From Lysobacter sp. (GTDB taxonomy: Bacteria > Pseudomonadota > Gammaproteobacteria > Xanthomonadales > Xanthomonadaceae): 64,000 nucleotides of DNA. How positions within the stretch are numbered: position 1 is the stretch's first letter; each line of letters starts with the position of its first letter. Of the stretch, positions 1 through 64,000 are shown one piece after another. The DNA lies in the NCBI GenBank assembly GCA_013141175.1, contig JABFRN010000001.1:2309444-2373443 (forward strand). Reading direction: 5' to 3'. The translations under genes and the position numbers were made by a program. The notes under the pieces were generated by a model. The model was not told the DNA's origin. It saw nothing but the letters and a program-made list of their open reading frames with translations, and did no database searches.

Positions 1-896
1 GTGAGCAGATCGGCAGGCAGGTCGCGGAACACGGCGGCGAGCTTGGTCAGGAATTCCGACATCGCCGAGCTGCGTCGCCAGACCATCGCGACGCGGCGGC
101 TCGGTGCGGGGGCGCGGAACGCCAGCAGGCGGATATCCTGCGATGCGGCCACCGGGGGTTTCACCGCCAACACCGGCAACAGGGTGATGCCGACGTTCGC
201 CGCCACCATCTGTCGCAGGGTTTCCAGCGACGTCGCGCGGAACCCGGTCTTCTCGCCGGCACCAGCGAGGTGGCATACGTCCAGCGCCTGGTCGCGCAGG
301 CAGTGCCCGTCTTCGAGCAGCAGCAGGCTCTCGTGCGCCAGATCCTGCATGGTCAGCATCCTGTTCGCGGCCAGTGCATGGGTTTCCGGCACCGCCAACA
401 TGAACGGCTCCTCGAACAGCGGCTCGATGTGCAACTGCTCGTCGTGCAGCGGCAGCGCGAGCACGCCAGCGTCCAGCTTGCCTTCGCGCAGCTGGCGCAG
501 GATGACTTCGGTCTTTTCCTCGATCAGCAGCAGCTCCAGGTCGTGGAAGCGCTCGCGGACCCGCGGAACGACGTGCGGCAACAGATACGGTCCGAGGGTC
601 GGGAAGATGCCCAACCGCACCGCGCCGGCCTCCGGATTCTGGCTGCGGCGCGCGGCCTCCTTCATTTCCTCGACATCGGCCATGATCCGGCGCGCGCGTT
701 CGGCCGCGTCGCGTCCGGCGGGGGTCAGCATGATGTGGCGCGGCGCGCGCTCCACGAGCGAGACGCCCAGTTCCTCTTCGAGCTTCTTGATCTGCGTCGA
801 CAAGGTCGGCTGGCTGACGAAACAGGCGGATGCCGCGCGTCCGAAGTGTTTGTGGTCGGCAAGCGCCACCAGGTACTTGAGGTCGCGCAGGTTCAT
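1..896 (-). CDS. oxyR: OxyR, LysR-family peroxide-sensing regulator (3' end beyond window)
   Basis: LysR-type transcription factor that senses hydrogen peroxide through a disulfide and activates peroxide-defence genes in the cytoplasm. Translating the minus strand from the ATG at 894-896 gives an N-terminal winged-helix beginning MNLRDLKYLVALADHKHFGR, then a LysR effector domain. The redox pair is present in LLEDGHCLRDQALDVC, which aligns with the two redox cysteines of E. coli OxyR (199 and 208), followed by GFRATSLETLRQMVAA as in that protein. About 298 codons are visible; the family has about 300-318 residues, so only the last residues are missing. It lies downstream of ahpC and ahpF on the same strand, the arrangement known in Xanthomonas. 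Identification is firm. Confidence 0.95.
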   Translation of the reverse strand, partial: MNLRDLKYLVALADHKHFGRAASACFVSQPTLSTQIKKLEEELGVSLVERAPRHIMLTPAGRDAAERARRIMADVEEMKEAARRSQNPEAGAVRLGIFPTLGPYLLPHVVPRVRERFHDLELLLIEEKTEVILRQLREGKLDAGVLALPLHDEQLHIEPLFEEPFMLAVPETHALAANRMLTMQDLAHESLLLLEDGHCLRDQALDVCHLAGAGEKTGFRATSLETLRQMVAANVGITLLPVLAVKPPVAASQDIRLLAFRAPAPSRRVAMVWRRSSAMSEFLTKLAAVFRDLPADLL

Positions 897-1041
897 GATG
901 ATCCCTTCATGGCGTCTCGTTCCCTTGATCGGGTTGCATCGCATCGAATGCGAGGACCGGGGGCGGCAATGCATCTTGCGACATGATTGCCAAGAAAAAC
1001 TTTATAGACCTGAAGTGATACCGGCGATTGTCGTATTGGTA

Positions 1042-1072
1042 AGCCTGTCGTTTCTGACAGGCTCGTTTTTTT
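1042..1072 (+). terminator. Hairpin with T-run between ahpF and oxyR
   Basis: An 8-bp perfect stem (AGCCTGTC / GACAGGCT, loop of 6) is followed by CG and seven T on the plus strand. It looks like an intrinsic terminator for plus-strand transcription, although the flanking genes run on the minus strand. Read from ahpF towards oxyR the hairpin has no T-run, so read-through is likely there. Confidence 0.45.
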
Positions 1073-1129
1073 CGGTCGTGCCGCCGATGCCCGCGCGCAG
1101 TGCGATCCCTCCGCACGCGGGAGGACGGC

Positions 1130-2722
1130 TCAGGCCGCCTGTGCCGCCGGCATCGCCGCCGCCGGTGCGGAGCTGCGGATCAGGTGGTCGAACGCGCCGA
1201 GCGCCGCTTTCGAGCCTTCGCTCATCGCGATCACGATCTGTTTGTAGGGCACCGTGGTCGCATCGCCAGCGGCGAATATCCCGGGCAGCGAGGTCTGGCC
1301 GCGTTCGTCGATCACGATCTCGCCGCGCGGCGAAAGCGCCAGCGTGCCTTTCAGCCATTCGGTGTTGGGCAGCAGGCCGATCTGCACGAAGATGCCCTCC
1401 AGCGGCAGCGTGTGGATAGCCTGCGTCAATCGATCCTGATAGTTCAGGCCGATGACTTTCCGGCCGTCGCCCAGCACTTCGGTGGTCTGCGCCGAGACGA
1501 TCACCTCGACGTTCGGCAGGCTGCGAAGCTTGCGCTGCAGGACTTCGTCGGCGCGCAGCCTGGCGTCGAATTCGATCAGGGTGACATGGGCGACGATGCC
1601 GGCCAGGTCGATCGCCGCCTCCACGCCCGAGTTGCCGCCGCCGATCACCGCCACCCGCTTGCCCTTGAACAGCGGGCCGTCGCAGTGCGGGCAATAGGCC
1701 ACGCCTTTGTTCCGGTACTCCTGCTCACCGGGCACGCTCATCTGCCGCCAGCGCGCGCCGGTGGCGAGGATGACCGATTTCGATTTCAGCGAAGCGCCGC
1801 TGGCGAGCTTCACCTCGACCAGACCGTCCACGCCGGCCGGGATCAGCTGCTCCGCGCGCTGCAGGTTCATGATGTCCACGTCGTAGTCGCGCACGTGGCG
1901 CTCCATCGCGGCGGCCAGCTTCGGGCCTTCGGTTTCGGGCACGGATACGAAGTTCTCGATCGCCATCGTGTCCAGCACCTGCCCGCCGAAGCGCTCGACG
2001 GCGATGCCGGTGCGGATCCCCTTGCGCGCGGCGTAGATCGCCGCCGCCGCGCCGGCCGGGCCGCCACCGACGATCAGCACGTCGAATGCGTCCTTCGATG
2101 CGATCTTCGCCGCTTCGCGCGCACCGGCGCCGGTGTCGAGTTTCGCCAGGATCTCTTCGACGCCCATCCGGCCCGCAGCGAAGATTCCACCGTTGAGGAC
2201 GACCGTCGGAACCGACATCACCTGGCGCGCATCGACTTCGCTCTGGAACAGCGCGCCGTCGATGGCGACGTGGCGGATCTTCGGATTGAGCACGGCCATC
2301 AGGTTCAGGGCCTGCACCACGTCGGGACAGTTCTGGCAGCTGAGCGAGAAATAGGTTTCGAACAGGTAGTCGCCATCGAGGGCGCGGACCTGCTCGATGA
2401 CGTCCTGCGCCAGCTTCGACGGATGCCCGCCGACCTGCAGCAGCGCCAGTACCAGCGAGGTGAATTCGTGGCCCATCGGAATCCCGGCGAAGCGCAGCGA
2501 AATGGTTTCGCCGGGCGTGGACAGCGCGAACGAGGGCACGCGGTCGCCGGCCCCGCGCGCTTCGCGCAGCGTGACCAGATCAGACAGCTGGGTGAGTTCG
2601 ACCAGCAGCTCGCGCAGCTCCCGCGACTTCGCGCCGTCGTCGAGCGCGGCGGTGATCGCGACCGGGCGGGTCAGCTTCTGCAGATAGCTCTGGAGCTGGG
2701 TTTTCAGATCGGCATCGAGCAT
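1130..2722 (-). CDS. ahpF: Alkyl hydroperoxide reductase subunit F
   Basis: Flavoprotein disulfide reductase that passes electrons from NAD(P)H to AhpC in the cytoplasm. The ATG at 2720-2722 ([17 protein letters not shown]) gives 530 residues, the usual AhpF length. In order: an N-terminal thioredoxin-like double domain with the cysteine pair SCQNC, an FAD-binding motif [18 protein letters not shown], the redox-active CPHC pair in the pyridine nucleotide-disulfide reductase domain, an NAD-binding [15 protein letters not shown], and a C-terminal FAD motif with [10 protein letters not shown]. The frame stays open upstream into ahpC, but family alignment fixes the start at 2722. It follows ahpC by 221 bp on the same strand, and two tandem hairpins lie in that gap. 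Confidence 0.97.
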
Positions 2723-2883
2723 GGCCGGTTCCTTGCGCGTGAGTGGAGAGGAGAGGGAGCGGCTGCGTTTGCAGCAGCGGCCTGCGTCGGCGGACGTGGC
2801 GGGGGGAGGCCGGCACAGGAAAGGAGGCGTCCGGAGCGGTGCAAACCGCTGATGCAAACGAAGCGGGGAAGGTCGCCCGCCGA

Positions 2884-2928
2884 CCCTCCCCCGTTTCCGG
2901 GGGAGGGCGATTCGCGCGGAGCGCGAAT
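2884..2928. repeat. Two tandem perfect hairpins between ahpC and ahpF
   Basis: The first hairpin has 10-bp arms (CCCTCCCCCG / CGGGGGAGGG, loop TTTC, 2884-2907). The second has 8-bp arms (ATTCGCGC / GCGCGAAT, loop GGA, 2910-2928). They resemble a dispersed intergenic repeat unit and would form in the ahpC-ahpF mRNA. They could stabilise the ahpC message or reduce transcription into ahpF (inference). Confidence 0.7.
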
Positions 2929-2943
2929 GGGTGAGGCGGAAAT

Positions 2944-3507
2944 TCAGATCTTGCCGACCAGATCCAGCGACGGCTTCAACGTCTCGGCGCCTTCCTTCCA
3001 CTTCGCCGGGCAGACCTGGCCCGGGTGGCTGGCGACGAACTGCGCGGCCTTGAGCTTGCGCAGGGTTTCGGACACATCGCGGGCGATGGCGTTGTCGTGG
3101 ATTTCGAGGGTCTTGATCACGCCTTCCGGGTTGATGATGAAGGTGCCGCGCAGGGCCAGACCTTGTTCTTCGATGTGCACGTCGAAGGCGCGGGTCAACT
3201 GGTGGGTGGGATCGCCGACCAGCGGGAACCTGGCCTTGCCGACCGCCGGGGAGGTTTCGTGCCAGACCTTGTGCGAGAAGTGCGTATCGGTGGTGACGAT
3301 GTAGACCTCGGCGCCGGCCTTCTGGAATTCGGCGTAGTTGTCGGCGGCGTCCTCGACTTCGGTCGGGCAATTGAAGGTGAAGGCGGCCGGCATGAAGATC
3401 AGGACCGACCACTTGCCCTTGAGCGTCTCGTCGGTGACCTGGATGAATTCGCCCGCGTGGAATGCGGTGGCTTTGAAGGGTTTGACCTGGGTATTGATCA
3501 GCGACAT
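2944..3507 (-). CDS. ahpC: Alkyl hydroperoxide reductase subunit C (2-Cys peroxiredoxin)
   Basis: Peroxiredoxin that reduces hydrogen peroxide and organic hydroperoxides and is recycled by AhpF. The ATG at 3505-3507 ([20 protein letters not shown]) gives 187 residues, exactly the family length, and a clear AAAGGA ribosome site sits just upstream. The peroxidatic cysteine is Cys47 in [11 protein letters not shown], and the resolving cysteine lies in PGQVCPAKW near the C-terminus. It is the first gene of the ahpC-ahpF-oxyR series and follows an OxyR-type site about 105-120 bp upstream. OxyR control is therefore very likely. An upstream in-frame extension exists but lacks family support. Confidence 0.98.
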
Positions 3508-3610
3508 GGAAAATCCTTTGGAGGGGGAATGAAAGGTGGGGTCGATCGCAACGAAGAGAAGCTTAGGCGACGTCATTCGATTGATCCAATCAATTAAAAT
3601 GATTATATCA

Positions 3611-3625
3611 ATAGATAATAACTAT
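3611..3625 (-). promoter_or_regulatory. OxyR-type half site upstream of ahpC
   Basis: ATAG-N7-CTAT (3611-3625) matches half of the known OxyR tetramer consensus (ATAG-N7-CTAT-N7-ATAG-N7-CTAT). The phased neighbours towards ahpC (TGAT at 3600-3603, ATCA at 3589-3592) are weak matches. It lies in an AT-rich stretch (3575-3632) unlike the GC-rich surroundings, 104-118 bp upstream of the ahpC start. This is the expected position and target. Confidence 0.65.
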
Positions 3626-3683
3626 CATAAGGCGTTGCCGGTGGATGCCGGCAGCGTGGAGTGCAGATCAGGGCTTGGCCAGG

Positions 3684-4553
3684 TCAGGGCTTGGCCGGCA
3701 GATTCATGAAAGCCCGGATGGCTGGCATCAGGGCGGGCTGTCGGCTGGGCGCGCGCATCGCCACCAGCGGCGCGAGGTGGCCGGCCCCCGGCAGCCAGAC
3801 CAGCGTCGTTTCCACGCCGGCACTGCGCAGTTTCACGGCCAGTTCCCGGCTGTCTTTCGCTTCCACCGTCATGTCAGCGGTGCCGTGCACCAGCAGGAAC
3901 GGCGGCTCGTCGCCGTCGACGAAGTTCACCGCTTGCGCTCGCGGCCACTGCGTCTCGGGGCCGAAGACGTCCTCGTAGCCCGTGATCTCGAAATCGTAGG
4001 GTCCGGAGAAGCCGATCACACCCGCCAGGTCGCGCGGCCGTAGGCCGTGCGGTGCGAGATAACATGCATCGGTACCGATCAGCGCGGCGATCTGCGCACC
4101 GGCGGAATGCCCGGCGACGAACAGCCGCCGTGGATCGCCGCCATGTTCGGCTGCATGCGCTCGGGCCCAGGCCACCGCGCGAGCGCCGTCTTCCACGAAG
4201 CCCGGAAAGGTCGTGCGCGGGAAGGTGCGGTAGTCGGCGACGATCGCCAGCACGCCCTGCTGTGCCAGCCGATGGCCGACGAAACGGTACTGCGATCGAT
4301 GGCCCTGCTTCCAGTTGCCGCCATAGAGGAAGACGACCACCGGCACGGGCCCCGTCGTCGTCCCGACCGGCCGATACACGTCCAGAGCCAATCCGTGCCG
4401 CGGGTCGTAGACGACGCTGGCGACCGGCGCGGAAGCGCCGAGATTGGCGATACCGAATCCAGCGCTCTGGCAGCCGGCGAGGAGACCTGCGAGCGCCAAC
4501 GCGGCGAATGGAAAGCAGCGGAGGTGTCGTGGATGGAGCGCTGGAGCTGGCAT
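3684..4553 (-). CDS. Alpha/beta-hydrolase lipoprotein, BD-FAE / carboxylesterase type
   Basis: Predicted exported esterase or deacylase. The chosen ATG (4551-4553, [10 protein letters not shown]) gives 289 residues that begin with a lipoprotein signal ending in the lipobox LLAGC at about residue 28, so the enzyme should be membrane-anchored in the periplasm. The fold is shown by the oxyanion stretch [10 protein letters not shown], the nucleophile elbow VAGHSAGAQ (catalytic Ser), the acid in [10 protein letters not shown] and the histidine in PGAGHLAPL. This order is typical of BD-FAE (feruloyl-esterase-like) and arylformamidase-like hydrolases; the substrate cannot be told. It is divergent from prmC with 82 bp between the starts. 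An in-frame start further upstream (near 4608) would spoil the signal peptide. Confidence 0.82.
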
Positions 4554-4635
4554 GGGTGTCCTGAACTGCGGGCGGGCTGCGGGCGGGAGTGCTGGAAGCG
4601 CGGGCATGGTCCTGCCAACGGCTACGATATCGACA

Positions 4636-5517
4636 ATGGATACGACCCCCCGCCCCCGGCTGGATGCAGTACTGCGTGAAGCCCGTGAGCGCATCGACGA
4701 CGTCGACGCCCGGGTGCTGCTGGCGCATGCGCTCGGGCGCTCACCGGCATGGCTGTTCGCGCACGGCGACGACGTCATCGATCCGGATGCGCTGCATCGC
4801 TTCGACACCCTGAGCGCGCGCCGCGCGCAGGGCGAGCCGGTGGCCTATCTGACCGGTCGCCGGGCGTTCTGGTCGTTCGACCTGATGGTCTCGGTGGACA
4901 CGTTGATCCCGCGTCCCGAAACCGAACGGCTGGTGGAGCTTGCGCTGGAGCGTCTGCACGCCGGGTCGGAATCGCGCGTCGCCGATCTCGGTACCGGCAG
5001 CGGCGCGATCGCGCTAGCGCTGGCGCACGAACGTCCGCAGGCGAGGGTCGTTGCGGTGGACGTGAGCGCGGGCGCGCTCGAGGTCGCTGGCGCCAACGCG
5101 CGCGAGTTGGGCCTGCGGAACGTCGAATTCCGCCAGGGCGACTGGCTGCAGCCGCTGGCCTGCGAGCGCTTCGACCTGATCGTCAGCAACCCGCCCTACA
5201 TCGCCGATGCCGATCCGCATCTGGATGCGCTGCGTTACGAACCCGGGCCCGCGCTGTCGTCGGGTGCCGATGGCCTCGACGCAATCCGCATCATTGCCGC
5301 CGCCGCCCCTGTTCACCTGTGCAGCGGCGGCTGGCTGTTGCTGGAACATGGTTGGGATCAGGGCGACGCCGTGCGCGCGCTGCTGCAGGCCGCCGGCTTC
5401 GACAGCGTCGAAACCTGCCGCGATCTGGAAAACCGCGACCGAGTGACGCTTGGCAGACGCACGGACCGAGGCGAGGGTGGCACACTCTCCCGATCTGGTC
5501 CTGACCAGCCGTCCTGA
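4636..5517 (+). CDS. prmC: Peptide chain release factor N5-glutamine methyltransferase PrmC (HemK)
   Basis: SAM-dependent methyltransferase that modifies the GGQ glutamine of release factors RF1 and RF2 in the cytoplasm. The ATG at 4636 ([20 protein letters not shown]) gives 293 residues. An N-terminal helical release-factor-binding domain includes [14 protein letters not shown], then [11 protein letters not shown], the SAM motif [14 protein letters not shown], and the catalytic SNPPYIAD (Asn at residue 185). A longer frame opens upstream, but MDTT is the best start by family alignment. The last 20 or so residues beyond the usual PrmC end are low-complexity. The next gene starts 25 bp downstream on the same strand. 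Confidence 0.93.
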
Positions 5518-5542
5518 CCACCCGCATTCTCCCGGACCCACC

Positions 5543-5881
5543 ATGGCCGTCAGCCACCCCGACATCCTGCAGCATGCCTTTCTCGATGAGATGTATCGGG
5601 ACAGCTACTTTCCGGATGCGCTGGTCGACAGGGGCAAGGACATCCTGCTGCGCCTGTGCGACAGCATCGAGTTGGAAAAGCCGCGCGACCTCGAAGCCCT
5701 GTATGCGCTCGCCCATGCCTCCACCGATGAATTCAACGCACTTGCCGAAGCGTTCTACGAACACGACAGCGAAATCGAGACGGCGGCGCGAGAATGCATC
5801 GCCGGGGATTTCGCTTTCATTGCAAGCACCTACGGTTTCGATGCCGATACCGAGGAAATGATCGCGACCCGCGACTGGTAA
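5543..5881 (+). CDS. DUF5713 family protein
   Basis: Small acidic cytoplasmic protein of 112 residues from the ATG at 5543 (MAVSHPDILQHAFLDEMYRD). The pattern DEMYRDSYFPDALVDRGKDI followed by an all-helical region rich in Asp and Glu recalls the uncharacterised DUF5713 family; the assignment is from memory of that pattern. There is no signal peptide or membrane segment. It is tightly packed between prmC (25 bp) and the prolyl iminopeptidase gene (67 bp), so the three may be co-transcribed. A start at 5450 would overlap prmC by 68 bp and encode an unconserved-looking stretch, so it was not chosen. The function is not known. Confidence 0.75.
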   Translation: MAVSHPDILQHAFLDEMYRDSYFPDALVDRGKDILLRLCDSIELEKPRDLEALYALAHASTDEFNALAEAFYEHDSEIETAARECIAGDFAFIASTYGFDADTEEMIATRDW

Positions 5882-5948
5882 GCCCACGAGACCGGCGCGG
5901 AATGCCTCCGTCGCCGCACGCCACGCAACGCAGAGACACGACACCGCC

Positions 5949-6893
5949 ATGCGCACGTTCTATCCCGAACTCGATACCTTCGATACCGGTACGCTGAAAG
6001 TCGACGACCGCCACACGCTGTACTACGAACAGTGCGGCAATCCCAACGGCAAACCGGTGGTGATGCTGCACGGCGGCCCCGGTGCGGGCTGCAGCACGAA
6101 GATGCGGCGCTTCCACGACCCGTCGAAGTACCGCATCATCCTGTTCGACCAGCGCGGCAGCGGGCGCTCCACGCCGCACGCGGATCTGGTCGACAACACT
6201 ACATGGACGCTGGTCGCCGACATCGAAAAACTGCGCGGGCACCTGGACATCGCGCGCTGGCAGGTCTTCGGCGGTTCCTGGGGCTCCACGCTTGCGCTGG
6301 CGTATGCCGAAACGCATCCCGGCAAGGTCACCGAACTGGTGCTGCGCGGCATCTTCATGCTGCGCCGCTGGGAACTGGAATGGTTCTATCAGGAAGGCGC
6401 CTCGCGGCTGTTTCCCGATGCATGGGACCACTACATCGCCGCGATTCCGCCGGTCGAGCGCCACGATCTGATCTCCGCCTACCACCGTCGCCTCACCAGC
6501 GATGACAAGACCACCCGCCTCGCCGCCGCGCGTGCGTGGAGCGTCTGGGAAGGCGCGACCAGCTTCCTGCATATCGACGAGGATTTCGTCGCCGGCCACG
6601 AAGACGCCGCGTTCGCGCTCGCGTTCGCGCGCATCGAGAACCACTATTTCGTCAACGGCGGATTCTTCGAAGTGGAAGACCAGTTGCTGCGCGACGCCCA
6701 CAAGATCGCCGATATTCCCGGCGTGATCGTCCACGGCCGCTACGACGTGGTCTGCCCGATCCAGAACGCCTGGGACCTGCACAAGGCCTGGCCGAAGGCG
6801 CAGCTGCATATCTCGCCTGCATCAGGGCATTCGGCCTACGAGCCGGAGAATGTGGATGCACTGGTGCGGGCGACGGACAGGTTCGCGTCGTAA
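5949..6893 (+). CDS. pip: Prolyl iminopeptidase (alpha/beta hydrolase, S33 family)
   Basis: Cytoplasmic peptidase that releases N-terminal proline from peptides. The protein has 314 residues, the normal size for bacterial monomeric proline iminopeptidases. Family marks in order: LYYEQCGNPNGKPVVMLHGG with the oxyanion HGGPGAG, FDQRGSGRSTPHA, the nucleophile elbow GGSWGST with Ser110, LRGIFMLRRWELEWFYQEGA (the cap signature), the acid in VHGRYDVVCP and the histidine in SGHSAYEP near the end. The ATG at 5949 follows the DUF5713 gene closely. A hairpin-type repeat lies downstream, and the next gene is convergent. Confidence 0.95.
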   Translation: MRTFYPELDTFDTGTLKVDDRHTLYYEQCGNPNGKPVVMLHGGPGAGCSTKMRRFHDPSKYRIILFDQRGSGRSTPHADLVDNTTWTLVADIEKLRGHLDIARWQVFGGSWGSTLALAYAETHPGKVTELVLRGIFMLRRWELEWFYQEGASRLFPDAWDHYIAAIPPVERHDLISAYHRRLTSDDKTTRLAAARAWSVWEGATSFLHIDEDFVAGHEDAAFALAFARIENHYFVNGGFFEVEDQLLRDAHKIADIPGVIVHGRYDVVCPIQNAWDLHKAWPKAQLHISPASGHSAYEPENVDALVRATDRFAS

Positions 6894-6910
6894 CACTTGA
6901 TCCCGATATC

Positions 6911-7050
6911 GTAGGGCAGGGTGAGCGCAGCGATGCCCACCATTTCGCATGTCAGGTCTGACGGGCATCGGACAGAACTACGAAACATCGCAGATGCATT
7001 GGTGAGTATTCGGGGCTGGGTGTGCATCGCTGCGCCCACCCCACCCTGCC
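6911..7050. repeat. Inverted pair of intergenic hairpin repeats
   Basis: At 6911-6942 the plus strand reads AGGGTGAGCGCAGCGATGCC followed by CACC. At 7013-7050 a related unit lies in the opposite orientation (minus strand GGTGGGCGCAGCGATGCACA). Both belong to a hairpin family in this window whose loop holds GCGCAGCG, GCGTAGCG or GCGAAGCG. The 70 bp between them holds no gene. Confidence 0.6.
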
Positions 7051-7092
7051 TGCTGTCTGATGATGGCGTGGCCTGTACGAAAGCTTCCCCAA

Positions 7093-7707
7093 TCAGTACG
7101 CGCCGAGCCACGCGCGCGCCATGCTGCTGCCGGTGTCGCTGCCGAGAAACATCAATACGACGACATTGATGGCGACCGTTCCCCAGAACGTGCCTTGGAA
7201 TTCGCGTTTGCGCGATTTGTGCCGGAACATCCGCTGCGCCAGAAGTGCGCCCGGCCAGCCGCAGAACAGACCGAGGGCATGCAGTGTCGCTTCCGGCGTG
7301 CGCTGCTTGCCTGCCGTCGCCGCCGATTTGTCCCGGCCGTAGGCGACGAAGGCGACGCCGCTCATCGCGGCGTAGGCCAGGAGTACGTTCATCGACAACT
7401 GATGGGTGAGCACGGTCCCGGTCATCGTCGCTACGAACAGCAGCGCAAATGCCGGCCCGAACCAGCCGGGGGTCGCGCGATCGTCCACGGGCGCCGTCTC
7501 GCCGACGAAACGGATCGCATGGGCCTGCAGTCGGCCGCGCGTGTCGCGGGTGACGGCGTAGGTGATGAGGTCGCCGTCGAGGGGGCGACGCGATGCTCTC
7601 GCGAACGCCTTGATATGGACGAAGGCGCGATCGCCGCCGCCGTTCGGCGCCACGAAGCCGAAACCCTTGTCGTCGTTCCAGTCGCTGATTCGTCCCTGGT
7701 AGCGCAT
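7093..7707 (-). CDS. Cold-shock domain plus DUF1294 membrane protein
   Basis: Protein of 204 residues in two parts. Residues 1-67 are a cold-shock (OB-fold) domain with the nucleic-acid-binding signature WNDDKGFGFVAPNGGGDRAFVH. The rest carries three to four membrane segments and the DUF1294 hallmark: GRDKSAATAGKQRTPEATLH, then GWPGALLAQRMFRHKSRK. This CSD-DUF1294 fusion is widespread in proteobacteria but has no agreed function; the soluble domain should face the cytoplasm and may bind RNA. The start ATG at 7705-7707 begins MRYQGRISDW, the usual start of the family. It is convergent with pip and shares its strand with the next gene upstream. Confidence 0.88.
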   Translation of the reverse strand: MRYQGRISDWNDDKGFGFVAPNGGGDRAFVHIKAFARASRRPLDGDLITYAVTRDTRGRLQAHAIRFVGETAPVDDRATPGWFGPAFALLFVATMTGTVLTHQLSMNVLLAYAAMSGVAFVAYGRDKSAATAGKQRTPEATLHALGLFCGWPGALLAQRMFRHKSRKREFQGTFWGTVAINVVVLMFLGSDTGSSMARAWLGAY

Positions 7708-7736
7708 GCGATGTGATGGTGTGGAGTGGAACGATT

Positions 7737-8390
7737 CTAGCGCGCGCTCTCGTCTTCGTATCCTGCAAGATCTTCCTGTACCAGCAGCGCCTGCAACTGC
7801 GCCGCCGACGCGCGCCGCATCGGCTTCTCGTCGATGTTCGACAACGGCGCCTGACGCAGTGCGTCGTGCGGCAGCACGGTGATGTCGAAACTCAGCTCTT
7901 CGGCGGATAAGAGCCAGACCGGGCAGTCGAGCGCGCGTTCGCGGTCGAGGCGCATGCGGCGGCTGCGGGTCTCGGCGGGGATGCGGTGGTCTTCGAGGAA
8001 GCGCGGCACGGCTTCGGCATCGTCGGTATAGAGCTGCAGTTGCACCGGGGCGTTGGCGTCGGCGGTGCCGTCGAGCACCGGGCCGACGAGACGGGCATCG
8101 AACGGCGCGAAGAATTCAAGCGCGCGCAGCGCGGCATCGCGACGCTGACGCAGTGCGTTGACCTGCGCGTCGCCCTGGAACAGGCGCTGGTATTCGCGCA
8201 GTGCGTCCTCGATCTCGCGGTTGCGCGGCAGCGAAGCATCGTCGTGGATGCCCAGGCGCTGCGCGGCCTTGAGTTTCGCCTGATGGAAATCGCGGATGCC
8301 GCTTTCGGCGATGAGCCGGGCGGCTTCGTGGGCGAGGCGCGCGCGTCGCTCGCGGGTCTTGGTTTCGGCGTGTTGGCGGGCGTGGTGCAT
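7737..8390 (-). CDS. Conserved hypothetical protein next to mrcA
   Basis: Soluble protein of 217 residues from the ATG at 8388-8390 (MHHARQHAETKTRERRARLA). The N-terminal third is charged and helical with HEAARLIAESGIRDFHQAKL and AAQRLGIH, a pattern I have seen in proteobacterial hypothetical proteins. The central part carries LEFFAPFDARLVGPVLDGTA, which resembles the beta-rich start of a nucleotidyltransferase-like fold but without a clear catalytic GSxxR motif. There is no signal peptide. The frame is open upstream but the family-like sequence starts here. It is separated from mrcA, on the same strand, by 215 bp holding an inverted repeat pair. The function is unknown. Confidence 0.8.
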   Translation of the reverse strand: MHHARQHAETKTRERRARLAHEAARLIAESGIRDFHQAKLKAAQRLGIHDDASLPRNREIEDALREYQRLFQGDAQVNALRQRRDAALRALEFFAPFDARLVGPVLDGTADANAPVQLQLYTDDAEAVPRFLEDHRIPAETRSRRMRLDRERALDCPVWLLSAEELSFDITVLPHDALRQAPLSNIDEKPMRRASAAQLQALLVQEDLAGYEDESAR

Positions 8391-8460
8391 GGTCAGCGTC
8401 CCGGCGGGGCCTGGGGCGACTGTAACCGACGCGCCGGGATTGGGGAATCGGGATGGGGTA

Positions 8461-8577
8461 GGTCGGGCCCTGGCCCGACATTGAGGTGTTTCCGGTTGCA
8501 TTGCGCAATGATCGAAACGGTCTCGAGCATTGAACATCGCAATCGGACCGGTTACGACGTCGGGCCAAGGCCCGACC
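8461..8577. repeat. REP-like doublet downstream of mrcA
   Basis: Two 19-bp units face each other: GGTCGGGCCCTGGCCCGAC (8461-8479) and GTCGGGCCAAGGCCCGACC (8559-8577). Each is itself palindromic, they are reverse complements at 18 of 19 positions, and 79 bp separate them. This is the layout of REP doublets. It lies just past the mrcA stop and may end or stabilise that transcript. Confidence 0.65.
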
Positions 8578-8605
8578 TGCGCAATTCCGGCGGAAAAGCC
8601 CGGGG

Positions 8606-11158
8606 TCAGAAAATATCGAACGACTCTTCGCTCGGCAGCGCGTCGTCGTTGCCGTAGTCGACGTAGGTTTCCATCTTCTCGAGATCTTCCACCTTCACGT
8701 ACTCGGTGATGCCGCCGCCGCCAGTGGAAGGCAGCAGTTGTCCGCTGGCGGTGACCGCGACCTTGACCATGCCGTCCGGCGGGTCGTTGGCGGCGATCGG
8801 CACGTCGGTCAACGCGACCTTCATGTAGTCGATCCAGATCGGCAGCGCCGCCTTGCCGCCGTATTCGCGGTAGCCCAGCGTGGTGTTGTCGCTCTTGCCC
8901 ACCCAGACGGTGGTGATGAGATTGCCGCCGGTGCCGGAGAACCAGGCGTCGCGGTGGTTGTTGGTGGAGCCGGTCTTGCCGCCGATATCCTCGCGGCCGA
9001 GGCGCTTGGCGTCGGTGGCGGTGCCGCGCAGCACCACGTCGCGCATCATCGAGGTGAGCTGGTAGGCGATGCGTTCGTCGATGGCGCGCGGCGCCAGCAC
9101 GGCATCGGCGGGCAGCGCTGCGGGCGGTGCGGCCTTTGCGGTGGCTTTCTTGCCGTCGGGTTTGGCGGCGGCGGGCTTTGCGCTGCCGGCGGGACCGAGG
9201 TCGAAACCGTCGACCACGCTGGATGCTGGCGTGGCCGGCTGTCCGGCGCGTCCATTGCCGCAGCTGCGGCAGGCGAAGGCCGGCTTTTCCTTGAAGATGA
9301 TCTTGCCTTCGCGGTCCTTCACTTCGTCGATGAACCACGGTGTGATGCGAAAGCCGCCATTGGCGAACGTTGCGTAGCCGCGCGCGACCGACAGCGGCGT
9401 CAGCGAGGGCGTGCCCAGCGCGATCGACAGATTCGGCGGCAGTTCTTCTTCCTTGAACCCGAACTGGGTGATGTATCTGCGCGCGTAGTCGACGCCGATG
9501 GCATCGAGCATGCGCACCGAGACCAGATTGCGCGATTGCACCAGCGCTTCACGCACGCGGATCGGGCCGGCGAAACCGCCGCCGTCGTTCTGCGGGCGCC
9601 AGACTTTGCCGGCGCGCATCCGGAAGACGACCGGGGCGTCGAGCACGATGGAAGCGGGGTTGTAGCCGCGCTCGAACGCGGCTGCATAGACGAAGGGCTT
9701 GAACGACGAGCCGGGCTGGCGGCGGGCCTGGGTGGCGTTGTTGAATTTGTTGCCGGCGAAACTGTAGCCGCCGACGAGCGCGCGCAGGGCGCCGGTATCG
9801 GCGTCCAGCGACACCAGCGCCGATTCGGCGCGCGGCAATTGATCGAGGCGCCAGGTGACCGGGCCGGCGGGAACGGGGGCCGGAGCGGCGGCCGTGGCCT
9901 CGCCAGCTTTGGCGGTTTTCGGGTCAGGCTTGGCTTCGGGCACGATCTTGCGCACCCGGGCCACATCGCCGCGCTTCAGCAAGGCGGCCGGCGACTTGCC
10001 GGTCCAGCGCGAGGTGTCGGGGCCGAGATCGAGCACGGTGCCGTCGGCCAGGACCGCTTGCGCATTGTCGCCGCTGGTGCCCAATACCAGTGCGGCCAAC
10101 AACGCGCCGCGGGCCGGGAAGCTGCGCAAACGGGTCGCGGCGGTGGCGGCATCCTCGTTGGCGGGCAGTTCGAGGTGCTGGATCGCCTTGGGGTTCCAGC
10201 CATGGCGGTGGTCGTAGGCGCCGAGGCCATCGCGCACTGCGCCATCGGCGGCGGCCTGCAGCGCCGGATCGATGGTCGTGGTTACGTGATAGCCCTTGGT
10301 CAGCGCTTCCTCGCCGTATCGCGCGATCATTTCCTGGCGCACCATCTCGGCGATGAACGGCGCGGAGACTTCGATCGGCCGCTCGTGCGGGCTGGCATGC
10401 ATCGCCGCTGCCTGCGCGGCCTGCTCCTCGGCGACGGAAATCATGTTGAGCTCGCGCATGCGCTGCAACACGTAGTCACGGCGGATCTTGGCGCGCGCCG
10501 GATTGTTCAGCGGGTTGCCGCTGGACGGGAATTTGGGGATCGCCGCCAGCGATGCCATTTCGTCCAGGCTGAGCTGATCCAGCGGTTTGCCGTAGTAGAA
10601 CTCCGCCGCGGCGCCCACGCCGTAGGCCCGGTTGCCGAAGAAACTCTTGTTGAGATAGAGCTCGAAGATCTCGTCCTTGCTCAGTTCCTGCTCCATTTTC
10701 CGTGCGAGCAGCATTTCTGCGAACTTGCGCTTCAACTTGTATTCGGAGCTGAGGAAGAATTGGCGGGCGACCTGCTGGGTGATGGTCGAGCCGCCGGGGA
10801 TGCGCTTGCCGTCGGTGGTCGCCATCAGCCAGATCGCGCGCGCCACACCCTTGTAGTCGACGCCGCCGTGTTCGTAGAAGCGCGCATCCTCGATCGCGAT
10901 GAAGGCGTCCTTGAGCGGCTTGGGCACCTTCTCGATCTGCACCGGGTAGCGCCGGGTCTCGCCGAACAGGCCGATCAGGCGCCCGTCGCGGGCATAGACG
11001 TAGAGCGGCTCCTGCAGTTCGATGGTGCGCAGGGTCTGTACGTCCGGGAGCTTGGACGAGACACTGGCATAGAGGATCCCGAAACCGATGCCCCCGACCA
11101 GCAGGCCGAGGAAGGACAACAGGAACGCCCAGCGCAGGAGGCGACGAATACGGGACAT
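8606..11158 (-). CDS. mrcA: Penicillin-binding protein 1A, bifunctional transglycosylase/transpeptidase
   Basis: Inner-membrane class A PBP that polymerises and cross-links peptidoglycan. The protein has 850 residues, the usual PBP1A length. It has an N-terminal cytoplasmic tail and a membrane anchor at about residues 10-31, then a GT51 domain with the catalytic Glu90 in [11 protein letters not shown] and the motif [18 protein letters not shown]1A-type OB-like insert follows, then the transpeptidase with SxxK in QPGSSFKPF (Ser484), a serine in SRNLVS and KTG in [10 protein letters not shown]. An Ala/Pro/Lys-rich insertion of about 40 residues ([18 protein letters not shown]) lies between the active-site motifs. 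It is divergent from pilM with about 280 bp between the starts, the conserved gammaproteobacterial arrangement. Confidence 0.97.
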
Positions 11159-11389
11159 GGTTGGGGGAATCCTGGGGGCGAAAGGTGTACTGATAGCGGT
11201 GGCGGATTATAGGGGACCCGCCCCCGGCGCTGTCGCACGGTCGCGGGGAAGCCCGGAAAGCGGGTCCGATGGGGCGGGCCAGCGACCGGGCGAGCGGGCC
11301 GGAGAGGGCTTCAGGTCGTGACAGAGGTCACTCTGAGAACGATCGGCAGCAATGGGGAGTTGCCTTAAAGTTGAAAGTCCGTTATTTAA

Positions 11390-12495
<1,106 letters not shown>

Positions 12496-12496
<1 letters not shown>

Positions 12497-13260
12497 TGGC
12501 ACGGATCAACTTACTTCCGTGGCGCGCGGAGCGCCAGAAAGAGCGCAAGAAACAGTTCTTCCTGATGTTGGCGATGTCCGCGCTCGCCGGTCTGGCGGTG
12601 TGGTTCATGATCAACACCTACTACAACCGCCAGATCTCCGGCCAGCAGGCGCGCAACGCCTTCCTCGACCAGGAAATCGTCGCTGTCCAGGCCAAGATCA
12701 CCGAGATCCAGGCGTTGGAAGAAAAGAAGAACAAGCTGCTCAACCGCAAGATCGTGATCGAAGAACTGCAGGCCAACCGCTCGCAGATGGTGCACCTGTT
12801 CGATTCGCTGGTGCGCACCATCCCGGACGGCGTGATCCTCACCTCGATCAAGCAGGATGGCGACAAGCTCACGCTCGAAGGCCGCTCGCAATCGAATGCG
12901 CGCGTGAGTACCTACATGCGCAACTTCGAGACCTCCGGCTGGATGACCAAGCCCGAGCTGTCGGTGATCCAGGCCGAAGGCGACGACAAGGGCCTGCCGT
13001 ACACCTTCAGTTTGACGGTGACGCTCGCCAATCCCAACGCCAAGAAGGAAGGCGAAGAGGGCGTTGTCGCCGCCGACCCTGCAGCCGCCGCTGCCGCGCC
13101 GGCCACCTTGCAGCCGCTCAGCCCGGCACAACCTGCCGGCGCCGCGCCGGCTGCCGCGCCGACGACGACCCCGGCGGCGCCCGCGCCCGCCTCCAGCGCT
13201 GCGCCGACCACTCATCCCGAGTCCGCACAACCGCAGCCGACGGGAGGAGCCGAGTCGTGA
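12496..13260 (+). CDS. pilN: Type IV pilus assembly protein PilN
   Basis: Bitopic inner-membrane protein of the pilus alignment complex, 254 residues. The start MARINLLPWRAERQKERKKQ contains the INLLPWR motif that docks into PilM. A membrane helix (FFLMLAMSALAGLAVWFMIN, residues 21-40) follows, then a periplasmic coiled coil (about 45-85) and a ferredoxin-like domain that pairs with PilO. The last 55 residues are an Ala/Pro/Thr-rich tail longer than in Pseudomonas PilN. It overlaps pilM by one base and pilO by four (GTGA). Confidence 0.95.
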
Positions 13261-13982
13261 AAAAGAAAATGTCGCTCAAGGAGCTCGACTTCAACAACGC
13301 CGGTTCCTGGCCGCGCGAATGGCAGTTCGGCTTCTGTATCGCACTCGGACTGCTGATCCTGTTCCTGCTGTGGAACTTCCTGACCCGTCCGAAGAGCGCA
13401 CAGCTCGAATCGTTCGAGGCCGAAGAGGTTACCAAGCGCAGCGATTTCGAGAGGCTGCAGGGCCAGGCCGCGAATCTGGAGCCGCTGAAGCAGCAGCTCG
13501 CGCAGATGGAACAACAGCTGCAGCAGATGCTTCGCCAGCTGCCGAGCAAGACCGAAATGCCCGATCTGATCGTGGACATCTCGCAGACCGCGCTCGCCAC
13601 CGGCATTACCAACGAACTGTTCCAGCCGGGCGAAGAAACCGCGCTCGAGTTCTACGCCGAAAAGCCGATCGAGCTGAAAATGGTCGGCAGCTACCATCAG
13701 TTCGGTGCCTTCGTCAGCGGCGTCGCTTCGCTGCCGCGCGTGGTGATCATGACCATGCACAACATCGAACTCACGCCTCGCGTCGATGCCAACGCGGACA
13801 AGAAGAAGGTGGTCGGCATCGGCCCGAATTCCACGCTGGAACTCAAGGGCACGGTCAAGACCTATCGCTATCGCGATGAGGACGAAGCCGCTTCCGCGAC
13901 GTCTGCTGCTGCCGGCACCGCCGCGACGGGCGCGCCACCTGCTGCCGCTGCTCCGGCTCCGGCCCCGCAAGGAGGCAAGTGA
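13257..13982 (+). CDS. pilO: Type IV pilus assembly protein PilO
   Basis: Inner-membrane partner of PilN, 241 residues from the GTG at 13257, which overlaps the pilN stop as GTGA; an ATG four codons later is the alternative. MKKKMSLKELDFNNAGSWPR is followed by one membrane helix (FCIALGLLILFLLWNFL, about 27-43), a coiled coil (SFEAEEVTKRSDFERLQGQA onward to about residue 100) and the PilO ferredoxin-like domain with LEFYAEKPIELKMVGSYHQF. It ends in an Ala/Pro-rich tail. It should form heterodimers with PilN and contact PilP in the periplasm. Confidence 0.95.
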   Translation: MKKKMSLKELDFNNAGSWPREWQFGFCIALGLLILFLLWNFLTRPKSAQLESFEAEEVTKRSDFERLQGQAANLEPLKQQLAQMEQQLQQMLRQLPSKTEMPDLIVDISQTALATGITNELFQPGEETALEFYAEKPIELKMVGSYHQFGAFVSGVASLPRVVIMTMHNIELTPRVDANADKKKVVGIGPNSTLELKGTVKTYRYRDEDEAASATSAAAGTAATGAPPAAAAPAPAPQGGK

Positions 13983-14536
13983 TGATGCGCAGACACTCAT
14001 CGATCCGGTCGCTGGCGACGCGTCCATTCCTGGCTCTGGCGCTGTTCGCGGCGCTGACAGGGTGTGGCCGGTCGATCACCAGTACGCCGGGCGAAGCTCC
14101 GAATCTCGAAGAGTGGGTCGCCGAGGTCAAGGCGCGGCCCGCGCCGCCGCTCGATCCGCTGCCGGTGATGCAGCAGTTCGAGACGTTCGAATACTCCGCG
14201 CAGTCATTGCGCGATCCGTTCAGCAGTGCATTCGCCGCGGGATCGTCCGCCTCCGGGCCGCGTCCCGAAGCGAACCGGCGCAAGCAGGTGCTGGAGCAAT
14301 TCCCGCTCGACAGTCTCGACATGGTCGGGACGCTCGGCAAAGGCGGGTCGCTGATCGCGCTGGTGATGGTGCCCGAAAAGGTCACCTACCGGGTGCGTCC
14401 GGGGGATTACATGGGCCAGGCCGATGGGCGCGTGACAGGCGTGTTCGAAGATCGTATCGAACTCGTCGAACTGGTTCCCGATGGTGCAGGCGGTTGGCTG
14501 GAGCGGCCGGCGACGGTCTCGCTCGATGACGAATAA
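13982..14536 (+). CDS. pilP: Type IV pilus lipoprotein PilP
   Basis: Inner-membrane lipoprotein that bridges PilN/PilO to the secretin PilQ. The first of two adjacent ATGs (13982) overlaps the pilO stop by one base and gives 184 residues; a GTG at 13979 is possible but weaker. The signal ends in the lipobox ALTGC, giving a lipidated Cys near residue 30. A proline-rich linker (KARPAPPLDPLPVMQQFETF) is followed by the beta-sandwich domain with PLDSLDMVGTLGKGGSLIAL and YRVRPGDYMGQADGRVTGV, the usual PilP signature. Confidence 0.95.
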   Translation: MMRRHSSIRSLATRPFLALALFAALTGCGRSITSTPGEAPNLEEWVAEVKARPAPPLDPLPVMQQFETFEYSAQSLRDPFSSAFAAGSSASGPRPEANRRKQVLEQFPLDSLDMVGTLGKGGSLIALVMVPEKVTYRVRPGDYMGQADGRVTGVFEDRIELVELVPDGAGGWLERPATVSLDDE

Positions 14537-14553
14537 GACGAGGGGATAGCGAA

Positions 14554-16584
14554 ATGATCGTACTCAACGCGCATAGCCAGCAGCAGGGCCGTCGCACATT
14601 GCCAATGAAGGCCGCCATGTACGGCTTGGCCGCCGGTCTGTTGTCGGCGCTCAGCGTCGTCAACGCGGCTCCGCCAAGCCCGCCCGCGTCCGCACCCGCA
14701 GTCGCGGCCGTGCCCCAGACCCCACAGGTCGGTGCCGCAGTCGCTTCCATTACCAGCATCGACTTCAAGCGAGGCGATGGCGGTTCGGGCAAGCTGATCC
14801 TGCACTTCGACAAGGATGGCGCGACGCCCGACATGCGCGCCAGCGATGCCGGCGTGGTCGTCGATATCGGCAACGTCACGGTGCCCGCGCACCTGCAGCG
14901 GATGTTGAACGTCAGCGACTTCGCCACACCGGTGCAGCAGGTGCAAGCCAGCGGCAGCGGCGACAAGGTGCAGGTGGTGATGAGCGCCAAGGGCGCATTC
15001 GAGCCGCTGGCCTACCAGACCGGCCGCGATTACATCGTCGAACTGGTGCCGCGCGCCGCGGCACAGACCCGCGCGGTCGGTGGCGCTTCCGCTGTCGCCG
15101 GCACCGCGCAGAAGGCCGCGACTGCGGCTCGCCCGTTCAACGGACGTCCGGTCACCTTCAATTTCCAGGACGTGCCGGTACGCACGGTGCTGCAGCTGAT
15201 CGCGGAGGAGTCGAACCTCAACATCGTCGCCAGCGACACCGTGCAGGGCAACGTCACGCTGCGCCTGATCAATGTGCCGTGGGACCAGGCATTGGATATC
15301 GTGCTGCAGGCGAAAGCCCTCGACAAACGTCGCAGCGGCAATGTCGTGTGGGTCGCTCCGCAGGCTGAAATCGCCAAATTCGAGCAGGACAAGGAAGACG
15401 CGCGCATCGCGATCGAGAACCGCGTCGAAACGGTCACCGAATACATCCCGGTGAGCTACGGCAATGCCGAAGACATCGCCAAACTGCTGACCGACGAAAG
15501 CAAGGGCAACCAGTCGGGCGGCGGCGGTGCGCAGGGCGGTGGCGGTGGCGGTGCTTCCTCGCAGCAGAGCCGCGGCTTCCTGTCTGCGCGCGGCAGTCTC
15601 AGTTTCGACCGCCGCACCAACACCCTGCTGGTGATCGACATCCCGGCGCGCGTCGCCGAGATCCGTCGCCTCGTGGCCCAGCTCGACAAACCGGTCGACC
15701 AGGTGCTGATCGAAGCCAAGATCGTGATCGCCACCGAAGACTTCGCCCGTGAACTGGGCGCGAAATTCGGCATCAACGGTTCCAGGAACAATGTTGCGTT
15801 CGGCAACAACACGACCAACACCACCGGTACGATGAACTCCATCGCCGATGCCAACAATCGTTACAACACCGCGTATCGCGACTGGCAGATCGCCAACCTT
15901 GATCGCGCTGCGCAGGGTCAGCCGCCGCTGCCGCCGCCGCTGCATCCGGTTCCCAGCATCATCAAGGGCAGCAACGTCGACCTCGGCGCTGCGGTCGGCT
16001 CGTTGATCACCAGCAATCCTGCGTCGCTGGCCTTCACCATCCTCAACGCCGGCTACGCGCTCGACATCGAACTGTCGGCGATGCAGGAAGAGGGTCGCGG
16101 CGAAGTGATCTCCAACCCGCGCGTCGTCACCAGCAACCAGCGCGAAGCGGTGATCAAACAGGGTCGCGAAATCGGCTATGTCACCACCACCGTCTCCGGC
16201 GGCCTGGTCACCCAGACCGTGAACTTCAAGGACGTGGTGCTCGAACTGAAGGTCACGCCGACGATCACCAACGACGGTCGCGTCTTCCTGAACATGGCGG
16301 TCAAGAAGGATGAACTGGAAGAGTTCATCAATACCGCCAACGGTTCGGTCCCGCTGATCGCCAAGCGCGAAGTGAACACCGCCGTGCTGGTCGAAGACGG
16401 CAACACCGTCGTGATCGGCGGCGTGTACGAGTTCTCCGACCGCAGTCAGGCGTCCAAGGTGCCGTTCCTGGCCGATCTGCCGATCCTCGGCAATCTGTTC
16501 AAGAAGAAAGGTCGCGGCAAGACCAAGGCCGAACTGCTGATCTTCGTCACGCCGAAGGTCATGACGGTTTCTCCGCGGATCTGA
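14554..16584 (+). CDS. pilQ: Type IV pilus secretin PilQ
   Basis: Outer-membrane multimeric channel for the type IV pilus, 676 residues from the ATG at 14554, with a GAGGGGAT ribosome site. An N-terminal signal (cleavage near SVVNAAPP) is followed by one AMIN peptidoglycan-binding domain (about 65-160), a secretin/TonB N0 domain (VTFNFQDVPVRTVLQLIAEE), an N1 domain interrupted by a glycine-rich tract (about 323-335), and the C-terminal secretin domain with VISNPRVVTSNQREAVIKQG and VGGVYEFSD-type end motifs. It has one AMIN domain where some PilQ proteins have two. It is the last gene of the operon, with a strong terminator 49 bp downstream. Confidence 0.97.
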   Translation: MIVLNAHSQQQGRRTLPMKAAMYGLAAGLLSALSVVNAAPPSPPASAPAVAAVPQTPQVGAAVASITSIDFKRGDGGSGKLILHFDKDGATPDMRASDAGVVVDIGNVTVPAHLQRMLNVSDFATPVQQVQASGSGDKVQVVMSAKGAFEPLAYQTGRDYIVELVPRAAAQTRAVGGASAVAGTAQKAATAARPFNGRPVTFNFQDVPVRTVLQLIAEESNLNIVASDTVQGNVTLRLINVPWDQALDIVLQAKALDKRRSGNVVWVAPQAEIAKFEQDKEDARIAIENRVETVTEYIPVSYGNAEDIAKLLTDESKGNQSGGGGAQGGGGGGASSQQSRGFLSARGSLSFDRRTNTLLVIDIPARVAEIRRLVAQLDKPVDQVLIEAKIVIATEDFARELGAKFGINGSRNNVAFGNNTTNTTGTMNSIADANNRYNTAYRDWQIANLDRAAQGQPPLPPPLHPVPSIIKGSNVDLGAAVGSLITSNPASLAFTILNAGYALDIELSAMQEEGRGEVISNPRVVTSNQREAVIKQGREIGYVTTTVSGGLVTQTVNFKDVVLELKVTPTITNDGRVFLNMAVKKDELEEFINTANGSVPLIAKREVNTAVLVEDGNTVVIGGVYEFSDRSQASKVPFLADLPILGNLFKKKGRGKTKAELLIFVTPKVMTVSPRI

Positions 16585-16630
16585 ATTTCGCGATCCGATC
16601 CACGGGGCCTCCATCGCCTGATGAATACGT

Positions 16631-16660
16631 AAACGGGGGCTTCGGCCCCCGTTTTCTTTT
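16631..16660 (+). terminator. Rho-independent terminator of the pil operon
   Basis: The stem ACGGGGGC / GCCCCCGT with a stable TTCG tetraloop (16633-16652) is followed by TTTCTTTT. It lies 47 bp after the pilQ stop, in the direction of transcription. Confidence 0.9.
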
Positions 16661-16765
16661 GGCGCCGCGCACGGTCAAGACGGCAGTGGCCGGGCAGTGA
16701 ACATTTCCAGCGAAGATCGGTCAAACTGCGGATCGAATCGCCGAGCCGACGGATGCCTGTCTGAG

Positions 16766-17764
16766 ATGGATACCCCCGCTGCCCCTTCCCGATTGCATGC
16801 CGTCTTCGCACAGCTGCGCGAACAGTTGTCCGCGGAGATCGTCGGCCAGTCCGCGCTGATCGAACGGCTGTTGATCGCGCTGCTCGCCGACGGCCATCTG
16901 CTGGTGGAGGGCGCGCCCGGACTCGCCAAGACCACCGCGATCCGCGCGCTCGCCGGTCGCCTCGAAGCCGATTTCGCCCGCGTCCAGTTCACGCCGGACC
17001 TGTTGCCGGCGGATTTGACCGGCACCGAAGTCTGGCGCCCGCAGGACGGCCATTTCGAGTTCCAGCCCGGCCCGATCTTCCACTCGCTGTTGCTCGCCGA
17101 CGAAATCAATCGCGCGCCGGCCAAGGTGCAGTCGGCGCTGCTCGAAGCGATGGGCGAACGCCAGGTCACCGTCGGCCGCCAGACCTATCCGTTGCCGCGA
17201 CTGTTCCTGGTGATGGCGACCCAGAATCCGATCGAACAGGAAGGCACCTTCCCGTTGCCCGAAGCGCAGCTCGACCGTTTCCTGATGTACGTGCGCATCG
17301 GCTATCCCGAAGCGGCGATGGAAGCCGAGATCCTGCGATTGGCGCGCGATCGCGCCCGTGCCGAGCATTCCGGCGTGCCCGCTTCGGTCGGGACTCCATT
17401 GCGCTTGTCGCAGGCCGATGTCTTCGAAGCGCGCACGGCGGTGCTGGACCTGCATGTGGCGCCGTCGCTGGAGCGCTATCTGATCGAGATCGTGCTCGCG
17501 TCGCGCGATGCCACCCGTTACGACCCTGCATTGGCGCGACGCATCGGCTGGGGCGCGAGCCCGCGTGGCTCGATCGCGCTGGAACGCTGCGCACGGGCGC
17601 GCGCATGGTTGGCGGGCCGCGACTTCGTGACTCCGGACGACGTGCGTGCGGTCGCGCTCGATGTCCTGCGCCACCGCGTGCTGCCGAGTTACGAAGCGGT
17701 CGCCGAAGGTTGGGATGGCGAGCGGCTGGTGAAGGCGCTGCTCGACAAGGTGCCGTTGCCCTGA
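16766..17764 (+). CDS. MoxR family AAA+ ATPase
   Basis: Cytoplasmic AAA+ ATPase of the MoxR group, thought to act as a chaperone for VWA-domain partners encoded beside it. The ATG at 16766 (MDTPAAPSRLHAVFAQLREQ) gives 332 residues; an upstream start at 16697 encodes an unconserved extension. Motifs in order: Walker A LVEGAPGLAKTT, then FTPDLLPADLTGTEV, Walker B LLLADEINRAPAKVQSALLE, sensor 1 VMATQNPIEQEGTFPLPEAQ and sensor 2 in a C-terminal lid (RRIGWGASPRGSIAL). These are textbook MoxR features. It heads a run of six genes that overlap or nearly touch, consistent with a Bat (Bacteroides aerotolerance-type) operon. Confidence 0.95.
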   Translation: MDTPAAPSRLHAVFAQLREQLSAEIVGQSALIERLLIALLADGHLLVEGAPGLAKTTAIRALAGRLEADFARVQFTPDLLPADLTGTEVWRPQDGHFEFQPGPIFHSLLLADEINRAPAKVQSALLEAMGERQVTVGRQTYPLPRLFLVMATQNPIEQEGTFPLPEAQLDRFLMYVRIGYPEAAMEAEILRLARDRARAEHSGVPASVGTPLRLSQADVFEARTAVLDLHVAPSLERYLIEIVLASRDATRYDPALARRIGWGASPRGSIALERCARARAWLAGRDFVTPDDVRAVALDVLRHRVLPSYEAVAEGWDGERLVKALLDKVPLP

Positions 17765-17786
17765 GCTCCGGCCCGGACCGCGCACC

Positions 17787-18719
17787 ATGAGCGAAGGCAT
17801 CACACCGAGTCTGGATGAGCTCGTCGCGCTGCGGCGTGCGGTGCTTGGCCGGCGCCCGCCGCGCCGCGGAAGTCATGGCATGAGCGGGCAGGCGCAGTCG
17901 CCGATGCGCGGTCGTGGGATGGAATACGCCGAATCGCGCGAGTACGCGAACGGCGACGACGCGCGTCATATCGACTGGCGCTTGACCGCGCGCACCGGGC
18001 GCCCGCACACCAAATTGTTCCAGGCCGAGCGCGAGCGCTTGACGTTGATCGTCGCCGACACGGCGCCGACGCTGTATTTCGGGACGCGCACGCGATTCAA
18101 ATCGGTGCAGGCCGCGCGTGCCGGCGCGATCGCGGCGTGGGCGGCGGTGCGCGATGGCGATCGCATCGGCGCGTTGCGCGGCAGCGCGCGCGAAGCGCCG
18201 ATCGTGCCCGCGTCCGGCAGTCGCGGCGCACTGCGCGTGCTCGATGCGCTGGTACGCTGGTACGCGAAGCCGCCCGAACACGATGCCGGTCTCGCGATTG
18301 CGCTGGATCATGCCGATCGCCTGCTGCGTCCGGGTTCGCGGTTGGTGGTGCTGGCCGATCCGCTGAGCGTGATCGCGCTGCCGGCCTCGCGGTGGCCGAT
18401 GCTGGTGCAGCATCGCGAAGTGATCGTGCTGTTGCTGACCGATCCGCTGGAACGCGATCCGCCGCGCACGACGCTACCGTTTCTGATCGACCACTCCGTC
18501 GAGCGCATCGCCGCCGCAGGCGCCGCGCCCGCGACCCGGCGCATCGAGCTGGATCTCGCCGCCGAGGCGCAGCGTCAACGCTGGCAAAGCGCGTTTTCCG
18601 CGCCGCTGGATGAAGCCACGGCGATCCTTGCGCGCAGCGGCATCCGTACGCGCGCGCTGTCCACCGACGCGCCGAGCGAAAGCTGGCTCGATCTGTTCGC
18701 GGGGACGCGCGCGGCATGA
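17787..18719 (+). CDS. DUF58 domain protein
   Basis: Protein of 310 residues with the DUF58 signature RGRGMEYAESREYANGDDAR followed by HIDWRLTARTGRPHTKLFQA and a VWA-like alpha/beta fold (LTLIVADTAPTLYFGT, then LVVLADPLSVIALPA). Members are regularly encoded directly after MoxR ATPases and are thought to be their client or regulator; the biochemical role is not established. It is soluble by sequence, without the membrane helices seen in some longer DUF58 proteins. The start at 17787 lies 22 bp after the moxR stop. The next gene overlaps its stop by four bases (ATGA). Confidence 0.93.
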   Translation: MSEGITPSLDELVALRRAVLGRRPPRRGSHGMSGQAQSPMRGRGMEYAESREYANGDDARHIDWRLTARTGRPHTKLFQAERERLTLIVADTAPTLYFGTRTRFKSVQAARAGAIAAWAAVRDGDRIGALRGSAREAPIVPASGSRGALRVLDALVRWYAKPPEHDAGLAIALDHADRLLRPGSRLVVLADPLSVIALPASRWPMLVQHREVIVLLLTDPLERDPPRTTLPFLIDHSVERIAAAGAAPATRRIELDLAAEAQRQRWQSAFSAPLDEATAILARSGIRTRALSTDAPSESWLDLFAGTRAA

Positions 18720-19264
18720 GCTGGCCCGCGATGCGCGTGCAAAACCTGCCGCTCGGTGCGTCGAAGCCACCGGCGTCCGATCCGCTGCCGCTGCAGGATG
18801 TGCATCTGCCGCCCGCGCCCGATTGGTGGCCGCCCGCGCCGGGCTGGTGGATCGTGGTGGCGGCGCTGGCAACGATCGCGATCGGCGTTTGGCTCTGGCG
18901 TCGTCGCGTGCGTCGTCGTCGCGTCGTGATCGAAAGGCTGTTCGACGACACGCTGGAAGGTGTCGATAACGCATCGGCGCGGATCGCCACGATGTCGGAA
19001 TTGCTGCGTCGCGCCGCGCGCCGCCAGGATCCGCAGGCGGATCGCCTCAGCGGCGATGCGTGGCTGCGGTTTCTCGACGCCGGCCAGCGGATCCCGGTGT
19101 TCTCCGCCGGTGCCGGACGCACGCTGCTCGAAGGCGGCTTCCGGCGCGATGTCGGTACGCAGGAATTCGAAGCCCTGCGCGGGATCGTGCGGATGCGTTT
19201 CGTCGAATTGATGACGCACGGGCCGGCCCGACGCTGGCCGTGGTCGTCGCGGCGGCGGACATGA
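18716..19264 (+). CDS. DUF4381 membrane protein of the Bat operon
   Basis: Protein of 182 residues with one membrane helix (GWWIVVAALATIAIGVWLWR, about 43-62), a highly basic stretch (RRRVRRRRVV) on the cytoplasmic side and a helical C-terminal domain with SGDAWLRFLDAGQRIPVFSA. The position between DUF58 and the first VWA gene, the LPLQDVHLPPAPDWWPPAPG segment before the helix, and the size fit DUF4381. It overlaps its neighbours at both ends by four bases (ATGA), so coupled translation is expected. Its role is unknown beyond association with Bat proteins. Confidence 0.88.
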   Translation: MSWPAMRVQNLPLGASKPPASDPLPLQDVHLPPAPDWWPPAPGWWIVVAALATIAIGVWLWRRRVRRRRVVIERLFDDTLEGVDNASARIATMSELLRRAARRQDPQADRLSGDAWLRFLDAGQRIPVFSAGAGRTLLEGGFRRDVGTQEFEALRGIVRMRFVELMTHGPARRWPWSSRRRT

Positions 19265-20271
19265 TCGACGCCGTGCTCGAATCGCTGCGATCGAACTTCG
19301 CCTGGCCGCTGTGGCTGGCCGCGTTGCCGCTGCCGTGGCTGGTGCGCCGCTTCTGGCCGACCGCATCCACCACCGCGCCGGCGCTGCGCGTGCCGTATGG
19401 CGACCGCATCGGTGCGATCGGCGGGCAGATCGGTCGCGCGCGATCGCGCGGTTTGGGCGTATTGCCGTGGCTGGCGTGGGCACTGCTGTGCGTGGCGGTG
19501 GCCCGTCCGCAACAGCTGGGCGATCTGGTGCAGCCGCCGCAGGCGGCGCGCGATCTGATGCTGGCGGTGGATCTGTCCGGCAGCATGGACGAGCGCGACA
19601 TGGAGCTCGGCGGCCGGGTCGTCACCCGCACGACCGCCGCCAAGGCGGTGATCGCGGATTTCCTCGAACGCCGCAGCGGCGATCGTGTCGGCCTGATCGT
19701 GTTCGGTCGACGCGCTTATGCGCTGACGCCGCTGACCCGCGACCTCCACACCGTGCGCGAACAGCTCGACGGCACCGTCACCGGTCTGGCCGGAAACGAA
19801 ACCGCGATCGGCGACGCGATCGGCCTGGCGACGAAGCGCCTGCAATCGCAGCCGGCCGAACAGCGCGTTCTCATATTGCTGACCGACGGCCTGAACACCG
19901 CCGGTGCGCTCGATCCCCAGAAAGCCGCGGAAATGGCCCACGACGACGGTGTGCGCATCCACACCATCGCCTTCGGCGGTTACGGTGCCGGGTTGTCGGT
20001 GTTCGGCATTCCGATCCGACGCGCCAGCAGCGACCAGATCACCGACGAAGACGGGCTCAAGCGTATCTCCGCACTCACCGGCGGCCGTTCCTTCGTCGCC
20101 CGCGATGTCGATCAACTTGCGGGCATCTACAGCGAAATCGATCGGCTCGAACCGGTGAAGCGCCCGGGACAGCGCCTGCGCCCACGGATCGAGCGTTACC
20201 CGTGGCCGCTCGGCCTTGCGCTGCTGTGCACGCTGCTGGTGCTGTGGCAACGACGGGAGACGCTGCGATGA
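19261..20271 (+). CDS. VWA domain membrane protein, BatA-like
   Basis: Inner-membrane protein of 336 residues from the ATG at 19261. Membrane helices lie near the N-terminus (WPLWLAALPLPWLV and LPWLAWALLCVAVA) and at the C-terminus (LGLALLCTLLVLW), leaving a periplasmic von Willebrand A domain. The metal-ion site is canonical: DLSGSMD (DxSxS), a threonine in GNETAIGDAI and an aspartate in ILLTDGLNTAG. BatA proteins are thought to form a complex with the adjacent BatB-like protein. It overlaps both flanking genes by four bases. Confidence 0.93.
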   Translation: MIDAVLESLRSNFAWPLWLAALPLPWLVRRFWPTASTTAPALRVPYGDRIGAIGGQIGRARSRGLGVLPWLAWALLCVAVARPQQLGDLVQPPQAARDLMLAVDLSGSMDERDMELGGRVVTRTTAAKAVIADFLERRSGDRVGLIVFGRRAYALTPLTRDLHTVREQLDGTVTGLAGNETAIGDAIGLATKRLQSQPAEQRVLILLTDGLNTAGALDPQKAAEMAHDDGVRIHTIAFGGYGAGLSVFGIPIRRASSDQITDEDGLKRISALTGGRSFVARDVDQLAGIYSEIDRLEPVKRPGQRLRPRIERYPWPLGLALLCTLLVLWQRRETLR

Positions 20272-22205
20272 GCGTCGATCTTGCGGCGGCGGATCTGCTG
20301 AGCGTGGCGTCCACCGATTTCAGGTTCCTGCGTCCGCTGTGGTTGCTCGGGCTGCTGGCGATCCCTCTGCTGCTGTGGTGGCTGCGTCGCCTGCGCCAGC
20401 GCCGCGACGTCTGGCGCGACGTGGTCGATGCGCATCTGCTGTCGCATCTGTTGCAGGGCCGGCAGACGGCGCGGGGCGGCTGGCGCAACATCGCGCCGGT
20501 GCTGGCGTGGACGCTGGCGATCCTGGCGTTGGCCGGGCCGAGCTGGCGCGAATTGCCGCAGCCGCTGTGGCAGGACCGCAATCCGCTGGTGATCGCGCTG
20601 GATCTGTCCTACGCGACGCTGACCGCCGACGTGCAGCCGACGCGCCTGCTGCAGGCGCGCGCCAAGATCGCGCATATCCTGCGCACGCGCGGCGGTGGAC
20701 AGATCGCGCTGGTGGCTTTCGCCGACGACGCCTACACCGTATCGCCGCTGACCGACGATGCCGACAACATCGCGCTGTTCCTCGACGCGCTGACGCCCGA
20801 TGTGATGCCGCGCGACGGCAGCCGCACCGACCGCGCGATCGAGGAATCCATGCGTCTGCTGACCCGCACCGGCTTCAAGCGCGGCGATATCCTGCTGATC
20901 ACCGACCATGCCGGCGGTGCTGCGGGGTCTGCGGCGATCGATGCGCGGAAAGCCGGGTATCGCGTTTCGGTGCTGGGGCTCGGTACGCCGGCCGGCGGTG
21001 CGTACCGGCAAGCGAAAGGCGGCGTCGGCAGCGCGCGATTGGAAGAGGATGCGTTGCGCAGGATCGCCAGTGTGGGTGGCGGCAGCTATGCGACGGTGGC
21101 GCCCGGCGACGAAGACCTGCGCGCACTCGGCGTGCTGCAGGCCGATCGCATCGATGCCGCAGCCGCGCAGGGCAAGCGCGGAACCGCGCCGCTGGATGAA
21201 GGGTTCTGGCTCTTGCCTGCGCTGTTGATGCTCGCGCTGCTGGCGTTCCGTCGCGGGGTGCTCGCGGTTGCGCTGCTGGCGCTGTATCTGCCGTGGCAAC
21301 CGGCGTTCGCCGCCGACGGCAGCCTGTGGCAGCGCGAGGATCAGCGGCAGTACGCGCAGATGCGGCGCGGCGTCGAGGCGTACCGCAGCGGCGACTATGC
21401 CGCCGCCGAAACGGCGCTGCGCGATCTGCCTGGCGCCGAGGCGGCCTACAACCGCGGCAATACCCTGGCGAAGCAGGGGCGTTACGACGAAGCCATCGCC
21501 GAATACGATCGCGCGCTGACGCTGCAGCCGTCGATGCGCGATGCGGTCGAGAATCGGCAACGGGTCGAGGCCGCGCGCAAACGCAAGCCGCCGCAGGACC
21601 CCAAGCAGAAGCCACCGCAAAAGCCGAAAGACAAGCCGAAGGATCCCGCGCAGGACAAACCGCAGGACAAGCCGCAGGATCCGCCCAAGGACAAGCCGCA
21701 GGATCAACAGCAAGACCAGCCGCAGAACCAACCGCAGGACAAACCGCAAGACAAACCCCAGGAAAATCCGCAGGACAAGCCTCAGGATTCGCCTAAGAAC
21801 GGACAACAGAACCCCGCGCCGGGCAAGCAGGGTCAGCCGCAGCCTCCGCAGAACGCTTCGCAGAATCCGCAACCGGCAAAACCGCAGCCGCAGAAGCCCG
21901 ACCCGGCCGATCGCAAGGCGCAGGAACAGGCGCAGCGCGAGGCCGATGCCGCGCAGCGCGAGCGCATGCGGCAGGCGAAGCCGCCCGAGAAGAAGGGTCC
22001 GGGCGATGCGCCGAAGAAGCCGCCACAAACCTTGCCCGGGACTTCGACGGGCGGTCCGGTGCCGGCGAAGGAAAGCGCGCAGGCTCGCGAACGCCGGATC
22101 GCCAATCAAGTGGCGCTGCAGCGCGTTCCGGACGATCCGGGCGGACTGTTGCGGGCCAAGTTCAAGCTCGAACAGCAGCGCCGGCGTCGCGGAGGCGATC
22201 GATGA
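20268..22205 (+). CDS. VWA/TPR membrane protein, BatB-BatC-like fusion with charged repeats
   Basis: Protein of 645 residues combining what are BatB and BatC in other bacteria. Two N-terminal membrane helices (LLGLLAIPLLLWWL, VLAWTLAILALA) precede a VWA domain, then two close helices at about 308-340, TPR units (MRRGVEAYRSGDYAAAETAL and AYNRGNTLAKQGRYDEAIAE) and about 200 residues of low-complexity Gln/Pro/Lys/Asp sequence with many DKPQD-type repeats. The metal-ion site reads DLSYAT, so the third position of DxSxS is Ala rather than Ser. The other ligands look plausible (TDRAIEE, LLITDHAG). It overlaps batA-like and batD-like genes by four bases. Confidence 0.92.
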   Translation: MSVDLAAADLLSVASTDFRFLRPLWLLGLLAIPLLLWWLRRLRQRRDVWRDVVDAHLLSHLLQGRQTARGGWRNIAPVLAWTLAILALAGPSWRELPQPLWQDRNPLVIALDLSYATLTADVQPTRLLQARAKIAHILRTRGGGQIALVAFADDAYTVSPLTDDADNIALFLDALTPDVMPRDGSRTDRAIEESMRLLTRTGFKRGDILLITDHAGGAAGSAAIDARKAGYRVSVLGLGTPAGGAYRQAKGGVGSARLEEDALRRIASVGGGSYATVAPGDEDLRALGVLQADRIDAAAAQGKRGTAPLDEGFWLLPALLMLALLAFRRGVLAVALLALYLPWQPAFAADGSLWQREDQRQYAQMRRGVEAYRSGDYAAAETALRDLPGAEAAYNRGNTLAKQGRYDEAIAEYDRALTLQPSMRDAVENRQRVEAARKRKPPQDPKQKPPQKPKDKPKDPAQDKPQDKPQDPPKDKPQDQQQDQPQNQPQDKPQDKPQENPQDKPQDSPKNGQQNPAPGKQGQPQPPQNASQNPQPAKPQPQKPDPADRKAQEQAQREADAAQRERMRQAKPPEKKGPGDAPKKPPQTLPGTSTGGPVPAKESAQARERRIANQVALQRVPDDPGGLLRAKFKLEQQRRRRGGDR

Positions 22206-23893
22206 TGCGGCGTGCGCCCGCGCCCCTGATCCATGCGTTCGTGCTGTTCTGGACGCTGTGCGCGCTGGTATTCGCGGTGCCCGCATCGGCGCAGCCGCCC
22301 CGCGTATGGATCGATCGCGACCGCATCGCCTACGACGATACCGTCACGTTGACCATGGAGGTCGATCTCCAGTCCACGGCGGGCATGCCCAGCCTGGTCG
22401 ACCTGACCCGCGATTTCCGCATCGTCGATCAACGACTCGAGCAGGATATGGCGCTGGTCAACGGCCAGATCGCGCTGAAGATCAGGATGCAACTGGTGCT
22501 TGCGCCGACCCGCGAAGGCACGATCGAGATTCCTTCGCTGTGGGTCGGCAGGGATGCGACGGCGCCGTTGCGCGTGACCGTGTTGCCGCCGCGCAACCCC
22601 CGGGTCGTCGACGAGCCGCCGCCCGTAGCGGCGACCGAAGGCCGGCCGATCTTCATCGAAGCCAAGGTCGATACCATCACGCCGTACGTGCAGCAGTCGG
22701 TGGGATTCACCCTGCGCCTGTACTACCAGTCGGGCATGCTGGTCGATGGTCGCCTCGACCAGCATCAGCCCGCGGGCGCGAGCCTGCAGAAGATCGGCGA
22801 CGATCTGCAGATGACCGTTCCCGTCGGCGGTCGCGATTACGACGTGGTCGAGCGCCGTTATCTGCTCATTCCCGAGCGCAGCGGAACGCTCACCGTCCCC
22901 GGGGCGAATTTCATCGGCCGCGGGATGGGGTTGTTCGACGGCAGTCGACATGACCTGAACATTTTCGGCGCCCCGCTCACGCTGCAGGTACGGCCCATTC
23001 CCGCGACCGCGTCGCAACCGTGGTTGCCGCTGCGCGGTCTGCGAATGCGGTACGTCGAAACGCCGCAGTCGCTGCAGGTCGGCAAGAGCGTGCCCGTCAC
23101 CGTGGAAGTGGTCGCGGAGGGGGCCACTGCGGCGCAGCTGCCGACATTGATGGTGCAGGCCGGCAACGACGCCCAGGTGTTCGCGGAACCACCGCAGGTG
23201 GATGATCGTTTCCAGCAGGATCGCCCGCAGGCCACGGTCGTCCGCCGTTTCTCGATCCTGCCCACCCGAGACGGCACGCTGCGGATCGTCGCGCCGCGCA
23301 TCGTGTGGTGGGACACCCAGGCCGGTATCGCCCGCATCGCATCGCTACCCGACCTGACGCTGCGCGTGGCCCCGGGCGCGGCGGGCACCGCTGCAGGGCA
23401 GGACACCGGCGACACCGGAACGACCGCGACCGCGAGCGACGACGCGCGCGGTTGGCGCGACTGGATCCCCGACGGACACTGGGGCTGGGCGGGACTGGCG
23501 CTGGGGTTGCTGTGGCTCGGCGCGCTGGTCCTGGGTTGGCGGCTTTGGGCGTTGCGCACCAAACCCGCACCGGTCGTTGCGCTTGCGCCGCCCGGGAGCG
23601 ACCCGCAGCGGTTGATGCGGGCGCTCGCCCGCAACGATCTGGCTGCGATCGTACAGGCGCTGTGCGCTGCGCCCGCGCCGGTCGCAGCCGATCTCGACGC
23701 CATCCGCGCGCGGCTGGCCGATCCGGCGCAGCGCGCGGCGGTCGATGCCCTGCAGCGCGCGCGCTGGGGCGATGGCGACAACACCGCCACGCTCGCGGCG
23801 CTGCGCAAGGCATTCGCATCCGGGCCGCGCTGGCGCACGCCGGCCGCACGCGCCGAACCGGTCCTGCTGCCGCCGTTGTATCCGGAGCGGTGA
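22202..23893 (+). CDS. BatD-like exported protein
   Basis: Protein of 563 residues with a signal peptide ending near VPASAQPP, several beta-rich repeats (RVWIDRDRIAYDDTVTLTME, IFIEAKVDTITPYVQQSVGF, PVTVEVVAEG) as in BatD (oxygen tolerance) proteins, and one C-terminal membrane helix (WGWAGLALGLLWLGALVLGW, about 427-446). A short cytoplasmic helical tail follows. It is anchored in the inner membrane with most mass in the periplasm, where it should meet the VWA proteins. It ends the operon that starts at 16766, and the next gene starts 101 bp downstream. Confidence 0.92.
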   Translation: MMRRAPAPLIHAFVLFWTLCALVFAVPASAQPPRVWIDRDRIAYDDTVTLTMEVDLQSTAGMPSLVDLTRDFRIVDQRLEQDMALVNGQIALKIRMQLVLAPTREGTIEIPSLWVGRDATAPLRVTVLPPRNPRVVDEPPPVAATEGRPIFIEAKVDTITPYVQQSVGFTLRLYYQSGMLVDGRLDQHQPAGASLQKIGDDLQMTVPVGGRDYDVVERRYLLIPERSGTLTVPGANFIGRGMGLFDGSRHDLNIFGAPLTLQVRPIPATASQPWLPLRGLRMRYVETPQSLQVGKSVPVTVEVVAEGATAAQLPTLMVQAGNDAQVFAEPPQVDDRFQQDRPQATVVRRFSILPTRDGTLRIVAPRIVWWDTQAGIARIASLPDLTLRVAPGAAGTAAGQDTGDTGTTATASDDARGWRDWIPDGHWGWAGLALGLLWLGALVLGWRLWALRTKPAPVVALAPPGSDPQRLMRALARNDLAAIVQALCAAPAPVAADLDAIRARLADPAQRAAVDALQRARWGDGDNTATLAALRKAFASGPRWRTPAARAEPVLLPPLYPER

Positions 23894-23994
23894 GCCGCTG
23901 CGCGCAACAGTTGGCCGGCAGCGTGGCCGTCGGGTTTCCGGTCCGCGCTGGCGACCCCTGATATCCTCCGTCGAACTCCAGCGGGAACCGCCCC

Positions 23995-25314
23995 ATGAGC
24001 ACAGAATCCGCCGCGCCGTCGCGCTTGCCGATGCATTGGAAAATCGCGATCGGTTTCGCCATGGGCATCGCGCTCGGGCTGGCTGTCTATCGTTTTGTCG
24101 GTGCGGACGCGCCTTGGGTGCAGGCGTTGATCGATTACGGCACCCAGCCGTTTTCGACTATTTTCCTGCGCCTGATCTTCATGCTTGTCATCCCGCTGCT
24201 GTTCTCGGCGCTGGTCGTCGGGATCAGCGAAATGGGCGATGTGCGCGCGCTCGGTCGCATCGGCTGGCGCACGCTGGGCTACACCACGGTGCTGTCAGCG
24301 ATCGCGGTGCTGATCGGCCTGGTGTTGGTGAACTGGCTCAAGCCCGGCATCGGCGTGGACAGCGCCGAAGCGATGAACATGATGAGCGAGGGCGCCGAAC
24401 GCGCGAAGAGCATCGTCAGCGACAGCGCCAGCCAACCCAAGGGCCTGGACATGCTGATCGCGATCGTGCCCGACAATGTGGTCAAGGCCGCCGCCGACAA
24501 CACCATTCTCGCGGTGATGTTCTTCGCGCTGATGCTGGGCATCGGCCTGGTGCTGACCCGCAGTGAGGCGGCCGATACCCTCAAGCGCGGCATCGAAGGT
24601 CTGTTCGATGTCTCGATGACGCTGATCGGCCTGGTGATCAAGCTGGCGCCGTACGCGGTGTTCTGCCTGATGTTCAACCTCGTCGCCCAGTTCGGTTGGG
24701 ATCTGCTGGTGCGGTTGGGCGCGTTCGTGCTGGTGGTGCTGCTGGCGCTGGCGGTGCATCAGTTCGTGGTGTATTCGCTGGCGATCTGGCTGATCGCGAA
24801 GCGCTCCCCGCTGGGCTTTTTCCGCGATGTCCAGGAAGCGATGCTGATGGCGTTCTCCACCGCCTCCAGCAACGCCACGCTGCCCACCGCGCTGCGCGTG
24901 GCCGACGAGAAACTGCATCTGCCCAAACGGGTCTCGCGTTTCGTGCTGACCGTCGGCGCCACCGCCAACCAGAACGGCACCGCGCTGTTCGAAGGCGTGA
25001 CGGTGCTGTTCCTGGCGCAGTATTTCGGCATCGACCTGTCGCTGTCCCAGCAGGTCACGGTGATGTTCGTGTGCATTCTCGGCGGTATCGGCACCGCGGG
25101 CGTACCCTCGGGTTCGCTGCCGGTGATCGCGCTGATCTGCGCCATGGTCGGTGTGCCGCCGGAAGGCATCGGCCTGGTGCTTGGGGTCAATCATTTCCTC
25201 GACATGTGCCGCACGACGGTCAACGTCACCGGCGACCTGGGTATCGCTGCGATGGTGTCGCGCGGGGAGTCGGACGTGCCGCCGGACGCGCTGGACGCGC
25301 CGATCAAGGCCTGA
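23995..25314 (+). CDS. Dicarboxylate/amino acid:cation symporter (DAACS family)
   Basis: Inner-membrane sodium- or proton-coupled carrier for glutamate, aspartate or C4-dicarboxylates. The 439 residues have about eight helices and the two re-entrant loops of the family: STASSNATLPTALRVADEKL (HP1) and GIGTAGVPSGSLPVIALI (HP2). The substrate and cation motifs are GATANQNGTALFEGV (TM7, NxxGT) and LDMCRTTVNVTGDLG (TM8). The Arg in CRTTVNVTGD suits an acidic amino acid or dicarboxylate; which one cannot be told. A 30-residue insert rich in Ser, Ala and Met (around MNMMSEGAERAKS) is typical of the bacterial group. Confidence 0.93.
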   Translation: MSTESAAPSRLPMHWKIAIGFAMGIALGLAVYRFVGADAPWVQALIDYGTQPFSTIFLRLIFMLVIPLLFSALVVGISEMGDVRALGRIGWRTLGYTTVLSAIAVLIGLVLVNWLKPGIGVDSAEAMNMMSEGAERAKSIVSDSASQPKGLDMLIAIVPDNVVKAAADNTILAVMFFALMLGIGLVLTRSEAADTLKRGIEGLFDVSMTLIGLVIKLAPYAVFCLMFNLVAQFGWDLLVRLGAFVLVVLLALAVHQFVVYSLAIWLIAKRSPLGFFRDVQEAMLMAFSTASSNATLPTALRVADEKLHLPKRVSRFVLTVGATANQNGTALFEGVTVLFLAQYFGIDLSLSQQVTVMFVCILGGIGTAGVPSGSLPVIALICAMVGVPPEGIGLVLGVNHFLDMCRTTVNVTGDLGIAAMVSRGESDVPPDALDAPIKA

Positions 25315-25424
25315 CATCGCGCGACCGCGTCGTCTCACGTGCGCTTGTGGCGACCGGCGGCCACTGGCAGAATCGACGGAATATCCGCCTATTCCGGGCG
25401 CGGCGCGATCAAGGAGAACGAACG

Positions 25425-25853
25425 ATGCACAAGATGTTGACGATGGCGGTGCTGCTGGCGATGGCAGGCACCGCGTCAGCGGCGGACCCGGCCTGCAAGA
25501 CCAATTTCAAGCAGGAAGGCAAATTCATGACCGGCCGCAGCTTCACCACCTTCGACACGGTCCCGGGCGTGAATGTGTCCACCGCCTACAAGCGCATCTA
25601 TGCCGAAGGCACCAAGTCCGGCCTGCGCGTGGCATCCAGCGACGAGAAAGCGGGCGTGATTTCGTTCGAGCAGCCCAACGGCGGCGTCGATTTCACCGGC
25701 GCCAAGGCGACCCTGCCGTGGAACGTGGTCATCGAAGCGCAGGGCAAGAAGGACGTGAAGATCACGGTCACCAAGACCACGCCGGGCGGCTTCTCCACCA
25801 GTACGGACTTCCAGATCACCTCGATGTGCGCGGTGATCGACGCCGCGCGCTGA
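25425..25853 (+). CDS. Small exported protein of unknown function
   Basis: Protein of 142 residues from the ATG at 25425, with an AAGGAGA ribosome site nine bases upstream. A clean signal peptide (MHKMLTMAVLLAMAGTASAA, cleavage after ASA) leaves a mature protein of about 120 residues, beta-rich, with two cysteines (PACKTNF at the start and SMCAVIDAAR at the end) that could bridge the termini. I do not recognise the family. It stands alone between the symporter and transketolase genes on the same strand. Confidence 0.8.
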   Translation: MHKMLTMAVLLAMAGTASAADPACKTNFKQEGKFMTGRSFTTFDTVPGVNVSTAYKRIYAEGTKSGLRVASSDEKAGVISFEQPNGGVDFTGAKATLPWNVVIEAQGKKDVKITVTKTTPGGFSTSTDFQITSMCAVIDAAR

Positions 25854-25995
25854 TCGCAGCCGCGACCCGCGACCTCGCCGGCCATTCCGCCGGCGGGGCG
25901 CGCTGCCGGAGGCCCGTCGGCGAGACATCGCGGGCTCCCGGATGGGACAATAGGCGGCCCGCACCCCGCCGGGCGCTGCCGAATCCTTCCGCCCC

Positions 25996-27984
25996 ATGAC
26001 GACGCCCAGCCGCCGCGACCTTGCCAACGCCATCCGTTTCCTCGCCATCGACGCGGTGCAGGCCGCCAACTCCGGTCATCCGGGCATGCCGATGGGCATG
26101 GCCGACATCGCCGAGGTGCTGTGGAACGATTATCTGCAGCACAACCCCGCCAATCCGCATTGGCCCAACCGCGACCGTTTCGTGCTGTCCAACGGCCACG
26201 GCTCGATGCTGCACTACGCGCTGCTGCATCTCACCGGCTACGACCTGCCGATCGAAGAACTGAAGCAGTTCCGCCAGCTCGGTTCGAAGACCGCCGGCCA
26301 CCCCGAAAACCACATGACGCCCGGCGTCGAGACCACCACCGGTCCGCTGGGGCAGGGCTTCGCCAATGCCGTGGGTTTCGCGCTCGCCGAAAAAGTATTG
26401 GCGCAGCGCTTCAATCGCCCCGAATTGACGGTCGTCGATCACCGCACCTGGGTGTTCATGGGCGACGGCTGCCTGATGGAAGGCATTTCGCACGAAGCCG
26501 CGTCGCTCGCCGGCACCTGGGGTTTGAACAAGCTCGTCGCGTTCTGGGACGACAACAACATCTCCATCGATGGCCAGGTGCAGGGCTGGTTCACCGACGA
26601 CACCCCGGCACGCTTCGAAGCCTACGGCTGGACCGTGGTGCGCAACGTCGATGGCCACGATCCGGTCGAGATCAAGACCGCGATCGACACCGCGCTGAAA
26701 TCCACCGACAAGCCGGTGTTGATCTGCTGCCGCACCACGATCGGATTCGGTTCGCCCGCGAAGGCCGGCAAGGAATCGTCGCACGGCGCGCCGCTGGGCA
26801 AGGACGAAGTCGCTGCGACGCGGGCCGCGCTGCACTGGGATCACGCGCCGTTCGAGATTCCGCAGGCCATCGTCGACGGTTGGAACGCGCGCAGTGCCGG
26901 CCACAACCGCGAAACGCGCTGGGGCCACGTGTTCGAAACCTACGCGGCGCAGTTTCCGGAACTCGCCGCCGAACTGGAACGCCGCACGCGCGGCGATCTG
27001 CCCGCCGATTTCGCCGGCGTCGCCGACGCCTACATCGCCAAGCTGCAGGCCGAAGGTCCGGTGGTCGCCTCGCGCAAGGCCTCGCAGATGGCGATCGAAG
27101 CGTTCGCACCGCATCTGCCGGAACTGGTCGGCGGTTCCGCCGATCTCGCCCATTCCAATCTGACCCTCTGGAAGGGCAGCAAATCGGTCGCGGGCAGCGA
27201 TGCGGATGCCAATTACGTCTATTACGGCGTGCGCGAATTCGCGATGACCGCGATCAGCAACGGCCTGGCGCTGCACGGCGGTTTCGTGCCGTACGATGCG
27301 ACGTTCCTGGTGTTCAGCGACTACGCGCGCAACGCGGTGCGCATGAGCGCGCTGATGGGGGCGCGCGCGATCCACGTCTACACCCACGACTCGATCGGTC
27401 TGGGCGAAGACGGCCCGACCCATCAGCCGGTCGAACATCTCGCCTCGCTGCGCTACATCCCGTACAACGACGTCTGGCGTCCCTGCGACGCGGTCGAATC
27501 GGCGGTGGCGTGGCGCGCGGCGATCGAACGCGCGGACGGTCCGTCGTGCCTGGTCTTCTCGCGTCAAAACCTGCCGCATCAGATGCGCAGCGATGCGCAG
27601 GTCGCCGACATCCGTCGCGGCGGCTACGTGCTGAAGGACAGCGTCGGTGCGCCGGAATGCATCCTGATCGCGACCGGCTCGGAAGTCGGTCTCGCGATGC
27701 AGGCCGCCGAACAGCTCGGCGACGGCGCACGCGTGGTGTCGATGCCGTCGACCGATGTCTTCGATCGCCAGGACGCGGCGTATCGCGAAGCGGTGTTGCC
27801 GAACGCCTGCCGCAAGCGCATTGCGATCGAAGCGGGCGTGCGCGATTTCTGGCGCAAGTACGTGGGCCTGGACGGTGCGGTGATCGGCATCGACAGCTAC
27901 GGCGCATCGGCGCCGGCCGAGAAACTCTATCCGCATTTCGGCATCACCGTCGACGCGGCGGTTGCGGCAGCTCGCGCGCGCTGA
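25996..27984 (+). CDS. tkt: Transketolase
   Basis: Thiamine-diphosphate enzyme of the pentose phosphate pathway, 662 residues, the size of E. coli TktA. The start [20 protein letters not shown] is family-like. Visible motifs: [39 protein letters not shown], the ThDP/Mg motif [13 protein letters not shown] followed by [12 protein letters not shown], the pyrimidine-domain [20 protein letters not shown] and [20 protein letters not shown] with the conserved His and catalytic Glu region. The following oxygenase gene starts 30 bp downstream, so the two may be co-transcribed. Confidence 0.98.
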
Positions 27985-28014
27985 CCGGCGCGCGGCAACG
28001 AGGCAGGAATCCTC

Positions 28015-28578
28015 ATGATCGAGTCGACCTACCGCACCGAAATCCAGGGCCGCCGCATAGCGGTCTACGACGGATTGATGCCCGAGCCGGAGCTGTTGAA
28101 GCTGTGGTCGGTGTTGAACCGCGCCGGTTTCACCCGCACCGAGATCGCGCGGCCCGACACCGCCGAGCATCGTCACTGGGCGACCGAGATCGCGATGGAT
28201 CGACTGCCGACGATGCCGTTCTTCGCGCCGACGATGGCCGCGCTGCTCGATTACGCCCCGAACCAGCGCTATCGTGCGTATCGCAGCTACGTCAATGTCG
28301 CGCACTATGGCGACATGTTGTTCACCCACACCGATTGTCATCCCGGCGCCGGCGAGTTGACCGCGCTGTGGTACATCTGCGACCGCTGGGACCACGAATG
28401 GGGCGGCGAGACGATGTTCTACGACGACGCGCGCGACGTCCGTGCGGCAGTGACTCCGCGCCCCGGGCGGCTCGCGGTGTTCGACGGCGAATTGCTGCAT
28501 GCCGGACGTCCGCCGAACCGGGTGTGCTACCTGCCGCGATTCACGTTGGCGATCAAGCTCGAACGTGCGGATGACTGA
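28015..28578 (+). CDS. 2-oxoglutarate/Fe(II)-dependent oxygenase (prolyl 4-hydroxylase type)
   Basis: Cytoplasmic protein of 187 residues with a double-stranded beta-helix. The iron triad is His105 and Asp107 in FTHTDCHPGA and His162 in ELLHAGRPPNR, with an Arg shortly after (Arg165 or Arg169) that would bind 2-oxoglutarate. WGGETMFYDD and RPGRLAVFDGELLHA are typical of the 2OG-FeII_Oxy_3 group that hydroxylates proteins or small peptides. The ATG at 28015 has a GGCAGGA site. The substrate is unknown. It lies 30 bp behind tkt, and an accessory region begins right after it. Confidence 0.88.
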   Translation: MIESTYRTEIQGRRIAVYDGLMPEPELLKLWSVLNRAGFTRTEIARPDTAEHRHWATEIAMDRLPTMPFFAPTMAALLDYAPNQRYRAYRSYVNVAHYGDMLFTHTDCHPGAGELTALWYICDRWDHEWGGETMFYDDARDVRAAVTPRPGRLAVFDGELLHAGRPPNRVCYLPRFTLAIKLERADD

Positions 28579-28617
28579 GTCGCGGCGCTCGCTGGCAGCG
28601 AACTGCGGAAAGCGCGT

Positions 28618-30844
28618 GTGAGCGGCAGCCGGCGCGGTGCATGCGCATTCGAGTGGGCCATGGTCTTGGCGGTCCTGCTCGGTCCTGCGGTGTCCTGCGC
28701 CGCCGCTGCGGTATCGACGCCGTGCGCACGGATCGAGGCGATGCCCCGTGCGATCCCCGATCCGGCCATGTGCCTGCGTCGCATCGATATCGCGCCGATC
28801 GCGCTGCCCGCCGTTTCCGATGACGCTGCCACGAACGCGACGGCCGCGGCGCTGTTCGAGCGCGCGGAAGAACGCGTCGCGGCCGGGCGCTTCGACGAGG
28901 CCGAACAGACGCTCGATTGCGCCGAGGCGGTGCTGCGTACCGGCGGTGATGCGACCGCGCATTACGAACTCGTTCGTCGTCGCGGCATTCTGGATTACCG
29001 GCGCGAACGGATTCCCGAAGCGCTGGAGCGTTTCGAATGCGCGCTGGAACTCTCGACCGCGCGCGAGGATCGTTCCGCGATCGCGCGCGACCTCAAGAAC
29101 GTCGGCAGCGCGCTGCGTCGGCTCGGCGATTTCCGCGGTGCGCTGCGACGCCTCGCGGAAAGCCTGGATCTGCAGCGTGCGGAAGGCAGCGATGCGCTGG
29201 GGCCGGTGCTCAACAACATCGGCGATGTCTATCGCGAGCTGGAGGAGCCCGACACCGCCCAGCGCTACTACCGCGAAGCGCTGCAGGACTTCCAGCGTCG
29301 CGGGAATCCTGTCGAAGCGGCGCACGTGCTCGAAACCCTCAGCGTGCTCGCGCTCGACCGGGGCGACTCGCGCGAGGCGGCGCGGCTGCTCGAAAACGCA
29401 CTGGCCGAGGATCGCCAGAACGGGAATCGCCCGTATCGATTGCGCATCTACGCGGGACTGACCCGGCTTGCGATCGCGGAAGGCGATCTGGCGAAGGCGA
29501 AGCGTTGGCGTGCCGCGGGCCTGGCGATGGCCGACGAATACGACCTGACCTTGCCCGCGGAGCTGGAACTGGAGGCGGCGCGCCTTGATCGCCTCGACGG
29601 GCGTTTCGGGGCCGCGCAGTCCAGGCTCCGTCGCGCCATCGCGCGCTTGCCGGAAAAGGATATCGAACGCCCCGAACTGCTGCGGGAGCTGGCGGCGAGC
29701 CTGGAAAGCGAGGGCGATACCGGCGCCGCGATCGCGGTGTTGCGGCAGACGCATACCGCCGTAATTGCGACTGGCCGAATCCAAGTACGACCGCCAGTTG
29801 GCTTGGGCGCGATCGCGGTTCGAAGCGGCGGAACGCGAACACAAGATCGCCGTGCTGGAACGCGATGGTCGCCTGCGCAGCGCAATGCTTCGCCAGCGCA
29901 CCTTGCTGCTGTGGTCCACGATCGCTTCCGGGTTGGCGCTGCTGCTGTTGATGGCGATGTTTTTCCTGCGCCGGCAGCAGCAGACGCGCATCGCCGAAGC
30001 GGCGCGACAGGCACGTCACGATGAGGAACTGGCCCGTTATCGCCAGCAGGCCATCGCACTGGGCGTCGATCACCGTTTGTTGAAGGCGCTGTTCGACGAC
30101 CGTGCCGATGCGGTGTGCGTGATCGATGCGGAAGGTTCGGTGCTGACGCTCAACCGCGCGGCGTGCGAACTGCTCGCCATCGCCGAGGATGCCATGGTCG
30201 GCCGGGATTTCGCCGACTGCCTGCAGGACGATCGCCGCGACGAATTCCATGCCGCGCTGGTGCGGATGGAGGATATGGCGACGCTGCAATTGGCGATGGA
30301 TCAGCAGCAGGGCGGCGCGCAGCTGTTGCTGCGGCTCTCCGAATGGGAACGTGATGGCGGATTGATCCTGTTGACGATCTCTGCGCCATCGACATCCACT
30401 GAGTCCGCATCCACTGAAACCGCATCCACTGAAACCGCATCCGCTGCGATACCGTCCATCGATGCGGTTTTCATGCCTGCCGGCGAAGCGGATGCGCCGC
30501 CGGAACAGGATGATTCCTCGCAGCAGCGGTTCCGTCGCGCGCTCGTCGAACTGATGCTGGCGACCGTCGATGCCTGGGAGCGCGGCACCGGCCAAGGGCG
30601 TCTGGAGTTGGCGGAAAAAAGCCGGATATGGCGCGTGACCATCGATGACGGACGTTTGCGCGCCCGCTCGATGGAGCGTTACCTCACGCTGTCGAAACTG
30701 CCGCAGAACCCGCGCTGGCGCGATGTCCTGCGCTCAGCGTATTTCGTCCTCGGCCAATGCGAGATGGACGCCGCCGCCCGGTCCGCGTTGCAGGGCGGCG
30801 TCGACGCCGTACTGGCCTACACTCGGCGCAGCGCGCTGGCGTGA
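28618..30844 (+). pseudogene. TPR / TM / PAS sensor-like protein A, interrupted by one-base frameshift
   Basis: Close relative of the intact gene at 34323-36503. The N-terminal frame (28618-29763, GTG start, export signal MVLAVLLGPAVSCAAAA) encodes periplasmic tetratricopeptide repeats such as KNVGSALRRLGDFRGALRRL. The C-terminal frame (29765-30844) encodes coiled coil, a membrane helix (LLLWSTIASGLALLLLMAMF), a PAS-like segment (LFDDRADAVCVIDAEGSVLT) and the conserved end domain with WRDVLRSAYFVLGQCEM. Removing one A at 29763-29764 joins them as AVLRLAESKYDRQL, the same length as AVEKLLRAQSDQQL in copy B. It is therefore a frameshifted gene, an error in the assembly, or a case of recoding. 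No classical slippery heptamer is present. The linker has a 15-bp tandem repeat. Confidence 0.85.
30406..30435 (+). repeat. 15-bp tandem repeat in TPR/PAS gene A
   Basis: CGCATCCACTGAAAC is repeated twice perfectly (30406-30435), with degenerate units on both sides, and encodes the pentapeptide pattern STETA in the linker between the PAS-like and C-terminal domains. The intact paralogue lacks it. Confidence 0.75.
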
Positions 30845-30908
30845 GGCGCGGCGACCGTCCATGGTCGCTTTGCCAGAACAACATCTTCCGTTCACCGTTG
30901 GTCTCCGC

Positions 30909-31382
30909 TCATTTCGACGGCAGCGGGGATTCCGGCGCGGGTACGGCTTCGTTCGGAATACAGACCACGCAGACGCCCTTGAGGCCATCGCGGAAGTTGT
31001 AGAGCCGGTGGTGTTCGCTTGAGTTGAACGTGGCCGGCAAGCCCACGAACGGCACGCTTTCCGAGGCGCGCGGCAACGACCTGCGCAAGGGCGACGCCGA
31101 GCAGAACGTCTGACTCATCTCGTTGGCCCAGAACCAGTCGTCGACGATGCCGCAACTGGAGTCGGCCCTGCACGTATCGTTGCCGGGCAGCGGATGGTCG
31201 TTGCGGTAGCTCGTCAGGTCCGCCTCGGTGAAGTCGAAATTCAAGACGACCTTGGGCACCGTGTTCGGGTCGAGACACCAGTTCCTGGGCAGGGTCTCGT
31301 GCGCGAATGCGGGCGTGGCGAGCAGCAGGCCGACCCCGAACAGGGACAGGCGGAACCGGCGGATCGAAGCGTTGTGTGGCAT
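30909..31382 (-). CDS. Exported cysteine-containing protein A, partner of TPR/PAS module
   Basis: Protein of 157 residues with a signal peptide (LFGVGLLLATPAFA, cleavage before HETLPR) and about six cysteines in the mature part. Its landmarks are FDFTEADLTSYR, then CGIVDDWFWANEMSQTFC, EHHRLYNFRDG and GVCVVC. The protein at 36524-37156 has the same series: FRFTKKDLMRER, CGVVDGYHEASALIVRYC with identical 18-residue spacing, DHHQRYSFNDG and GTCYVC. The two are therefore paralogues. Both lie convergent to, and directly after, a TPR/PAS membrane protein gene; here 64 bp separate the stops. I do not recognise a known family. Paired cysteines suggest a disulfide-stabilised periplasmic or secreted protein. 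Confidence 0.82.
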   Translation of the reverse strand: MPHNASIRRFRLSLFGVGLLLATPAFAHETLPRNWCLDPNTVPKVVLNFDFTEADLTSYRNDHPLPGNDTCRADSSCGIVDDWFWANEMSQTFCSASPLRRSLPRASESVPFVGLPATFNSSEHHRLYNFRDGLKGVCVVCIPNEAVPAPESPLPSK

Positions 31383-31805
31383 GGGAGCGGCATGGAAAGG
31401 ACGATGATCGAGTGTAGAGGCTGATCACGGGCGCCAGCCAACCTTTTCGAGGGCAAAAGAGGGCATGAATCGCTCGCAACCGTTTGATTCGTCATGGCGC
31501 GTCTGCTTTGTGGCGTCCGCTGCGGCAGTGTGGTGCGCGATGCCGCATGCATACCGATCGCGAGCGGGCGGGCAGATGCCCCGCGATGTTCCCGCTTTTC
31601 CCCGGTTTTGTACTGGTGCGCAGGGATGCGACTCCCTAGCGTCACACGGGCCGGGTGTGCGGCACGGAGCCTCTGGGTGATCGATCCGTGCGGTCCATTG
31701 CGCGAGCGTCCATATGCTTCGCACCCGCGCTGCTGATCCGGGTTCCCTCGACCCTCCGGAGCGCCGGACGGATTCCATCGACTGAAATCAAGGAGTAATC
31801 GTTTC
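31383..31805. other. Intergenic region, no gene recognised
   Basis: This 423-bp stretch separates divergent genes. Short open frames are present but lack ribosome sites and family resemblance. AAGGAG at about 31789-31794 is the ribosome site of the next gene. Confidence 0.5.
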
Positions 31806-32237
31806 ATGAACATGATTCGCAAGATCTGTGTCGCCACTGCGCTTCTGATCGGCGTCTCCACCGCTGCGGATGCGCGTCCACCGGCACCTTGGGGCGGCGG
31901 CTACTACGGCAGCGCCTGGTACAGCAGCGGCCAGGGCTCGGTCATCGCCGGTGCATCGACCTGGGCCGAATGCAATTCGCAGCTTCAGGATGCCATCAGC
32001 CGTGCGTTGGGTTGGGGCTGGAGTGTGGTGAGCTATGTGCCCTGCCACTATCAGGCGCCGTTCCAATTCGCCCCGGCCCCGGAGGACGGTGTCGAGATCG
32101 CGGCGGGCTCTCCAGGCGAGTCGGCGGGTGTGGTCCGGGTGATCACCGATGAGATCGTGCGGGTGCGCACGCAATACCAAGCCGACGAATACGAAGCCTC
32201 GATGCGCACCATCTATCAAGCCGCCATCGGCAAGTAA
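31806..32237 (+). CDS. Small exported protein of unknown function
   Basis: Protein of 143 residues from the ATG at 31806, with a clear AAGGAG site. A signal peptide (CVATALLIGVSTAADA) leaves a mature chain starting with Gly/Tyr/Ser-rich PPAPWGGGYYGSAWYSSGQG, then ASTWAECNSQLQDAISRALG and SYVPCHYQ; the two cysteines may form a bridge. The C-terminal part is helical (QYQADEYEASMRTIYQAAIG). I do not recognise the family. It lies alone between the A module and the 32.6-34.1 kb gene pair. Confidence 0.78.
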   Translation: MNMIRKICVATALLIGVSTAADARPPAPWGGGYYGSAWYSSGQGSVIAGASTWAECNSQLQDAISRALGWGWSVVSYVPCHYQAPFQFAPAPEDGVEIAAGSPGESAGVVRVITDEIVRVRTQYQADEYEASMRTIYQAAIGK

Positions 32238-32639
32238 GTCGCGGCCAGACAATGCGTCGCCTGCGCGTCTACCTGCACGTGCAGCTCCGCGAAGCGATGC
32301 CTGTTGCAAGGGCCCAAGGACGGGCCGTCTTCAGATTGCAACGCTGCGGCCAATCGTTGGCCATCGGTGCCGAGCTGAACTCCGATCGCGATATGCGACG
32401 ATTCGCGCGACAGCCGCGGGCGCGGGATGGCATCGGCTGCACACCCGTATATTGTTTTGTAAATGATTATCGTCACGAGTCATCGCGATGTTTCAACAAA
32501 CCGGAACGCGACCGCCGCCGCCAGAAAAGTCCTGTAAACGCAACAAGTCCCATTATTTATGAGACGATAATCTCGCTATATGGGGAATCATGGACTTGAT
32601 TGTTTTCTTCGATGCTTGGCGTGTCGAGCGAGGTAATGC
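32238..32639. other. Intergenic region with AT-rich promoter-like part
   Basis: This 402-bp stretch has no convincing gene. The last 170 bp (about 32450-32590) are much more AT-rich than the surroundings and include the short inverted repeat GAGACGATAATCTC near 32561-32574. This is probably the promoter region of the gene at 32640; no exact start site can be assigned. Confidence 0.4.
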
Positions 32640-33278
32640 GTGGTCGATCTGGGAGAGTTGTGCGGCGTGCTGAAGTCGGCGATGGCCGATGGTGGTGGGC
32701 ACAAGGTGTTTTTCTACGCCGCAGGAAAACATGGAGCCGGGCTCAGGCACGGTTTCATCGCGATCGTCGATTCGCGTACGTGTCAGCTGAATTTCGAGCA
32801 GTTCGACAACGATCGTGCGCTGACCGAGATCCCGCAGCTGAATTTCATCAAGGTCCAGGCCTTGCCGATGATCGGACAGAATCCGGCCACGGGCAGCAAT
32901 CCGCTGCTGGATGTCCAGCACGTCTTGAATCTGTTCGACCCCGGGAGGCAATCCGCATCGACCGGCGTGCCGCAGGCACCCGCGGAGACGCAGCATCGAA
33001 CCGCACCGGAAGCCGCCTTGCCGCGATCGGTGGCTGCGCATGCGACCCCGGGCACCGCGAAGTTGCCGTATACCCGTCTGAGGGAAGACGCGACCGCATT
33101 GCTGCAGACCTACTACGGCAATTCCGCGCCGCAGAAAATCGCGGACGTCGTGGCCAGGTTTTCGCCGGTGACGCAGCCCGCCGAATTCCTGGATGCCTGC
33201 CGGCAATTGACGGCGGTGCTGGTCGGTACGGCCAAGGCCAATGAAGTGTTCAGGGCATTGTCCGAAAAACTGGATTGA
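32640..33278 (+). CDS. Unrecognised cytoplasmic protein
   Basis: Protein of 212 residues from a GTG at 32640 preceded by GCGAGGTAAT. It has no signal peptide or membrane helix. Residues 1-75 (GELCGVLKSAMADGGGHKVF, GFIAIVDSRTCQLNFEQFDN) look like an alpha/beta domain of roadblock or profilin type. A Pro/Ala/Thr-rich linker (about 95-140) is followed by a helical C-terminal domain (LREDATALLQTYYGNSAPQK, FLDACRQLTAVLVGTAKANE). That two-domain plan recalls proteins of small-GTPase or PatA-type signalling systems with a DUF8082-like end, but the likeness is weak. It is 110 bp upstream of an 8-helix membrane protein on the same strand, so they may work together. Confidence 0.75.
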   Translation: MVDLGELCGVLKSAMADGGGHKVFFYAAGKHGAGLRHGFIAIVDSRTCQLNFEQFDNDRALTEIPQLNFIKVQALPMIGQNPATGSNPLLDVQHVLNLFDPGRQSASTGVPQAPAETQHRTAPEAALPRSVAAHATPGTAKLPYTRLREDATALLQTYYGNSAPQKIADVVARFSPVTQPAEFLDACRQLTAVLVGTAKANEVFRALSEKLD

Positions 33279-33388
33279 GGAATCACGGGATCGAGCCGCG
33301 GTTCCGGGGAGCGGACTGTGGCGCGCATGTGTTCGGGATCGCCGTATTTGCCGGCGTCCCGGATCTATTCATTCAAGGGGAAAATCAA

Positions 33389-34147
33389 ATGACGGGAATA
33401 CAACGCTTCATCGCTGCGATCTGGGTGCTTTCGACGTTGCTGATGGTGGTGCTTGCGATGGCGGGCGTGGACGAAGTGGTCCGGCTTTATTACTCGAACG
33501 CATTGCAATTGTTGTCCAGCATCGGTTGCGGCCTGATCTGCCTGACGGTCATGGACGCGTTTCCGGCGGGCAGCCCGCTGCGCAATGCATGGCGTCTGAT
33601 CGGCGCCGGCGTGCTCGCGTGGGGGATCGGCGCGATGATCTTCGCGGGCTACCCGCTGATGCACGATGGCGAAGACACGCCGTATCCCTATTACGCGGAT
33701 ATCGGATATCTGTTGACCAGCCCGCTGATCGCGATGGGCCTGCTGGTGTTCAAGCGCGGCGCGGGCCTGGTCGCACCGCTCTGGGGCAAGATACTGGCGG
33801 TGGTGGTACTGCTGATCAGCATGTATTGGGGCTACTACGCCAACCATGAAGGTCTGACGGGGCAGGGCGTGGCCATGTCGCTCAGCTCGATCTGCTACAT
33901 GCTGTTCGACCCGATCCTGATGTCGATCACCGTGCTGACCGCGACCTCCTTCACCGGCGGGATCGTGGCCGAAACCTGGTGGAAGGCCGTGCTGGGCGTC
34001 GCGCTGTATTTCTTCGCGAATCAGGCCTTCACCTATCTCAATCTCATCGACGACTACACGACCGGGTCGTGGATCGACATGGGTTGGATGCTCGGCTTCG
34101 GCATGATCGCATGGGCTGCGATGACCGCTCGCAGGATGATGCTGTGA
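33389..34147 (+). CDS. Eight-helix membrane protein resembling a sensory input domain
   Basis: Inner-membrane protein of 252 residues from the ATG at 33389 (MTGIQRFIAAIWVLSTLLMV), with about eight hydrophobic helices and almost no soluble part. The motif YPYYADIGYLLTSPLIAMGL matches the pattern (Y-A-D-x-x-Y-L-L-x-x-P-L) seen in the membrane domain at the front of some GGDEF/EAL and kinase proteins; here no output domain follows. It may be a stand-alone sensor that signals through the soluble protein encoded 110 bp upstream. The function is unknown. Confidence 0.8.
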   Translation: MTGIQRFIAAIWVLSTLLMVVLAMAGVDEVVRLYYSNALQLLSSIGCGLICLTVMDAFPAGSPLRNAWRLIGAGVLAWGIGAMIFAGYPLMHDGEDTPYPYYADIGYLLTSPLIAMGLLVFKRGAGLVAPLWGKILAVVVLLISMYWGYYANHEGLTGQGVAMSLSSICYMLFDPILMSITVLTATSFTGGIVAETWWKAVLGVALYFFANQAFTYLNLIDDYTTGSWIDMGWMLGFGMIAWAAMTARRMML

Positions 34148-34322
34148 TCGCTGCAGTCTGAAATCGCCTTCGATGTGGCGCAGGATGTGCTGTGTCTTGC
34201 CCTGCCTGGTTGGGCACGCTTGCCGATGATGCCCTTTTTACTGAGCCAGGCGCCGGTGCATGTGGTGTTAGCATTGGTCCGAAGGCGAGGGAGAAGGTGA
34301 GTCGCTTGCAAGGAGGCGCTGC

Positions 34323-36503
34323 ATGAGGGCGAATTTCAAGTTGGGATTCCAGATATTCCGCGCTTTCGTAGGCACGGTGATGCTATGCGCCGCAGCTACA
34401 GTGAGCGCCGGGTCGATTCCCGTGTGTGCGGTGATCGACCCGAGCACCTTGCCCACAGCTGGAAGCTGTCAACGCCGTTTCGCATCGGCCGACCCGGACG
34501 TGCTTTACGCATTTGCGGACGCGAAGATCAAAGCTGGCGACTTCCTTGAAGCGCAATCTGCGCTGGACTGTGTCGCAAGGCAGTTCATTGGCAAGAACGA
34601 CCCTCTGAGCCAGTACGAATGGGTGCGCCGGCGTGGCGTGCTGGCCTACCAGGACCAACGCATCGACATCGCGCTCGGACACTTCGAGTGCGCTTTGCGG
34701 ATGGCGGAGAAGCGCGGCGATCGCGCGGCGACCGCCAAACAGCACAAAAACGTCGGCAGCGCGCTGCGCCGTATCGGCGACTACCAAGGCGCGCAGCGAA
34801 ACCTTGAACGTGGATTGCAGATGATGCGCGAGGATGGCGACCCTGCGATCGGCGGGATGTTGTCGAACATTGCGGACATCTACCGCGAAACCGAAGACCC
34901 TGCGAAAGCCGAGCGCTATTACCTTGAAGCCGAAGCCGCGTTTCGTCTCAAGGGCGATACGGTCGAAGCAGCGCACGTGCTCAACAGCCTGGGCCTGTTG
35001 GCGTTGGAACGCAAAGATTACACGACCGCCTCGGGGATGCTCGAAACCGCACTGCGCGAAGTTCAAAGCAAAAAAGATTTCCGATATCAGCTCAGCTTCT
35101 ACGGTGTTTTGGCAAAAATTGCGATCGCGCGGGGCGATGTGCAGGGTGCGGCGCTGCATGCGGCTAACGGTCTGGCCGTTGCCGATGCAAATAAACTGCC
35201 GATTCCAGTGGTGCTGAATTTGCAGGCTGCGCGCGTTGATCGTTTGCAAGGTCGCCAAGATGCTGCGATACGCCGGCTCGAAACCGCCCTGAAAAAGCCT
35301 CTGAGCAATGCCGACCGCGCCGAGTTATACGAAGAATTGGCTTTCATGCACGGTGAGAGCGGACACAATGCAGATGCGATCGATAATTATCGCAACGCAC
35401 ATGAGGCCGTGGAGAAATTACTGCGCGCGCAGAGCGATCAGCAGCTCGGGTGGCTGCGTGCACGATTCGAATCCGACGAGGACGAACGTACCATCGCCGC
35501 GCTGCGTCAGCGCACGTTGCTGCTGTGGCTCGCGGTGGCATCGACTCTCGCGGTGCTATTGGCGTTGTCGCTGATCTTCGTGCGCCACCAGCAGCGTGCG
35601 CGGATCGAGGATGCGATGCGGCGTGCGCGCTACGAAGAAATGCTGGCGCGCTACCGGCGCGAAACCGATGCTTTGGGCGAGGACCGCGACCGCTTGCAGA
35701 CTCTCTTCGACAGCCGTAGCGACGCGCTGTGTTTGCTCGATGCGGATGGCATGCTGCTGACCGTGAATCGCGCGGCCTGCGCCTTGCTCGGTGGCGAACG
35801 CGAACGCTTCGTCGGCCGTGCGCTGACCACATTTTTCAGCGATTCCGATGCCGGTGTTCTGATGGTCGCGCTGGAGCGTATGGAGGATGCGGTAGCGCAC
35901 ACCATGAATGTATCTTCACCCACGGATGGCGCTGAACTACGTGTTGAATTGGTCCCGTGGGAGCATGGCGATGGTTTGATCGTCATGCAGTTGCGCCGAT
36001 GCAGCGACATCGCGACGGTAACGGCGGAGGCGCCGATCTCTACGCCGCTGCCTGTCGCTGCTGAGCGCAGCGTCAGCGACGAGCATGATGCGGATGACGG
36101 CCTCGACACCAGCGATGCCGCCAATGTGCCGGTGCCCGAGTTCGCGGCGGCGATCGCACTGGCTAGCGACGACGATGCGCGGGCGGATTTCCGTCGCGCC
36201 TTGGTCGAACTGATGCTGGCTGCGATCGAGGCCTGGGAGCGCAGCACCGGCCAGAACCGGATCGAGCTGGCCGACCGCAGTCGCATCTGGTGCATCAATA
36301 TCGACGATGGTCGGCTGCGCACGCGTGCGATGGAGCGCTACATGAGCTTGACGAAGCTGCCGCGCAACCCACGTTGGCGCGATGTACTGCGTTCGGCGTA
36401 CTACGTGCTTGGTCAATGCCAACTCGACCCGACGGTGCGCGATGAACTGCAGCGCCGGGTGGATACCGTATTGGCGTATGCGAGGCGTACTGCTTTGGCA
36501 TGA
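34323..36503 (+). CDS. TPR / TM / PAS sensor-like membrane protein B (intact copy)
   Basis: Protein of 726 residues, intact relative of the gene at 28618. The ATG at 34323 has a strong AAGGAGG site. Order: export signal (residues 1-29), a cysteine pair PVCAVIDPSTLPTAGSCQRR, six or seven tetratricopeptide repeats (about 50-380, for example KNVGSALRRIGDYQGAQRNL) predicted in the periplasm, a short coil, one membrane helix (LLLWLAVASTLAVLLALSLI, about 396-419), a cytoplasmic coiled coil and PAS-like domain (about 452-560), an acidic linker, and a conserved end domain (about 620-726) with ELMLAAIEAWERSTGQNR and NPRWRDVLRSAYYVLGQC. This looks like a one-component membrane receptor with an output domain I cannot name. 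A cysteine-rich exported protein gene lies 20 bp beyond, convergent. Confidence 0.88.
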   Translation: MRANFKLGFQIFRAFVGTVMLCAAATVSAGSIPVCAVIDPSTLPTAGSCQRRFASADPDVLYAFADAKIKAGDFLEAQSALDCVARQFIGKNDPLSQYEWVRRRGVLAYQDQRIDIALGHFECALRMAEKRGDRAATAKQHKNVGSALRRIGDYQGAQRNLERGLQMMREDGDPAIGGMLSNIADIYRETEDPAKAERYYLEAEAAFRLKGDTVEAAHVLNSLGLLALERKDYTTASGMLETALREVQSKKDFRYQLSFYGVLAKIAIARGDVQGAALHAANGLAVADANKLPIPVVLNLQAARVDRLQGRQDAAIRRLETALKKPLSNADRAELYEELAFMHGESGHNADAIDNYRNAHEAVEKLLRAQSDQQLGWLRARFESDEDERTIAALRQRTLLLWLAVASTLAVLLALSLIFVRHQQRARIEDAMRRARYEEMLARYRRETDALGEDRDRLQTLFDSRSDALCLLDADGMLLTVNRAACALLGGERERFVGRALTTFFSDSDAGVLMVALERMEDAVAHTMNVSSPTDGAELRVELVPWEHGDGLIVMQLRRCSDIATVTAEAPISTPLPVAAERSVSDEHDADDGLDTSDAANVPVPEFAAAIALASDDDARADFRRALVELMLAAIEAWERSTGQNRIELADRSRIWCINIDDGRLRTRAMERYMSLTKLPRNPRWRDVLRSAYYVLGQCQLDPTVRDELQRRVDTVLAYARRTALA

Positions 36504-36523
36504 GGCCGCGGTTCAGGCTCGCG

Positions 36524-37156
36524 TCAATCCTCGGGCTTGACCTGCACTCTCTTCACCGGATCAGCACTGGGTTCTTTCATTTTCACGCAGACGTAACAGG
36601 TCCCGGTGACTGGGCCGTCGTTAAAACTGTAGCGTTGGTGGTGGTCTCTTGTGTTGTAGCTCGCGGGGCGAACAACCTTGAACCCGATTTCGCGACGATG
36701 CTTGGCGTCGCTTGTGGGCTGCGCACTGATTTTGTTTTGCGTGCCGGTGACTATCGTATTGGCACCCTGCGCTTGTCGTGTGCAATAGCGAACGATCAGC
36801 GCACTCGCTTCGTGATAGCCATCGACGACGCCGCACATGTTCGGATTGAAGTCCGGCAATACCGTCGACTGTCCGGCCGACGGTGCATCAGGTCTAAGCA
36901 CCTGGTTTTGTACTCTTCGTTCTGTAATCGCGAGCTCTGAATTGCCTCGGCTGTCTTGCCTGTCGAGTCCGGCAAGCGGGCATGGCCTGCTTGAGTGGGT
37001 CTCCCGCTCGCGCATCAAATCCTTTTTTGTGAAGCGGAAGGTCCCGGTCACGACCGAGTAAGTACCCTCCACCTTGCATTGGTAGTTGTGGGCATTGGCC
37101 GAAAAGGCCATCGAGAAAAGGCATGCGAAGAGTGCGGTCTGCCGTGTTGCCATCAT
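36524..37156 (-). CDS. Exported cysteine-containing protein B, partner of TPR/PAS module
   Basis: Protein of 210 residues, paralogue of the one at 30909-31382. The start ATGATG at 37151-37156 follows a CAGGGG site. The signal peptide is QTALFACLFSMAFSANA; the mature part starts HNYQCKVEGTYSVVTGTF. Shared marks with copy A are FRFTKKDLMRER, CGVVDGYHEASALIVRYC (Cys-Cys distance identical), DHHQRYSFNDG and GTCYVC. Copy B has about 40 additional residues in the middle. The stop lies 20 bp from the stop of the TPR/PAS gene B, tail to tail, as in the A module. Possible role: periplasmic ligand or accessory of the TPR receptor (inference from neighbourhood and cysteines). Confidence 0.82.
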   Translation of the reverse strand: MMATRQTALFACLFSMAFSANAHNYQCKVEGTYSVVTGTFRFTKKDLMRERETHSSRPCPLAGLDRQDSRGNSELAITERRVQNQVLRPDAPSAGQSTVLPDFNPNMCGVVDGYHEASALIVRYCTRQAQGANTIVTGTQNKISAQPTSDAKHRREIGFKVVRPASYNTRDHHQRYSFNDGPVTGTCYVCVKMKEPSADPVKRVQVKPED

Positions 37157-37927
37157 GAAACCCCTGAGTGATTGTGCGAGTTCACTTTAGGCGGTATCCG
37201 CAGGTTGCCGCTACGGTTTTATGTGGCACAAAGTGGGAATAAAAAAAGGCAAATCTTTGATTTATTTCAGCTTATTGAATTTTCCGTGTTCCAGTCCGGC
37301 AACGGGTTGCGTCACCTCGTAATGCATGAACTCTCGCGCGCACCTCAATGGTCGGAAACGACGAGCTCTCATATTTTTGTAGCGCACATTGGCGCTCATC
37401 GACGGCAGCCTGAATGCGAGTTCCGTTCGTAGAAGGGGCTTCGGGTCCGATAAGCCCATCTCTCGAACGTTATCGAGGCTAGAGCCCCTCCTGCGCGAGC
37501 GCGGCGGTCGAATTCGTACATATGTGGGTCTGATAGGTTGTGTGAATCGACTGATTCTTATCGTTAGAACATGCGAAGACCCAGCCGGAAATGTGTCGCG
37601 GTTGAGCGCCGCATGCGATTCGGTCGCATCGCCGGCCTATGAAGACCTGTTTCGAAGCGGCGATTCAGCGCGGCGCAAATGGGTATTCGCGCTAACTCCA
37701 TTGTCTAGAGCCATCGAGAACGTTCTTATTTGCATCGGCAGCGCGGCCGGCAGGTCTGGAAGGCAGGCTGCGCGCGGGTTCTACCCATTTGTTCCCGGTC
37801 CGTTCCCCGCTCACTCCTTTAACGGCGAAACCGCGCGGCATACGGTGATTTCACCGGATCGTGCCGCCGACATTGCGCGATCCGGCCACGCATCCACACC
37901 GCCATCGGCATCGCCAGGAGACACTTC
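37157..37927. other. Long intergenic region, no gene recognised
   Basis: This 771-bp stretch is more AT-rich than its surroundings in 37190-37400. Open frames exist (for example 37389-37931 on the plus strand), but they have no ribosome site, odd composition and no recognisable domain. It probably holds the promoter of the minus-strand gene ending at 36524 and possibly decayed sequence. Confidence 0.45.
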
Positions 37928-38680
37928 ATGAATCGCATGCTCGTCCGTTTCCACACCACAGCCACCGCCAAAACCACGCGCCGTATCGCCCTGCTCGCGG
38001 CGCTGCTCGCGGCACTACCCGCTGCATTCGTGTCGCAAGCACAAGTGCAAGAGGCCCCGGCGAGGCAGCGCCCGTCGCCGATCGACATGCCGCTGCCGCT
38101 GCCGCAAAAAATGCTGCCATTGGGTTGCTGTCAGTGCCTCGGCGAGCAGAAAACACTGGATCTGAGCACTGGATCCAGCAATGGATGGAGCGTCGTCAGC
38201 AGTCTGACCCCGGCCATCGCCGCTGTGCCCGCGACTATCCTGACGTCGCCGCATCCTGCGTGGAATCTTCCTACCGGCGGTGCGCAATGGGTGTCGGCCG
38301 GCACCTCGGGAGCGACTGGCCTGCCTGCAGCGACCTATACGTATCGACTGCGGTTCAAAGTCCAGAAATGCACGATACCGCAGACGGTCAAATTGACGGG
38401 CATCGCCGGTGCCGACGACATTTTCAAGGTCTTCCTGGACAGCAACCCAACGCCCGTTTCCGCGTGCAGCGGCGGATGGTGCTTCAACACGCAAAACCCG
38501 ACACCATCGTTCACGGTCAATAACCTCGCGCCCGGCTCGCATGTATTGACGGTAGTCGTCGTCAATACCGGGGGACCCACCGGCATGTTCCTGAAGGCGG
38601 GGCTTGAAGGGCAGTGCCCGAAAGAACCGATCAAGTCCGATAGAGCTGCGGAGTATTCCGATAAAGCGACGGACAACTGA
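37928..38680 (+). CDS. Exported beta-sandwich-like protein with CC motif
   Basis: Protein of 250 residues from the ATG at 37928, with an AGGAGA site eight bases upstream. A signal peptide (ALLAALLAALPAAFVSQAQ) is followed by a Pro/Gln-rich segment and LPLGCCQCLGEQKTLDLSTG. The main domain (GAQWVSAGTSGATGLPAATY, TYRLRFKVQKC, LTGIAGADDIFKVFLDSNP, NLAPGSHVLTVVVVNTGGPT) has the look of galactose-binding-like or CBM-type beta-sandwiches found in secreted proteins. About seven cysteines are present. It is followed 118 bp downstream by another exported protein with a CC motif. The function is unknown; adhesion or glycan binding is a guess. Confidence 0.8.
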   Translation: MNRMLVRFHTTATAKTTRRIALLAALLAALPAAFVSQAQVQEAPARQRPSPIDMPLPLPQKMLPLGCCQCLGEQKTLDLSTGSSNGWSVVSSLTPAIAAVPATILTSPHPAWNLPTGGAQWVSAGTSGATGLPAATYTYRLRFKVQKCTIPQTVKLTGIAGADDIFKVFLDSNPTPVSACSGGWCFNTQNPTPSFTVNNLAPGSHVLTVVVVNTGGPTGMFLKAGLEGQCPKEPIKSDRAAEYSDKATDN

Positions 38681-38798
38681 TCAGCGCCTGGCACGCTATT
38701 CCCTGACACGCATCGCGCAAAGAGACTGCCGAAGAACCGTATATGCGGTTCGAAAAAAGCGGTGCTATAGGCGCGCAACAACACAAAGGATTTGGCAT

Positions 38799-40088
38799 AT
38801 GACGTTCCGTAATCTCATCACAGCGTTACTCACCGGTGCTGTATTGGCAGCAATCGCCAATCCTGCATTTTCCGCCAATCTATTCGCTAATCCGGGCTTC
38901 GAGACACCGGGAACATCAGCGGTGACCGTCAGGAATATTGACGGCTCGGCTGCCAGCGGTGCCGGAGGATGGTTGACGACTCATCCCATGGGGTCCTTTT
39001 GTGGCGGCCAGTGTCGACCGATCGAGTTGTGGTCGAACCACTACCTCGCTCCGGCATCACAAGGCGTGCAGATCATGGAGCTCAATTCGATCCAGCGGAA
39101 TATGGTGTTCCAGGCCCTTGCCATGGCTCCGGGCGATGTCTTGAACTGGAGTTTTCATCACCGCGGTCGCGGCAGCGCAACGAGCCGGGATACGATGGAA
39201 TTTCGCATCGGCATACCGTCGGGTTTGCCGGCGGGCTCCCTGCCTGCGGATGCTTACGGTTTTTCGATTGTACGCGTGGGAACCACCAACACCGGTGCGA
39301 CCAATCCGCCTGCTGGCAGCGGTACGATCAATCCTCCGGCCGCGCTCGCGAATGGTTGGGTTCGGTATTCGGGCAGCTATCAACTTCCCACGACGGCCGC
39401 CGCAGGGAATCTCAACATCGGCTTCATCGATACCGGCACGTCGGGCGGCAGTGATATGGGGAATCTTGTCGACGGTGTATCGGTGGAGAAAGCTCGTGAA
39501 GTGGATCCCTGTTGCCCGCCATGGAATCCGCAAACTCTGATCGATTCGCTGCAGTACGTCGGATCGGGCAGTATCGGCGCGCCTTATACATTGAAGCTTG
39601 CGCCATCGCCGACGACGATTCAATCCATACAGCTGTACCTCAACTACATTCATTCGATCAACGCATCGTTGACCGCCCTGCAGATTGAGTTCCAACTGTA
39701 CGATCAGGGCAACGGCGCCAACCCCCTTCCGCCGGGCAATAACGGTACCGGCGTCGGGCCGGTTTCCGGCATGGGTTTCAGCGCGAACAACACGTCCGTG
39801 AATTACCACACAAGCTACGCCGCTACGTCAACGGTGTACGTGGGGACAGCGACTCCGGGGACTTCCACCACGCCTTCGTCCTACCCGATGCAGGTTGGCA
39901 AGTGGTATTTGGTGCATACAGGCATGTGGACGGATGCCGGAAAATTCTTCCCCGACAAGTGCGCCAATAACGATGCCTATGTTCGGATTCAGGCGCTGCG
40001 GGGTGCAAAGATGGCAGAGGGCGGCTACGTTCTGCAGATCAGCAACGGTCGCAAAATCGTCAAGAGCGTACCGATTCGTTCGCGCTGA
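38799..40088 (+). CDS. Exported protein with N-terminal CBM-like domain
   Basis: Protein of 429 residues from the ATG at 38799, preceded by AAAGGA. The signal peptide ends at NPAFSA; the mature start NLFANPGFETPGTSAVTVRN is the classic opening of CBM4/9-type or discoidin-like beta-sandwiches, with QGVQIMELNSIQRNMVFQAL, LNWSFHHRGRG and NIGFIDTGTSGG continuing that fold to about residue 230. After a DPCCPPWNP joint comes a second beta-rich part (LQYVGSGSIGAPYTLKLAPS) ending near RGAKMAEGGYVLQISNGRKI. The CC motif is shared with the preceding protein. It may bind carbohydrate at the cell surface; no catalytic residues are apparent. Confidence 0.82.
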   Translation: MTFRNLITALLTGAVLAAIANPAFSANLFANPGFETPGTSAVTVRNIDGSAASGAGGWLTTHPMGSFCGGQCRPIELWSNHYLAPASQGVQIMELNSIQRNMVFQALAMAPGDVLNWSFHHRGRGSATSRDTMEFRIGIPSGLPAGSLPADAYGFSIVRVGTTNTGATNPPAGSGTINPPAALANGWVRYSGSYQLPTTAAAGNLNIGFIDTGTSGGSDMGNLVDGVSVEKAREVDPCCPPWNPQTLIDSLQYVGSGSIGAPYTLKLAPSPTTIQSIQLYLNYIHSINASLTALQIEFQLYDQGNGANPLPPGNNGTGVGPVSGMGFSANNTSVNYHTSYAATSTVYVGTATPGTSTTPSSYPMQVGKWYLVHTGMWTDAGKFFPDKCANNDAYVRIQALRGAKMAEGGYVLQISNGRKIVKSVPIRSR

Positions 40089-40138
40089 ATCTCATCGCGA
40101 ACGCTTCGGATAAGGGCATCTCAACTGTACCGCCATGT

Positions 40139-40176
40139 CGCGAGACCGCCGGATCTGTTTATTCGGCGGTCTCGCG
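40139..40176. terminator. 13-bp perfect hairpin downstream of 38799-40088
   Basis: CGCGAGACCGCCG (40139-40151) and CGGCGGTCTCGCG (40164-40176) form a perfect 13-bp stem with a 12-nt loop between two convergent genes. No T-run follows, so it is a terminator-like or processing structure. Its right arm overlaps the hydrolase tail fragment. Confidence 0.5.
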
Positions 40177-40227
40177 CAACGCCAACGCCCCCAATTTCGA
40201 ATACAGCGTTTCGGCCAATCCCGACGG
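40159..40227 (-). pseudogene. Displaced 3' end of an acetyl-CoA hydrolase gene
   Basis: Minus-strand codons here read PSGLAETLYSKLGALALRET, then Ala, Glu and stop. The end of the complete gene at 41417-43396 reads PSGLGETLYAKLVALALRET, then Ala, Ala and stop. The match is 18 of 22 residues and 54 of 69 bases, with most changes in third positions. Upstream the frame has stops within three codons, so only this tail remains. It lies just past the gene at 40275-41417, which is thus bracketed by two copies of the hydrolase tail. Confidence 0.85.
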
Positions 40228-40274
40228 AAGTTAGTTTCAATCAGCGCCAGCGTAATCGATGCGTCGGGCGTGCT

Positions 40275-41417
40275 TCATGGCTTCGCCTCGTTGTCTTCGC
40301 AATCCGTGCTTCCGGCGTTCGCTGTTTCGTCAGTCAGGATCGACAGCCGTTCGGCACGCCATTGATCGGTGCCACGTGCTTCGCCTGCCAGCAGCAGATC
40401 ATCGCCCAACCATGCCAGCACCGGTCGTGAGCCCTGATGCCCTGTGTCGACATCCCAGACGCGGATGCAGCGGGTTTCGCGCGGATCGTCGAGCGTCGAC
40501 AGTGCGATGCGATCGCCGCGCCAGCGCGCGATCCGGTCCTGTGCATCCATCGCAATCGCATCTGCCGGCGTCGATCCCGGATTGCCGATCGTACCGAGCA
40601 GCCTGCCCTGCTTGAGATCGACATCGAAGATCGTGCCGTTGTCCGTTTCGATCAGCAACCGCTGACCGTCGGCCGACAGCGCGGCGGTCTGTGCGACCGA
40701 CGATTCCGGCAGCGCAATCGCCGGCAGCGTTTTCTGCCGCGCGAAATCGTAACGCGCCACTTCTTTCGCGCCGATGCCATGGCTGCTGCGGACGGCGACC
40801 AGGACATCCTGATCCTGCCACAGCAGATCGGCCACATCGGAGATCGCAAGACGCCATGTCTCGAAAGGCGGTTCCATCCATTCCTCGCGTCGGCCATCCT
40901 TCATGGCGGTAACGCGCAACCGGTCGTAATCGATCGTTGCCAGCCATCGGCCGGATGGACTGAGCGCGGTGCCGTGCACGCCGCCAGGCAGATCCTTCGG
41001 TTGGCTCGTGGCGCCGTGTCCCGCAGACGTTGCATTCGCGGGCTCGTCGAACACGCGCGTAACCGTGCGGATGGCGGTGTCGTCGTTGCGGTCGGGGTCG
41101 CCGACGAGCACCGATCGCATGTCGAAGTCCCAGGCCAGACTGTACAAACGCCGCTCGGGCAAGCGATAGCTTTCCTTCAGCGTGCCGTGTCCGGCGTCGA
41201 AGATCAGGATCGGACCCCACGTGTCGCTCACGGCCAGCAGCGATCCGTCCGGCGACAACGCTTGCGATACCGTCGCGGGCATGGGCAGCAGGATTTCCCA
41301 TTCGGCGGCCTGCGCGCTCGATGCGCAGACGAATGACAGGCCGGCGAGCGAGAGGCTGCCAATGCAGAGCCATGTCCGTGGACGACGGCCGCGATCGTTC
41401 GCGGATCTTCCAGGCAT
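40275..41417 (-). CDS. Exported beta-propeller (WD40-like) protein
   Basis: Protein of 380 residues from the ATG at 41415-41417, which overlaps the stop of the hydrolase gene by one base (TAATG). The signal peptide is CIGSLSLAGLSFVCASSAQA; the mature part shows about six propeller blades with repeating phrases such as VSQALSPDGSLLAVSDTWGP, VHGTALSPSGRWLATIDYDR and AQTAALSADGQRLLIETDNG. The pattern of SPDG and a hydrophobic strand is typical of WD40/YVTN-like propellers. No enzyme motif is seen. Translational coupling suggests co-expression with the hydrolase gene. It may be a recent insertion, since the 3' end of the hydrolase gene is repeated beyond it. Confidence 0.82.
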   Translation of the reverse strand: MPGRSANDRGRRPRTWLCIGSLSLAGLSFVCASSAQAAEWEILLPMPATVSQALSPDGSLLAVSDTWGPILIFDAGHGTLKESYRLPERRLYSLAWDFDMRSVLVGDPDRNDDTAIRTVTRVFDEPANATSAGHGATSQPKDLPGGVHGTALSPSGRWLATIDYDRLRVTAMKDGRREEWMEPPFETWRLAISDVADLLWQDQDVLVAVRSSHGIGAKEVARYDFARQKTLPAIALPESSVAQTAALSADGQRLLIETDNGTIFDVDLKQGRLLGTIGNPGSTPADAIAMDAQDRIARWRGDRIALSTLDDPRETRCIRVWDVDTGHQGSRPVLAWLGDDLLLAGEARGTDQWRAERLSILTDETANAGSTDCEDNEAKP

Positions 41418-43396
41418 TACGCAGCCGTTTCCCGCAACGCCAACGCCACCAGCTTCGCGTACAGCGTTTCGCCCAGCCCGGACGGATTCGCGTAACCCAT
41501 CCGCGCCACTGCTTCGAGATCTTCCGTCGATGACGCGCGCGCGCCGATCGACGCGCGCGCGATCGTTTTCAGCTTCGTCGCACGGGTCGCGGTATTCGCT
41601 TTCAGCCAGGTCAGCGCTTTGACCAAGCGCTGTTCGACCGGCGTGAAATCGCTGCCCAGCGGGTAGTCGGGCAAGATGCCGTCGCGGCGCAGCGGCGCCA
41701 GCGCGGACTGCAGGCGTTCCGGTGTATTGCGACCGGACAGTCTGAATTTCACCAACTGGTCGTAGAGCTTGCCGTTGTGGTTGGCGGTGCCCAGCAGCGC
41801 GTGCTGGAAGCGGCTGTCGGCGATCGCCGCCATCGCCTGCACGCAGTCCTCGTCGCAGGCGCCGTGGACATCGGCGATGCCGTATTCGCTGACGTAGACA
41901 TCGCGCAGATGGCGCGGAATGGTGCTGTGCCCATAATTCCAGACGATGCTGGAGATCGCGGGGCAGCCCGGTTCCTCGCGGGTCGCGCGCAGCATCAGTA
42001 CCGATCGCGCCTCGGGCAGCGCATGCGCCATCGCCACGAAGTTGTATTGGCCGCCCACGCCCGAGACCACGCGGCCATCGGCAAGACCGTCCGATACCGC
42101 CGCGCCCAGCGCGGTCGCCATCATGCAGGTGTTGAAGAATCGCGCATCGTGCCGCTGCACGCGCTCCAGGGTTTCGCGTCCGCCGTAGAGTTCGTTGACT
42201 TCGCTGACCCGGCGCATGCCGATGGCGCGCTGCCCGGCTTCGTCCAGCCCGCGCAGCCAGTCGTAGAACTCGTGCGATCCCAGATAGAACGCGCCGTGCA
42301 GGTATTCGCCCTCGCGTTCGATGCGCTCGCGATCGGCGTCGCTGGCGCTGCCATCGTTGATCCGCCGCATCAGCGGTTCGTCGTCGACCACCTTGCGTCG
42401 CAGCACGCCGCCCTGCACCAGCTTGCGGAAGCCTTCGTTGATCATTTCGCTGCAGCCGTACAGGCCATGCTCGAATGCATCCAGCCCGCCGCTGGCGATC
42501 ACCGCCGGGTTTCGTTCGATCTCAGGATCCAGCGCCTGCAGCACGCGTCGGTATGCGGCGTTGTCGGTGTGGCGCAGGACCAGCGCATGACACAGCGCGT
42601 CGGCCAATGCGCCGATGCCGATCTGCAGCGTGCCGCCGTCGCGCACCAGGGTGCTGGCGTAGAACCCGATCGCGTATTCGGCGTCGGCCACCGGCTGCCG
42701 AGGCAGCGCGAACAGTTTCGGATACGGCCCCGGCGGGGTCAGCACGATGTCGAAGAAATCGGCGTCGACCGCCGCGCCGTTGTCCAGCCACGGCAATTCC
42801 GGATCGACTTCGGCCACCATCAGCGGTCGCGGCAGGCCGCGCGCGAGGATCGCGTCGATCGCATCGAAAGTCAGGTCGGTGTTGGACGACAGCGACAGCC
42901 GCGAGCCATCGGCGTTCGCAGCGACTTTCTGCACCAGGCAATTGACGCCGCGTTCGGCGATGGCGCGCGCGACATGCGTGTAGTTGAGGCTGGCGTAGCG
43001 CGACTGCGCCTGGCGCGAGCGCAGCAGCGCACCGGACTGCATGTAGAACTCTTCGATCTCGATATGCGCCGGCAATGCATCGCGCTTCTGCGCCTGCACA
43101 TAGGCGAGGCGCGGGAAGTCGTCGCCGAAATGACGGGTCACGAACGGCGCCAGGAACCGCTTCTGCAGATCGTTCGCCGGAACCGGCGGATCCAGCGACA
43201 GCGCGGTGTACAGATGCAGCGCGCGCGACGGGTCTTTTTCCACCCGCGCGTACAGCGCATTGAGCAGCCGGTGCGGCTTGCCGATGCCCAGCGGCGCGGC
43301 CACGTGCAGCGGGCCATCGATGCTGGCGAGGAGGGTTTCGACCGCGTCGTCGAGGTGGTCGAGGCGATGGGGCTGGGGGGCGTGCGGACTGGTCAT
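41417..43396 (-). CDS. Acetyl-CoA hydrolase/transferase family protein
   Basis: Cytoplasmic enzyme of 659 residues from the ATG at 43394-43396 (MTSPHAPQPHRLDHLDDAVE); an in-frame start further upstream adds little. It shows LGIGKPHRLLNALYARV near the start, PELPWLDNGAAVDADFFDIV, IGIGALADALCHALVLR, a large insert, and the C-terminal AcetylCoA_hyd_C part with VSGVGGQYNFVAMAHALPEA and VYVSEYGIADVHG. The last parts are characteristic of acetyl-CoA hydrolase and 4-hydroxybutyrate CoA-transferase; the length over 600 residues fits the longer proteobacterial group. Whether it hydrolyses acetyl-CoA or transfers CoA cannot be told. It is followed with one-base overlap by the beta-propeller gene. Confidence 0.88.
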   Translation of the reverse strand: MTSPHAPQPHRLDHLDDAVETLLASIDGPLHVAAPLGIGKPHRLLNALYARVEKDPSRALHLYTALSLDPPVPANDLQKRFLAPFVTRHFGDDFPRLAYVQAQKRDALPAHIEIEEFYMQSGALLRSRQAQSRYASLNYTHVARAIAERGVNCLVQKVAANADGSRLSLSSNTDLTFDAIDAILARGLPRPLMVAEVDPELPWLDNGAAVDADFFDIVLTPPGPYPKLFALPRQPVADAEYAIGFYASTLVRDGGTLQIGIGALADALCHALVLRHTDNAAYRRVLQALDPEIERNPAVIASGGLDAFEHGLYGCSEMINEGFRKLVQGGVLRRKVVDDEPLMRRINDGSASDADRERIEREGEYLHGAFYLGSHEFYDWLRGLDEAGQRAIGMRRVSEVNELYGGRETLERVQRHDARFFNTCMMATALGAAVSDGLADGRVVSGVGGQYNFVAMAHALPEARSVLMLRATREEPGCPAISSIVWNYGHSTIPRHLRDVYVSEYGIADVHGACDEDCVQAMAAIADSRFQHALLGTANHNGKLYDQLVKFRLSGRNTPERLQSALAPLRRDGILPDYPLGSDFTPVEQRLVKALTWLKANTATRATKLKTIARASIGARASSTEDLEAVARMGYANPSGLGETLYAKLVALALRETAA

Positions 43397-43456
43397 GGCG
43401 ACATCATCGCGCGGTTTGAGTCGGGTTGCCCCGGCCATGATCAAAAAAATCCACGA

Positions 43457-44206
43457 TCAGGGCAGCAGCAACTTCCCCGCCGCGATCAACAACACCACGC
43501 CGAGTGCGTAGCGCAGGCCGCGCACCGGCAACCATTTCAGCCCGAGCTGCGTACCGATCAGCGCACCCACCGCCACCGCGCCCAGCCACAGCGGCAGCAT
43601 CGCCGGCAGCGTCTGTTCCGACTGCAGCAGACCGGTCAGTGCGGTCAGCGAGTTGATCCAGACGAAGGCGACCGAGGTGCCGCTGGCTTCGCGGGTGGGC
43701 ATCCAGCGTGCGAACAGCAGCAGCGGGGTGAGGAAGATCGCGCCGCCGGTGCCGGTGAGTCCGGAGAGCATGCCGATGATGCCGCCGACAAGCAGGCCGA
43801 TGATCCAGGGTACCTGTCGATCGCTGGCTTGAAGATCTTCCGCTTCGGCGCGTGCGGCCGAACGGAAGACGCCGACCGCCGCGACCAGCAGTACGCCCGC
43901 CAGCAGCATCGAATAGCTTTCTTTCGGCAGTTTGATCTGCGCCGCGAAAAAAGCGGCCGGGGCCGAGGCGAGTACGAACGGCAGGATGTTGCGCCAGCGC
44001 ACGAAGCCGCTGCGCCAGAAACGGAACAGGCCGATACCGCCGACCAGCAGATTCAGCGTGAGCGCGGTGGGGCGCATGTGTTCCGGCGCCAGACCGACCA
44101 GCGCCATCGCTGCCAGATAACCGCTGGCGCCCGCGTGGCCGACCGACGAATAGAGGGTGGCGACCAGCAGGAACAGCGCCGCGAGCAGGACCGCGTCGCC
44201 GCTCAA
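43457..44206 (-). CDS. TauE/SafE family sulfite exporter-like permease
   Basis: Inner-membrane protein of 249 residues with about eight helices. The TauE/SafE repeats are visible as SSVGHAGASGYLAAMALVG with RPTALTLNLLVGGIGLFRF in the first half, and GMLSGLTGTGGAIFLTPLLL with ASGTSVAFVWINSLTALTG in the second. Members export sulfite, sulfoacetate or related anions. The best start is a TTG at 44204-44206, which overlaps the stop of the nuclease gene (TTGA); no ATG or GTG fits before the first helix. Coupled translation with the nuclease gene is likely. Confidence 0.88.
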   Translation of the reverse strand: MSGDAVLLAALFLLVATLYSSVGHAGASGYLAAMALVGLAPEHMRPTALTLNLLVGGIGLFRFWRSGFVRWRNILPFVLASAPAAFFAAQIKLPKESYSMLLAGVLLVAAVGVFRSAARAEAEDLQASDRQVPWIIGLLVGGIIGMLSGLTGTGGAIFLTPLLLFARWMPTREASGTSVAFVWINSLTALTGLLQSEQTLPAMLPLWLGAVAVGALIGTQLGLKWLPVRGLRYALGVVLLIAAGKLLLP

Positions 44207-45066
44207 GGTTTGCCGGCTCCGGCTTTCAATGCATCGTTGAGCAGCGCAGCAAGGCGATGCCCGGCGATCCGCAATTGTTCGTCGGCGGTGGGGCGCCAGC
44301 GCGAGAAATACGCCGGTTCGATCTTCGGCTTCGACGGATAGAAGCCATCGCGCAGAACGATCCTGCACGACGCCTCGGTCCAGGCGGCGGGGTCGTCGAT
44401 ACCGGTGCGCGCCCATGCAGGCAGCGGCATGCGCTGCAGATGTTGCAGATAGCGGCGCTCGTTCATCCGCGCGGACGCGATGACTTCGCCATCCCAGAGC
44501 CAATGCAGATTGGTGCCCTTGCCGTCGAGCTGGATCTGGATCGTGTTGCCGCCGCGATCGCGGGCGTAACCGGCATGCAGCGGCTGGTGCGCGTCGCCGA
44601 CGAAATGCACGAGGAACTTCAGCGCCTGCGCGCGCACCGCAGCGGGCTGCCGACGGTCGGCGAGCAGATCGCGCTGACGGGCGATGGCCTCGATCAGGCA
44701 ATCGCCATCGGGACAATCCACCGGCGCGCGATAGCGGCAGTCGTCTTCGGCCAGATTGACGTAATGCCAGCGCGCGGAACGTTTGCCGAGATTCGGGTCG
44801 TGCTCGCGCAGGTCATCGGCCCAGTTGGCGACGCCGGCCAACGTGGGCTCGGCTTCGCCGCGCAGCAGTCGTGCGATTTCGGCGCGGGCCTGTGGGGTGA
44901 GTTCGCCGCTGGCCAGCGCGGCCACCAGGCGATGGCCTTTCGGCCCCCAGGCATGCGCGGCTGTGGGCAGGAGCACCGCCAGCAGCAGAACGATGGCGGC
45001 CCCGGGCCGTGGATGCGATGCGTGTGGGCGGGACGATGCGCCGCCGAAAAAAAAGAAACGGATCAT
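44203..45066 (-). CDS. S1/P1 family zinc-dependent nuclease (exported)
   Basis: Protein of 287 residues from the ATG at 45064-45066. A signal peptide ends at AAHA, and the mature chain starts with Trp (WGPKGHRLVA), which in this family binds zinc through its amino group. The other ligands fit: His in GPKGHR, Asp in NWADDLR, His in WHYVNL, His/Asp/His in HFVGDAHQPLHAG, and His/Asp in LHWLWDGEVI. It should cleave single-stranded DNA or RNA (3'-nucleotidase activity is also known) in the periplasm or outside the cell. It is the first gene of a probable operon with the TauE/SafE permease. Confidence 0.93.
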   Translation of the reverse strand: MIRFFFFGGASSRPHASHPRPGAAIVLLLAVLLPTAAHAWGPKGHRLVAALASGELTPQARAEIARLLRGEAEPTLAGVANWADDLREHDPNLGKRSARWHYVNLAEDDCRYRAPVDCPDGDCLIEAIARQRDLLADRRQPAAVRAQALKFLVHFVGDAHQPLHAGYARDRGGNTIQIQLDGKGTNLHWLWDGEVIASARMNERRYLQHLQRMPLPAWARTGIDDPAAWTEASCRIVLRDGFYPSKPKIEPAYFSRWRPTADEQLRIAGHRLAALLNDALKAGAGKP

Positions 45067-45157
45067 GTGGTGGAGAGTAGCCCACATGACCCGTTTCTGC
45101 AGTTGCACTGGTGCTGCCTGTTGCCCCGGTGTCGACCGGGGCGCAGGGGTGTTGCGA

Positions 45158-45778
45158 TCAGAACTTGAAGACGTACGCCGCGCCGTAGACCAGCGGGTCG
45201 ATGTTCACGGTGCCGATGTCGGCGCCGTCGAGCTTGGCATCGGTGTCGATGTCCATCCAGCGCGCATCGACGCGGATCGAACCCTTCTCGCTGACCGCGA
45301 AATCGATACCGGCGTGCACGGCCAGACCGAAGGAATCGTCGAGTTCCAGATCGCTGCCGGCCAGCGCGCCGCTGGTGCCGGTGCTGAAGAAGCGGGTGTA
45401 ATTCACGCCGAGGCCGACGAACGGCTTCACGTTGTTGCCGCCGAAGTGGTACTGCAGCGACACGGTCGGCGGCAGGTGCTTGGTCGAACCGACCCTGCCC
45501 AGGCCGACGATGTCGACGTCATGCTGGAACGGCAGCGCGGCGAGCACTTCGATACCGAGGTTGTCGCGCACGAAGTATTCGGCGGTGATGGTCGGACGGA
45601 CGCTGCTGCCGACTTCGACATCGAGCGTGCCGTTGACGACGCTGCCGTTGTCGGATTTCGGGTTGACCTGATGGGCGCCGACGCCGAAGGTCCACTCACC
45701 GGCCTGTTGGGCGAAAGCGGGAGCGGCGACACCGCCGAGAACGAGGGCGAGGGCGAGCGGAGCGAAACGGTGAATCAT
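45158..45778 (-). CDS. ompW: OmpW family outer-membrane protein
   Basis: Eight-stranded beta-barrel of 206 residues. The signal peptide is RFAPLALALVLGGVAAPAFA; the mature part shows WTFGVGAHQVNPKSDNG, then EYFVRDNLGIEVLAALPFQH, HLPPTVSLQYHFGG, VKPFVGLGVNYTRFF and the C-terminal strand ending YGAAYVFKF with a terminal Phe for barrel assembly. These are standard OmpW landmarks. The natural role is small-molecule or stress-related transport and is not settled. It is on the minus strand, divergent from gapA, with 259 bp between the starts. A perfect 8-bp hairpin (45123-45142, loop GTCG) lies downstream. Confidence 0.93.
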   Translation of the reverse strand: MIHRFAPLALALVLGGVAAPAFAQQAGEWTFGVGAHQVNPKSDNGSVVNGTLDVEVGSSVRPTITAEYFVRDNLGIEVLAALPFQHDVDIVGLGRVGSTKHLPPTVSLQYHFGGNNVKPFVGLGVNYTRFFSTGTSGALAGSDLELDDSFGLAVHAGIDFAVSEKGSIRVDARWMDIDTDAKLDGADIGTVNIDPLVYGAAYVFKF

Positions 45779-45989
45779 GGGAATGCCTCCTGGGCAGTAG
45801 ATGTCTGACGTACCGGATTGGCCGGCAGTATCAGGCGCCTTTCCGGGCGCGGTTTGAGAATGATCAATTTTTTAACAAATGAACAGCAGACGAGGCCTGC
45901 GGGGCGGGTTCGATCCCCGGATATCTGCCCGCCGTCACATCATCGGCGCCCAGGCCACGTCTTCGGCGTCCTCCGGGATGATCCGCTAA

Positions 45990-47042
<1,053 letters not shown>

Positions 47043-47063
47043 GCAACGCGGGGATTGGGTAGG

Positions 47064-47090
47064 GTGGGGTGAGCGTAGCGAACCCCACCA
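47064..47090. repeat. Palindromic repeat with GCGTAGCG loop
   Basis: The arms GGTGGGGT and ACCCCACC (8 bp, perfect) flank the 11-nt loop GAGCGTAGCGA. It is a member of the hairpin family also seen near 6911, 7013, 50650, 52451 and 54465. Confidence 0.7.
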
Positions 47091-47125
47091 TCGGCAAACC
47101 CCAACATCGCAGCCTGTTTGTCACG

Positions 47126-47157
47126 AAAGCGCCTTAGGGCGCTTTTGTGTTTTTTTT
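47126..47157 (+). terminator. Rho-independent terminator of gapA
   Basis: The stem AAAGCGCC / GGCGCTTT with loop TTAG (47126-47145) is followed by TGTGTTTTTTTT. It also marks the end of GC-rich core DNA before the AT-rich gene that follows. Confidence 0.9.
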
Positions 47158-47217
47158 GGGTGGGATAGTGGTTATGTGCCTAATCTTTAGTGGCAACCAT
47201 TGTGTAAATGGCAGCAG

Positions 47218-50200
47218 TTACGATCTGATCCACTGATCCACAATTCTTGTGGATTCGGCAACACTAACATATACGCCGCAATCTGTTTTCAAGCGCTCAA
47301 TGCTTTCTAATAATCGCGCGGTTCTAACGGGTGAAGATCTACCCAGTGAATTAATCGCATCCTGGTAAAAAGAAATAGCGAGCTTGTACTCGCTTTTGGA
47401 CTCTAATACTTCTCCAATCCATTGCCTGGCATATGCTCTATTTCCGCTTAAGTCTGGGGCCGTGTCACCTTGTAGAGCGCGAATCGATTTTTTATAACAA
47501 ACTAGCGCGCCATCAAAATCTTTGACTAAGTGTAAACATCTGCCGACATTGCCGAGTGTCGGTCCATCATCAAGTGCAACATTGCTGTTTGAGTCTATTA
47601 AATCTGCCAAGGCATAACTTTTCAAAAAATATTTTAAAGCAGCACGCGGGTCTCCATTGTCTCGTTGGGCCAAAGCCAAGCTGTGAGCGCAATCAAAGGA
47701 AGTATCAACATTGGTCTCGTTCTTCAGCGAATCTCCTTGGGATGCCCATTCGATAGCCTGTGAGAAATTCAAACGAACCCAATATGAGTGCGCTTTGATA
47801 TCACAATACTTGATAAATCGAGCGGTTTTCTTTGGTATCGTCAATTCAAACCTAGATAACAGCTCGTCAGCTTTGTCATGCTCACCTAGTTGATCAAATG
47901 CGTTGACTGTGGCGCCAATAAGGTGATCGAATCTCTTGAATTTTGTGGCAGCAGTCTCCCAATCAATTGATTCAAATAGAATGCGCGAAATACGTATGAA
48001 CTCTTCGATATGCCCTCCGCCAAGCATTACATCTTCGACTTTATGCAGGGTGTCGAAGGCTTGTTCGTGGAGTCCAGCTGTTATTTCAAGTTCCGCTTTT
48101 TGTGACCAGCGTTCTAGCATGGGAAGCGGCAAAAAAGCGCTTAGCATTGATTCAATCGAGCCAATAATGAATTCGTACTGAGTGAGAACCACTCTTATGA
48201 AACCACTGCGTTCATTCCGTTCAAAACGTGCTCTGATGAATTGCCTAACAAGAGGGTGGAGGTCATATAAGTCAGGGGCGTTCGTTTCCGGCTTAACTAC
48301 GATAAGGTTTAGTGAAATTAGTGATTTCAGAGACTTCTTGAATTTATTGTAGTTCAATTCTGAAGAGACAAATTTCTCAATCGTATTCTCTGTCTCTGGG
48401 CGCATTGTTTCAGCCATAAATCTAAGAACCATTTGTTCTCTTTGAGCAAGAGTATCCCAGATCGAAGATAACACGTCAGGGCCATCGCCTCGTCCACGGC
48501 GTAGATTATCTAAGAGTTTTCTTAGAGTAGTTCCGGGAACTTTTGCCACTTGAGTAGCCATCAGGTCTAGCCAAAAGGCATGCCCTTTTGTAAGGGTGTG
48601 CGCCTCTTTAATTTCAATTTCAGGCACAAATTCACCATTTGCTCTTTTCTTAAAAAGCTCGATTGCCTCATCTTCAGAAATGCCTTGCACGGAAAACGTA
48701 ATAATTTCTGAAGAATCATAATGTATATCAGGTCTGCACGTGATTATTAATCGGTTTGAAGTCGCGTTGTTTGATAGCTTTCCAACAAGAGTATCGAGAA
48801 TTCCTGTGAATTTTTTAAATTCCAAGTCAACGTACTTATCTACGTTGTCAAATACGAATATGGACTTTGAGTTTTTAGTTATATCTATCAATAATTCTGA
48901 TATTTCAATATCAGATAGCTCGCAAATTTCTTCTGATTTAATGGAGCCCCCGCTGTAGCGGGAAATTATTTCTGTAATTTGGGTTCTTATTCTATCCCCC
49001 TCTTCTTTGCAGTCACGCCAATCCCATCTTTCAAAATTTATCTTTTCCTCCATGGATATCTGCAAATATCTGGCAGCCAAGACTGATTTTCCTTGGCCGC
49101 CAATTCCGCAAAAAGCAACCACCTTGGCGTTGGAAGTCTCAAGTGATCTAAGCTCGGCTTCGCGACCTACCCACACGTCAATGTTTGGTGGGCGATCGCA
49201 TTCCAGAGTCGGTAGTTTGAAGGGTTTCGTTTTATGTATTTCTCTCTCTGAATCGATCATATTTGACCGCGATACGGCTGAATTCTCCTGCCCACCAATA
49301 TTTTTATTTTTATGCCATGCTGCTAAAAGATCAGGGATAAAAGTATGGCAATTTATTCCCGCGTAAAAAGTTACTCGATTGCGATTAATCCCGGAGGCGA
49401 GTGATTCTAATAGATAATCAGAAAATTTGGGCTGATCTTCATAGGCGGCCCAGAGTATTTCAGGGAATAGATTGTTGTTGCTTACAAGGCCGTTAAGAGC
49501 GCCTGTGAATATATCTGGCCAGCCTCCATACGCTAGAACGACCACAATCTTATCTTCAAGAAGTTTCAATAGTGAATTCTTTAGTGTTGGCCTGCCGTGT
49601 AATAACTGCTCTCCAGTATGAAGAGTGTCGTTGCCATGCCAATAGCCATGAATGTGAATGACTTGACAGCCATTTGCTGTGCTATTTTCTATCGCCCCAT
49701 CGGCCGATAACGATGTTCTCCATGCTGAGCCGCCATGCTTGTTGATGGCAACCTCTATCAGTGGGTCGAAATTGGATGTAACTACTGCCTTGCCGAAGGT
49801 TTCTGGAAAATCAGCGATTAACTGACCAAGCGCATCAACGCCTGGGCTTAGATGCCAGCAGCGCGCATCTTTGTCTAAGTTTGCAAGCTGGTCGTTTGTT
49901 AGAGAGCAAATAGTATGTTTAGAGATATTATTTTTATTAATTAATAGAGCGCCTGAAACAGCTTGCTTAACTATTTTGTTGGCTGCATCTTGCCCTCTAC
50001 CTCCTGTGAGAAATTTGAATGCAGACTGATATCTGTTCTTTGATGTTGACAACTCTCTATCTAAAGCTTCAAGTCGAGCTGGTCTTGCAAGGAACTGATC
50101 GCGGATAAGTTCTACGACTGACTGAACATTTGCAATTCCATAGCGGCTATCCCCATGTGGTGCTGTCATGGGCGAACCTGTTACAAAAATAACTTTTTTC

Positions 50201-50277
50201 CCCGATCCTATTACTCCATCAGAAAGCCTGTCTAGCAACGCCTCTTTATCGTAAAGCTGCAGTCTATTGTCGATCAT
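47218..50277 (-). CDS. SIR2 / NB-ARC / TPR protein, candidate antiphage NLR-like effector
   Basis: Protein of 1019 residues from the ATG at 50275-50277 (MIDNRLQLYDKEALLDRLSD); a TTG at 50451 would add 58 residues. Residues 1-330 are a SIR2-like NAD-binding domain: VIFVTGSPMTAPHG, VVTSNFDPLIEVAI (Asn169), IHIHGYWHGND (His210), VVVLAYGGWPDIF. Residues about 370-640 are an NB-ARC STAND ATPase: WVGREAEL, Walker A CGIGGQGKSVLAA (about 390-401), Walker B KSIFVFDNVDKY, sensor NRLIITCRPDI, and a winged-helix end HPLVRQFIRARF. The rest is helical TPR. In known relatives a SIR2 domain on a STAND core depletes NAD when the repeats sense phage. The gene is strikingly AT-rich between GC-rich neighbours and stands alone, which suggests recent acquisition. 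Confidence 0.9.
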   Translation of the reverse strand: MIDNRLQLYDKEALLDRLSDGVIGSGKKVIFVTGSPMTAPHGDSRYGIANVQSVVELIRDQFLARPARLEALDRELSTSKNRYQSAFKFLTGGRGQDAANKIVKQAVSGALLINKNNISKHTICSLTNDQLANLDKDARCWHLSPGVDALGQLIADFPETFGKAVVTSNFDPLIEVAINKHGGSAWRTSLSADGAIENSTANGCQVIHIHGYWHGNDTLHTGEQLLHGRPTLKNSLLKLLEDKIVVVLAYGGWPDIFTGALNGLVSNNNLFPEILWAAYEDQPKFSDYLLESLASGINRNRVTFYAGINCHTFIPDLLAAWHKNKNIGGQENSAVSRSNMIDSEREIHKTKPFKLPTLECDRPPNIDVWVGREAELRSLETSNAKVVAFCGIGGQGKSVLAARYLQISMEEKINFERWDWRDCKEEGDRIRTQITEIISRYSGGSIKSEEICELSDIEISELLIDITKNSKSIFVFDNVDKYVDLEFKKFTGILDTLVGKLSNNATSNRLIITCRPDIHYDSSEIITFSVQGISEDEAIELFKKRANGEFVPEIEIKEAHTLTKGHAFWLDLMATQVAKVPGTTLRKLLDNLRRGRGDGPDVLSSIWDTLAQREQMVLRFMAETMRPETENTIEKFVSSELNYNKFKKSLKSLISLNLIVVKPETNAPDLYDLHPLVRQFIRARFERNERSGFIRVVLTQYEFIIGSIESMLSAFLPLPMLERWSQKAELEITAGLHEQAFDTLHKVEDVMLGGGHIEEFIRISRILFESIDWETAATKFKRFDHLIGATVNAFDQLGEHDKADELLSRFELTIPKKTARFIKYCDIKAHSYWVRLNFSQAIEWASQGDSLKNETNVDTSFDCAHSLALAQRDNGDPRAALKYFLKSYALADLIDSNSNVALDDGPTLGNVGRCLHLVKDFDGALVCYKKSIRALQGDTAPDLSGNRAYARQWIGEVLESKSEYKLAISFYQDAINSLGRSSPVRTARLLESIERLKTDCGVYVSVAESTRIVDQWIRS

Positions 50278-50451
50278 TGAGATGGTTTCCACTTTCTTCT
50301 TAGATTGGTAGGCCAAGGATTTTATTGATAAATGTCTTTTTGATTTAGTCGACAAAGTCGTGCGCAAAGTTGTGGCTAATTGCGAGGTGCTGTGGCCTTG
50401 ATTTTTGTCAGATAAGTTTTCGAGAATCCATTTGTCGGAATTTTCTAGCAA

Positions 50452-50859
50452 CCTGTCAAAACTGACAGCTTTACAAAAGCACTGTGGGCTGGGTCATCAG
50501 TAGTCAGCGAGTAGTCCGGGTAAGGTCGAAGACCGCACTCGGGGCTTTTGATCATTAACCGTCACCGAGGCTTGGCAGCTTGCGTTTTCCCGGGTGCGTG
50601 CTGCGCACTTACCCGGGCTACGATAAAGGCCGTAATGCGCATACGTGCAGAGGGCACAAGCGAAGCGTCATGCACCATTTCTTGGCATTCGGCGGTTGCG
50701 ATGCTCCCTTGGCGCATGACGCCTTCGGCTTATGCGCCCTACGAAAGCGGGTTCGTGTGTCCGCTCCTGGCCGAAAGTCGCCTTGGCTGCTAGGCGGTAG
50801 GCTGCCGCGATCCTTGGCGACCTGAAAAACCTATTGGAAGCAGTTTTTTCAGCAACCTG
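50452..50859. other. Intergenic region packed with hairpin repeats
   Basis: This 408-bp stretch has no supported gene. It includes CCGGGTAAGGTCGAAGACCG (50517-50536), CCCGGGTGCGTGCTGCGCAC with TTACCCGGG (50589-50617), and the first 65-bp direct repeat (50626-50690). The 12-mer AGCAACCTGTCA occurs at 50447-50458 and again at 50851-50862, on both sides of the stretch. Confidence 0.55.
50626..50690. repeat. 65-bp direct repeat, copy 1
   Basis: Matches 52426-52490 at 59 of 65 positions in the same orientation, offset by exactly 1800 bp, and flanks the YegD-like gene. It contains the AAGCGAAGCG core of the local hairpin family. Confidence 0.85.
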
Positions 50860-52302
50860 TCAGAGCGCAGCCGCGTGCGCCAATCCCGTCACCACGCCCA
50901 GCGACGCGTTGCCCATGACCAGCTCCGCATCCGGGAACATCTCCCTCACGAGCTGCGGCACATAGGGCGAGCGCGACATGCCGCCGGTGAGATAGACCGT
51001 CTCCGGCGGCTGCGTCAGTTCGGCCATGGCGCTCTCCATGAGCGTGCGCACATGGCGGAGGAACGGTGACGCGGCATCGTCGAGGCGTGCGGAGTCGAGG
51101 GTCCCGATCAAGCCTGTCTCGATGAAATCGAGATCCAGCGTTACGCACTCGGTTTGGCTCAATTGGATCTTGGCGCGCTCAACGGCACGATTCAGGCGAA
51201 CGGTTTGGCCCGGCGCCCTCAGGCTTTCCAGACGCTGGCCATAGGGCGCTTCGACATGCGCGAACGAGGCCTCGCGGAACCGGGCCTGACGCTGCAGGTC
51301 CTGCACGGCGGACGCTTCGTAGAAGCGGTGCACCGGCGTGTCGGTGACGTTTTTCCCGAACAGCGGCATGACCGAGCGCATGCTCAGCTCGATGTCCACA
51401 TCGGTTCCGCCCACCGGCTCGCCCCATGCGCCATGCACGACAGGTGCGTTTTCCGCACCGCCGACATCGGCAAGGGCGATGTCCGTCGTTCCACCGCCGA
51501 TGTCGAGGATCAGCGTCCTGCGGGGGCGTTCGTTGCGCTGGTGATAGCCGTACGCAGCCGCTGCCGGTTCTTCGAGGAACGCCACATCGTCGAAGCCCGC
51601 GGCATACGCCGCGTCGGTCAGTATTTCGAGCGCCTGTACGCCGCCTGCTTCTTTCATCGAGCTTCGGAATCGCACCGGGCGCCCCAGGAGGGCCGCCCTG
51701 ACGTCGCGACCGAGCTGCGCGCTCGCCGTAAGCCGGATATGCCGCAGCAACTGTGTGGCGATACCCAACAGTGTGTCGCGCGCATGCGCCTCCAGCCGGT
51801 AGCCCAGCATGGACTTCGGAGAGACCACCAACTGGCCCGTGCTCTCCTCGATGAAGGCATCGACCGCCTCTTCGCCATAAAGCGCGTGCTGCAGGTCCAC
51901 GCGCTCGAGCATGGCCTTGCGCATCTCCAGGGCCGCCCAGCGCCGACGCACGAGCGCGCGCGCGTCGCGCTCCAGTTCCGGCTCGCTTCGAACGCGCGGC
52001 GAGGGAATCATGCCCAGCTCGCGTGACCGCTGGGGTTCGGGGCGCTGCATCGCCTGCTCGCGGCGTGCACGAAGGTCCGCATGCAGCATGGCCTGATCGC
52101 GCCGGAATTCTCCCATCAGCCTCCGGGTCTCGTCGTGCATGTCGTCGGTGAGTACGAAGTCGGACAGGTCCGGTAGCCGTTGCGGGAAATAAACCGTGGT
52201 ACGGAACTGCAGGTCGTCGCCAAACCGGATCAACTGCAACTCGCCATCGATCACAGCACCGGCGGCCGAATAGCTCGTGCCGAAGTCGATTCCGATGCGC
52301 AT
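50860..52302 (-). CDS. yegD: Hsp70 family chaperone-like protein, YegD type
   Basis: Protein of 480 residues from the ATG at 52300-52302 (MRIGIDFGTSYSAAGAVIDG). The actin/Hsp70 ATPase marks are present: phosphate 1 GIDFGTSYSAAG, VSPKSMLGYRLEA, the connect region FLEEPAAAAYGYH, phosphate 2 LILDIGGGTTDIAL and the adenosine motif YLTGGMSRSPYVPQL. There is no full substrate-binding domain, which fits YegD, a short Hsp70 relative of unknown client range. A charged helical insert (about 55-115: MHDETRRLMGEFRRDQAMLH) is longer than in E. coli YegD. It is flanked by 65-bp direct repeats and lacks a DnaJ or GrpE neighbour here. Confidence 0.9.
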   Translation of the reverse strand: MRIGIDFGTSYSAAGAVIDGELQLIRFGDDLQFRTTVYFPQRLPDLSDFVLTDDMHDETRRLMGEFRRDQAMLHADLRARREQAMQRPEPQRSRELGMIPSPRVRSEPELERDARALVRRRWAALEMRKAMLERVDLQHALYGEEAVDAFIEESTGQLVVSPKSMLGYRLEAHARDTLLGIATQLLRHIRLTASAQLGRDVRAALLGRPVRFRSSMKEAGGVQALEILTDAAYAAGFDDVAFLEEPAAAAYGYHQRNERPRRTLILDIGGGTTDIALADVGGAENAPVVHGAWGEPVGGTDVDIELSMRSVMPLFGKNVTDTPVHRFYEASAVQDLQRQARFREASFAHVEAPYGQRLESLRAPGQTVRLNRAVERAKIQLSQTECVTLDLDFIETGLIGTLDSARLDDAASPFLRHVRTLMESAMAELTQPPETVYLTGGMSRSPYVPQLVREMFPDAELVMGNASLGVVTGLAHAAAL

Positions 52303-52425
52303 GCACTTCCCGAAAAGCAATGATGAGGCAGACCATTCTGCCGCAAACGGTGCCGCTTGGTGTCCGTTGGATCAATCGAGCCTGCTGTGTCTGCTTCGGG
52401 TTCTGCGCGTTCCACGCCGCATACC

Positions 52426-52490
52426 AAGGCCGTAAGGCGCATACGTGTAAGGTGCATAAGCGAAGCGTCATGCACCATTTCTTGGCATTC
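52426..52490. repeat. 65-bp direct repeat, copy 2
   Basis: Second copy of the unit at 50626-50690. It includes GGTGCAT / ATGCACC arms (52451-52476) around AAGCGAAGCGTC. Confidence 0.85.
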
Positions 52491-52518
52491 CCGGGTCTCG
52501 CCGATGGCGAGACCCGGG
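52490..52518. repeat. 13-bp-arm hairpin, CCCGGGTCTCGCC type
   Basis: CCCGGGTCTCGCC, GAT, then GGCGAGACCCGGG form a perfect 13-bp stem followed by CTACG. A near-identical copy is at 53804-53832 (one arm mismatch). Confidence 0.8.
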
Positions 52519-52714
52519 CTACGAAAAGCCGGGTATGTGTCTATTTCGTCACGCCATGTTTCGGCTGTCTGCCCCTCATCCGGCCTTCGGCCACCTTCTC
52601 CCCACGATGCGGGTTTGTAGCTGTATTTCACACACTATCGAACGCATGTCTGTCTAGTTCCCGTTGTTGTACATTTCCCCATCCCGCCCCGGATGGCCGC
52701 ACACAGGTGAATCG

Positions 52715-53698
52715 ATGCGACTCAGGCCGTGGATGCCGCTCATCATCAGTGTCGTTGCGATCACCGCCGCGCTGCTGTACTGGCGGCACTGGATCCACGA
52801 GCAGCGCGCGCTCGAAAAGGCGCAAGCGCGGGCGCAGGTCGCGAAGCGCAGCGTGAAGCGAGATCGCGCGGCGCATCCGGCGCCGTTGCCCGGTGCGAAG
52901 CATGTCGAGAGTGCGCACTATGCGATCACGACGACCGCCGACGCGGCGCAGACGCAGCGTGTCGTTGATGCGGTGGAGGCGCTTCATGTCGCGTACGGTC
53001 GGTTGTTTTCGGCGCATGTGGCGCCAGCGGCGGATCGCGACAGACTGAAGCTCACGCTCTATGCCTATCGGGAACAGTTCAAGGCGAACAACTACAGCAT
53101 GCCGTGGGCGGAAGCCTATTACCTGCGGCCGGTCTGCTACGCCTACTATGCCAAGAGCGAGCGCAACCCGTATCACTGGATGATCCACGAGGCCACGCAT
53201 CAGTTGAACGCGGAGGTCGCGGGTTTCCGGAAAGCGAAATGGATCGACGAAGGCCTGGCGACGTATTTCGGCACGAGTCGATTGGAACGGGGTCGACTGG
53301 TACCCGGCACGATCGATCCGGATACCTATCCGGTCTGGTGGCTCACGAACGCAGGGTTGACGGGCAGTCTCGACGACGACATCGAAGCCGGTCGCTGGAT
53401 ACCGATCCGCGCGATCATCACCGGCAAAGATGCGCCCAACATCAACAGCAACGTCAATCGCTATTACATCCAGTACTGGAGCCTGAGCCATTTCCTGTTC
53501 CACTACGAGAATGGCCGCTACGCCGCCGCATACAAGCGCCTGATCGCCGAAGGCGGCTCGCTGAAGAATTTCGAGACGATGATCGGGCCTGCCGACAAGA
53601 TCGAATATCAGTGGTACCGCTATCTTCAAGGAAAGATCCAGGAGATGACGCCGACGGTCGACGCTGATGGCGTGACCACGATTGTGCGGAGCCGGTAG
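52715..53698 (+). CDS. Membrane-anchored gluzincin-type metallopeptidase
   Basis: Protein of 327 residues from the ATG at 52715 with one N-terminal membrane helix (MPLIISVVAITAALLYWRHW, about 7-26), so the catalytic part is probably periplasmic. A zinc site fits HExxH plus Glu: His158-Glu159-His162 in WMIHEATHQLN and Glu179 in KWIDEGLATYFGTS. YYIQYWSLSHFLFHYENGRY follows, as in DUF1570 and peptidase MA-like proteins. An earlier frame start is less likely. The substrate is unknown. It is divergent from yegD across a repeat-rich gap. Confidence 0.85.
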   Translation: MRLRPWMPLIISVVAITAALLYWRHWIHEQRALEKAQARAQVAKRSVKRDRAAHPAPLPGAKHVESAHYAITTTADAAQTQRVVDAVEALHVAYGRLFSAHVAPAADRDRLKLTLYAYREQFKANNYSMPWAEAYYLRPVCYAYYAKSERNPYHWMIHEATHQLNAEVAGFRKAKWIDEGLATYFGTSRLERGRLVPGTIDPDTYPVWWLTNAGLTGSLDDDIEAGRWIPIRAIITGKDAPNINSNVNRYYIQYWSLSHFLFHYENGRYAAAYKRLIAEGGSLKNFETMIGPADKIEYQWYRYLQGKIQEMTPTVDADGVTTIVRSR

Positions 53699-53803
53699 TG
53701 TCGTCGGCGGGGTGTCGCATCGCGACACCTGGGGGAGCGGTCGCCGCGATGCCACGCATCGAATATCAACCGGGTTTGCTGCCACATGTCTGCCTGCCGA
53801 GCT

Positions 53804-53832
53804 CCCGGGTCTCGCCGATGGCGAAACCCGGG
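53804..53832. repeat. 13-bp-arm hairpin, second copy
   Basis: CCCGGGTCTCGCC, GAT, GGCGAAACCCGGG, followed by CTACG as in the copy at 52490-52518. It lies just before a lipoprotein gene. Confidence 0.8.
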
Positions 53833-53888
53833 CTACGAAATCGGCGCGGAGCCATGGCGGGCCAGTGGATCACCAGGAGGTCGTGCGG

Positions 53889-54454
53889 ATGCGTGCAGAA
53901 CCCATGCGTCGGATTCGTCGAGGGTTGTTTTTCCGGATGTCGGTGCTGCTCGGGATCGGATCGCTGCTGGCCGGATGCATCGATCGCGAGATTCTCGAAT
54001 ACGAACCGGTCGCTCTCGATCTGGACGGCAAGAGCGAGCTGCATATTTCGACCTGCCCGGCGGGATTCCCCCGGAGGATTTCGGGCATTCCGTTCCTGTA
54101 CAAGACCACTCGAACCCCGGAATCGGTTTTCTTCCAGGTGTTCGTCAGGGACATCCAGAAAAAGTCGGCCCGAACACCCACGTCGAGTCCATCCGGATCC
54201 ATTCGTTTTCCTACCGGATCGACAACGATGCGCCTGTCGTACTGAGTTCGCAGTACGACGGCCACTTCTGGATGCAGGAACAGAACCACGACAACAACGG
54301 TGAGATCAAGCCGGTCCCGTGGGTATCCGGCAAGCCGCTCGCCATCGACATTTCGCTCACCCTCAATGGCAAGGATTACGCATTGAAGACGCGAATGCGG
54401 CCCATCATGCGCGAGAAGACCGGGTCGCTCGTGGCGCATGAATTGCTTCGATGA
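53889..54454 (+). pseudogene. Lipoprotein of unknown function, frameshifted at an A5 run
   Basis: An AGGAGG site precedes the ATG at 53889. The first frame (to about 54163) encodes a signal with lipobox SLLAGC and a mature start IDREILEYEPVALDLDGKSE, continuing to FFQVFVRDIQKK. The sense then moves to another frame (VGPNTHVESIRIHSFSYRID, NDAPVVLSSQYDGHFW, to ARTMRPI-like end at 54454). Six A instead of five at 54159-54163 would join the two as DIQKKVGPNTHVES, giving about 189 residues. It may be a sequencing error, a decayed gene, or slippage. No family is recognised. Confidence 0.75.
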
Positions 54455-54464
54455 CATCGCCGTA

Positions 54465-54491
54465 GCCCGGGTAAGCGAAGCGCACCCGGGC
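54465..54491. repeat. Palindromic repeat with GCGAAGCG loop
   Basis: The arms GCCCGGGT and ACCCGGGC (8 bp, perfect) flank the 11-nt loop AAGCGAAGCGC. It has the same arm and loop lengths as the copy at 47064-47090 but different arm sequence. Confidence 0.75.
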
Positions 54492-54561
54492 GAACGACGG
54501 GAAACCCCCGGATGCGGCCCGCGGCCTTGAATTTTTTGACGCGTGTGCTGACATTGCGCCC

Positions 54562-54596
54562 AAAAAAAAACAGAGACGCCATTGCTGGCGCCCCTG
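54562..54596 (-). terminator. Rho-independent terminator (minus strand)
   Basis: On the minus strand CAGGGGCGCCA, loop GCAA, TGGCGTCTCTG (11 bp with two G-T pairs) is followed by nine T. It would end transcription of the small gene at 54822-55004 and anything reading through from upstream. Confidence 0.85.
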
Positions 54597-54821
54597 GTTT
54601 TCGATGCGGTGGATGGATCATCCATGCCTCATCTGTTGCGGTCCGCCTGTGGTGGACAGCGCTGCGTCTGGATCGCTGTTATCCAGCGGGTGCTTGGTCG
54701 CGACAGTGTCGAGGGTGTCGCACCGGGATCGCCGCGATTTGCAAGCCGGCAATCGGATCGTGGCGCATGCTCATGTCACGCTGACCGAAGGGTCAGTCGG
54801 CGGATCGGCGTAGCGCCTGGT

Positions 54822-55004
54822 TCAGCGCTTGCTGTCGCCGGAGGCTTTCGGTTCGTCGGCCTTCACGGTCGGCTTGTCGGTACCGGTCTTGTGGTCATCT
54901 TCCTTCACCGCCGGCTTGGCGCTGGGGTTCGACGGGTTGGACGGGTTCGGCGACGGGGCCTTCATCGGCGGATTCTGGTTTTCTTTCTGGTCGCTCTGGC
55001 TCAT
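54822..55004 (-). CDS. Small disordered protein
   Basis: Sixty residues from the ATG at 55002-55004 with a good AAGGAA site seven bases upstream. The composition is almost wholly Lys, Pro, Ser, Asn, Asp and Glu (MSQSDQKENQNPPMKAPSPN at the start, KADEPKASGDSKR at the end), with an NPSNPSNPS repeat. It has no hydrophobic core, so it is predicted disordered. Such small hydrophilic proteins are often stress-induced, but nothing in the sequence proves a role. It lies downstream of the KaiC/GGDEF/kinase operon, 165 bp from the kinase stop, and before the terminator at 54562. Confidence 0.65.
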   Translation of the reverse strand: MSQSDQKENQNPPMKAPSPNPSNPSNPSAKPAVKEDDHKTGTDKPTVKADEPKASGDSKR

Positions 55005-55169
55005 GGGTGTTTCCTTGGGGGACGTGCACTGATCGCGCACATCCAGAAGCATTGCAATGTTCGTGCCAGATGGGGTTCTCTGCCGATTCAACCACTTGGC
55101 GACGATGCGCACGCTTCGCGTCATGCATTGTGCGGAATGCTTCATGCGCAGCGCGCGATGCGTTCAGCT

Positions 55170-56159
55170 TCAGGTGTCTTCTTCCCGAAAGACATTCAGC
55201 GGGAGGGTCACGAAGAATTCGCTTCCAAGCCCGATGCCTCCACTCGCGACGACGACCGTTCCGCCGTGCGCTTCCACCAATTCCTTTACGACGGTCAGGC
55301 CGATCCCCAGTCCTTGTCCGTTGAAGCCTGTGGCGTGGTCGTCCTGGGCAAAGGGCTCGAAGACGCGCGGCAGCGCATCGAGGCTGATGCCGATGCCATC
55401 GTCGCTCACATGGATCACCACATCGTCCTTGTGGACATGGACGGCCAGACGGATCTCGCCGCCATCGGGCGTGTATTTCGAGGCGTTGTCGAGCAGGTTG
55501 CTGAGAATCTGGTTCAAACGAATGGGGTCCGCCTCCAGCACGACAGGTTGCAGGGGCAGGTCGAGGCGGAAATGCTGCAGCCGCGCGTCCATGGCGGGTC
55601 TCGATGCGTTGATGGCATCGTCGATCACCTTGGCGAGATCGATCGTACGAAAATGCAACCGGAGCTTGCCCGTGCTGGAGCGCGACAGATCCAACAGGTC
55701 GCCGACCAATCGGGTGATGTGCGTGACCTGCTGCTCGATGATGGTCTGCATGCGCTGCAGATCGTCGGGATTGGCGCTGCGCAACAGGGACGCCGCGACG
55801 CCCAGCGGTGTCAGGGGGTTGCGCAGTTCGTGCGCGACCAGCGCCAGGAATTCCTTTTGGCGCTGCTGCGATTGCTCGGCCGCCGCCTGGAGTGTCTGGG
55901 CATTCAATGCGGCCAATACCAGCTGTTCGTTGGCTTCGCGCAATTGCGCGGCGCGTCGCTCATGGTCGGCCACCACCACATCGTGATGAACGATGGATTG
56001 CTGCAGCGAAGCCAAGGTTGCGGGGGGGGGGCTTCGTTCTCGGCACCCTCCTTGTGGAAAGCGTAACCGCCCATGCCCAGCCGCTTCGCCCGGTACATGG
56101 CCGCATCGGCGCGATCGATCAGCAACTGCGGCGCGTCTCCATCGTCGGGATACCTGCAA
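55170..56159 (-). CDS. Histidine kinase part of a split GGDEF/kinase protein
   Basis: From the G10 tract (56022-56031) downwards this frame encodes a coiled coil (ERRAAQLREANEQLVLAALN), then a HisKA domain with the H-box FLALVAHELRNPLTPLG, and an HATPase: N-box LNQILSNLLDNASKYT, G1 VSDDGIGIS, F-box VFEPF, G2 GQGLGIGLTVVKELVEAHGG. No receiver domain follows. The sequence above the tract in this frame (from the ATG at 56159) is only the wrong-frame reading of the GGDEF end, so the natural product is almost certainly a fusion with the gene at 55904-56824. A run of 11 or 8 C on the coding strand would restore it. The kinase core is complete. Confidence 0.85.
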   Translation of the reverse strand: MQVSRRWRRAAVADRSRRCGHVPGEAAGHGRLRFPQGGCRERSPPPATLASLQQSIVHHDVVVADHERRAAQLREANEQLVLAALNAQTLQAAAEQSQQRQKEFLALVAHELRNPLTPLGVAASLLRSANPDDLQRMQTIIEQQVTHITRLVGDLLDLSRSSTGKLRLHFRTIDLAKVIDDAINASRPAMDARLQHFRLDLPLQPVVLEADPIRLNQILSNLLDNASKYTPDGGEIRLAVHVHKDDVVIHVSDDGIGISLDALPRVFEPFAQDDHATGFNGQGLGIGLTVVKELVEAHGGTVVVASGGIGLGSEFFVTLPLNVFREEDT

Positions 56160-56824
56160 ATGCCGATGCTCGCGGTGAGGCGGAGGATATGGTCGCCAAT
56201 GCGGAAGGGCATTCCCAATGCGGATGTCACTTTGCGCGCCACCAGGACGATTTCGGAGGGATGTTCGACATCCGTCAGCAGGATCAGGAATTCATCGCCA
56301 CCATGTCGGCTGACGGTATCGACTTCGCGAACCGCCGAAGACAGGCAGCGCGCGGCCCGTTGCAGCACCTGGTCGCCGATCGCGTGGCCCAGCGTGTCGT
56401 TGATCGTCTTGAAGTTGTTCATGTCGACGAACAGCAGTGCGAGATGTTCGCCTTTGCGCCGCGCCATGGCGATCGCATGCGTGAACCTGTCGAGCAGAAG
56501 TTCGCGATTCGGCAGTTCGGTCAAAGTATCCAATTGGGCGGATTGGGTGGCATGTCTCAACGATTCGGCGCAAACGTCGGCATCCGCCTGTACGCGCAAC
56601 GTGGACAGCACCAGGTTCTGGTTCGCCTCCAGCAATTGCGCGTAGTCGCTGTTGCCCAAACGTTTTTCCGCTGCTTCGACCTCCAGATTCAACTCGGCGA
56701 GTTGAGCGCGCGCCTCGCTCACTTCCGCACGGGCTTCATTGCCCTGGGCCTGGAGGCCGGCCAACGCACGCGCGGCCTCCGCGCGTTGTTCTTCGATGGA
56801 TGGTGTATGCCGCAGAGGCGTCAT
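55904..56824 (-). CDS. GGDEF diguanylate cyclase part of a split GGDEF/kinase protein
   Basis: From the ATG at 56822-56824 (MTPLRHTPSIEEQRAEAARA), 11 bp after the kaiC-like stop; ATGs near 56857 and 56950 inside kaiC are alternatives. An N-terminal coiled coil (about 12-75) is followed by a GGDEF domain starting LDTLTELPNRELLLDRF, with FVDMNNFKTINDTLGH, the active site SRHGGDEFLILL and ASIGICRYPDDG, ending RADAAMYRAKRLGMGGY. It should make cyclic di-GMP; the signature is intact. After the G10 tract the frame runs 43 codons out of phase to a stop at 55904, where the kinase frame would take over in an unbroken gene. A GGDEF domain in front of HisKA is an uncommon order. Confidence 0.85.
   Translation of the reverse strand: MTPLRHTPSIEEQRAEAARALAGLQAQGNEARAEVSEARAQLAELNLEVEAAEKRLGNSDYAQLLEANQNLVLSTLRVQADADVCAESLRHATQSAQLDTLTELPNRELLLDRFTHAIAMARRKGEHLALLFVDMNNFKTINDTLGHAIGDQVLQRAARCLSSAVREVDTVSRHGGDEFLILLTDVEHPSEIVLVARKVTSALGMPFRIGDHILRLTASIGICRYPDDGDAPQLLIDRADAAMYRAKRLGMGGYAFHKEGAENEAPPPQPWLRCSNPSFITMWWWPTMSDAPRNCAKPTNSWYWPH
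56022..56031. repeat. G10 homopolymer at the GGDEF/kinase junction
   Basis: Ten G on the plus strand (C10 on the coding strand) lie exactly where the reading frame changes between the diguanylate cyclase and histidine kinase parts. One more or two fewer bases give a single continuous protein. Confidence 0.9.
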
Positions 56825-56834
56825 CGTGGCGTGC

Positions 56835-58346
56835 CTAGGCTGGCAGTCCATCATCGCCATCGCCGCCATCGCCGCCATCGCGCGCTTGCGATGCCTTGCG
56901 GGTGGGCCGGCCGCCCAGCAGACCTTCCTGACCGGAGACGCGATCTCCAATCCGAAGACCCGCGTCTTCGATACTGAACAGACGCAGCTCGTTGGAGTGC
57001 GCGCTTGCGCGCACCTTCACCACCGCGATGACGCGCAACAAGCGGCTGTCGACCTCGATATAGCGCTGGACGATGATGGCATCGGTCATGAACGCCGTGC
57101 CGTACGGGCTGAAGCGCAGGTCCGTGTACCGGTCCTCCAATTCGGACGTCATCAATACCGTCACGCCGGAAGCGGCCAATGCCATCACCATGCGCGACAG
57201 GTTTTCCCGGAAGTCTTCGCGGAACGTCGGCGCCAGGGCGAGTTCGAAGCCCGACAGCGAATCGATCACGACCCGGGCGGCGTCGAGGCGGCGGATCTCG
57301 CTCAGCAAGAGCCGCGTGGTTTCATCCATGGACAGGTCGGGCGCCCAGCTGTCGACCAGGCCCACCTGGCCGTTCTCGATCAATGCCGCGATGGCCGGCG
57401 AGCGGCCATGCGTCGGGCGCTGCTCGAACGCCGCGATCACCCCGGTTTGCCCCAGCCGTGCTCCTTCGGCAAGGAAGGCGGCGGCCAATACGCTTTTGCC
57501 CGACCCTGACGGCCCGGCCACGAGCAGCGAGTAGCCTTGCGGCAAACCGCCTCCGAGCATCTCATCCAGTCGAGGCACGCCCATCGTGAGCCGCTCGAGG
57601 GGTGGAACACCGGGAGCCATCGGGTTCGGGCTGGGCGGCGACGCAGCGAGAACCGGCGCGAACACTTCGATGCCGGTGCTGGAAATGCGGAAAGTATGCA
57701 GCCCCGGCAATGTCGGTTGGCCGCGCATCTTCATGATTTCCATCTTGCGGACCATGGAGTTGCGAACCACACTTTGCCGTAGCCAGATCAGTCCATCGGA
57801 GACGGTGAATACCGGATTGGCGTCCGCCTCCGCGAAATATTCCCCGATCAGGAAGGTGGTGGCCTGCCAACTGGTCATGGCCATGCCCAACTGCTGCACG
57901 AACTGTTGCAGGGTGTTGCGCGGGTTGTCGTTGCTTGTGCCGGAGAGCACGATCGAACGGAAGGAGTCGACGAACACCAGCGTCGGGTTGAACGACTCGA
58001 CCTCTTCGATGATGCGCTTGAGGACCAGATCGAGATCGCCGCCCAGCGTGTCCTCGGAGAGATTGACGAAGCGGATGGTGTGATCGATCGCGTCGGTGTC
58101 GAAGAAGTCGAACTGCTGCTGGTATCTCAGCATTTTCAGCGGCGGTTCGCCCAGCACGGTGAAATACAGCGCACGACGCTGCGGGTTGACCAGCGAGAAC
58201 ATGATCTGGTGGGCCAGCGTGGTCTTGCCGCAACCGGGCGGGCCGGCGATGAGGTTGAACGAGAATTCCGGAAGACCGCCACCCAGGATCTCGTCCAGGC
58301 CGGGCACACCGGTCGACAATCGATGGATGGCTACTTTGCTTGTCAT
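56835..58346 (-). CDS. KaiC-like two-domain RecA-fold ATPase
   Basis: Protein of 503 residues from the ATG at 58344-58346 (MTSKVAIHRLSTGVPGLDEI), with two KaiC domains. Domain 1: GLDEILGGGLPEFSFNLIAG, Walker A AGPPGCGKTT, Walker B PTLVFVDSFRS. Domain 2: RLDEMLGGGLPQGYSLLVAG, Walker A AGPSGSGKSVLAA, AAFEQRP, Walker B RVVIDSLSGFEL. The C-terminal tail is a Gly/Asp run (GGDGGDGDDG) from 9-bp tandem repeats. Such KaiC homologues outside cyanobacteria act in signalling, stress response or light and time control. No kaiA or kaiB is in the window. It is translationally coupled to the gene before it (ATGA) and 10 bp from the GGDEF/kinase gene. Confidence 0.92.
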   Translation of the reverse strand: MTSKVAIHRLSTGVPGLDEILGGGLPEFSFNLIAGPPGCGKTTLAHQIMFSLVNPQRRALYFTVLGEPPLKMLRYQQQFDFFDTDAIDHTIRFVNLSEDTLGGDLDLVLKRIIEEVESFNPTLVFVDSFRSIVLSGTSNDNPRNTLQQFVQQLGMAMTSWQATTFLIGEYFAEADANPVFTVSDGLIWLRQSVVRNSMVRKMEIMKMRGQPTLPGLHTFRISSTGIEVFAPVLAASPPSPNPMAPGVPPLERLTMGVPRLDEMLGGGLPQGYSLLVAGPSGSGKSVLAAAFLAEGARLGQTGVIAAFEQRPTHGRSPAIAALIENGQVGLVDSWAPDLSMDETTRLLLSEIRRLDAARVVIDSLSGFELALAPTFREDFRENLSRMVMALAASGVTVLMTSELEDRYTDLRFSPYGTAFMTDAIIVQRYIEVDSRLLRVIAVVKVRASAHSNELRLFSIEDAGLRIGDRVSGQEGLLGGRPTRKASQARDGGDGGDGDDGLPA

Positions 58347-58828
58347 GCGGTCGGTTCCAGTGCGGGCGGGTCGCTCAACGGGCGATCCCACAAAGAACTG
58401 AGCAATCGCTCCGTGAGCGAAAGTCCCACCAGGCTGCCGAGCAGCTCGTAGAAGGACTGCAGGAGTGAGGTACCGACGGCGTTGGCTTCGGCCTCGCTCA
58501 AAGACGCCAACGTCGTGGTCAGGCGCGACAGGTCCATCGTTGTCTGGATGCCTTCATGCAGGCGCGAGAGCACCGGGTGCTGATGGCTGGTCAGGAAAAG
58601 GCTGCGCTTGTAGAGCGCGGCGACGCCGCGAGGGCCCACGATGGGCGTGAGTGCCACGCCGATGTCCCCGCACAGTGAGGCAACGCAACTTGCAGCGCTT
58701 TCGGCGCCGGCTTGGCTGCGGATTCGATTCGCCAGAATGGCGGCAATACGGTGCGCTGTTTGGCCTTCCACCCAGAGTTTCCAATGGCCAAGTATTGCGG
58801 CCGACCATACACCCTTTGCCGCGAACAT
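58343..58828 (-). CDS. Unknown protein encoded with KaiC
   Basis: Protein of 161 residues from the ATG at 58826-58828 (MFAAKGVWSAAILGHWKLWV), with a weak GGATCAG site; an earlier start would add a long unconserved extension. Its stop overlaps the kaiC ATG (ATGA). It appears helical and soluble, with ASCVASLCGDIGVALTPIVG, GPRGVAALYKRSLFLTSHQH and a helix-rich end SLLQSFYELLGSLVGLSLTE. I do not recognise the family. The strict coupling suggests a KaiC partner or regulator, in the place where cyanobacteria carry kaiB. Confidence 0.75.
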   Translation of the reverse strand: MFAAKGVWSAAILGHWKLWVEGQTAHRIAAILANRIRSQAGAESAASCVASLCGDIGVALTPIVGPRGVAALYKRSLFLTSHQHPVLSRLHEGIQTTMDLSRLTTTLASLSEAEANAVGTSLLQSFYELLGSLVGLSLTERLLSSLWDRPLSDPPALEPTA

Positions 58829-59024
58829 GTCTGATCCGTGAACATGCCGATGGTTGTCGGCGCACGTCACTGTGCAAGGAGGAAGAGAGCCGATGTCGAA
58901 ACCGGGAATTTCAACATTCGCCTGTGAGTCTGGTCGTGCCGATTGCACGATGCCTTCATGGATGGATGGGCAATGCCAATACCATTGCTGTCCAAGAAGT
59001 AAGCGCGGAAGCGTGTTGTGGTTG

Positions 59025-59936
59025 CTACCGATCGCTCTCAACCGCCAACAGCAGCGCACCCAGAATTCCGCTGCGATCGTCGAGCCCGGGCGCAACGATG
59101 TAGTCGTCGATGCCTGCTTCGACCTGATGGCGTGCGATGTAGCCGCCCAGCCAGTGTCGGGTGCGTGCGCGGATCAGCGGAAACAGGCGCGCGTGCTGCA
59201 TCACGCCGCCGCCGAGGATGATCCGCTGCGGCGAGATCGCCAGTGTGACCTGCGCGCAGAGTTGGCCGAGGTAATCGGCTTCGATCGCCCAGATCGGATG
59301 GTCCGGCGAGGCGTTGCCGAGTTCGTGGCCGAGTCGCGCGACGATGGCGGGGCCGTTCGCCAGGCCTTCGAGGCAATCGCCGTGATGGGGACACACGCCT
59401 GCGAAACCGATGTCGTCGGGATGACGGCGCGGAAACAGGTGGCCGAGTTCCGGATGCATCATGCCGCGCAGCGTGCGGCCGTGTACGACCACGCCGCCGC
59501 CGATGCCGGTGCCGACGGTGACATAGATGAGCGTGTCGAGCGGCGTGCCTTCGGCATCACGTCCCGCGCCCCACGTCGATTCGGCAAGCGCTGCCGCATT
59601 CACATCGGTGTCCAGTGCGACCGGAATGCCGAGGTGCGCGAACGGCGCGATCAGATCGGCGTCGTGCCAGCCTGCTTTCGGCGTGCGCAGCAGGCGGCCG
59701 TAAAGCGGCGCATACGGATCGAGCTCGAGCGGGCCGAAGCTGGCGATGCCCAGTGCGCGCGGTCGTCCGTGACGTTCCCCGGCGGCTTCGAAGAAGGCGA
59801 GTGCTTCGCCGAGCGTGCTGTCGGGGTCGCGGGTCGAGAAACGCACGCGTTCGCGCAGCGTGCCGTCGGCGGTGCCGAGGGCGCAGACGAATTTGGTGCC
59901 GCCGGCTTCGATCGCGGCGTAGACGGGTTCGCTCAT
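59025..59936 (-). CDS. ROK family fructokinase
   Basis: Sugar kinase of 303 residues. The ROK ATP-binding start is YAAIEAGGTKFVCALG; the sugar site shows ASFGPLELDPYAPLYGRLLR, LDTDVNAAALAES, TLIYVTVGTGIGGGVVV and HPELGHLFPRRHPDD; the zinc motif is CPHHGDCLEGLANGPA. The GHxxPRRHPDD and CPHHGDCLEG forms are typical of ROK fructokinases (ScrK/GmuE-like). In the same direction, 18 bp after the amylosucrase gene, it would phosphorylate the fructose that amylosucrase releases from sucrose. The ATG at 59934-59936 gives the usual length. Confidence 0.93.
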   Translation of the reverse strand: MSEPVYAAIEAGGTKFVCALGTADGTLRERVRFSTRDPDSTLGEALAFFEAAGERHGRPRALGIASFGPLELDPYAPLYGRLLRTPKAGWHDADLIAPFAHLGIPVALDTDVNAAALAESTWGAGRDAEGTPLDTLIYVTVGTGIGGGVVVHGRTLRGMMHPELGHLFPRRHPDDIGFAGVCPHHGDCLEGLANGPAIVARLGHELGNASPDHPIWAIEADYLGQLCAQVTLAISPQRIILGGGVMQHARLFPLIRARTRHWLGGYIARHQVEAGIDDYIVAPGLDDRSGILGALLLAVESDR

Positions 59937-59954
59937 CGGTACGGGCCTGCAGGT

Positions 59955-61910
59955 TTACTCACGACGCAGCCAGCGTAGCGCATATGGCGCCAGGACGATG
60001 GGCAGTGCGATCGCTGGTTTGTTGTCGTCGAGCAAGTCGCGCCATCGCGATCCGACGAACGCTGTCGGCGGTGTTGCCGAGACCGGCCGTGCGCTCAGAT
60101 TGAACAGCGCGATGAAGTCGTCGCCGCGCGCGATGCCGAGCAAAGCGGTGTCCGCGAAGTCGAGCGCGCGCATCGGCGCGTCGCCGCGCAGTGCCGGCGA
60201 CGCACGGCGCACGGCGATCATCCGTCGCAGCGCGCTGCTGATATGCGCGGCGGTGGTTTCGGTGTCGTGTCCTGCGTCGACGGCATCGGCCTTCGCCCAA
60301 GCCATCGCCGGACGATGCAGCCAGCGGCCTTCCGCTGCGCGCAGCGGATCGTCGATGTAGGCCTCGTCGTTGCCGAGCGCGATTTCGTCGCCCATGTACA
60401 GCGCCGGCAAGCCTGCGGTCACGAACACGATGCCGTACAGCAATTGCAGCCTCTGTTCGGCCAAAGCCAGCGCGTCCGCGTCGCCGCGCGCCTGCGCATC
60501 GGCGATGCCGGCGAGCGCGCTGGCCATGCCGTTGGTGCCGTGCACGTGATCGCCGCCCGCGCTCTGGAAACTGCAACCGCGCGCGAAGGAATCGCCGGTG
60601 TCGCCCGCGTAGAACCGCGCGACGCGCGCGAGGTCGAACGGCGCATGGCTTTCGCCGCCCCGGGCTTCCTCGCGCAGTACGTTCCAGCCGATGTCGTCGT
60701 GGCAGCGCAGATAGGTCAGCCAGCCGCTGGCCTTCGGCAGTGTCGGCGTGTGGGCGATCACGTCGGCGAGCAGATCGCCGCGCTGTTCCGCCAGTGCCAC
60801 CCACAGCGCCGCCATCAGCGTGCTGTGATAGGCGAGATGGCATTCGCGGCCGGCGGCGCTGTCGTTACCGCTGCCGTTGCCGCTGTCATTGCTCAGACCG
60901 AAATAGGGCGGCAACTCGCGCGCGGGCACGATCGCTTCGGCCTTCAGCAGCACGCCCGGCGCGACGATGTCGACCACCGCGCGCAGCGCCTGCAGGATCG
61001 CGTGCGCTTCGGGCTGGTTCATGCAATCGGTGCCGAGGCGTTTCCACAGATAGGCGGTGGAATCGAGGCGGAAGGCTTCGATCCCGCGATTGGCGAGCCG
61101 CAGCATCGTCAGCGCCATCTCGACGAAGACATCGGGGTTCGACCAGTTCAGGTCCCACTGGTAGCCGTAGAACGTGGTCCACACCCAGCCGAGCGTCGGG
61201 ACATACGTGAAATTGCCCGGCGCGGTCTGCGGAAACACCTGATGCAGATCGCGTTCGTAGGCGTCGGCCAACGCGCGGTCCGCAAAGCGATGGTAGTAGG
61301 CGCGATAGTGCGGGTCGCCGCGCAGTGCGGCCAGCGCCCAATGATGGTCGTCGGCGGTGTGGTTGAGCACCAGGTCGGCGCACAGGCTGATCCCGGCATC
61401 GCGAAGTGCCGTGGTCAGCGCATCGAGATCGTCGTCGGTGCCGAGCGACGGCTCCACCGCATCGTAGTCGCGCACCGCGAAGCCGCCGTCGTTGTCGCCT
61501 TCGCGCGCGTGCAGGAACGGCAGCAGATGCAGATAGCGGATGCCGAGTCCCTGCAGGTACGGCACCCGTTCGGCGACACCGCGCAGATCGACGCCGAAAC
61601 GGTCGGCATAGGCGGTGTAGCCGATCATGTCCTGGGCGAGGAACCAGTCGGGGTCGCGCTCGCGGGCAGCGTCCAGCGCACGCAGCGCATCGGGTCGCGC
61701 ATCGTTGCACGCGGCCATGCCGGCGAGCAGCCGCTGCAGCGCGGCTTCGAAGCGCGGCGTATCGGCGTAGAGCGAAGCGAAGGTGGCGATCAGATGCGTG
61801 CCATGCGCATCCCAGCGTGCGCGCGCCTGCGCGCGATGCGATGAACGCATCGCTTGCAGGAAGCGGTCGCGACAGCGCTCGTCGTCGGTGATCATGACGT
61901 GGGCGTTCAT
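59955..61910 (-). CDS. Amylosucrase (GH13 subfamily 4)
   Basis: Enzyme of 651 residues that cleaves sucrose and builds alpha-1,4-glucan while releasing fructose. The ATG at 61908-61910 (MNAHVMITDDERCRDRFLQA) is preferred; the frame is open further up. An N-terminal helical domain (about 20-95) is followed by the GH13 barrel: MIGYTAYADRFGVDLRG, CADLVLNHTADDHHW, nucleophile in EAFRLDSTAYLWKRLG, acid/base in LLKAEAIVPARELPPYF, and YLRCHDDIGWNVL. HGTNGMASALAGI and GLPALYMGDEIALGNDE match Neisseria amylosucrase closely in order. There is no signal peptide. It lies between the TonB-dependent receptor and fructokinase genes, so the locus serves sucrose use. Confidence 0.93.
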   Translation of the reverse strand: MNAHVMITDDERCRDRFLQAMRSSHRAQARARWDAHGTHLIATFASLYADTPRFEAALQRLLAGMAACNDARPDALRALDAARERDPDWFLAQDMIGYTAYADRFGVDLRGVAERVPYLQGLGIRYLHLLPFLHAREGDNDGGFAVRDYDAVEPSLGTDDDLDALTTALRDAGISLCADLVLNHTADDHHWALAALRGDPHYRAYYHRFADRALADAYERDLHQVFPQTAPGNFTYVPTLGWVWTTFYGYQWDLNWSNPDVFVEMALTMLRLANRGIEAFRLDSTAYLWKRLGTDCMNQPEAHAILQALRAVVDIVAPGVLLKAEAIVPARELPPYFGLSNDSGNGSGNDSAAGRECHLAYHSTLMAALWVALAEQRGDLLADVIAHTPTLPKASGWLTYLRCHDDIGWNVLREEARGGESHAPFDLARVARFYAGDTGDSFARGCSFQSAGGDHVHGTNGMASALAGIADAQARGDADALALAEQRLQLLYGIVFVTAGLPALYMGDEIALGNDEAYIDDPLRAAEGRWLHRPAMAWAKADAVDAGHDTETTAAHISSALRRMIAVRRASPALRGDAPMRALDFADTALLGIARGDDFIALFNLSARPVSATPPTAFVGSRWRDLLDDNKPAIALPIVLAPYALRWLRRE

Positions 61911-61987
61911 ATCGTTGATCTGCGCCAGGGATTGCGACGACGCGTACCGGAGCGGGAGAGTACGCTCCGGCACACGTCGTCGCGGGC

Positions 61988-64000
61988 TCAGAACTCGTAG
62001 CGCACGCTGAGCGACGCGGTGCGGCCCGGAATCGAGCGCGCGCGGATGACGTTGTCGGCGCCAGCGACGATGCTGCCTTCTTCCGCTTCGGTGATGCCGA
62101 ACGCGTCGAACAGGTTGTTGACGTTCAGGCCGACCACCCAGCTCTCGGCGAAGCGGTAATCCGCGAACAGATTGACCTGGGTGTAGCCGGGCATCACCAG
62201 CTGGTTGTTGTCCTGCGCGTAGGCATCGCCGGTGCCGATGATGTTCGCGCCGACCGTCCAATTGCTGGCGGCATATCCGCCGGTCAACTGGTAGACCACA
62301 TCGGCCTGCCGGCGCGGCGTGTTGCCTTCATTGACCGGAGAAATCTCGTCCTTGCTGATCTCCGCGTCGGTCCAGGTCAGGCCGCCGTTGACGAAGAACT
62401 CGTTGTAGCGCAGCGAGGCTTCCAGTTCGATGCCGCGCGCGTTGTAGACGCGATCGAAGAAGCGCTGGCTGGTGAGTTCGAAGTTCTGTTCCTCGGTCTT
62501 GGCGAAGAACGCGGTCGCGAACAGGCTGAAACCGTCGCGACGCCATTTCAGGCCGGCTTCGTATTGATCGACCAGATCCACCGCGTCCTGCGCGCGTACC
62601 GAGCCGTCGGGCTGGACCACGCCGAACAGCAGGCGGTCGGCGTTGGCGCGACCGCCACGACTGATCCGCGCGAAACCGGCGAGGTCGTCGCTGAGCAGAT
62701 AGTTCGCGCCGACCGAGTACGAGGTGTAGCCCCAGTCGTAGTTCACCGGCGATGCGCCCGCGTTGTTGATCTGCGACACGCTCAGCTCCGGGCCGGAGAT
62801 GGTGCCGTCGCCGTCCACATCGACGTTCGCGGCCTGCACGGCGCCGGCATAGTTGCCGGTCGCGTCGCCGCTGTCGCGACGCACGCTGGCGTCGATATCG
62901 AGTTTGCCCAGCGAGAAGGCCGCCGAGAGATACGGCGCGCCGATTTCGTACTTCGCGTTGTAGCTGCGCGTGCAGCAGTTGCCCCAGAACGGCACGCCGT
63001 AGGCGTACAGGCCGTTGTCGGAGAGATTGACGTTGGTGGCGCTGTACACGTCGATCAGCGCGGAATTGCCGTTGCCGCGCAGTTCCTGCAGATAGGAATT
63101 CCACACCCAGTCCATGTCGATGTTCTGGCGCGAGGCGTAGTAGCCGGCGCTGAGATCGAGATTGCCGCCGTCGCCGACGCCGAAGCTGCGGGTGAGTTTG
63201 AGATCGTTGGCGTAGTTGCCCAGATCGTTGAGCGTGGTGTTGAACAGATGCGTGCGCACCACCGTGCCGGTATAGGCCTGGCCGGCGTTCGGGCCATTGC
63301 TGTAGCGCAGGGTGGCACCGGCGCCGCCGATGGTCGGCGCGATGGCCGCAGCGCTGCCGACTTCGGCCGGGAACTGTCCGACGAAACGGCCGCTGGTGTC
63401 TGCGTAGCGGAATTTCTCGTTGATCTTCCAGCCGTCGCCGAAGCGGTATTCGACCTCGGCGCCGACCACGGTGCTGTCCGGATGCATGCCGTCGGCGATG
63501 TCGGTGCTGCGGCGGTTGTTGGCGCCGTCCAGGCCGATATCGGTCAGGAAATAGCGGCTCTGCAGCGTGTCGCGCGCGGGGTCGAAGCCTTCGATCGCGC
63601 CCAGGTTCGGGCTGCCGTTGCTGCCGGTGGCGCGGGTCGGGACCGGCAGATAGCCGATGGCGCGGTCGTCGAGGCGCTTGAAGTAGAAACGCGCGTACCC
63701 GTTCTCGAAGTCCTTGGTGAGGTTGGCCTTGAGCTGCCCGCCTTTTTCGGCGGTGTAGCCTGCATCGCGGACGCCATCGCCGCGGCGATAGAAGCCGGCG
63801 ACATGGAAACGCCAGCCGTCGCCGAACGGCATGCCGTAGCGGAAGTCGACGCGGTGGCTGCCGTAATCGAGACCGGTGGTGAGGCCGACCGCGCCGCCCT
63901 GCTGTTCGCCGGTGTTGCTGATGAAGTTGATCACGCCGCCGGGCGAGTTGCTGGCGAACGTGGACGCCGAGCCGCCGCGCACCGCTTCGATGCGGTCGAT
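61988..64000 (-). CDS. TonB-dependent receptor, probable sucrose receptor (5' end beyond window)
   Basis: Outer-membrane receptor; 670 residues are visible, with the signal and first part of the plug outside the window. The first visible residues IDRIEAVRGGSASTFASNSP with GGVINFISNTGEQQGG are the plug end; a beta-barrel follows, ending in SIPGRTASLSVRYEF with a terminal Phe. Close to the middle is a perfect 12-residue EF-hand loop DVDGDGTISGPE (62786-62821), unusual in such receptors. The gene lies 77 bp before the amylosucrase gene, which suggests a sucrose or glucoside receptor like SuxA of Xanthomonas (inference). Confidence 0.93.
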   Translation of the reverse strand: MDRIEAVRGGSASTFASNSPGGVINFISNTGEQQGGAVGLTTGLDYGSHRVDFRYGMPFGDGWRFHVAGFYRRGDGVRDAGYTAEKGGQLKANLTKDFENGYARFYFKRLDDRAIGYLPVPTRATGSNGSPNLGAIEGFDPARDTLQSRYFLTDIGLDGANNRRSTDIADGMHPDSTVVGAEVEYRFGDGWKINEKFRYADTSGRFVGQFPAEVGSAAAIAPTIGGAGATLRYSNGPNAGQAYTGTVVRTHLFNTTLNDLGNYANDLKLTRSFGVGDGGNLDLSAGYYASRQNIDMDWVWNSYLQELRGNGNSALIDVYSATNVNLSDNGLYAYGVPFWGNCCTRSYNAKYEIGAPYLSAAFSLGKLDIDASVRRDSGDATGNYAGAVQAANVDVDGDGTISGPELSVSQINNAGASPVNYDWGYTSYSVGANYLLSDDLAGFARISRGGRANADRLLFGVVQPDGSVRAQDAVDLVDQYEAGLKWRRDGFSLFATAFFAKTEEQNFELTSQRFFDRVYNARGIELEASLRYNEFFVNGGLTWTDAEISKDEISPVNEGNTPRRQADVVYQLTGGYAASNWTVGANIIGTGDAYAQDNNQLVMPGYTQVNLFADYRFAESWVVGLNVNNLFDAFGITEAEEGSIVAGADNVIRARSIPGRTASLSVRYEF

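Follow-up and report, generated by a model that had tools for sequence, protein, structure and literature searches.

A receptor gene and its convergent exported partner in Lysobacter sp. as a candidate ChiS-type transmembrane switch

The 64,000-nucleotide stretch of the Lysobacter sp. genome analyzed here (the window) carries two copies of a gene pair, A and B, in which the gene for a membrane receptor is followed tail to tail by that for an exported cysteine protein, its partner (Table 1). A sequence-only reading took the co-duplicated genes for a functional pair, perhaps a receptor and its exterior ligand or redox partner, and the end of the receptors for a new output domain; as evidence to the contrary it named independent occurrence of the genes in most genomes, or matches of the end domain and the cysteine proteins to well-described unrelated families. 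The question raised by this locus is what the two genes do for one another.

Table 1. Positions in the window of the two gene pairs and of the elements assigned to them
Feature	Coordinates	Strand	Details
Receptor A, piece 1	28618..30024	+	export signal, Cys pair, periplasmic TPR region; Pfam TPR_12 6e-20
Receptor A, piece 2	29765..30844	+	TM helix, PAS, ChiS-family DNA-binding domain; Pfam PAS 6e-9
Partner A, exported Cys protein	30909..31382	-	predicted mature N-terminus His, AFA/HETLPRNWC (cleavage at the slash); convergent with receptor A, 64 bp apart
-10-like TACACT, partner A promoter	31411..31416	-	inferred by eye from column comparison of 30 promoters
-35-like TTGGCT, partner A promoter	31436..31441	-	inferred by eye from column comparison of 30 promoters
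Candidate operator A	31450..31489	-	68 bp upstream of partner A; PWM 25.4 (PWM trained with this site) vs <=6.4 in 5 shuffled windows
Weak TTCCC tandem repeat in opposite orientation, toward divergent gene	31586..31615	+	30-bp PWM 8.4; suggestive only
Divergent small exported-looking protein	31806..32237	+	143 aa, unmatched in Pfam; may be a second target
Receptor B, intact	34323..36503	+	signal peptide, 4 periplasmic Cys, TPRs, one TM helix, PAS, ChiS-family DNA-binding domain
ChiS-family DNA-binding domain of receptor B (modelled part)	36126..36500	+	AF2 pLDDT 90.7; Foldseek 7KPO E 2.5e-9; phmmer E 1e-18
Partner B, exported Cys protein	36524..37156	-	predicted mature N-terminus His, ANA/HNYQC (cleavage at the slash); longer divergent paralogue; convergent with receptor B, 20 bp apart
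Candidate operator B	37223..37262	-	67 bp upstream of partner B; PWM 25.8
Opposite-facing tandem repeat, toward gene 37928	37779..37808	+	30-bp PWM 14.7
Divergent exported-looking protein	37928..38680	+	250 aa, unmatched in Pfam; may be a second target

The end domain of the receptors (WRDVLRSAYFVLGQC in receptor A and WRDVLRSAYYVLGQC in receptor B) is not new. Its AF2 model matched the ChiS-family DNA-binding domain of PDB 7KPO (TM 0.80/0.93, Foldseek E 2.5e-9) and no other PDB entry at E < 0.001, and the profile match to the ChiS domain reached E 2.8e-34 with hmmsearch; together with the phmmer match, these results rule out a new output domain. The domain forms the C-terminal end of the receptor, after PAS, and its model contains a helix-sheet-helix arrangement (H45-52, E58-60, E63-65, H67-73, H84-97). 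At the positions of ChiS R1068, R1074, K1078, R1090 and R1092, the loss of each of which abolished binding according to the accessible text of PMC8092284, receptor B has D, R, R, R and R (phmmer alignment, numbered by hand); a basic residue is thus retained at four of the five critical positions (R1074, K1078 as R, R1090 and R1092), and the remaining one, R1068, is described in the same text as poorly conserved. The identity of the end domain leads us to read the receptors, from sequence and model, as probable one-component transcription factors that are anchored in the membrane and sense through TPRs in the periplasm.

The domain order given by the sequence-only reading holds insofar as Pfam confirmed the TPRs and PAS and a single TM helix can be read from the sequence, but receptor A is not unbroken. 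Nothing beyond TPR and PAS came above the cut-offs of Pfam and NCBIfam, and HAMP, HisKA, HATPase and receiver domains, which are present in the scanned relatives from Vibrio, Pannonibacter and an Osedax symbiont, were not found in the receptors. The receptors therefore resemble ChiS in the homologous DNA-binding domain after PAS, in the membrane anchor and in the critical basic positions, but differ from it in lacking the histidine kinase and receiver domains and in using TPRs as the periplasmic sensor. TfoS, ToxR and other transmembrane transcriptional regulators are not known to share the sensor and DNA-binding families of the receptors. They are likewise membrane-anchored and bind DNA directly, as described in the accessible part of PMC11856585 and as predicted for the receptors here. 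The same kind of architecture as in the receptors, TPR plus the ChiS domain, had already appeared in 2021 in Fig. 5A of PMC8092284, judging by its legend, and in the accessible text of that paper we found neither a partner gene nor an operator or a function ascribed to those proteins.

Receptor B is a single ORF in the ORF list, as had been claimed. Receptor A, which had been taken for one protein spanning 28618-30844, lies in two frames: the register is lost at about 29.75-29.78 kb (near 29.76 kb), leaving the TPR half and the TM-PAS-end half apart. The genome search recovered it as two separate pieces, the second of which was picked up on its own by both the receptor profile and the domain profile. 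Four genomes of the same genus (L048, L054, L055 and L056) contain intact single-frame counterparts, whose orthology was judged by eye from their place in the gene order. Since these counterparts are single frames, there is no reason to assume a programmed frameshift. The break reflects either a genuine pseudogene or an error in the sequencing. Partner A and operator A persist beside the broken receptor.

The tail-to-tail arrangement within 20-64 bp is exactly as the sequence-only reading described it, the genes lying 64 bp (30844/30909) and 20 bp (36503/36524) apart. Across the named loci and the window, a convergent partner accompanies 47 of 52 full-length receptors, at a median gap of 30 bp, and a further count gave 31 of 32 receptors examined. 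Lysobacter enzymogenes is among the carriers of such pairs (L083 and L106). Full-length receptors without an adjoining partner include the second copy in L078/L053, where a partner lies one gene further along, and those in L085 and L110 (Paraglaciecola). The partner was found in 43 of 297 family genomes, all 43 with a receptor match, and in none of these 43 does it occur without the receptor or its DNA-binding domain; in a sample of the class, partner and receptor or domain occur together in two of two genomes, one of them the window's own. The survey for independent occurrence thus found that the genes co-occur, and the orientation is kept across families, both of which uphold the idea of a co-duplicated functional pair.

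Such pairing could also be an old neighborhood inherited by descent and without function, as several loci share flanking genes, for instance a transketolase-like gene recognized by eye. We give this explanation very little credence, considering that the pair recurs in differing gene neighborhoods, that all three receptors in one genome of another family of the order have their own convergent partner, that Pleionea (L097) has the same orientation and that L055 and L057 carry multi-copy arrays of the pair. Among the few neighbors scanned by eye, no metal gene was consistently adjacent. A MerR regulator and a heavy-metal ATPase lie some 3 kb off in L067, but this neighborhood is not general and is therefore not used as evidence.

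The four motifs that had been noticed in the exported proteins, namely FxFTxxDL, CG(I/V)VD, from which the next Cys is always 17 residues away, HHxxYxFxDG and CxVC (CVVC or CYVC), can all be read in both partners, which a profile of 27 proteins that includes them both matched at E 4.1e-54 and 1.2e-35. Three features were absent from the sequence-only reading: the identity of the end domain, a conserved upstream operator and a predicted mature N-terminal histidine. Because the mature starts of eight partner matches had been set by hand, a residue-blind cleavage rule was run, and it predicts the histidine for 44 of 64 partner matches against 1 of 80 other exported-like proteins. For comparison, the accessible part of PMC12537917 gives an N-terminal histidine frequency of 2.6% among cleaved proteins. 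Conservation and folding were worked out on an alignment of 50 rows drawn from the 64 distinct matches, two fragments, four matches without a script-found mature start and near-duplicates having been left out; 47 rows have the predicted N-terminal histidine, as do both window proteins, and His97, His98, Cys50 and Gly51 are invariant in all 50. Four long orthologues of the partner B type have Asp at this position and retain HH, the pairing and the operator, so the N-terminal histidine is not strictly required.

The AF2 model of the partner (pLDDT 86) has a mixed alpha/beta fold, not the immunoglobulin-like or beta-sandwich fold of the classic histidine-brace members. With this model, neither the PDB fold search (best E 2.4) nor the viral fold search (best E 0.74) gave a match, and searches with the sequence gave none in the PDB and nothing above cut-off in Pfam and NCBIfam; in contrast to the end domain, the cysteine proteins thus matched no well-described family, and our literature search found no description of theirs. 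N-terminal-histidine metalloproteins include histidine-brace proteins (LPMO, CopC), DUF4198, DUF6702 and the anglerases (accessible parts of PMC12537917 and PMC10952591). The partner resembles them in a predicted His1 exposed by removal of the signal peptide and in a second invariant His. It differs from them in having no Pfam, NCBIfam or PDB sequence match (a comparison with the groups other than the anglerases), in a predicted alpha/beta fold without PDB match and in being paired with a transcription factor, and its metal binding is putative.

It has also been suggested that the partner is a redox protein, in which case CxVC would be a thiol-disulfide active site reporting the periplasmic redox state to the receptor cysteines. 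The CxxC-type spacing and the conserved periplasmic cysteines of the receptors are in agreement with this idea, but cysteines of the partner are lost two at a time (Cys67 together with Cys111 in three related rows, Cys9 together with Cys114 in a single row), so that CxVC looks like two structural cysteines of different disulfides, the predicted bonds being 9-114 and 67-111. The receptors have four periplasmic Cys in 43 of 52 cases, two in five and five in four, regardless of the number in the partner. The redox idea is weakened by the paired losses, and we consider it quite improbable. An intermolecular disulfide between partner and receptor is also unsupported, as the receptor counts are unlinked to partner parity.

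The partner genes are usually preceded, at a distance of 67-75 bp, by the candidate operator AATCAA-N4-TTG...TTCCCG-GTTTGTNCCCG. EM on 35 non-redundant upstream regions reached a log-likelihood of 234, against 76-84 in three shuffles. With a held-out PWM, operator B is the best match in the window, operator A the second best and positions 37769-37808 the third (score 7.0); in a genome not used for training, the best match lies upstream of each of three partner genes. Across 442 kb of loci, 33 of 36 PWM matches lie upstream of partner genes. The strict pattern matches the 4.16-Mb genome twice, before the two partner genes. As a co-occurrence marker it was rejected as too noisy: of 297 family genomes 41 match, many of them system-free through one recurring stretch, and many system-bearing genomes are missed. 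Site sequences of ChiS for comparison were not found in the accessible literature. An opposite-facing site, toward a divergent exported-looking gene, exceeds the threshold in only 7 of 35 regions.

The operator might belong to another factor, be it some other regulator or a sigma factor, or to a transcribed leader, with the receptor regulating something else. Read backwards, the repeats resemble GGAAC, the -35 core of ECF sigma factors. Against this, both strict matches in the window's genome are locus-specific, and the element recurs with paralogous pairs and in other genera; comparison of 30 promoters places it directly upstream of -35- and -10-like boxes, and its transcription is therefore not required. 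We regard this explanation as improbable.

A more serious objection is that the partner may be a target only, with no part as a ligand. It would be a product under the control of the receptor, for example a protein that chaperones or sequesters metal in the periplasm, and the receptor would sense something else directly through TPR or PAS. In some systems a periplasmic metal binder, such as ZraP or CpxP, is under stress-system control, and an operator almost solely upstream of partner genes in the scanned loci is what a target would show. However, none of the searched genomes yielded the partner without the receptor, and partner distances follow those of the TPR domain over and above those of the DNA-binding domain (partial r of 0.355 for partner and TPR given the latter, and 0.078 for partner and DNA-binding domain given TPR). 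This distance correlation fits a receptor with an exterior ligand, the part of the earlier idea that it strengthens. Nearest neighbors of partner and receptor agree in just 11 of 23 same-genus pairs, so the claim of co-evolution is based on the distance correlation by itself. A target-only role appears possible but rather unlikely.

Building on the computed homology of the DNA-binding domain, the sequence-predicted N-terminal histidine, the pairing, the operator and the distance correlation with the TPR domain, we lean slightly toward the module being a dedicated ChiS-type transmembrane switch for a putative metal-binding partner that would contact the TPRs and probably give feedback. The receptor, with its periplasmic TPR domain (probably disulfide-braced), TM helix, cytoplasmic PAS and C-terminal ChiS-family domain, would bind the tandem-repeat operator beside the -35 box of the neighboring partner gene, and perhaps also the weaker copy that faces the other way, toward the divergent exported gene, and would switch the partner gene, most likely on rather than off. 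The partner would be secreted, exposing its N-terminal histidine on loss of the signal peptide, and would probably bind a transition metal (copper as a first guess) through this histidine and the invariant His-His, possibly with the Cys of CG(I/V)VD. By contacting the TPR domain it would report the metal or ligand state and close a feedback loop, much as the chitin-binding protein regulates ChiS in Vibrio cholerae. Control by a periplasmic protein, CBP, is described for ChiS in the accessible part of PMC10208484; that partner binds chitin, whereas the one here is a small N-terminal-histidine protein. We are more doubtful of the stronger form, in which the partner is a new N-terminal-histidine metalloprotein class docking on the TPRs as a metal-dependent ligand and tuning its own synthesis and that of the divergent protein.

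As the receptor nearly always stands with a tail-to-tail partner that it probably controls, the two genes seem to make up a sensing switch that is complete in itself and little known. We found no description, in the accessible literature, of the signal and target of many proteins with a ChiS-family DNA-binding domain. This locus supplies a candidate signal carrier, the partner, and a precise candidate operator beside a promoter, which puts signal, sensor, DNA site and target within reach of a joint study in one laboratory strain of Lysobacter. Should metal be bound by the N-terminal histidine, the partners would be a further family among the recently recognized N-terminal-histidine metalloproteins, unmatched in fold in the PDB and tied to transcription control. 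If the stronger form of the model is true, a metal-receiver partner with a ChiS-type factor would do, as a one-component substitute, the work of a metal two-component system and the periplasmic accessory protein that goes with it.

The C-terminal end domain of the receptors, which the sequence-only reading had considered a possible new output domain, is homologous to the DNA-binding domain (DBD) of ChiS. An AF2 model from 52 aligned end domains (pLDDT 90.7, pTM 0.81) matched one PDB entry at E <0.001, 7KPO (E 2.5e-9, TM 0.80/0.93), which is the DBD of Vibrio cholerae ChiS, and the sequence comparisons (profile, 2.8e-34; single sequence, 1e-18) agree with the fold match. Five basic residues are described as critical in ChiS (PMC8092284), and alignment by hand places D, R, R, R, and R at these positions in receptor B. 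This kind of receptor is already known in general terms, because the Fig. 5A legend of that paper (PMC8092284) names TPR among the domains accompanying this DBD. Six distant relatives were scanned with Pfam. Four, from Vibrio, Pannonibacter, an Osedax symbiont, and SAR324, have kinase, receiver, and PAS matches preceding the DBD (the PAS match of the Pannonibacter protein is under the cut-off); the other two gave no Pfam match. The window receptors have no kinase or receiver match. A solitary ChiS-type DBD protein of 185 residues without a Pfam match is encoded at L103:5863-6420, and similar lone 186-residue frames occur in genomes G070 and G144.

Re-reading of the window, which belongs to a one-contig genome of 4,155,120 bases from the Lysobacter/Xanthomonas family, confirmed the motifs, gene order, and gaps described earlier but not receptor A as a single protein: it is split across two frames, with the register lost near 29.76 kb. 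Intact copies exist, since its counterparts at the same gene-order place in four same-genus loci (L048, L054, L055, and L056) are single frames. By eye, look-alikes of the oxygenase-like protein next to receptor A adjoin receptors in the last three of these loci. Elsewhere in the window, a large protein gene looks like an acquired defence-type gene; the stretch around it has a low GC content (51%, where much of the window is at about 65%).

Features of the window discussed in the text
Feature	Position	Strand	Remark
2OG-Fe(II) oxygenase-like protein	28015-28578	+	Directly upstream of receptor A
Receptor A, first frame	28618-30024	+	
Receptor A, second frame	29765-30844	+	
Partner A	30909-31382	-	
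Divergent gene of partner A	31806-32237		
Receptor B	34323-36503	+	Unbroken frame
Partner B	36524-37156	-	
Third-ranked operator match	37769-37808		Faces the divergent gene at 37928
Divergent gene of partner B	37928-38680		
Large protein	47218-50451	-	SIR2-like, NB-ARC/STAND, and TPR matches
Hsp70-like gene	50860-52320		Adjoins the large protein gene

A survey of co-occurrence and orientation supports the proposed pair. The receptor search, which scored three candidates per genome, matched 45 of 297 family genomes, and the partner profile matched 43, all 43 within those 45. The two receptor-matched genomes lacking a partner are G126, with a weak TPR match only, and G144, with its lone end-domain frame. 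Among 369 class genomes, the DBD was found in 9 and the partner in 2, both with the DBD: the window's own genome and G660, from another family of the order, which has three receptor-partner pairs, all convergent. In the named loci and the window, 47 of 52 full-length receptors (a few from overlapping or same-contig loci) have a convergent partner, with gaps of -33 to 539 bp (median, 30). The exceptions are a second copy in L078, L085, L098 (where the locus stops 298 bp past the receptor), L110 from Paraglaciecola, and L113, a 2096-residue SAR324 protein included by the counting rule. Within the 20-locus set the proportion is 31/32, and the exception, the second copy in L053, is the same copy as that in L078, with a partner lying one gene further. 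Some loci carry arrays (four receptors and five partners in L055; four of each in L057).

Searches of Pfam, NCBIfam, and PDB sequences gave no match for the partners, and neither did a PDB fold search with the model of mature partner A (50 rows; pLDDT 86.0, pTM 0.79). In the conservation alignment, 50 rows out of 64 distinct partner matches, every row has Cys50, Gly51, His97, and His98, and the predicted mature protein begins with His in 47 rows and with Asp in 3. As the cut points of these rows had been set by the author, a cleavage rule blind to the following residue was also run; it gave His in 44 of the 64 matches, Asp in 7, and another residue in 13. Among 80 other exported-like proteins of these loci, it gave His once. 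In a published survey (PMC12537917), His makes up 2.6% of cleaved N-termini in secreted proteins and four N-terminal-His families are reported to bind Cu or Ni; the partner family is not among the four in its headings. The N-terminal His and the HH pair point to a metal, copper in the first place by analogy with known N-terminal-His proteins. Cys67 and Cys111 are missing together in three rows, perhaps through one event because these rows are related, and Cys9 and Cys114 in one, which suggests two disulfides. Of the 50 rows, 32 have a loop Cys located after the first helix and before Cys50; in the 18 without it, Cys50 might carry a free thiol and so be a possible metal ligand.

Upstream of the partner genes we found a conserved candidate operator. 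Expectation maximization (EM) over 35 non-redundant 450-bp regions gave log-likelihoods of 234 at width 18 and 143 at width 12, against 76-84 (three shuffles) and 51-53 in shuffles run with half as many starting points. The width-40 motif unites both: AATCAA-N4-TTG followed by gATTnnTTCCCG-GTTTgTnCCCG, with an 11-bp tandem repeat. A held-out model trained on 16 regions outside the window's genus gave the two window sites its highest and second-highest scores over the 64 kb (14.1 and 9.5; third, 7.0), and a strict pattern fitted to both sites matched the genome only there (reversed control, 0). A 442-kb scan took in the window and 20 loci, from which much of the training set came; 33 of its 36 matches scoring >8 are upstream of partner genes, and a further one, at L062:15533-15572 (-), precedes a decayed partner copy, as though copies of the module were gained and lost. 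Genome G660 was not part of the training, and there the top match of each of the three loci is upstream of the partner gene (23.8, 9.8, and 7.6 with the 40-bp model; the last scores 17.9 with a 30-bp model). Scores >15 in gene orientation were obtained for 29/35 training regions and 74/87 of all regions. The operator ends 68-75 bp before the start in 22 of 28 sites with a called start, and 67 bp before that of partner B; many rows show, by eye, a -35-like TTGGC and a -10-like CTANACT downstream. A weaker opposite-facing repeat exceeds the threshold in 7/35 regions (mean in shuffles, 0.2), which does no more than hint at control of the divergent exported gene. In the window and L048-L067 this gene often codes for a small protein that looks exported, and these proteins belong to several unrelated kinds; of seven scanned, six had no Pfam match and the seventh, from L060, is a subtilase.

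Partner distances correlate with those of the receptor domains (52 pairs, 1225/1326 distances usable): 0.54 for TPR, 0.44 for DBD, and 0.42 for PAS. The partial correlation is 0.355 for TPR given DBD, 0.078 for DBD given TPR, and -0.03 for PAS given TPR; none of 2000 permutations reached the observed partner-TPR value, and nearest neighbours of partner and receptor agree in 11/23 cases within genus. The correlation fits, short of proof, a partner that touches the periplasmic TPR domain.

None of the top-ranked matches in a literature search, which covered mainly non-subscription papers, dealt with the partner, its pairing with the receptor, or the operator. The receptor is a variation on an already known kind; within the literature searched, neither the partner nor the operator seems to have been described. 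The DBD homology, the N-terminal His (from sequence), the pairing, the operator, and the distance correlation are computational results; DNA binding, activation, a metal, and contact are inferences. In the absence of chitin, periplasmic CBP keeps ChiS inactive, and CBP carrying chitin is believed to activate it (PMC10208484, PMC11856585). By analogy, the partner would tune the TPR receptor, and the receptor would control the partner gene through the operator.
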